NCBI GenBank assembly: GCA_003250835.1
Contig: QKJL01000016.1
Coordinates: 1-34,116 of the forward strand
DNA: 34,116 nucleotides
Source of the DNA: Alphaproteobacteria bacterium
GTDB lineage: Bacteria; Pseudomonadota; Alphaproteobacteria; Rs-D84; SZUA-605
Direction of reading: 5' to 3'
Position numbers and translations under genes: made by a program. Each line of letters starts with the position of its first letter. Position 1 is the first letter of the stretch. A model generated the notes under the pieces. That model worked only from the letters and a program-made list of their open reading frames with translations, made no database searches and was not told the DNA's origin. Positions 1-34,116 of this stretch are shown here, piece after piece.

Positions 1-14
1 GTTTCACGTGAAAC
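1..14. promoter_or_regulatory. parS: parS-like centromere site (GTTTCACGTGAAAC), truncated by the window edge
   Basis: Matches 14 of the 16-bp bacterial parS consensus TGTTTCACGTGAAACA; parAB lies about 3.5 kb downstream. Confidence 0.85.
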
Positions 15-80
15 ACCCTTTTATTTATCTATTTGACAAAATGAAATAAAGGAGTAAAGTTGATTAAAAAGGAATAAGAG

Positions 81-269
81 ATGAATTTAAAATTATCTGA
101 AGAATTCAAAGAAAACATGAAAGATGCATTATGGGAACTTCTATATGTATTGAATGAATATGATTTTACAAAATCAATTGATGAGAATATTGCTCTTTGT
201 GAAGATGAATATATTCCGGCTCAAAAAGAATATGAACGAATAATGAATGAGCAAGATCAACAACGGTAA
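81..269 (+). CDS. Small hypothetical acidic protein (62 aa)
   Basis: Complete ORF with AAGGAA Shine-Dalgarno-like sequence; possible TTGACA-N16-TAAAGT promoter at 33-60. Confidence 0.6.
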   Translation: MNLKLSEEFKENMKDALWELLYVLNEYDFTKSIDENIALCEDEYIPAQKEYERIMNEQDQQR

Positions 270-272
270 TAA

Positions 273-306
273 AAGAAGAGGTGTTTCACGTGAAACACCT
301 CTTCTT
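273..306. terminator. 34-bp perfect palindrome between convergent genes, possible bidirectional terminator containing parS
   Basis: AAGAAGAGGTGTTTCACG/TGAAACACCTCTTCTT, 17-bp arms; T-rich (TTTTATTAC) on the minus-strand exit from secB. Confidence 0.5.
282..297. promoter_or_regulatory. parS: parS site TGTTTCACGTGAAACA (perfect)
   Basis: Exact 16-bp parS palindrome, centred in a longer perfect inverted repeat (273-306). Confidence 0.93.
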
Positions 307-324
307 AAATAAAATAAATAAATC

Positions 325-783
325 TTATTTTTTATCTTCGTCTTCTGTTTTGTTTTGATACATTGCATCAAAATCAATTGGCGCCATCATAAATGGAGGG
401 AAACCACTTTCAGAAGTAATACGAGCAACCAAAGCACGTACAGATGGGAATAAGTATTGTGGAACAGTTACAAGAAGTTCTTTCTTTTGTTCTGCTTCAG
501 GAACATTGATTGCACATAATCCACCATAAACAAGTTCAACCATAAAGATTGATTTTTCTTTTGTTGAGTTGTGAACCTTTAAAACAAGATCAACATTAAA
601 CAATTCGTTTTGAATATGTTTAACTTTGATATCAATATTCATTTTTACATTTGCTTGCACAGGTTCTTTATTAAAAAATAAAGAAGGACTATTAGGTGCT
701 TCAAATGATAAATCTTTAATATATTGTGAAACGATTGCTACGCGTGGTTTAGGAGCAGCTTCGTTTTGTTTAGCGTCAGACAT
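325..783 (-). CDS. secB: Protein-export chaperone SecB
   Basis: 152 aa; SecB-like PRVAIVSQYIKDLSFEAPNSP and C-terminal SGFPPFMMAPIDFDAMY. Confidence 0.93.
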   Translation of the reverse strand: MSDAKQNEAAPKPRVAIVSQYIKDLSFEAPNSPSLFFNKEPVQANVKMNIDIKVKHIQNELFNVDLVLKVHNSTKEKSIFMVELVYGGLCAINVPEAEQKKELLVTVPQYLFPSVRALVARITSESGFPPFMMAPIDFDAMYQNKTEDEDKK

Positions 784-864
784 CTTAATCTACCTTTCTT
801 TTTTAATTGACGATGATTCCACCTTAATTTAAAATGAAGGTAAACACAAGGGGAAAATAAAGAA

Positions 865-1419
865 ATGAACAGTTTAGATATATTAATTATCGGGATTATT
901 TGCTACTCAGGATATAAATTGTATAAAATGCTGGGGGTGGAAATCTTTATTGAAAATGAAAAAACGGCTATTCCGACAATTTTAAGTGAAAAAAGAGTCG
1001 AAAAAGAAGAAGTTAAGAAAGAAGATGTATTGGATCTTTATCAATCTGAAATAAAAGAGGTTTTTCAGAAGGTGATTAATGCATTTATAACACACGATAA
1101 AAAGACTTTAAAAGAATATACAAATGAAAAAGTGTTTCAGTCATTTGAAAAAGTAATTGATGAAAATGTTAAGAAAGCTGAAAAACAAATAATTGAAGTT
1201 ATCTCAGAAATTGAAACGAAAATTCATCAATATCATCGCTTATCTAAAAAGCATAAAATAGAATTAGATTTGAAAAGTGATCAAGTACACTTTACAAAGA
1301 ATATCAAAGGCGATATAGTGGAAGGTGATGATAATCAAGTAATCTCATTAACGGATACTTGGGTCCTTGAAAAGGAAGATAAGAAGGCGGCTAATTGGGT
1401 ATTAGTCGAAGTTAAATAA
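865..1419 (+). CDS. Tim44-like domain protein
   Basis: N-terminal TM helix and Tim44-like region; position upstream of mltA near secB is typical of alphaproteobacteria. Confidence 0.75.
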   Translation: MNSLDILIIGIICYSGYKLYKMLGVEIFIENEKTAIPTILSEKRVEKEEVKKEDVLDLYQSEIKEVFQKVINAFITHDKKTLKEYTNEKVFQSFEKVIDENVKKAEKQIIEVISEIETKIHQYHRLSKKHKIELDLKSDQVHFTKNIKGDIVEGDDNQVISLTDTWVLEKEDKKAANWVLVEVK

Positions 1420-1433
1420 GGGGAAGGGAATCA

Positions 1434-2531
1434 ATGAAAAAAATAGCACTTGCACTTGCATTGCTGGTTGCAGCATGTGGCACACCACGTGATGTGAAAC
1501 AGGAAAAATCAGTACGTTTAAAACAAGCAAGTTTTTCAGAATTAAAAAGTTGGGATAAAGATAATTCGCGCAGAGCATTATTATCATTCCAACGATCATG
1601 TGAAAAAATGTTACAAACATCAATACAGGAATCAGAAACAGCAGTATATGTAGATTATGATGCATTACGTGATATCTGTCGTGATATGCCACGTAATATT
1701 AATAACGTATCAAATGCCGAAGCAAAAAAATTCTTTGAAGATAATTTTGCAGTATTTCAAGTAGAAGATGTGTTAACGGGATCAAGTGGATTATTCACAG
1801 GATACTATCAACCGTTCTTATATGGATCAAAATATAAAACATCATTATACTCAGCACCAATTTATGCGCGCCCAGTTGATTTAGCAACTCGTGTACCATA
1901 TTACACACGTAAAGAAATTGCAGATGGTGTATTAAATGGAAAAGCAAAAATACTTTATTGGACTGATCCAGTAGATCTATTCCATTTACAAGTACAAGGG
2001 TCTGGAATTTTAATTCTAACAGATGGAACAAAAGTAGAATTAGGATATGATGGAAATAATGGTCATGCATTTAAAGGGGCTGGTGGAATTTTAATAGAAG
2101 AGGGAATTCGTCCAACAGGTGGTTATACAGCACAAAGTGTAAAATCATGGTATAAAGGAAATCGTTACCAAGGTGAAAAATTACTCCTTAAAAACCCACG
2201 CTATATTTTCTATAAAGAAAACAAAGAAGGTCCATATGGATCACAGGGTGTAGTTTTAACAGCGCAACGCTCATTAGCAGTAGATACAGATTATATTCCA
2301 CTTGGTGTGCCAATCTTCCTTGAAACAAATGTATTAGGCGCAGAGTTTAATAAATTAATGGTGGCACAAGATACAGGTGCAAAGATTAAAGGCGCAGTAC
2401 GTGGAGACGTGTATTGGGGGACAGGATCAAATGCATTAAAATATGCTGGGACAATGAAAAATGCTGGAAAGTATTATGTGTTATTGCCAAAAGCTTCAGG
2501 AAATAAAAAATTAATTTTAAGTAGCCGTTAA
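1434..2531 (+). CDS. mltA: Membrane-bound lytic murein transglycosylase A (MltA), lipoprotein
   Basis: VAACG lipobox; GLFTGYYQPFLYGS, DPVDLFHLQVQGSGIL and C-terminal 3D-type VAQDTGAKIKGAVRGDVYWG motifs. Confidence 0.93.
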   Translation: MKKIALALALLVAACGTPRDVKQEKSVRLKQASFSELKSWDKDNSRRALLSFQRSCEKMLQTSIQESETAVYVDYDALRDICRDMPRNINNVSNAEAKKFFEDNFAVFQVEDVLTGSSGLFTGYYQPFLYGSKYKTSLYSAPIYARPVDLATRVPYYTRKEIADGVLNGKAKILYWTDPVDLFHLQVQGSGILILTDGTKVELGYDGNNGHAFKGAGGILIEEGIRPTGGYTAQSVKSWYKGNRYQGEKLLLKNPRYIFYKENKEGPYGSQGVVLTAQRSLAVDTDYIPLGVPIFLETNVLGAEFNKLMVAQDTGAKIKGAVRGDVYWGTGSNALKYAGTMKNAGKYYVLLPKASGNKKLILSSR

Positions 2532-3217
2532 TGAAAAATAAAAACGAGTCCTTTTTCAGTGTTTTAAATAAAATAACGGTGATTCCGATAGTTTTTGGAA
2601 TGATTTCGCCTGTATATGCTGAAACCTTTTGTGAAAAAGTAAAAGAAGAAGCGAAGGAACCTAAGATTAATTTTATCGCAGATTATGGAAAAGCCCATTA
2701 TCAAGATATTCGCAGAAACCTCTTAATTGAAAAATCAGGTCAAGATCACACACGTGGATTAACAGAAGCTGATTTTAATATCACATATCAAATAAAAACA
2801 AATGCCGTCAATAATGGAAAGCAAGGATGTTTGTTTATTGAAGAAATTGATGTAAAATATGGATATCCAAATTTGGTTGTATATATCGAAGATAAATATC
2901 ATCCGAACTCATGTGAGTATCGTGAAATTCTTAAACATGAAAATGAACATGTAAAAGTACATCAAAGCGTGTTAAAAGAATTGGCGCCTAAAATTTCACT
3001 TGCAGTGTATCAAGCGGTAAATAGAGTGAAACCAAAAGAGTTAAATGATTTATCAAAAGTAGATAAAATAACAGATGATATTATTAAAGAAATTCAAGAT
3101 GATTTTTTAGTAAAACGTTTAACAGAACGCTTGGAAGAAAATCAACGTAACCAAAATGAAAAATTGGATGAAAAAGGGAATTACCATAAAATCCAAAATC
3201 GTTGCAAAAATTGGTAA
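2531..3217 (+). CDS. Exported protein with HExxH-type motif (KHENEHVKVH), putative zinc metalloprotease-like
   Basis: Signal peptide ending SPVYA; HENEH motif; TAATG overlap with mltA. Confidence 0.55.
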   Translation: MKNKNESFFSVLNKITVIPIVFGMISPVYAETFCEKVKEEAKEPKINFIADYGKAHYQDIRRNLLIEKSGQDHTRGLTEADFNITYQIKTNAVNNGKQGCLFIEEIDVKYGYPNLVVYIEDKYHPNSCEYREILKHENEHVKVHQSVLKELAPKISLAVYQAVNRVKPKELNDLSKVDKITDDIIKEIQDDFLVKRLTERLEENQRNQNEKLDEKGNYHKIQNRCKNW

Positions 3218-3308
3218 AATTTTTTTGATAAACCAAACATCTTAAAACGAATTTTGTTTCTTGACATTTCATAACAACTATTATATCTTTCCACGTACAT
3301 TCATAAAT

Positions 3309-3386
3309 GGCGGGTGTAGCTCAGTTGGTTAGAGCGCTGGTTTGTGGTACCGGAGGTCGCGGATTCAAGTTCCGTCACTCGCCCCA
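3309..3386 (+). tRNA. tRNA-His(GTG) with G-1:C73 and encoded CCA
   Basis: Full cloverleaf: acceptor GCGGGTG/CACTCGC, anticodon loop TTGTGGT, T-arm GCGGA TTCAAGT TCCGT. Confidence 0.96.
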
Positions 3387-3400
3387 TTTATTCGAAAGAG

Positions 3401-3425
3401 ACACGCAAATAAAGCGTGTTTTTTT
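3401..3425 (+). terminator. Rho-independent terminator after tRNA-His
   Basis: ACACGC-AAATAAA-GCGTGT followed by T-run. Confidence 0.8.
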
Positions 3426-3509
3426 ATAAATAAATTTCAAATATATTTAGATCACCATCGAATCATTCTAAAAGCTAATAAAAAAGTGGTTTTACAACGA
3501 ATTATTAAG

Positions 3510-3537
3510 TTGACCTGACGCTTAAAATCCTTATAAA
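3510..3537 (+). promoter_or_regulatory. Predicted sigma70-type promoter of parAB-mreB
   Basis: TTGACC-N16-TATAAA upstream of parA. Confidence 0.55.
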
Positions 3538-3566
3538 TATAGAAAGAAGAATTAAGAGGAATCTGA

Positions 3567-4378
3567 ATGGAAAATATCATCCCGATCAAAGAAAGTAAAA
3601 TCATTGCGATTACGAACCAAAAAGGTGGCGTAGGTAAAACAACAACTGCAGTCAATATGGCGGCAGGATTAGCAGCATCTGGCAAAGAAGTTTTAATCAT
3701 TGATTTAGATTCTCAAGGTAACGCATCAACAGGATTAGGAATTGGGGCGTATGATCGCACAATCACAATCTTTGACGCTTTACTTGGGACACAAGATATC
3801 GAGGATGTAATCCAAAATACAATCGTACCTAAATTGGATATCATTCCAGCATCAGTACGTTTGGCAAATGCTGAAACAGAATTAATGGGGTTCGAAGATA
3901 TGAACCGCCGTTTAAAAGAAATTATTGATCCGATCAAAGTGCGTTATGATTATATCTTAATTGATTGTCCACCAGCACTTGGATTTTTAACCGTAAATGC
4001 ATTCGCAGCAGCGGACAGAGTATTAATTCCATTACAATGTGAATTCTTCGCGTTGGAAGGAATTCATCACTTGGTAAAAACAGTTTCATTAATTAAACAA
4101 GATTTAAATCCAGAATTGGAAATCGAAGGTGTAGTACTCACAATGTATGACAGCCGTAATAATCTATCAGATCAAGTAGCAGAAGATGTACGTAATTGTT
4201 TTGGTGGTAAAGTATTTGAAACAATGATCCCACGTAATGTACGTGTATCAGAAGCACCATCACATGGAAAACCTGTGATCTTGTATGATACAGCATGCAC
4301 TGGATCAAAAGCATATATTCAATTAGTATCAGAATTCTTAAAACGCAATAATAATACAGAGGAAGAGAGGTTAGTTGC

Positions 4379-4382
<4 letters not shown>
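3567..4382 (+). CDS. parA: Chromosome partitioning ATPase ParA/Soj
   Basis: Deviant Walker A KGGVGKTTTAVN; DLDSQGNAS; DYILIDCPPALG. Confidence 0.96.
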
Positions 4383-6324
<1,942 letters not shown>

Positions 6325-6346
6325 AAAATACATAAAGGAGGGATAA

Positions 6347-6883
6347 ATGAAAAAATCAATAATATTAACCAGCATTTTGGTGGGGGGATTAATCTCTCCA
6401 CTGTATGCTGTTGAAGATACAAATAAAACAGATGATACAGTTGTAAAACTGTTAAAGAAAATCAATAACACAGAAATGTTAATGACAGATCTAACGGGAC
6501 AGTTAGAAAAATCAATGTATGCAAACAATAAATTACGTGAAGAATTAAATAAACTTAAGTTCGACACAGATATGCGTTTAGACGAATTGGAAAAAAAAGT
6601 ACTGTTGCTTGAACGAATAAAAACAACTGGATCGGTAGAAATAACAGAAGAACCAAAAGCAGAAGAAATTCAACCACCAAAGGAAATTAAACCACTATTA
6701 AATATTGAATCAAGTGGTGGAATTGAATTGAAAGTAGTGGATGAAGAAGAAGTAAAAAACGGTGATTCCGATAAAAAAGAAGAATTAAAAGAACCTATAA
6801 AGGTTGAATCTGATTCAAAAAAGGTGGATGAAGAAAAAAAGATCATTAAACCTAAAGAAAAAGAAATTAAACCAATCAAATAA
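6347..6883 (+). CDS. Exported coiled-coil, Lys/Glu-rich protein of unknown function
   Basis: Signal peptide ...SPLYAVED; predicted coiled coil; charged KPKEKE tail; SD AAAGGAGGG. Confidence 0.6.
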   Translation: MKKSIILTSILVGGLISPLYAVEDTNKTDDTVVKLLKKINNTEMLMTDLTGQLEKSMYANNKLREELNKLKFDTDMRLDELEKKVLLLERIKTTGSVEITEEPKAEEIQPPKEIKPLLNIESSGGIELKVVDEEEVKNGDSDKKEELKEPIKVESDSKKVDEEKKIIKPKEKEIKPIK

Positions 6884-6887
6884 AAAA

Positions 6888-6914
6888 TCCCCGATATGAA
6901 TCGGGGACTTTTTT
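6888..6914 (+). terminator. Rho-independent terminator of the parA-parB-mreB operon
   Basis: TCCCCGAT-ATGA-ATCGGGGA then CTTTTTTT. Confidence 0.85.
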
Positions 6915-6927
6915 AAAACGATAAATA

Positions 6928-7692
6928 TTAAAAATTCTTTTCCATAATATCTTGAGCAGCAGAAGCTAATTCTTTACGATCTGTAAAATCTTTCGCATGA
7001 ATAGGTTCTAATGCTTTAAGAACAATAGTCGCACGTGGTTGTTTAACCATTTGCCAGAAATGAGAAAGAAGATTAGGTGCTGTATAAGTATCATCATCAT
7101 ACCAAGCGTAAATAGTACGATCTTCTTTTGTTTTTAATTCTTTACATCCGCTGTGAGTATATTTTTGAACAAAAGGTTGAATATAAACATCACGTCCTAA
7201 TGGAATATCAAACATAGTTGGTTTAAATGGAAGAAGTTTACCGCCGTCAGAAGTTGTTGCTTCTGGGAAGAACATCATCGGACGTTTTAAAGTTTGAAAT
7301 GCTTTATCTAAACGTTCTTTTTCTTTTAATGCTTGTGAAGGACGACGATCAACAAAATAATTTCCGCCAACTTTACCTGTTAAAAAACCAATGATCGGCC
7401 ACTTAGCCATTTCTGATTTTGCAATAAAAGAAGGATTTAAAAAAGCACCCATCACAAAAATATCAAGATATGATACGTGGTTAGCAATCGCCATTAATGG
7501 TTTCTTGTTCGAAATAGTCCCTTCAAGTTTAAGATCTAAACCAAGGATAAAACACGCACCTTTAAAGAAAAAGCGAATAGATTTATTGTGCTTTACACCA
7601 AGAAGTGCAAGAATTGAAAGTGTTCCAGCAACAAAGAATATCCATAAAAGCAATAAAGTGCTGCGACTAAAACCGCGTAAGCAACCAATCAT
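6928..7692 (-). CDS. PlsC/OlsA-type 1-acyl-glycerol-phosphate or lyso-ornithine lipid acyltransferase
   Basis: NHVSYLDIF (NHx4D) and FFPEATTSDG blocks; 2 bp downstream of an OlsB-type gene. Confidence 0.85.
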   Translation of the reverse strand: MIGCLRGFSRSTLLLLWIFFVAGTLSILALLGVKHNKSIRFFFKGACFILGLDLKLEGTISNKKPLMAIANHVSYLDIFVMGAFLNPSFIAKSEMAKWPIIGFLTGKVGGNYFVDRRPSQALKEKERLDKAFQTLKRPMMFFPEATTSDGGKLLPFKPTMFDIPLGRDVYIQPFVQKYTHSGCKELKTKEDRTIYAWYDDDTYTAPNLLSHFWQMVKQPRATIVLKALEPIHAKDFTDRKELASAAQDIMEKNF

Positions 7693-7693
7693 A

Positions 7694-8440
7694 TTATTCT
7701 CCTAAAAAGTGTTTACGGTAACGATCACTAATTAAATCAAAATCAACAATCAGTAATACGTCTGTTGTGTTAAAATCTTCATCCACAAAAATATCTGGTC
7801 CAATAAAAGCACCTACACGTAAGTATCCTTTAATCAATGGAGGCAAAGAAGCAAACCCTTCTTTTTTATCAATAGATTCTTTTGGTAAGTATTGAATGGT
7901 TTGTTTTTGTTTCGATGCACAATGAAGTTCTTTCGGTGCAAGATGGAAATGATGTAAATAAGATAATTCTTGCAAGAAGTGTTCAGGGTTAGTTCCATGG
8001 AAACTTGGAATACCAAATAAAATACGAACATCATGAAATTTAATATACTCAGCAATCCCTTTCCATGTTGCTTGCATAGTAAGTGAATTACGATAATCTT
8101 TATGTGTTACAGCACGTGAAAATTCCAATACGTTTCCAGCATGATTACGAATAGGTGTTAAATCAAATTCTTCTTCAGAAGCAACAAATGATCCATATGC
8201 TTCCGCATGTTCACGTAAACATAAACGATATGTTGCGATAATTTTATTTGTTTCTTTATCAACGGCAATTAAGAAATCAAAATGTCTTGCTTCTTTTAAA
8301 TCATTTTCAAGTTGATTAGAATCTTGAGGTGTTCCTGCATCTTCACAAAATACTTCACGGGATAATTCGTGCAGTTCACGAATTTCATTTTCTGTCTCGG
8401 CAAGCTTAATAATAACGTTACCAATTTCAAGTGGTTTCAT
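7694..8440 (-). CDS. OlsB-type ornithine-ACP N-acyltransferase (GNAT-like)
   Basis: LEFSRAVTHKDYRN, LFGIPSFHGTNP, LPPLIKGYLRVGAFIGPDIFVDEDFNTTDVLLIVD typical of the hemolysin-like/OlsB acyltransferase family. Confidence 0.82.
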   Translation of the reverse strand: MKPLEIGNVIIKLAETENEIRELHELSREVFCEDAGTPQDSNQLENDLKEARHFDFLIAVDKETNKIIATYRLCLREHAEAYGSFVASEEEFDLTPIRNHAGNVLEFSRAVTHKDYRNSLTMQATWKGIAEYIKFHDVRILFGIPSFHGTNPEHFLQELSYLHHFHLAPKELHCASKQKQTIQYLPKESIDKKEGFASLPPLIKGYLRVGAFIGPDIFVDEDFNTTDVLLIVDFDLISDRYRKHFLGE

Positions 8441-8483
8441 AGTCTTAATTTCTCTTATTAAATTTGAAAAGTACGTTTATATT

Positions 8484-8510
8484 ATAGACTTTTTGGATAT
8501 AAGTCTATAA
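8484..8510. repeat. 9-bp inverted repeat TATAGACTT-N9-AAGTCTATA in a divergent intergenic region
   Basis: Exact arms; not followed by a T-run, so operator-like rather than terminator-like. Confidence 0.45.
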
Positions 8511-8553
8511 AATAATTCTAAAGTAAAAAGCACTTAAAATCAGGAAGAAAAAA

Positions 8554-10377
8554 ATGACTAAAATCACATCAGTAAAAAATGATAAGGTTTTACAAGAAAC
8601 AATTTGGGACTTGTCGATTCTGTACAAAGATATTAACGATTCGCAAATTGAAAAAGATTTTAAAATTCTGAAAGAAAAAATAAAAAATTTTGCAAATTTC
8701 AAAAATAAATTAAAGACAAAATTAGAAGAAAGTTTAAAAGAAGAAAAAGAAATTAAAGAATATGAAACAAAGTTATTCATGTACTTTTTTTTGCAGAGAT
8801 CTACCGATTCAACTAATCAAAAAATAAAACAAATTGAAAGCAAGTATCAAGAAGAATATTCACGATTGTCAGCAAAAAATAGTTTTTATAAAATAGAAAT
8901 TGGAAAATTATCAGAAATAGATTTTCAAAAACAAATTAAGAAAAGTAAATTTTTACAACACCATCTTCCGTATCTAAATGATATTCGTGAATATGCTAAA
9001 CATTATTTATCAGAAGAAGTTGAAACAGTATTAACAAAAAGAGAACCATTCGGAACAAGTGAATGGTATGATTTAATGACTGAATTTGATACGTTATTAG
9101 AATTTGAAATAGATGGTAAAAAATATAAAAAAGAAGAGATGATTAAAAAGGCGGCTTTTGACCCATCATCTGAAATTCGCAGAGATGCGCTTAAAAAATT
9201 AAATGAAGGATTGGAAACATCAAACTATACGTTATTACGTACAAGATCTCTCAATGTAATGACGGGATTAAAAGCAGTAGCAGATGCAGATCGTGGATAT
9301 AAACATCCAATGGCTTTAAGAAATCTTTTAAATAAATTAGACGATGCAACGGTGCAAACATTACACGAAGTAGTAATAGATTTAGGAACAAAAGAGTGTA
9401 TGCGTTTTTATAAATTGTTTGCAAAATTATTGGGAAAAGAAAAACTAATGTGGTCAGATCGTAATGCACCACTTGCAAAAGAAAAAATAGATTATATTCC
9501 ATTTGAAAAAGCAAAAGAAATAGTTATAAGTGCATATCAATCATTTTCATTAAAATTAGCTGAAAAAGTAAAAATGGTTTTTGATAAAAAGTGGGTACAT
9601 GCATCAGTAACAAAAACAAAAAAAAGTGGCGCGTATGATTATACAAATTGTGCGTTAAATAATGTAAATACATCAATGGTGTTTTTAAATTACCAAGGAA
9701 GATTAAATGATATTGGAACACTTGCTCATGAAATGGGACATGCATGTCATGGATTAATTGCAGCAGATAAACAAGGATCAATGATGTGGCATCCTCCAAT
9801 GACATATGCGGAAACAGCAAGTATCTTTGGCGAAGCAATTACATTTAATTATTTAAATAGCAAATTAGATAACCCAAAAAAAAAGCTAGATTTAATTTTG
9901 GATAAGTGTCAAAAATTTATAAATTCAGTACAACGTCAAATCAGTTTTTCATTATTTGAACAAGGAATTCATGAAAAGCGCAAATCTGGAAAAGTAACAA
10001 CACAAGAAATGCAATCTCTTTGGTTGGAAGTAACTGAAAAATTATATGGGAAAAATGGGGATGTATTTATATATGAAAATCATAATAATTTGTGGGCATA
10101 TATGTCAAAATTTATGCGCCCATTTTATGTATATGCATACGCATTTGGTGAATTGTTCACACAAAGCATTTATGCGTTAAAAGACACAATTCCAGATTTT
10201 GAGAAAAAATACATTGATTTATTGGCTGCAGGTGGTACAAAGAGTGCTGTAGAATTATTGGAACCATTTGGTTTAGACCCACGTGAAAAAACATTTTGGG
10301 AAAATGGAATAAAAGTTGGTTTATCAAAATGGATTGATGAAATAGAAATGCTGGCAAAGGAATTAAAGTTAATATAA
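8554..10377 (+). CDS. pepF: M3 family oligoendopeptidase F
   Basis: 607 aa; zinc motif HEMGHACHG and M3 PepF-like C-terminal region. Confidence 0.92.
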   Translation: MTKITSVKNDKVLQETIWDLSILYKDINDSQIEKDFKILKEKIKNFANFKNKLKTKLEESLKEEKEIKEYETKLFMYFFLQRSTDSTNQKIKQIESKYQEEYSRLSAKNSFYKIEIGKLSEIDFQKQIKKSKFLQHHLPYLNDIREYAKHYLSEEVETVLTKREPFGTSEWYDLMTEFDTLLEFEIDGKKYKKEEMIKKAAFDPSSEIRRDALKKLNEGLETSNYTLLRTRSLNVMTGLKAVADADRGYKHPMALRNLLNKLDDATVQTLHEVVIDLGTKECMRFYKLFAKLLGKEKLMWSDRNAPLAKEKIDYIPFEKAKEIVISAYQSFSLKLAEKVKMVFDKKWVHASVTKTKKSGAYDYTNCALNNVNTSMVFLNYQGRLNDIGTLAHEMGHACHGLIAADKQGSMMWHPPMTYAETASIFGEAITFNYLNSKLDNPKKKLDLILDKCQKFINSVQRQISFSLFEQGIHEKRKSGKVTTQEMQSLWLEVTEKLYGKNGDVFIYENHNNLWAYMSKFMRPFYVYAYAFGELFTQSIYALKDTIPDFEKKYIDLLAAGGTKSAVELLEPFGLDPREKTFWENGIKVGLSKWIDEIEMLAKELKLI

Positions 10378-10378
10378 C

Positions 10379-11485
10379 ATGAATTTAATAACGAAATATA
10401 TTTTTAACCAATTACTATCAGGTGTCTTAATTGTAACAGCTGTGCTAACCGGTGTAGCATGGTTGACGCAAATAATTCGCCTGCTTAAATATATTTTGGA
10501 ACGTGGATTATCAGTTGGATCATTTTTAACATTCACATCATTCTTATTACCACAATTGATTAATATTGTATTACCAATTGCATTATTTGCTGTAATCTTA
10601 TTCGTATACAATCGTATGGTAATGGATAAAGAATTAGTAGTAATGCATGTATCAGGTGCATCACGTTGGCAATTAGCAAAACCAGCATTCATCTTAACAG
10701 GATGCTTAATGGTATTTTCATACTTTTCATCATTGTATTTAGAACCAACAGCAGCGGTAAAATTTAAAACATTTCAATGGCGTATTGCAAATGATTTATC
10801 ATACCTAATGTTAAAAGAAGATAAGTTTAATGAAGTAATGCCGAACTTAACAATCTATGTTGAAAAATCAACACAGAATACTTTGCATAATGTAATCATG
10901 TTTGATAACCGTCAAGAAAATAATCAATACACGATTATGGCGAAAAAAGGAATGTTGATTAAAACACAAAATGGAATTTCAGTAGCACTTGTATCAGGAT
11001 CTTTACAAGAAAAAAGTAAAGAAACAAATAAATATACATTCGGATATTTTGATGATTACACGATCGATCTTGGGTTACAGGCAAAAAAAGAAAACAGAGA
11101 AAAACGCCCAAAAGAAGTAGGATTGTTAAAACTACTTAATCCAAGTGAATTGGGTGTTAATGAAAAAGAATATAGTCGTTTTAAAATCGAAGCACATCGT
11201 CGTTTAATCTTTCCATTAAATAGTTTGATTTTCACATTAATAGCTCTTCTTGGAATTTTCAATGGATCGTTCACAGGACGTCGCAAAGGAAATAATTTAA
11301 TGATCGCAACAGGAGGTTTTATCGCGATCGAAGGATTAACATTATTCTTATTTAGTTTCTTTGAAAAGAATATCGCGATGATCGGTGGACTTTATATGAT
11401 TTACGCAGTTTTAATCGCAATTGGATTTTTTGCATTACTGTATCAACCGCCTAAAAAACGCAAAGCTAAAAAGATAAAAAAATAA
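10379..11485 (+). CDS. lptF: LPS export permease LptF/LptG family (LptF-like)
   Basis: Six-TM YjgP/YjgQ topology, MDKELVVMHVSGASRWQLAKPA motif. Confidence 0.85.
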   Translation: MNLITKYIFNQLLSGVLIVTAVLTGVAWLTQIIRLLKYILERGLSVGSFLTFTSFLLPQLINIVLPIALFAVILFVYNRMVMDKELVVMHVSGASRWQLAKPAFILTGCLMVFSYFSSLYLEPTAAVKFKTFQWRIANDLSYLMLKEDKFNEVMPNLTIYVEKSTQNTLHNVIMFDNRQENNQYTIMAKKGMLIKTQNGISVALVSGSLQEKSKETNKYTFGYFDDYTIDLGLQAKKENREKRPKEVGLLKLLNPSELGVNEKEYSRFKIEAHRRLIFPLNSLIFTLIALLGIFNGSFTGRRKGNNLMIATGGFIAIEGLTLFLFSFFEKNIAMIGGLYMIYAVLIAIGFFALLYQPPKKRKAKKIKK

Positions 11486-11486
11486 G

Positions 11487-13565
11487 ATGATAAAAAAACT
11501 CTTTCTTTTATCTGTATGTTTAGTTTCCTTTGCATCTGTTGCAAAGGAACCGCCAATTAATATCACGGCGGATTCAATTACCTTTGATCATAATACAGGA
11601 CGTGTAAAAGCAGATGGTGGAGTAGAAGCAACACAAGGCTTAAGTATAATGAGTGCACCTCATTTAGAATATGATACAAAACGTTCTGAATTAATTGCAT
11701 GGGGTGGGGTAACAGTAAAAAGACCAAATGAAAAATTCTCATTAGATTCTGTGGTTGTTGGAAAAAATATGGCAAACATAAATGCTGAAAATTTATCAGT
11801 AGATATGGGGGATGGTGCTTCAATCCGTGCGACAAAAATCAAAGGAACAGATTCTGGAATAGTATTTGAAGATATATCATATACAGCATGTAAAAGAGAT
11901 CCATCGTGTTCACTGACATGGGAAATTCGTGCAAATGAATTAAAAAGAGACGGGGAAACAGTACAATATTATTCAGCATGGCTGGAAATGTGGGGGCTGC
12001 CAATTTTCTATATGCCATACTTATCACATCCAGATCCAAGCATTAAACATAAATCAGGATTTTTATTCCCAAGTTTTGGAACATCTTCTGAACTAGGGGC
12101 GTATATTGAAACACCATATCATATTGCTATTTCCAATTCAGAAAGTTTAATTTTAAAACCAAAGTTCACAAGTGATGAAGGAATAAACTGGGGTGGGGAA
12201 CATGAAAAGAAATTTTCATTTGGTGAAATTAAAACAACAGGGTCATATACAAACGAAGATTCAATTGGACATGATCGCGGTCACGTTTTTTCATATTCAA
12301 AATTTAATTTAGATGATGTGTGGCGTGCGTATGGAAATATTGAATACGCAACAGATGATACATATTTACGTAAATACGATATCTCACGCGAAGCTTACCT
12401 ACATAACGATGTGGGAATCGAAGGTTTATCGAACCGAAGTTACTTTGCATTAAAATTACATAAATTCCAAGATATGCGTAGCGACGTAGATGATGATCTG
12501 GTTCCAGAAGTATTTCCAATGGTGCATTTTAATCGTGTATTTGAACCAAACAGTTTTGGGGCATATTGGAATGTAAAATTTGATTCATCATCATTGAAAT
12601 ATCCAACAGAAGAAGAACAACACAAAGGGTCTTTAAATATTGCATGGACGCTGCCTTATATCACATCATATGGGTTGAAATTGGAAACAAAATTATCAAC
12701 ACGTGGTGATATGTATCACTATAAGAATGTGACATTACCAACAGATCCAGATTACACAGGAACAACAACACGTATCTTACCACAAGGAAGTGTGAAGGCT
12801 GAAATGCCATTTATCAAAGTATCTGAAAACTCAACGCAAATTTTAACACCAACAATGCAATTGGTATCATCAGCGAATGATAATTTTAATGATGAAATCT
12901 TAAACACGGATAGTACTGGAACAATTTTTGATGACAGTAATGTGTTTGAAGAAAATCGATACATTGGATTGGACAGAGCAGAAACAGGAACACGAATAAA
13001 TTATGGAATTAATTGGAGTTCATTTGGAAATGACTTTGGAAAAATAAATGCATTTGTGGGACAAACATTCCGATTAAATTCAATTGATGAATTTCCAGAA
13101 AACTCAGGATTGGAAAGTGAATTATCAGATTACGTAGGACGTCTAATGTTCAATCCAACAAAATGGTTGGATGCTATCTATCGTTTTAGAATGGATAAAG
13201 ATACATTTGAATTTGAAAGAAATGAGTTAACATTAAAAGCAGGAAGTGATATTAATTACGTATACTTGGATTATGTGTATGATCAAAAAAATAATGAAAC
13301 AGGTATTGATGATAGTGCAAGCGAAGAAGGATACATACAAGGATCAATAGGTCTGACAAATCACTTTGGAATTTATGTAATGGATCGTTACAATTTTTCA
13401 AATTCTTCTCAAACAATGGTGGGCGGCGGCTTGCAATATACAGATGATTGTTTTAATATGAAAATCGGTTATCGCAAAGAATATGCAAAAGATCGTGACT
13501 ATCAAGGTGAAGAAAAAATCTATATCAACTTCATATTTAAAACGCTAGGCGGAGTAGGAGAATAA
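11487..13565 (+). CDS. lptD: LPS-assembly protein LptD
   Basis: Signal peptide, OstA-like ITADSITFDHNTGRVKADGGVEATQG, WGLPIFYMPYLSHPDPSIKHKSGFLFPSFG, beta-barrel C-terminus. Confidence 0.93.
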   Translation: MIKKLFLLSVCLVSFASVAKEPPINITADSITFDHNTGRVKADGGVEATQGLSIMSAPHLEYDTKRSELIAWGGVTVKRPNEKFSLDSVVVGKNMANINAENLSVDMGDGASIRATKIKGTDSGIVFEDISYTACKRDPSCSLTWEIRANELKRDGETVQYYSAWLEMWGLPIFYMPYLSHPDPSIKHKSGFLFPSFGTSSELGAYIETPYHIAISNSESLILKPKFTSDEGINWGGEHEKKFSFGEIKTTGSYTNEDSIGHDRGHVFSYSKFNLDDVWRAYGNIEYATDDTYLRKYDISREAYLHNDVGIEGLSNRSYFALKLHKFQDMRSDVDDDLVPEVFPMVHFNRVFEPNSFGAYWNVKFDSSSLKYPTEEEQHKGSLNIAWTLPYITSYGLKLETKLSTRGDMYHYKNVTLPTDPDYTGTTTRILPQGSVKAEMPFIKVSENSTQILTPTMQLVSSANDNFNDEILNTDSTGTIFDDSNVFEENRYIGLDRAETGTRINYGINWSSFGNDFGKINAFVGQTFRLNSIDEFPENSGLESELSDYVGRLMFNPTKWLDAIYRFRMDKDTFEFERNELTLKAGSDINYVYLDYVYDQKNNETGIDDSASEEGYIQGSIGLTNHFGIYVMDRYNFSNSSQTMVGGGLQYTDDCFNMKIGYRKEYAKDRDYQGEEKIYINFIFKTLGGVGE

Positions 13566-13572
13566 AAATAAA

Positions 13573-14484
13573 ATGTTAAAAAAAATCTTAATGATTTTAT
13601 GTCTGATAATGACACAAATAAATACAGTATCAGCCGTCGAAATTGTTGCACTCGTAGACAGAGAAATGATCTCTGATTACGACATACGTGTGCGTGCTGA
13701 ATTAATGAAAATCATTAATCCAAATGTAAAAAATGCTCCAACAGAAGAATTAGAAAAACATGCGTTAATGGAATTAATTAATGAAAAAGTAAAAGATTCT
13801 ATTGCAAAGAAAAATGGAATTCGTATTCCAGATTCTCAAGTAGAAGCAACAAAAGAACGTATTTTAAAAAAACAAAACCCATTCAAAGATTTTGTATATG
13901 GGGAAGAAGTGTATGATGATTATTTAAAAAATCAAATTGCATGGATGCAAGTGGTACAAGGGCAAATTGCACCAACAGTAAACATAGCAGATGATGATTT
14001 AAATGATTACATCACAACATTAAAGAAAGAACGTGGAACACCTTCAACACTTGTTCTAAGTCAATTAATACTACCAGATGAAGACAAAGCAATGTCAGTA
14101 TTTGAATCGGTAAAAGATATTAAAAGCTGTAAAAAATTTAATGAACAAGTTGCATTTTATGGAGAACCTGGTTCAGGTGATATGGGTGGAAAAATTGACA
14201 GTAATCAATTGGCTCCTCCACTACAACAATTATTTAACACGGCCCCATTAAATACAGCTTTAAAACCAATGCCAATTGGTGCAGGGTATATTATCTTTAT
14301 GGTGTGTTCACGTAAAGGACAAAACTTTTTTAATAAACCAGAAATTAAAGAACGTATCCAAATTTCTCTATTGAATCAAAAAGTAGAAATGATGGCAGAA
14401 AAGTTTTTGGCAGATGAACGTCGTAAAATGTTTATCACAGTAAAACCTAAAAAATATAAAGACGTGATGAATGAAGTATATTAA
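13573..14484 (+). CDS. surA: SurA-type periplasmic chaperone/peptidyl-prolyl isomerase
   Basis: Signal peptide, VALVDREMISDYDI N-domain, parvulin-like GEPGSGDMGGKIDSNQLAPPLQQ. Confidence 0.85.
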   Translation: MLKKILMILCLIMTQINTVSAVEIVALVDREMISDYDIRVRAELMKIINPNVKNAPTEELEKHALMELINEKVKDSIAKKNGIRIPDSQVEATKERILKKQNPFKDFVYGEEVYDDYLKNQIAWMQVVQGQIAPTVNIADDDLNDYITTLKKERGTPSTLVLSQLILPDEDKAMSVFESVKDIKSCKKFNEQVAFYGEPGSGDMGGKIDSNQLAPPLQQLFNTAPLNTALKPMPIGAGYIIFMVCSRKGQNFFNKPEIKERIQISLLNQKVEMMAEKFLADERRKMFITVKPKKYKDVMNEVY

Positions 14485-14514
14485 AAAAAACGGTCGTAAT
14501 GACCGTTTTTTTTT
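14484..14514. terminator. Bidirectional terminator between convergent genes
   Basis: AAAAAAAACGGTC-GTAAT-GACCGTTTTTTTTT. Confidence 0.85.
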
Positions 14515-14980
14515 AACAAAGTTTCACACGATGTAAAATTTGATCATCTGAATAAATTGTTAAGTTATCCACTAATAAAGTAAATGTTTTAAGTGGATAG
14601 ATAGGTTGATCTAAAGGAATTTTTCTAATCGTAATATGGGGATGATACCCAAAAGTCTGATTATAAGAAAGTCCTTTAATTAACAATAATTCAATCAACC
14701 GATTACGAAGAGTAAAAATATCATTCGAATTAATCCCAAGCGCATAATAATGCATATTATCTGCATTCATGGAAAAAACACTATCCACTGTGACAGTAAA
14801 TGATGATTCTTTCTTAGCAATAGAATCAACAATTTTTTTAATATCATCTAAACTATTCATACCATTTGCTGAATAAATCAGGGTGCTATGAAAAAGCTCA
14901 AGGGATTGAAATTGTTCAGGAATGAAATAATTTATATCCGCAGGTTGGAATTGCACGGCAATATAAAGTGATTGTTTCAT
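14513..14980 (-). CDS. 2H phosphoesterase/LigT-like (2'-5' RNA ligase family) protein
   Basis: Two HxTx-type motifs: FHSTLIYS and YHPHITIRK. Confidence 0.75.
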   Translation of the reverse strand: MKQSLYIAVQFQPADINYFIPEQFQSLELFHSTLIYSANGMNSLDDIKKIVDSIAKKESSFTVTVDSVFSMNADNMHYYALGINSNDIFTLRNRLIELLLIKGLSYNQTFGYHPHITIRKIPLDQPIYPLKTFTLLVDNLTIYSDDQILHRVKLC

Positions 14981-15090
14981 ATAGTAATAATTTTAATGAG
15001 TACTAATAGAATGGAATGAAAATTACAGTATAAATAAAAAAGAGTCAAATTTTTTTCAAGAAGATTTTATTCGAAGAAAAGAACTTGAAA

Positions 15091-15975
15091 TTATTTAATG
15101 TATTTTACTTCAGGGATAAGATCGATATTGAACTTTTCTTTTACACACTGTTGAACATGATCACGAAGTTTTAAAAAATCAGTCGCGCTTGCATCCCCAA
15201 CATTTTCAAAAAAGTTAGCATGCTTTAATGAAACTTGTGCCCCACCGATGGTATAACCTTTTAAACCACATTGATCAATAAACATCGCAGCTGCACCTTC
15301 AGAAGGGTTTTTAAAGAATGACCCAGCAGTCTTTGCTGTCACGGGTTGCGAAGCATTACGTTTAGCTGTTTGTTCATTCATCATACGTTTAATTTCTTGC
15401 ATATCACCATAAGAACATTTTAAAACAGCAGACAGTACAAGAATGTCATTTGTAATGGCACTGTTACGATAAACAAACTGACAATCTGTATTTGAAAGAA
15501 CACGCACACTGCCGTCTGGATTTAATACAGTAACAGATTCAATAATGTCTTTTGTCTCTTGACCAAAACATCCTGCATTCATTTTAATCGCCCCACCAAG
15601 TGACCCTGGTAAATGAGAAAAGAATTCACACCCTGTTAATGAATGTTCATGTGTATATTTAGCAATTAAAACACCAACGGTAAAAGCACCAACTTCAAAC
15701 AAAGTATCATCAAGTGAATTGATAAATGAAAATGTTTTACCTAAACGAATAACAACGCCATTAAATCCAGAATCGTCAATGAGAAGGTTTGATCCTAATC
15801 CCATATAAAAAATACGTAAGTCAGCGGGACGTTGAGATAAAAAATGTTTTAAATCATCTAAATCAGCAGGTTCAAAAAATAGCTTTGCAGGTCCTCCAAC
15901 TTTCAACCATGTATACGGTGCTAATGGATGATTAGCAAGAAGTTTACCACGAAGACCTGAAAACAATTCAATCAT
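15091..15975 (-). CDS. murB: UDP-N-acetylenolpyruvoylglucosamine reductase MurB
   Basis: TWLKVGGPAKLFFEP, GLGSNLLIDD, GSLGGAIKMNAGCFG, TAGSFFKNP; internal start MIELFSGL at 15975 preferred. Confidence 0.93.
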   Translation of the reverse strand: MIELFSGLRGKLLANHPLAPYTWLKVGGPAKLFFEPADLDDLKHFLSQRPADLRIFYMGLGSNLLIDDSGFNGVVIRLGKTFSFINSLDDTLFEVGAFTVGVLIAKYTHEHSLTGCEFFSHLPGSLGGAIKMNAGCFGQETKDIIESVTVLNPDGSVRVLSNTDCQFVYRNSAITNDILVLSAVLKCSYGDMQEIKRMMNEQTAKRNASQPVTAKTAGSFFKNPSEGAAAMFIDQCGLKGYTIGGAQVSLKHANFFENVGDASATDFLKLRDHVQQCVKEKFNIDLIPEVKYIK

Positions 15976-17426
15976 TAAAATGCACATCCTGTTTGATCAT
16001 TCAAAGGTGGTAACAAAGGAGCGGATGATTTTGCATCATGTCCAATTTCATTTACACACACACCAAGACCACGTAAATTTTGAACGAGGTTAGGATATCC
16101 ACGAATCGCCCATTTTGCATCTGAAATTTGGCTCTTACCATCGGCAGCACACGCAGCAAAAATAAGTCCAATTGTACCACGTAAATCGGGACCCATTACA
16201 TCCGCCGCTTTAAAAGTAGATCCACCAGGAATATCAATATATGCTTTTTCACCAGTATCATAAGAATTAACAGTCACATCATCTTTACGTGTTACGTGGT
16301 GATCACTTGCCCCACCCATTTTGGCAAGTTCGCCAAGATGACCAGTACGGTTAATCCAAATTGGATCAATAATCACAGATGGTGAATTCGCAAGCATAAG
16401 CAAAGGGGCCCACACTTGATGATTATCTGTTTCATCTCCAGGGTACGGAGAAATGAGCATATGTTGTCCAGGAACGTCTGATAAAGGCTTTGCTGTAATA
16501 TGTAAACCATTCGGGAGTTCCCGCACATCAGCACAGTGACGGAAACGTGCCATAAAAGGTTTCATTGTTGAAACATCACAACCTGATAATAAAACTTCGC
16601 CACCAGTCATTGCTGTTAACAAAGCATAACTCGCTGCTTCCAATCGATCTGGCATTACAATATATTTTACCCCTTTAAGCAAAGCTGGTTTAGCTAGTTG
16701 TTTTTTCACAAGACCAGTTGAATCTTCACCACTGATAAATAATTGATTACGTCCCATCATATTGAGCATATGAATTAAATCGGCAATTTCTGGTTCTTGG
16801 ATGGCATTTAACATTGCAATGTTTCCATTCCCAACAGCAGCTAATAAGAAATTAATGGTAGCCCCATGTGATAAACGAGCCGTTGAAAAATAAGATAACT
16901 CATCAGTTTGTTTAAAATCTTTTGGCAATGTAAAGATAAGACGACTTTCAGTTTCATCACCTTCTTCTGCAACTTCTGTGTGTAAAACTTGTTGTAAAAG
17001 ATTAATATGGAAATCAAATTTACGCGCAGCTGTTCCAAATTTACAGCCACCTGGATTCGCCACAATCAATTGATCGTATTCTTTTGTAATTGCAAAACGA
17101 GCCAATAACGCTCCCCAGAAATAATAAGAAGTACGAATACGTTTTGATGTATGCGCTGGTAAAACATTTGTTGTAATATTTTCGGCACAAATATGCATTT
17201 CTTTCGTCACAGGATTATGTTGAACATCCACACCAATATCACGCATAATTGAACCAAACCAAAGTACATCAGAAATAAATGGAACGTTACGTAAAATAAC
17301 TTTTTCTTTTGTTAAAAGAGCGGCCGCCATTAAACACATAACAGAGTTCTTAGCACCAGAAATTTCAACCGTACCATTAACTGGTGTACCACCAATAATT
17401 TCAATTTTTTCAGGAACGTTAAACAT
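15975..17426 (-). CDS. murA: UDP-N-acetylglucosamine 1-carboxyvinyltransferase (MurA), divergent
   Basis: ISGAKNSVMCLMAAALL, Cys-loop NPGGCKFGTAARKFDFH, WINRTGHLGELAKMGG; 483 aa with C-terminal extension. Confidence 0.85.
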   Translation of the reverse strand: MFNVPEKIEIIGGTPVNGTVEISGAKNSVMCLMAAALLTKEKVILRNVPFISDVLWFGSIMRDIGVDVQHNPVTKEMHICAENITTNVLPAHTSKRIRTSYYFWGALLARFAITKEYDQLIVANPGGCKFGTAARKFDFHINLLQQVLHTEVAEEGDETESRLIFTLPKDFKQTDELSYFSTARLSHGATINFLLAAVGNGNIAMLNAIQEPEIADLIHMLNMMGRNQLFISGEDSTGLVKKQLAKPALLKGVKYIVMPDRLEAASYALLTAMTGGEVLLSGCDVSTMKPFMARFRHCADVRELPNGLHITAKPLSDVPGQHMLISPYPGDETDNHQVWAPLLMLANSPSVIIDPIWINRTGHLGELAKMGGASDHHVTRKDDVTVNSYDTGEKAYIDIPGGSTFKAADVMGPDLRGTIGLIFAACAADGKSQISDAKWAIRGYPNLVQNLRGLGVCVNEIGHDAKSSAPLLPPLNDQTGCAF

Positions 17427-17500
17427 AAAATAATCCTTTCTTTTAGAGTCGGTAAAATGATAACAAAATTTAAAAGGGAATCCAAGGAAAGAAATATTTT

Positions 17501-19357
17501 TTATACAGATTTTTTCTTTAATGATTTTAAAACAGCAATAAGTGCAGCTGGCGTAATTCCTTGAATACGAGCTGCCGCAGCTAAGGTCGCAGGTTTAGCC
17601 GCCGTTAATTTTTGAACAACTTCATTGGTCAAACTACCAACTTTTGCATAATTAAAATCATCTGGAATAATCATTTGCTCATCACGCTTAATAGAATCAA
17701 TATCATGTTGCACACGTGATAAATATCCTTCGTACTTTCCTTCGATTTCAATTTGCTTTTTAATTGCATCAGGCAAAGTCGCAAGAGATGGAAAGATAGT
17801 TTCAATCATCTTAAAATCAACATTTGGAAAACCAAATAAACGATAAGCATTTTTTTGTTCTCCACCATGATTTAATTGCAGTCCTGCATCGACAAGTTTT
17901 TTATGCGAAGCAATCATTTCTTTCATACGTGCAATTGTGTCATGTAACAAAGTTTGTTTAGATTCAAATGCATCACGACGTGCGTCACGGATTAATCCAA
18001 TTGCAAGACCACGCGGTGTCAAACGTTGATCAGCATTATCCGCACGTAACATTAAACGATATTCAGATCGAGCAGTAAACATACGATAAGGTTCATCCAC
18101 ACCAAGGGTTGTAATATCATCAATCAATACACCAATATAAGATTCAGTACGTGATAAAATAAAAGCTTCTTTTTGTTGAGCAACATGCGCCGCATTAATC
18201 CCAGCAACCACACCTTGTCCGGCTGCTTCTTCATACCCAGATGTTCCATTAATTTGCCCCGCAAAGAATAATCCTTTTACCGCATGTGATTCCAATGTCG
18301 GTTTAAGCATACGGGCATCAATCGCATCGTATTCAATCGCATATCCATATTGCAAAATCTTTGCATGCTCACATCCTTTGATACGTTTCACAACAGCATC
18401 TTGAATATCTTTTGGCAAAGATGTAGAAATTCCATTCGGATACACAACATTTGTGTTTAATCCTTCGGGTTCTAAAAAGACATTATGTTGATGATGATGA
18501 GGAAAGCGAACAACCTTATCTTCAATACTTGGGCAATAACGCGGTCCTTTACCATCAATCTGTCCATTGAACAGAGGAGAACGTGCAACGCCATCACGAA
18601 TGAGTTGATGAATTTCTTCATTAGTTGATGTCATCCCACATGTAATAGTGTCTCGCCCAGCAACAGATTCGGTTAACATTGAAAAAGGTTCAGGATGTTC
18701 ATCAGATGCTTGCGTATCAATTACATCCCAATTAATAGTGTCGCCATCTAATCGAGCCGGTGTTCCAGTCTTTAAACGAATAGTTTCAAATCCAAGACGA
18801 GTTAACGCAGGTGTAATTCCATAACTCGCAGCATCACCCACACGTCCACCATTTGATTGTTCTTCACCTGTGTGCATGAGACCTCTTAAAAACGTCCCAG
18901 TGGTCAAAATAACGGCTTTTGCATCAATTTGTGAATGATCTTTAGTCTCAACACCAACAATCGCACCATCGCGATCAATCAGATCTGTAACTTCATCAAA
19001 AATAAGATCTAAATTTGGATAATCAGAAAGTATCGCGAAAACAGCATCGCGATAAATTACACGATCTACCTGTGCACGAGGTCCTTGTACAGCAGCTCCC
19101 TTTGAACGATTAAGCACACGGAAATGAATACCAGCGGTATCAGCACATCCTGGCATCACACCATCCAAAGCATCAATTTCACGTACGATATGTCCTTTGC
19201 CAAGTCCACCAATCGATGGATTACATGATAGGGTCCCAATATCTTCTTTTTTAAAGGTAATCAAAGCTGTTTTCGCGCCCAGACGTGCAGAAGCAGCCGC
19301 GGCCTCAACCCCAGCATGTCCCCCACCAATAACAATGACATCGTACTGTTTTTTCAT
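17501..19357 (-). CDS. mnmG: tRNA uridine-5-carboxymethylaminomethyl modification enzyme MnmG (GidA)
   Basis: MKKQYDVIVIGGGHAGVEAA, SCNPSIGGLGKGH, GTFLRGLMHTGE; internal start 19357 preferred over ORF start 19438. Confidence 0.96.
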   Translation of the reverse strand: MKKQYDVIVIGGGHAGVEAAAASARLGAKTALITFKKEDIGTLSCNPSIGGLGKGHIVREIDALDGVMPGCADTAGIHFRVLNRSKGAAVQGPRAQVDRVIYRDAVFAILSDYPNLDLIFDEVTDLIDRDGAIVGVETKDHSQIDAKAVILTTGTFLRGLMHTGEEQSNGGRVGDAASYGITPALTRLGFETIRLKTGTPARLDGDTINWDVIDTQASDEHPEPFSMLTESVAGRDTITCGMTSTNEEIHQLIRDGVARSPLFNGQIDGKGPRYCPSIEDKVVRFPHHHQHNVFLEPEGLNTNVVYPNGISTSLPKDIQDAVVKRIKGCEHAKILQYGYAIEYDAIDARMLKPTLESHAVKGLFFAGQINGTSGYEEAAGQGVVAGINAAHVAQQKEAFILSRTESYIGVLIDDITTLGVDEPYRMFTARSEYRLMLRADNADQRLTPRGLAIGLIRDARRDAFESKQTLLHDTIARMKEMIASHKKLVDAGLQLNHGGEQKNAYRLFGFPNVDFKMIETIFPSLATLPDAIKKQIEIEGKYEGYLSRVQHDIDSIKRDEQMIIPDDFNYAKVGSLTNEVVQKLTAAKPATLAAAARIQGITPAALIAVLKSLKKKSV

Positions 19358-19442
19358 AACAAAAGGGACTGTAGAATAAAATTTAAAAAATCGCAAGAAA
19401 AAAGCCTCCGCATTTGATAAATTTCGTAGGAAATACAAAATT

Positions 19443-19470
19443 TTGACAAATTTAAAAAAGAGATTATAAT
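19443..19470 (+). promoter_or_regulatory. Consensus sigma70-type promoter of the LRR gene
   Basis: TTGACA-N16-TATAAT. Confidence 0.75.
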
Positions 19471-19512
19471 GAGGAGTGAAATTTATATTATTATATAAAA
19501 TTACACTAACTC

Positions 19513-20067
19513 ATGAATAAATTAAAACTTATCAAAGACTTAGTTGGTTTAGTTGAGAACTTACCAATTGAGCAGGTTGAAAGAATAAATTTAATCGTAA
19601 AAGGGGCAATATCAAGGCTCTCTGAAGTATCTAAAAAAGAAAAAGCTCTGCAAGAATTGATAGAGCTAGGCAACGTCGACGAGACAATTGAAACCATTCA
19701 ATTTGTAACGGAATTAAATCTTTCTGGAAAAGAATTAAAAAAAATCCCAGAAGGTTTGAAATATCTTATACATTTGAGAAAATTGGATCTCAGTAATAAT
19801 CAGATTCAAAAAATAGAAAATCTCGAATGCTTGGTATTATTGCAAAGATTGGATTTGCGAAATAATCAAATTAAAAAAGTCGAAGGCTTGGAAAAATGTG
19901 TTCACCTTCAACGATTGTTTCTAAGTAATAATCTGATTGAAAAAGTAAAAGGAGGATTAGACCCTTTACTGCAATTAAGAGTTTTGTACCTGAAAGACAA
20001 CTTCCTCAGTTGGTTTTCAAGGGTAATGCTAAAAATATCATTCCAATATAAAGACCTTCGGGTCTGA
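19513..20067 (+). CDS. Leucine-rich repeat protein (SDS22-like 22-residue repeats)
   Basis: Repeats LRKLDLSNNQIQKIENLECL / LQRLDLRNNQIKKVEGLEKC / LQRLFLSNNLIEKVKGGL. Confidence 0.85.
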   Translation: MNKLKLIKDLVGLVENLPIEQVERINLIVKGAISRLSEVSKKEKALQELIELGNVDETIETIQFVTELNLSGKELKKIPEGLKYLIHLRKLDLSNNQIQKIENLECLVLLQRLDLRNNQIKKVEGLEKCVHLQRLFLSNNLIEKVKGGLDPLLQLRVLYLKDNFLSWFSRVMLKISFQYKDLRV

Positions 20068-20069
20068 AA

Positions 20070-20102
20070 ACAAAAAGGCAGTCAGAAATGGCTGCTTTTT
20101 TT
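20070..20102 (+). terminator. Rho-independent terminator after the LRR gene
   Basis: GGCAGTC-AGAAAT-GGCTGC then T-run. Confidence 0.6.
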
Positions 20103-20162
20103 ATGGATTAATTGTGGATAACAAATAAAAAAAGACGCCCATAAAAGGACGTTGATTAAAAG

Positions 20163-20239
20163 TGGTGGGTGATGAGAGATTCGAACTCCCGACCCTCTCG
20201 GTGTAAACGAGATGCTCTAGCCAGCTGAGCTAATCACCC
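20163..20239 (-). tRNA. tRNA-Val(TAC) with encoded CCA
   Basis: Reverse complement GGGTGATTAGCTCAGCTGGCTAGAGCATCTCGTTTACACCGAGAGGGTCGGGAGTTCGAATCTCTCATCACCCACCA. Confidence 0.96.
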
Positions 20240-20326
20240 ACTTAAGTGATAGGCAGTATAACCGCACAATTTTTTTATTGCAAGCATTTTTTATCAAAAA
20301 AGATATATTTTGTTCACACTAATAAA

Positions 20327-20347
20327 AAACGTCCCCAAAGGGACGCT
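20327..20347 (-). terminator. Rho-independent terminator of the UXS-like gene
   Basis: minus strand CGTCCC-TTTG-GGGACGTTTTTT. Confidence 0.8.
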
Positions 20348-20351
20348 GAAA

Positions 20352-21389
20352 TTAATCTAATTTAGACACATGGACAGTTTCTTCACGTTCCGCATGGGGG
20401 TTTAATGAATATCCATCATTACACGTAATATCTTTAAAGCATGCACAACTAAGCGCTTGTTTGTAATATGCAATCGTTTTATCTAACCCAGTATCCAAAT
20501 CAATCGTTGGAGCCCAATCCAATTTTTCTTTCGCCAATGTGATATCGGGACGACGTTGAGTCGGGTCATCACTTGGTAATGGTTTGTAAATAATTTTTGA
20601 GTCAGTATCAATTTTAGCTAAGATTTTTTCAGCCAATTCATGCATTGTAAATTCACCAGGATTCCCAAGATTAACGGGACCTAAGAAATTATCTTCGTTA
20701 TTCATCATACGTACAAAGCCTTCTAACAAATCATCCACATAGCAAAATGAACGTGTCTGAGACCCATCACCATAAACAGTAATATCTTCACCACGTAACG
20801 CTTGGCAAATAAAGTTCGTAATCACACGACCATCTAATGGGTTCATGTTTGGACCATATGTATTAAAGATTCGAACAACGCGAATATCCACACCTTTGTG
20901 ACGGTGATAATCAAAGAACAGAGATTCGGCACAACGTTTTCCTTCATCATAACATGCACGTATACCAATTGAATTTACATTCCCGCGGTAACTTTCCTTT
21001 TGAGGGTGTTGTAACGGTTCTCCATAACACTCAGAAGTCGAAGAAAGGAAAATACGTGCGCCATGTTCATGAGCAAGGTTTAACATATTAATCGATCCAA
21101 TCACAGAAGTCTTTGTCGTATGAATAGCATAATCCCCTTGATAGAAAATAGGCGAACCAGGACAAGCTAAATGATAAATCTGATCAATCTTATCATCAAA
21201 TGTAATGGGGGTTACTACATCGTGTTCAACAAAATGAAAACGCGGATGGTCCAGCAAGTCACCAAGATTTTCTTTCGCCCCAACATAACAATTATCTAAA
21301 CAGATAATTTTATGACCTTCGTTAATTAAACGATGACAGAGATTAGAACCAAGGAACCCAGCTCCACCAGTGATTAAAATAGTTTTCAT
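20352..21389 (-). CDS. UDP-glucuronate decarboxylase-like NAD-dependent epimerase/dehydratase
   Basis: [47 protein letters not shown]-type SDR. Confidence 0.88.
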
Positions 21390-21487
21390 TTTCTTAATCC
21401 TTTTTCATAATTTTGATGTAGTCACACTATAAAACATGGTAAACAAAATCTCAAATAAAAAAACGGCCTTTATGACCGTTTTTTAAA

Positions 21488-22360
21488 TTATTTAGAATGT
21501 TTAATCAATGCGGCTGATTTTCCAAAAATAAAGACCCCGATAATTTTTTGAGCAATTCCCATAAAAAATCCAACAACCAACATCAATCCAATTAAGATGA
21601 AAAGAGTTGTCATATTACTAATAACAGAAGGATCTGAAGCAATAAAATGTTTAATTATATCCTTATCAATAAAAAATGCAGGAAGGATAAATAAAAACAT
21701 TTTAAATGAATACTTCACAACTAATCCCCAATTCTTTTTATAAAAAGGAAGGGCATTTGAAAGATCAAAAGCATTAAAGTCAAATTTTTTAACCCAGTGG
21801 TATGAAATGGAAACAAGTAAAAAAACAAACCATGTGATACTCGCTAATCCAAATATAAGTCCAATTAAATCATTTACATATTCAAAAAGAATGTATGAGA
21901 TCGCGCCAATAATAAAGAAGCCTGGAATAATAATTAATAGCGAACGCCAAAGACATTTCAATTGTAATTTAACATAATCAATACGTTCAGGCATATAATC
22001 TTTCCAAGAAGTCAGCCAGTTTTTTTTGTCATTTGCCAATTGATGAGAAAGTTTTAAAAGATACCCATTTAAAATAAAAAATAAATACAAACCAATAATT
22101 AAGCCAACAACCCCTGCAAGAAGGTAAAGAACTTCATAAGAATTACCATAAAACGCAGCCGCAAAAGCAGTACCAGTTGCTAAAAGAGATAGTCCAACAA
22201 TTAATGTATAAAGTGAAAATTTAAACAGGCTACGACGATCTTTGTTAAATGTAGTAAACACATCCATCACAACAACTTTGTTTGAAATTTTTTGATCCAA
22301 CTTAATCAAAGCATAAAGTGATAAAGGCGCAATCAAAAGTAATAAAAAGACAATACTCAT
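21488..22360 (-). CDS. Multi-spanning membrane protein, unknown function
   Basis: 290 aa with several hydrophobic helices; start after AAAGGATT-type SD. Confidence 0.65.
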   Translation of the reverse strand: MSIVFLLLLIAPLSLYALIKLDQKISNKVVVMDVFTTFNKDRRSLFKFSLYTLIVGLSLLATGTAFAAAFYGNSYEVLYLLAGVVGLIIGLYLFFILNGYLLKLSHQLANDKKNWLTSWKDYMPERIDYVKLQLKCLWRSLLIIIPGFFIIGAISYILFEYVNDLIGLIFGLASITWFVFLLVSISYHWVKKFDFNAFDLSNALPFYKKNWGLVVKYSFKMFLFILPAFFIDKDIIKHFIASDPSVISNMTTLFILIGLMLVVGFFMGIAQKIIGVFIFGKSAALIKHSK

Positions 22361-22459
22361 ATTAAATCCTTTCAGGTTAAGTAAATAAAGATACTTAAAT
22401 GTTAGTGTGTTTAAAATAAAAGTACAACAAAAAACGTCCCCGAAGGGACGCTGAGGTAA

Positions 22460-22768
22460 TTAATTACATAAAACAGGCATGTATTTAAAATCTGTTTCAT
22501 TAATTTGTTTTGTAATACGTATAGTTTCACAATGACATTGTGAAAAAACACATTTACCATATTCGTATTCATACGTAATCCAACTACGCCTTAAAGTATC
22601 CCCAATGACTAAATTAAATTCTTCAGCAAGAGTTAAAATAGAATCTGTTGGTTGAATATAAACATCTACAGACGTCTTATTCAAAGTGTAAAAAGTCACT
22701 TCTTTGTCAGTTTCCTGAGCATATAATGCAACAGAAAGAAAAAGGCTCAAAGCCAAAATAAATTTCAT
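22460..22768 (-). CDS. Small secreted Cys-containing protein, unknown function
   Basis: Start at internal ATG 22768 gives signal peptide MKFILALSLFLSVALYAQE; C-terminal CVFSQCHCE. Confidence 0.55.
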   Translation of the reverse strand: MKFILALSLFLSVALYAQETDKEVTFYTLNKTSVDVYIQPTDSILTLAEEFNLVIGDTLRRSWITYEYEYGKCVFSQCHCETIRITKQINETDFKYMPVLCN

Positions 22769-22871
22769 ATGTATAAAGTTTAAGGTTAAGTCTGGCAGAA
22801 TAACGTACAAATTAAAATCTGTCAAAAGAAATGTAGCATATTTCAATAATGTGCATTTTAATGCAAAGGAA

Positions 22872-22899
22872 CAAAAAAACGAGGCCGAAGCCTCGCTTT
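22872..22899 (-). terminator. Rho-independent terminator of aspS
   Basis: minus strand GCGAGGC-TTCG-GCCTCGTTTTTT. Confidence 0.85.
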
Positions 22900-22903
22900 T
22901 AAA

Positions 22904-24676
22904 TTAACTCTTATGAGTTGGTCGAACTTTGATATGTAATTCACGCAATTGTTCTTCAGACAATTCCGCTGGCGCATTCATCATCAAGTCTTGTCCACGT
23001 CCATTTAATGGGAACGCTTCCACTTCACGAAGATTTGGTTCACCTGTTAATAACATAACTGTACGTTCCAATCCACAACCCATTCCACCGTGTGGAGGAG
23101 CGCCGTATTGGAATGCTTCATATAAAGCACCGAATTTTTGTTTAACAACGTCTTCACCGTAACCAACTTTTTCAAAAGCTTTAAGCATAACCTTAGGATT
23201 ACTGTTACGGATACTTCCACCACCTAACTCAAATCCATTACAGATAAAGTCATATTGTTCAGAAAAGATTTTAAGAGGATCTTGTTCTTCAAAAGCCGCA
23301 AGTCCACCACGAGGTGCAGAAAATGGATTATGTCCAAAATCTAACTTACCTTCGTCATTCACTTCATAGAATGGGAAGTCAATCACCCAACAGAATTTAA
23401 ATTCATTTGGATCAATAAGATCAAGTTCTTGACCAAGTTTGATACGAACTTTTCCAGCAAACTTTTGAGCATCATGTAGTTTATCACAAACAAAGAAAAC
23501 AGAATCCCCATCATTCGCACCAGAGATTTCTTTGATCGCAGCAATACGGTCAGCATCTAAATTCTTCGCAATAGGTCCTTTTGCTTCGCCATCAGTTCCA
23601 AAGATGATATAGCCAAGTCCACCAGCACCTTCAGAGCGTGCCCAATCATTAAGCTTATCATAGAATGAACGAGGTCGATCCGCAGTTCCAGGTGTTGCAA
23701 TGGCTTTTACATGAAATCCTTTTGCAACTAATCCAGCGAATAAACCAAAACCTGAATCTTTAAATGATTCTGATACATCTTTAATTAAAAGAGGATTACG
23801 AAGATCAGGACGATCAATCCCATATGTTTCCATTGCTTCTGAATATGGAATACGAGGAATATTTGAATCGATTTTACGATCTCCTTTAAATTTATCATAA
23901 ACGCTGTATAAAACTTTTTCCATCGTGTTCATTACATCATCGCGTTCTACAAAAGACATTTCCACATCCAATTGATAATGAACAAGCAAACGATCTGCAC
24001 GTAAATCTTCATCACGGAAACATGGTGCAATTTGGAAATATTTATCAAATCCACCAATCATCAACAACTGTTTAAATTGTTGAGGAGATTGTGGCAATGC
24101 ATAAAAACCACCATGAGCATGACGAGAAGGTACCACAAAGTCGCGTGCGCCTTCTGGTGATGATGATGTTAACATAGGTGTAGAAATTTCATTAAATTCT
24201 TGTCCCCACATTTGTTGGCGAATAAAGCGTGTAATTTGATCACGCATTTTAATATTGCTTTGTAATTTTTCACGACGTAAATCGATGTAACGATGTTTAA
24301 TACGTAAATCTTCTGGGAATTTTTCATCACTTGCAACCAAGATTGGTAACACATCTGATTCAGATAAGACTTCAGCTTTTGAAATTTTAATTTCAATTTT
24401 ACCAGTTGGTAAGTTTTCATTAATCGCTTCCGCATCACGTAAAACAACTTCACCATCTAAACACAAAACTGTTTCTGGACGAACATGTTCAATCACTTTA
24501 AAATTAGGATCGGTGTTTTCAATAACACATTGAGTAATCCCATAATGATCACGTAAATCGATAAATACCAAATTACCATGGTCACGTTTACGGTGTACCC
24601 ATCCTGAAAGTTTAACCTGTGACCCATTATCTGTGTCACGCAAAGCACCACAAGTGTGCGAACGATATTGATGCAT
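22904..24676 (-). CDS. aspS: Aspartyl-tRNA synthetase
   Basis: 590 aa; GWVHRKRDHGNLVFIDLRD, RHRYIDLRR-like KHRYIDLRREK, GCGLERTVML, alphaproteobacterial-type PGTADRPRSFYDKLNDWARSEGAGGLGYI. Confidence 0.97.
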   Translation of the reverse strand: MHQYRSHTCGALRDTDNGSQVKLSGWVHRKRDHGNLVFIDLRDHYGITQCVIENTDPNFKVIEHVRPETVLCLDGEVVLRDAEAINENLPTGKIEIKISKAEVLSESDVLPILVASDEKFPEDLRIKHRYIDLRREKLQSNIKMRDQITRFIRQQMWGQEFNEISTPMLTSSSPEGARDFVVPSRHAHGGFYALPQSPQQFKQLLMIGGFDKYFQIAPCFRDEDLRADRLLVHYQLDVEMSFVERDDVMNTMEKVLYSVYDKFKGDRKIDSNIPRIPYSEAMETYGIDRPDLRNPLLIKDVSESFKDSGFGLFAGLVAKGFHVKAIATPGTADRPRSFYDKLNDWARSEGAGGLGYIIFGTDGEAKGPIAKNLDADRIAAIKEISGANDGDSVFFVCDKLHDAQKFAGKVRIKLGQELDLIDPNEFKFCWVIDFPFYEVNDEGKLDFGHNPFSAPRGGLAAFEEQDPLKIFSEQYDFICNGFELGGGSIRNSNPKVMLKAFEKVGYGEDVVKQKFGALYEAFQYGAPPHGGMGCGLERTVMLLTGEPNLREVEAFPLNGRGQDLMMNAPAELSEEQLRELHIKVRPTHKS

Positions 24677-24858
24677 TTTTCAATACTCCTATTTTCATTT
24701 AACAAAAATTGAGCTTAGGGGCGATCATTTAAGCGAACGCGGTGCCACCCTAATTGAAACTTGATTACAGCGATAACGGGCTTACCCGATGAGTTCTACT
24801 AAGTCATAACGACGGTTCTTCTCATTGCTCCCCGGTGTCAGCCGGATCAAAGCGGTAC
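24677..24858 (-). ncRNA. T-box riboswitch leader of aspS (ultrashort Stem I, probably translational)
   Basis: T-box UUAGGGUGGCACCGCG (24753-24738) with antiterminator partner CGCCCCUAA (24723-24715); Stem I GCUUU-GAU-CCGG-CUGACA-CCGG-GGAGC (24853-24827); Stem II AUGAG...AGUAGAACUCAU (24825-24789); Stem IIA/B-like CGGGUAAGCCCGUUAU (from 24788). Confidence 0.88.
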
Positions 24859-24863
24859 AGGAC

Positions 24864-24893
24864 ATTATAATATAAGAAAGTAAAAATATGCAA
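24864..24893 (-). promoter_or_regulatory. Predicted promoter of the aspS T-box transcript
   Basis: TTGCAT-N18-TATAAT. Confidence 0.55.
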
Positions 24894-24994
24894 CCTTTAT
24901 TTTTAAGCAATAAAAAAACGGCCCCTTAAATAAATTTAAGGAACCGTAAGTGTGTTGTGTAAATAATTAAAAATAAAAAAATTAAACTAAAAAT

Positions 24995-25354
24995 TTAAAA
25001 TTCTACCGATAAAATCGGCAATGTTGTCGTAGCAAATCGTTGATCCGAAGAATACTCCAGTTTTGTCGCATCGGTAAGAGTTAATTCAACTGCATCAAAA
25101 CTTAAAGTAAGATGAGTTTCATCACTCAACGAAAGAGCTAAAAGGAAAAGGGGGAGATATTCAAACTCCACATCATGTTTCTTTTTTAACTTTTCCGCCA
25201 CCTCACTAAACGTTTGCAACAATGGAATGTCGTTTTCTAAGGCAAGGATAGCCTCTTTTGTAACATTATTTTCAATGAAGATTTTATGATCTTCAACATA
25301 GGCTTCATTATTCATGAAACGCCTAAACATTTTTAAGATTTCATCAACTTCCAT
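24995..25354 (-). CDS. Small protein of unknown function, putative paralog triplet member A
   Basis: 119 aa; resembles the neighbouring two ORFs in helix/strand pattern; own promoter and terminator. Confidence 0.6.
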   Translation of the reverse strand: MEVDEILKMFRRFMNNEAYVEDHKIFIENNVTKEAILALENDIPLLQTFSEVAEKLKKKHDVEFEYLPLFLLALSLSDETHLTLSFDAVELTLTDATKLEYSSDQRFATTTLPILSVEF

Positions 25355-25391
25355 AAAAGAATAATTTTGATTAATAATAGGTCTTTAAACT

Positions 25392-25419
25392 AATCTATCA
25401 CAGATTTTAAATTTGTCAA
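25392..25419 (-). promoter_or_regulatory. Promoter of triplet gene A
   Basis: TTGACAAATTTAAAATCTGTGATAGATT, N16 spacer. Confidence 0.6.
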
Positions 25420-25465
25420 TCCTATTAAAAAAGACGGCTACCCCCAGTGGGATAACCGCCTTAAA

Positions 25466-25852
25466 TTACATTTTCGATCGTACAATAATCGAATTGACTG
25501 ATAACTCGATTTTAAACCGACTAGTATAGTTCGGTGAATTCTTCGAATAATCAGTTACACTTAATGTTTTGTCACCAGGAATACTAAAAGAAATTCCGGG
25601 GAAAGGGCTACGTAAAAAGGCAAACATGAGTAATTCTATACCCGGATGCTTAAGGATGTTTTCATACTCAGCCTTTAATAGTGTCAACAAATAATCCAGA
25701 GCTTTTAAAACCGGATCTTCTTCGGTTAAGTTCATTTTAAACGAAGGATCCAAACAATTTAAGAATTGTTTTTCAATGTCCTCAAATGAATTAGGATATG
25801 CTTCAAAAGAATCATACTGTGTGACGATTGTAGATAAAAGATTTTTAATCAT
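25466..25852 (-). CDS. Small protein of unknown function, putative paralog triplet member B
   Basis: Internal start MIKNLLSTIV at 25852 (128 aa) follows promoter and leader resembling gene A. Confidence 0.6.
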   Translation of the reverse strand: MIKNLLSTIVTQYDSFEAYPNSFEDIEKQFLNCLDPSFKMNLTEEDPVLKALDYLLTLLKAEYENILKHPGIELLMFAFLRSPFPGISFSIPGDKTLSVTDYSKNSPNYTSRFKIELSVNSIIVRSKM

Positions 25853-25880
25853 AAGAATAATTTTTAGTTCAACAGCGTTG

Positions 25881-25908
25881 AATCTATCACAGATTTCAGA
25901 TTTGTCAA
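25881..25908 (-). promoter_or_regulatory. Promoter of triplet gene B
   Basis: TTGACAAATCTGAAATCTGTGATAGATT, two mismatches to that of gene A. Confidence 0.6.
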
Positions 25909-25964
25909 TATAGTGAAAAAAGCTAAAAAAAAGCCCCGCAAAGGGGACTTTTAATGTCTTTTTT

Positions 25965-26333
25965 TTAAGCACTTTGAATGGGTTCAGAGGCAAGATCCAC
26001 ATGATAAACATTGGGCTCCCCCTTTGACTTCGTTTTGTACACATACAACTTTTTCTTGATATCGGGAATAGCAAGAGAAAGAAAAGTATTCTCGGAAAGC
26101 AAATAAGCCAACAGGATAATGGGCAAGGATTTGTATACCTCCATCCAGGGATGCATAGGAATAACTTTCTGTAATAAACCTCTCAAAACGTCCATCACAT
26201 GCTCATCAGGCTTAATCAGGTTGATAATATCCTGATTTAAAACAGCGTTTACATATTCTACTTCCGTCGGCGTAGACGTAGGATCCGTGATAAAATCCCT
26301 ATACTGCTGTGCAATGTTAACGGTACTTATCAT
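25965..26333 (-). CDS. Small protein of unknown function, putative paralog triplet member C
   Basis: Internal start MISTVNIAQQ at 26333 (122 aa); promoter at 26369-26396. Confidence 0.55.
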   Translation of the reverse strand: MISTVNIAQQYRDFITDPTSTPTEVEYVNAVLNQDIINLIKPDEHVMDVLRGLLQKVIPMHPWMEVYKSLPIILLAYLLSENTFLSLAIPDIKKKLYVYKTKSKGEPNVYHVDLASEPIQSA

Positions 26334-26368
26334 AATCGTATATTTAATTTTTAGTTTAACGCCCCACC

Positions 26369-26396
26369 ACCATACCACATATTCCCAATCTGTCAA
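26369..26396 (-). promoter_or_regulatory. Promoter of triplet gene C
   Basis: TTGACAGATTGGGAATATGTGGTATGGT, same N16 spacing and partial identity to A and B. Confidence 0.5.
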
Positions 26397-26402
26397 ATGA
26401 TA

Positions 26403-26436
26403 TAAAAAAACGCCTCAGTCTAAGGCGTTCTTTTTT
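26403..26436 (-). terminator. Rho-independent terminator of lepA
   Basis: AAAAAAACGCCT-CAGTCTA-AGGCGTTCTTTTTTT. Confidence 0.75.
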
Positions 26437-28232
26437 TAATCATCTCCGGATTTAAGCGCATTGATAAAGGCGGATTGTGGAATTTCCACTTTACCGAATT
26501 GACGCATCTTTTTCTTACCCTTCTTTTGCTTTTCCAGCAATTTCTTTTTACGACTGATGTCCCCACCGTAACATTTCGCAGTCACGTCTTTACGGAACGC
26601 AGCAATCGTTTCACGGGCAATCACTTTACCCCCGATCGCAGCCTGGATCGGAATTTTAAATTGGTGCTTTGGAATCAATTCTTTTAATCGTTCACAGATC
26701 TTACGCCCTTTGGCTTCGGCATGGCTACGATGCGCCATAAACGCCAACGCATCCACAGGCTCTTCATTAATCAAAATGCCAACCTTTACCAAATCTGAAC
26801 GTACATATTCCGCCAATTCATAATCAAACGACGCATACCCTTGGGTATAAGATTTCAACTTATCATAAAAATCAAAAACGATTTCATTCAATGGTAATTT
26901 GTAAACCACCATCGCACGATTCCCAACATAGGTCAGATTTTCTTGCACACCACGACGTTCAGTACACAATTCCAAAACCTTACCTAAATATTCATCTGGC
27001 AACATGATTGTTGCTTTTACCATTGGTTCTTCCATGTAATCAATCAAGGTCGGATCCGGTAAATCGGCTGGGTTATGAATAACTTCCATCGTGCCGTTTT
27101 TGTAATACACTTGATAGGCCACAGAAGGCGCCGTATTAATCAAATCAAGATCAAACTCACGACTCAAACGTTCTTGGATAATTTCCATATGCAATAAACC
27201 AAGGAACCCACAACGTACCCCAAATCCAAGAGCAGCTGAATTTTCAGGCTCATGCGTAAAACTCGCATCATTTAATGACAAACGTGCCACCGCATCTTTT
27301 AATAATGGGTAATCAGAAGTATCCACAGGGAACAATGATGAGAATACCACAGGCACAGAAGGTTTAAACCCAGATAAAGGTTCAGACGCTGGTTTATTCA
27401 ACAGAGTAATCGTATCCCCAATTTTACAATCAGATACGTTTTTCATCCCAGTCATGATAAAACCAATTTGCCCAGCTTTCAGTTCTTTTGTATCTTTCAT
27501 AGACGGTGAGAAAATCCCAAGGCGATCAATTTTATAACTCGCCCCAGCCGCCATCATTTTAATGGTATCACCTTTTTTCAGTGTCCCATCCATTAAACGA
27601 ACGAGGGTGATAATCCCTTGGTAAGTGTCATACCAACTGTCCACAAGCAATGCTTTCAACGGAGCATCTTCATCCCCAGTTGGCGCAGGTAAGCGTGTGA
27701 CAATGGCTTCGAGAATTTCTTCAATACCAATCCCAGCTTTCGCACTGGCCAGAACTGCTTCACTGGCATCAATTCCGATAACGTCTTCGATTTGTTGTCT
27801 CACACGTTCAGGATCCGCCGCTGGTAAATCAACTTTATTGAGAACGGGAATAATTTCATGATTGTTTTCCATCGCCAAATATACATTAGCAAGGGTCTGA
27901 GCTTCCACACCTTGGGCAGCATCTACAACCAACAATGATCCTTCACACGCAGCAAGTGAACGCGACACTTCATAAGTGAAGTCCACATGACCAGGTGTAT
28001 CCAAAAGATTCAGGGTATAAGTTTCCCCATCCTTGGCGTTATAAGTTAATTGAACTGTCTGAGCTTTGATCGTAATTCCACGTTCACGCTCAATATCCAT
28101 ATTGTCTAATAACTGATCCTGCATATCGCGTTGTTCTACCGCACCGCAATATTGAATCAAACGGTCCGCCAAAGTAGACTTACCGTGGTCGATATGAGCA
28201 ATAATTGAAAAATTTCGTATATTCTTTTGCAT
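26436..28232 (-). CDS. lepA: Elongation factor 4 (LepA)
   Basis: [39 protein letters not shown], LepA C-terminal domain; start MQKNIRN at 28232 preferred. Confidence 0.96.
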
Positions 28233-28283
28233 AGCCGAAAATGTATCAAAGAATTTATAAAGATGCAACGAAAATCGAAACGA

Positions 28284-28311
28284 TTGACAGGTTAAAAATA
28301 ATAGCTATAAT
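28284..28311 (+). promoter_or_regulatory. Perfect consensus promoter
   Basis: TTGACA-N16-TATAAT. Confidence 0.75.
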
Positions 28312-28345
28312 CGCGCATCGAAATTTAAAATTATACAGTATTATT

Positions 28346-28459
28346 ATGCTATTAAAATTACAAATCCGACTGAGAAAAATGAAGTTTGAAACAAAATTTG
28401 GAATGATAATGTGTCTATTGGCGGGAACAGCCTTAGTATGTGTTATGATATTTTTGTAA
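28346..28459 (+). CDS. 37-aa putative membrane microprotein
   Basis: MLLKLQIRLRKMKFETKFGMIMCLLAGTALVCVMIFL; single TM; lies between a consensus promoter and a strong terminator. Confidence 0.45.
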   Translation: MLLKLQIRLRKMKFETKFGMIMCLLAGTALVCVMIFL

Positions 28460-28493
28460 AAAAAAGCGGGGTTAATCCCCGCTTTTTTTAATC
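28459..28493. terminator. Strong bidirectional terminator
   Basis: AAAAAAAAGCGGGG-TTAAT-CCCCGCTTTTTTT. Confidence 0.88.
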
Positions 28494-28694
28494 AGTTAAA
28501 AAAGTAATAATTGGTCGAATAACAGCCAATACAAAAATACCAAGATAAATGAGTGGATCGACAGTTGTTAAATCAGACCAAACAGTCGCGAGAAAAAGAC
28601 CAGCAGCCAACCCATAGATTTCAGTACAAGCCACATCTTTCCAATCATATTTTTTAATTTTTTTATTCATCCAATTCAATAATCCAATACTCAT
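28488..28694 (-). CDS. Small two-TM protein, tandem paralog 3
   Basis: 68 aa; shares W/K, D and TM pattern with the next two ORFs. Confidence 0.65.
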   Translation of the reverse strand: MSIGLLNWMNKKIKKYDWKDVACTEIYGLAAGLFLATVWSDLTTVDPLIYLGIFVLAVIRPIITFLTD

Positions 28695-28695
28695 A

Positions 28696-28914
28696 TTAAT
28701 CTCCTTGTTTTAATAAAACTTTATAACAAACAGGCATCGCAAATACGATTGCTAAAATTAAATACCAAGCAAGATCATAAGCTAAAAGTGTTTCCGGGAA
28801 TAATCGAGCAAGAAAAAGTGTTGCAAAAAAAGCAGCAAGTTTTGTAAAGGTGATATCCCAAAGATTAAATAAAGTAACCTTTTCTTTTCCCCATCTGATA
28901 AGTGCGTTAACCAT
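28696..28914 (-). CDS. Small two-TM protein, tandem paralog 2
   Basis: 72 aa; LFLARLFPETLLAYDLAWYLILAIVFAMP. Confidence 0.65.
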   Translation of the reverse strand: MVNALIRWGKEKVTLFNLWDITFTKLAAFFATLFLARLFPETLLAYDLAWYLILAIVFAMPVCYKVLLKQGD

Positions 28915-28925
28915 TTTAAACTCCC

Positions 28926-29144
28926 TTATTTCTTTTTACGAAAATAAAATCCATACACTGGAAGTATAGTAGCAATTATAAAGATAATGAAATAGGTTGT
29001 TGGTTCAACTGACCAAATAGTATTTGGAAACATTAATGCCAACCAAAATGCAAATGCGAGCATAGAAATTTTCAAAGAAGAAATATCATACCAGCGCATA
29101 TATTGCATACGTTTATCAAGAAATTTTAAAAAAGACTTTATCAT
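28926..29144 (-). CDS. Small two-TM protein, tandem paralog 1
   Basis: 72 aa; FWLALMFPNTIWSVEPTTYFIIFIIATILP; SD GGGAGG upstream. Confidence 0.65.
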   Translation of the reverse strand: MIKSFLKFLDKRMQYMRWYDISSLKISMLAFAFWLALMFPNTIWSVEPTTYFIIFIIATILPVYGFYFRKKK

Positions 29145-29246
29145 TGGGACCTCCCTTTAAATTAAAGAATAATCTAATTATATCAGATTCGTTTTCCATT
29201 TGCAAAAGGATAGAAAAAATCCCCCATGTGGGAGATATTTAAAAGA

Positions 29247-29332
29247 TGGTGGGAATGGGGAGAATCGAACTCCCACTTCCAAAGGAAATCAGATTTTGAG
29301 TCTGACGCGTCTACCAGTTCCGCCACATTCCC
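29247..29332 (-). tRNA. tRNA-Leu(CAA) with encoded CCA
   Basis: Reverse complement GGGAATGTGGCGGAACTGGTAGACGCG...CTCAAAA...CATTCCCACCA, class II variable arm. Confidence 0.96.
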
Positions 29333-29516
29333 ATCTTGTAATGTGAGGATCAGTATAATCCCGAATTTTATTTTTTCAAGTACTTTTTTTGAAAAAGTAA
29401 AAAAACAGAATAAGGGACGATAATTCAGGAAATACATAAATAAAAAAGAGACTGTTTTCCTAAGATATGACAAGTGAAAAAAGACATTGCTAAAGTAAAA
29501 AGAAAGAGGTGTTGAA

Positions 29517-29795
29517 ATGCAGGTTATTATTTGTCCGTATTGCCGTCATACAGACATGGATGATGGATTATCTCTTAAACGTAATAAATGGGTTGCGTTA
29601 ATTTTATCTCTCTTATTAGGCTTATTAGGAGCACATCGTTTTTACATGGGGCATCGTCGCGAAGGCATGTTCATTTTCTTTTTAAGTATTTCTTTGATCG
29701 GATTATTAATCACTGTACCATGGGTGATATGTGATTCTTTACATCTATTATTAATATCGAATAAAACCTTCAAAGAATACGCGTGTCATTGCTAA
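29517..29795 (+). CDS. TM2 domain protein with Cys motifs
   Basis: LLGLLGAHRFYMGHRREGMFIF TM2 signature; N-terminal CPYC and C-terminal CHC. Confidence 0.8.
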   Translation: MQVIICPYCRHTDMDDGLSLKRNKWVALILSLLLGLLGAHRFYMGHRREGMFIFFLSISLIGLLITVPWVICDSLHLLLISNKTFKEYACHC

Positions 29796-29833
29796 AAAAA
29801 ATAGGCACCAAAGGCACCTAAAATTTTTTTAAA

Positions 29834-30103
29834 TTAAGCTGCTGAAACAGCTGTCAGATCATTAATGATTTTCAAAAGTGATGAAACATGTGTGACATCT
29901 TTGGGAAAAACATCACTAATGTTAACATTAAAAGCTTTCTCGCAATCGACAATAATAAACATGATCCCAAGTGGTCCAAGATCTAAATCATCTTGAAAAT
30001 GAGTCTCAGGAGTAATGTTCTTTTTTTGACGAGTATGTTCCCGAATAATTCGTTGAATTATTTCGAAGATGTCTGCGGGTTCATGGGGTAAGTTTTGCAT
30101 CAT
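29834..30103 (-). CDS. Acyl carrier protein-like protein lacking the phosphopantetheine serine
   Basis: DDLDLGPLGIMFIIVDCEKAFNV aligns with ACP DSL motif but has GPL. Confidence 0.65.
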   Translation of the reverse strand: MMQNLPHEPADIFEIIQRIIREHTRQKKNITPETHFQDDLDLGPLGIMFIIVDCEKAFNVNISDVFPKDVTHVSSLLKIINDLTAVSAA

Positions 30104-30172
30104 AATAATGGTTTTAAAGTGTAAGATTATATAAATATTTATATTCTCTTTTAAAAAAGAGTCAAGAGTAAA

Positions 30173-30207
30173 AAAAAGCGCTCCTTTAAGGTAAGGGAGC
30201 GCTTTAA
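30173..30207 (-). terminator. Rho-independent terminator of the DSL-containing ACP gene
   Basis: AAAAAAAGCGCTCC...GGGAGCGCTTT. Confidence 0.7.
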
Positions 30208-30208
30208 A

Positions 30209-30502
30209 TTAGATAATTGCTTTATCAACTAAGTCGACTAGGTCAAATACAAAAATTGCATTATCAATATATTCATCGGGAATACCAATTTCAAATTCTT
30301 TTTCAATTTCCATAATAACTTCAGTGATACCAAGACTGTCCAGTTCGAGATCGTCTTTAAGATGCGAGTGAATTTCAATATCACTTGCATTAATAAAAAT
30401 TTTATCCACAAGAATTGATTGTATTCTCAAGAAAATTTCCTGATTGTACTTAAGTTTTTTAATTTCTTGTTGCCTGTTGATGTAGTCGGGTGTGTCTGTC
30501 AT
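30209..30502 (-). CDS. Acyl carrier protein
   Basis: DDLELDSLGITEVIMEIEKEFEIGIPDE, canonical DSL 4'-phosphopantetheine site. Confidence 0.85.
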   Translation of the reverse strand: MTDTPDYINRQQEIKKLKYNQEIFLRIQSILVDKIFINASDIEIHSHLKDDLELDSLGITEVIMEIEKEFEIGIPDEYIDNAIFVFDLVDLVDKAII

Positions 30503-30538
30503 ACAATAATAATTTTAAGTTAAAAATATTTATTCAGA

Positions 30539-30566
30539 AATATAGACCAAAAGCCTAAAGAGTCAA
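30539..30566 (-). promoter_or_regulatory. Promoter of the DSL-containing ACP gene
   Basis: TTGACT-N16-TATATT. Confidence 0.5.
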
Positions 30567-30598
30567 GAAATAAAAAACTCCCCGAAGGGAGTTGATTA

Positions 30599-31864
30599 TT
30601 AAGATTGGTTCATAGAATTAAAGAATTCATTATTATCTTTTGTCTTCTTCATTTTATCTAATAAGAACTTCATGGCATCAACAACACCCATTGGTTCAAG
30701 GATTTTACGAAGTACCCACATTTTTTGTAAAGTAGGACCATCCACAAGAAGATCTTCTTTACGTGTTCCAGATTTTGTAATATCAATTGCCGGGAATACA
30801 CGAACATCAGATAATTTACGATCCAATACGATTTCAGAATTACCAGTTCCTTTAAATTCTTCAAAGATTACTTCATCCATACGTGATCCAGTATCGATCA
30901 ACGCAGTCGCGATAATCGTTAATGATCCACCGTTTTCAACATTACGAGCCGCCCCAAAGAAACGTTTTGGACGTTGCAATGCATTGGCATCAACACCACC
31001 CGTTAACACTTTTCCTGATGAAGGAATAACAGTGTTATACGCACGACCTAAACGTGTAATAGAATCAAGTAAGATCACAACATCTTTACCAGCTTCCACA
31101 ATACGTTTCGCTTTATTTAAAACCATTTCAGCAACTTGTACGTGACGTTGTGCAGGTTCATCAAACGTAGAACTCACTACTTCACCTTTAACACTACGTT
31201 GCATATCAGTCACTTCTTCTGGACGTTCGTCAATTAACAAAACAATCAATTCAATTTCAGGATGATTTTCAGTAATAGCATGCGCAATATTTTGAAGCAT
31301 CATTGTTTTACCAGCTTTTGGAGGAGCCACGATCAAAGAACGTTGTCCTTTTCCTTGTGGTGAAATCAAATCAATTACACGTGAAGTAATATCTCTTAAG
31401 TCATTAGACTTATCACTTAGTTCCATATTTAAATGTTCATCTGGATAAAGAGGTGTCAAAGCATCAAACGGCACACGGTGTTTTGCTTTTTTAGGATCAT
31501 CATTATTCACTTTTTCAATCTTATGACAGGCAAAATAACGTTCCCCAGATTTCGGAGGACGAACTTCCCCTTCAATATAATCTCCATTTTTAAGAGACAT
31601 TTTACGAATTTGATTTGGGCTTATATAAAGATCATCTGGTCCAGCATAATAATTCATTTCACTTGCACGTAAAAACCCAAAACCATCTGGTAAAATTTCT
31701 AAAGTTCCATCGCCTGATAATGTTTCGCCGTTATCAGCAAGTTTCTTTAAAATAGCAAAACGAAGATGTTGAGTGTCATGTTGAGAAGGATTTTCGATTT
31801 CCAGCTTTTCAGCCATATCTAAAAGTTCACTAGGTTTTTTTTGTTTAAGTTCTTTAATGTGCAT
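30599..31864 (-). CDS. rho: Transcription termination factor Rho
   Basis: [80 protein letters not shown]. Confidence 0.97.
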
Positions 31865-31932
31865 AAGAAGTCCTCGACTTAAGATTTATTTAATGTGATT
31901 AAAAATGAAGGATTTTTTTTAAGATACTTATA

Positions 31933-31960
31933 TTTATATACCATTTTTCAAAAAAGTCAA
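31933..31960 (-). promoter_or_regulatory. Promoter of rho
   Basis: TTGACT-N16-TATAAA. Confidence 0.5.
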
Positions 31961-32088
31961 ATATTCTTTTCCGCTTTGACATTGAATAAAAAAAATTGTA
32001 ATATTTTGTAATGAAATAAAATTTGTTTCAAGGAACGAAAAAAGCTATCCTAAAGAAAAGTTCATCAGATATCAAAAGGAAATAAAAC

Positions 32089-32979
32089 ATGATCGAAAAT
32101 ATCGAATTTGTAGTTTTGCTCGCAGGAAAGTCAACACGTAATTACCCACAATCAAAAGGTCTCCCGCATAAGGCGTTAATGCCATTTGGGGACAGAAAGG
32201 TAATTGATACAGTGATGGAAAATCTTGTAAATGCAGGTGCAAAATACTTTACCTTTATTGTATCAGATATGCAAACAGTTCACGCCTTTGAAAATTGTTT
32301 TACGCATGAAGGATATATTGAAACAAAATTCCAAGAAAAAGGAATGCATGAACAAGTTAAATTATTACAATCATGCTATTTACCAGCGGGGGTAAAAATT
32401 AATTACGTGATCCAAGATAAACCATTGGGAACAGGTCATGCTGTGGGGATTGCGGCAAATACAGCCGAAGGACGTTCAATCGCAATGGTTCTACCAGATG
32501 ATATTGTGTTGTCTGAAAAAGGAGAAACGGTATACCAACGTGCTGTAAAAAATTATAAGGGTGGGAATGTAATTATCACACGCCCGGTAGAAGATCCTTC
32601 ACGATGGGGAATTGTAGAAAACGGCCGATACGTAGAAAAACCGAAAGAATCAACATCAAATGAATCTGGAATTGCGATGATGATTTTTGATCCTGTTGTA
32701 GTGAAAAAATTACAAACAGCAGCGAATGTAGTGGAACAAGGAATTGCAGATTCAGGTCTAGTGGGTGGAGAACTAGCATGGGCGCATGCCTTAAATACTG
32801 CAATCGAAGAAGATGAAGCAAAACAAAAAATTAAAACAATTCCTCTGGGCGAAAATGATGTCTATTTGGATTGTGGACAAATCAAAGAATATGAACGTGC
32901 ATCATTATATATGTTGATCAAAAATTCAATTTATAAAGAAGAACATAAAGAAAGTATAAAAAAATGGATCGCTCAATAA
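32089..32979 (+). CDS. Sugar-phosphate nucleotidyltransferase (NTP_transferase family), divergent
   Basis: VVLLAGKSTRNYPQSKGLPHKALMPFGDRKVIDTV, QDKPLGTGHAV, LPDDIVL. Confidence 0.75.
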   Translation: MIENIEFVVLLAGKSTRNYPQSKGLPHKALMPFGDRKVIDTVMENLVNAGAKYFTFIVSDMQTVHAFENCFTHEGYIETKFQEKGMHEQVKLLQSCYLPAGVKINYVIQDKPLGTGHAVGIAANTAEGRSIAMVLPDDIVLSEKGETVYQRAVKNYKGGNVIITRPVEDPSRWGIVENGRYVEKPKESTSNESGIAMMIFDPVVVKKLQTAANVVEQGIADSGLVGGELAWAHALNTAIEEDEAKQKIKTIPLGENDVYLDCGQIKEYERASLYMLIKNSIYKEEHKESIKKWIAQ

Positions 32980-33515
32980 ATTTAAAAGAATCATTAAAAG
33001 TTCTAGAATTTTTACATGATGAATTAGAAAAAAAAGGAATTTTTTGGATCTTAATATGTTCAACGGCATTACTTATGCATGGCGTAAAAGTACAACCTCA
33101 TAAAGATATTGATATTTTGGTTGATCAAAAAGACGCATTGGATGTGGATGAAATTTTAGCGAAATACAGAATTCGCCCGCCTGTCTGCACCGCATCAGTA
33201 AAATTTAAATCATGTTTTGCTCAATATGAAAAAGACGGAGTGAAAATTGATGTGATGTCAAATTTTCAGTATAAAAAAGAAGATGGCACATGGACTCGTC
33301 CACGCCCAATGGATCAAGCAGAACCATATATTGTAAATGATAAAATGACAATCATGTTGGATAGTTTGGAACATGAATTGGAACAATACACAGCAATGGA
33401 TCGTCCGGCGAAAGTGGAAAAGATTAAAGAGCGTTTAGCAGAACTAAAAGCAATTGAAAAAATAAAAAAACAAGAACAATTACTCGAACTGATCAAAGAA
33501 ACAGTTGCAGAATAA
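32964..33515 (+). CDS. Putative pol-beta-type nucleotidyltransferase
   Basis: CSTALLMHGVKVQPHKDIDILVD resembles the MNT/AbiEii-type GS...DxD motif; overlaps the preceding CDS. Confidence 0.6.
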   Translation: MDRSINLKESLKVLEFLHDELEKKGIFWILICSTALLMHGVKVQPHKDIDILVDQKDALDVDEILAKYRIRPPVCTASVKFKSCFAQYEKDGVKIDVMSNFQYKKEDGTWTRPRPMDQAEPYIVNDKMTIMLDSLEHELEQYTAMDRPAKVEKIKERLAELKAIEKIKKQEQLLELIKETVAE

Positions 33516-33528
33516 AGAAAGTAAAAAG

Positions 33529-34116
33529 ATGGATAATAGTATTGATAAACTCATAACATATCTTGCAAAAATGCCTGGGCTTGGAAAACGTTCAGCGACT
33601 CGTCAAGCGCTAGCCCTTTTACAAAAACGTGATCAATTATTGGCACCATTGGCGGATGTAATGCGTGAAGCATATGACAAAGTAAAAGTGTGTGAAAAAT
33701 GTGGAAACTTTGACGAAATTTCTCCATGTCATATTTGTCAAAATCCAATGCGTGATCAACAAGTGGTCTGTGTCGTAAAGGATATAGCAGACTTGTGGGC
33801 AATGGAACGTATGGGATCCTTCAAAGGAACATACTTTATTCTGGGGGGATTACTTTCTGCATCCGGGGGGACAACACCGGAAAGTTTGAATATTCCTAAA
33901 TTAAAAAACAGAATCAAAGAAGACGAAATCAAAGAAATCATCTTTGCGCTTCCTCTAACAATCGAAGGAAAGACAACCCAACATTATATCTCAGCAGAAT
34001 TGGGTAATATGGTAAAATGTTCAGAATTGGCGCACGGGGTGCCAATTGGCGGAGAACTTGAATTTCTGGATGATGGAACATTAGCGGAAGCCTTAAAATC
34101 ACGTAAAGAAGTTTAA
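33529..34116 (+). CDS. recR: Recombination protein RecR
   Basis: KMPGLGKRSATRQAL, zinc finger CEKCGNFDEISPCHIC, Toprim; internal start MDNSIDKL at 33529. Confidence 0.95.
   Translation: MDNSIDKLITYLAKMPGLGKRSATRQALALLQKRDQLLAPLADVMREAYDKVKVCEKCGNFDEISPCHICQNPMRDQQVVCVVKDIADLWAMERMGSFKGTYFILGGLLSASGGTTPESLNIPKLKNRIKEDEIKEIIFALPLTIEGKTTQHYISAELGNMVKCSELAHGVPIGGELEFLDDGTLAEALKSRKEV

Follow-up and report, generated by a model that had tools for sequence, protein, structure and literature searches.

T-boxes are regarded as mainly a Gram-positive trait, and the aspS leader on the minus strand of the alphaproteobacterial DNA analysed here (the window, a stretch of 34 kb) raises the question of whether such an element is in use in this class, which tRNA it would monitor and at what level it would act. 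The original prediction of a T-box upstream of aspS was built on two sequences of the leader and the antiterminator fold formed by them, and all of these were found as described: AAUUAGGGUGGCACCGCG lies at 24755–24738 and CGCCCCUAA, 14 nt away, at 24723–24715 (both minus strand), ahead of an aspS start at 24676, and the fold UUAGGG-[UGGCACC]-GCG ... CGC-CCCUAA (6 + 3 bp) is present. The T-box as a whole takes up 24853–24715 of the same strand, and the gene that follows (22904–24676, minus strand) encodes a bacterial-type aspartyl-tRNA synthetase (AspRS) of 590 aa (NF001750, 775.6 bits; TIGR00459, 624.6 bits).

With the Rfam model RF00230 the leader was matched at 44.1 bits (E 2.4e-8 in 801 nt scanned; aligned span 24859–24714), below the curated gathering cut-off of 93 bits, which is a database criterion and no structural feature of the T-box family. 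It is for this reason that a routine Rfam scan of the window lists no T-box. The Rfam search suggested along with the prediction gave a significant E-value but a score under the curated threshold, as it did in every one of the 60 genomes of the host's order, out of 201, in which RF00230 finds matches at E<=1e-4; with 0/201 reaching 93 bits, the T-boxes of the order are missed by standard annotation. To avoid circularity, a covariance model (R2) was trained without the studied leader on six leaders from other genomes, namely L004 (f6), L005 (f3), L034 (f94) and L035–L037 (f95). Its sole match in the window was the aspS leader from end to end, with 90.3 bits and E 3.7e-23, E-values from purpose-built covariance models being approximate. 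The same model gave zero matches at 45 T-box-free aspS loci from other Alphaproteobacteria, Lentisphaerota, Bacillota and others, and among the control aspS loci it matched only L042–L045, four loci which bear the motif. The minimum-energy fold of the whole leader was not more stable than those of shuffled sequences (z 1.3).

All features of the leader are on the minus strand. A −10 box, TATAAT (24864–24869), with a TTG-type −35 region and an 18-nt spacer was read from the sequence, although it is omitted by a consensus promoter scan which needs 4/6 positions in the −35 region; this perfect −10 box would place the 5′ end of the RNA near the start of Stem I. The terminator scan placed an intrinsic terminator of the upstream gene at 24918–24947, so that aspS forms its own transcription unit. 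Stem I (24827–24853) is ultrashort, with a length of 27 nt arranged as GC / UUUGAU (K-turn side) / CCGG / CUGACA loop / CCGG / GGA / GC, according to the sequence and its relatives. The 6-nt/3-nt internal loop is of the K-turn type (UUUGAU / GGA) and was also found, with compensated helices, in L004, L005, L009, L011 and L034–L037; it is kept in relatives in which the helix is exchanged for CUG:CAG, GUG:CAC or CCA:UGG and the base for GCC:GGC or AAC:GUU. A long Stem I with the distal tRNA-elbow module is absent, the RF00230 alignment squeezing 74 model positions into 4 nt. Stem II (24789–24825; AUGAG-AAGAA ... UUAGUAGAA-CUCAU) contains an S-turn with the strands AAGAA and UUAGUAGAA, and all five of its pairs were changed on both sides among relatives while remaining 100% paired. 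It is followed by Stem IIA/B (24773–24788; CGGG-UAAG-CCCG and UUA), in which CGGG:CCCG is invariant in relatives and the UUA is able to pair with the loop UAA as a pseudoknot. The Stem III helix between the aptamer and the antisequestrator is absent, and its sole remainder is AAG-UUUC-AA (24754–24762), the purines which normally flank it when compared with the RRRxG-Stem III-AA motif (PMC7583486).

The antisequestrator itself consists of helix A1, with its 5′ strand UUAGGG at 24748–24753 and its 3′ strand CCCUAA at 24715–24720 (4/6 pairs changed on both sides), and helix A2, with GCG at 24738–24740 and CGC at 24721–24723 (covariation alignment). Between the two 5′ strands lies the T-box bulge UGGCACC (24741–24747), identified from the sequence, RF00230 and tRNA comparison, of which UGGC is predicted to pair with a tRNA ending in GCCA-3′. 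The Shine-Dalgarno sequence AGGAG is located at 24686–24690, and folding indicates that CCUA of the A1 3′ strand can alternatively pair with UAGG of this site. The anatomy as first proposed was thus correct in its 3′ part, while the specifier, the K-turn-like 6/3 loop, the S-turn of Stem II and the IIA/B pseudoknot had been overlooked.

The specifier triplet within the Stem I loop is GAC (Asp; 24837–24839), followed by A, and matches the downstream gene, with GAC-A in register with relatives in the alignment. GAC was also found in three f95 relatives, and AAC occupies the same place in L005 (f3), L034 (f94), L004 (f6) and in every f6 leader of an archaeal-type Asp-tRNA(Asn) ligase. In a set of minimal leaders described below, nearly all of them upstream of bacterial-type aspS, 59 carry GAC and 16 AAC, and the two triplets are exchanged between genomes whose AspRS are 93–98% identical in their N-terminal part. 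The host genome (a 671-kb assembly, 84% complete) yielded no AsnRS above the family cut-off but does encode GatB, and a non-discriminating AspRS, which would also charge tRNA-Asn, is therefore probable from gene content. As AspRS would then also make Asp-tRNA-Asn for GatCAB, the T-box may sense tRNA-Asn besides, or in place of, tRNA-Asp, which would be in keeping with this gene content, with the AAC triplets and their interchange with GAC, and with a host tRNA-Asn that has G73 and an acceptor end, GCCA, fitting the UGGC bulge. It is nevertheless unlikely for the studied leader, the CUGACA loop of which holds GAC only and no AAC triplet. tRNA-Asp was not found in the 84%-complete assembly. The exchange of GAC and AAC on a probably dual-charging AspRS makes it testable which tRNA is monitored by cells that form Asn-tRNA indirectly. 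It should also be noted that the Stem I loops of L007, L013, L199, L201 and others contain tandem triplets (GAC-AAC, AAC-AAC, AAC-GAC and GAC-GAC), which could permit reading by two tRNAs, and that f6 possesses another Asp-tRNA(Asn) ligase, of archaeal type, preceded by an AAC T-box of its own and by a strong sequestrator of the Shine-Dalgarno sequence (L009, L011, L021, L117–L142).

The element is most probably a translational T-box of class II-like design, having an ultrashort Stem I, in which release of the Shine-Dalgarno sequence would be controlled by tRNA. The GCCA end of an uncharged tRNA would pair with UGGC of the bulge and lock the antisequestrator (UUAGGG:CCCUAA and GCG:CGC), leaving the Shine-Dalgarno sequence free and allowing AspRS to be made. 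With charged tRNA the antisequestrator would fail, CCUA of the A1 3′ strand could pair with UAGG, and translation would fall. No terminator-like site was found between the T-box and aspS in the terminator scan, and control is therefore most likely translational. The competing possibility of transcription attenuation (class I) would agree with the operation of classical T-boxes and with a second T-box of the same genome, missed when the aspS element was first noticed, which lies upstream of an archaeal-type tyrS and combines a long Stem I with a U-tracted terminator (G000 contig C19, 3851–4083, minus strand; L001 / L003 2352–2584; 90.4 bits). Besides the missing terminator, attenuation at aspS is made improbable by the ultrashort Stem I, typical of translational T-boxes (PMC7583486), and by the clear Shine-Dalgarno sequestrators of archaeal-type aspS relatives. 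The UGGU bulge of the tyrS element fits A73 of tRNA-Tyr, and its contig carries rpoA and ribosomal protein genes (names read from translations). In L006 and L008 (f5), tyrS was likewise seen to be preceded by T-boxes that carry a terminator and whose Stem I is shorter.

Returning to translational control, folding of the studied leader showed two nearly balanced states: forcing the antisequestrator cost 0.9 kcal/mol and made the Shine-Dalgarno sequence little more accessible (0.28, up from 0.23). In the unconstrained fold CCUA of the A1 3′ strand pairs with UAGG, a pairing (p 0.2–0.4) that competes with GCUC:GAGU (p 0.4–0.6). When the antisequestrator was forced in the archaeal-type aspS leaders L009, L011 and L021, accessibility rose from 0.20–0.28 to 0.71–0.79, and in L027 from 0.48 to 0.76. 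Two other candidate elements of the platform were rejected. Pairing of the bulge with GGUGCU in the aspS reading frame (24649–24644; p about 0.4) lacks general conservation in either f95 or f94, and the antiterminator hairpin followed by U5, considered as a terminator, has a 6-nt gap and is missing from the terminator scan listing.

A score under the Rfam cut-off, weak switch energetics and the missing Stem III could also be taken as signs that the T-box-like sequence is decayed or arose by chance and has no function. This is very improbable, since all helices other than Stem III are intact and covary across families, the tRNA-contacting motifs are invariant and the leader directly adjoins the matching gene. 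Among 11 leaders, 12/21 pairs were changed on both sides, compared to 6.7 in shuffles, and 99.6% of cells were paired against 86.5 ± 1.2% when shuffled and 31–54% with the register slid.

The relationship between the leader and its host was investigated further with an AspRS tree built under the C20 model without the worst long Bacillota/Melainabacteria branches, replacing a poorly rooted FastTree that had contained them. In this tree the AspRS whose genes carry a T-box, from the order and from f95, formed one group (SH-aLRT 94), nested within a set that includes Rhodospirillales and Caulobacterales (SH-aLRT 91), with the AspRS of f94 falling elsewhere. The AspRS under T-box control is, on its sequence, alphaproteobacterial and no joint import with the leader from Bacillota, which bears out in part the earlier suggestion that the riboswitch was gained separately from the gene. 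The alphaproteobacterial host assumed in the prediction was likewise confirmed by this placement and by SecB, MltA and LptD on the contig. A chimeric contig with Bacillota DNA, an idea prompted by T-boxes being mostly Gram-positive, has a negligible probability and is ruled out by these neighbouring genes, the AspRS tree and the recurrence of the element in 148 genomes of the order. The window also contains a reading frame for a small leucine-rich-repeat-like protein (19513–20067, plus strand), in a reduced genome.

Conservation of the leader in relatives had been proposed as a check. A covariance model, R1, matched 148/201 genomes of the order, mostly upstream of aspS, and 93 of its 126 good genomes, confirming the other alternative offered with the prediction, namely that T-boxes reach further into Proteobacteria than usually stated. 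In a sample of the class it matched 9 of 385 genomes, five of them from the studied order, one from f94 and three from f95; outside the order, matches were thus seen in these two alphaproteobacterial families, with the rest of the class nearly empty. A phylum-wide sample yielded two matched genomes, the host itself and one of the same order. The aspS T-box is therefore no lone transfer but order-wide: roughly three in four genomes of the order use T-boxes, mainly on aspS. For comparison, a survey in 2008 reported T-boxes in 2 of 125 Proteobacterial genomes (PMC2494555), and the class II model of TBDB has been applied to Actinobacteria only (PMC7778990). Members of the order Rs-D84, genus Enterousia, are amino-acid-dependent gut bacteria with reduced genomes (PMC12306168), and no literature linking the Rs-D84/Enterousia lineage to T-boxes was found. 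If the order is Rs-D84, such an amino-acid-dependent life in the gut makes the sensing of uncharged tRNA sensible. Other T-boxes were met during these searches. In f120, another alphaproteobacterial family, L033 (G417) is a full-length T-box of 110 bits, above the Rfam cut-off, with a terminator and located upstream of a DAHP-synthase-like gene. Paired T-box matches lie back to back on opposite strands in G176 (C64, 1928–2335) and G179 (C26, 23793–24212), those of G179 between two AspRS-family genes.

A further set of 77 distinct leaders, mostly from genus g11 and nearly all upstream of aspS, was found to contain minimal T-boxes (L007, L010, L013–L020, L022, L025, L026, L028–L032, L042–L045, L175–L232). 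Stem II is absent from these, since the gap between Stem I and the antisequestrator is only about 20–30 nt. Basal Stem I covaries and is paired in 88% of cells, compared to 58% for shuffled sequences (the highest of 2000 reaching 64.5%), and GGUGCC, complementary to the bulge, is present downstream in 73 of the 77, against 1.8 in shuffles, a control which ignores relatedness. In L004, L024, L216 and L232 the T-box strand is paired, in the fold of lowest energy, directly with the Shine-Dalgarno region, and in several g11 leaders (e.g., L026 and L043) the tRNA-free fold still favours the antisequestrator. For g11 a four-segment cascade is hypothesized, in which pairing of the bulge with GGUGCC would free a second arm onto the Shine-Dalgarno sequence. 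More broadly, there is about an even chance that in these relatives the T-box has been cut to Stem I and the antisequestrator (no elbow module, Stem II or Stem III) and that the T-box strand acts as the anti-Shine-Dalgarno, UGGCACC pairing with a GGUGCC-type Shine-Dalgarno sequence in the four leaders named or, in g11, with an upstream GGUGCC that releases the second arm. In that case uncharged tRNA would, through its 3′ end, be in direct competition with the ribosome-binding site, and tandem NAC-NAC loops might dock both tRNA-Asp and tRNA-Asn, which, if true, suits a non-discriminating AspRS.

Among known systems, the ileS class II T-boxes of Actinobacteria (Mycobacterium tuberculosis, Nocardia farcinica) are translational and have an ultrashort Stem I (PMC7583486, PMC1262725, PMC10651847). 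The studied leader has in common with them the ultrashort Stem I without an elbow-binding module, the K-turn, the S-turn Stem II, the IIA/B pseudoknot, an antisequestrator with a T-box bulge and no terminator. It differs in its occurrence in Alphaproteobacteria, its gene (aspS), the GAC/AAC specifier, the UGGC bulge, a sequestrator only weakly seen in folding and the absence of Stem III, and because of this last point it is placed as a class II-like variant outside the standard class II. The leuA T-boxes of Geobacter and Pelobacter, the sole Proteobacterial ones of the 2008 survey, are different in being described as typical T-boxes, preceding leuA, in two genomes of 125 that were then classed with the deltaproteobacteria (PMC2494555). 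With the class I T-boxes of Bacillota represented by RF00230 the leader shares the specifier, Stem II, IIA/B, the bulge and an aminoacyl-tRNA synthetase gene downstream, but it has no distal Stem I, Stem III or terminator, and it scores 44.1 bits against 93. Lastly, a two-codon T-box of Clostridium acetobutylicum was reportedly tied to indirect (GatCAB) aminoacylation by Saad et al. in 2013. The studied leader would share this tie, but it has a single triplet, tandem NAC-NAC being found only in its minimal relatives.
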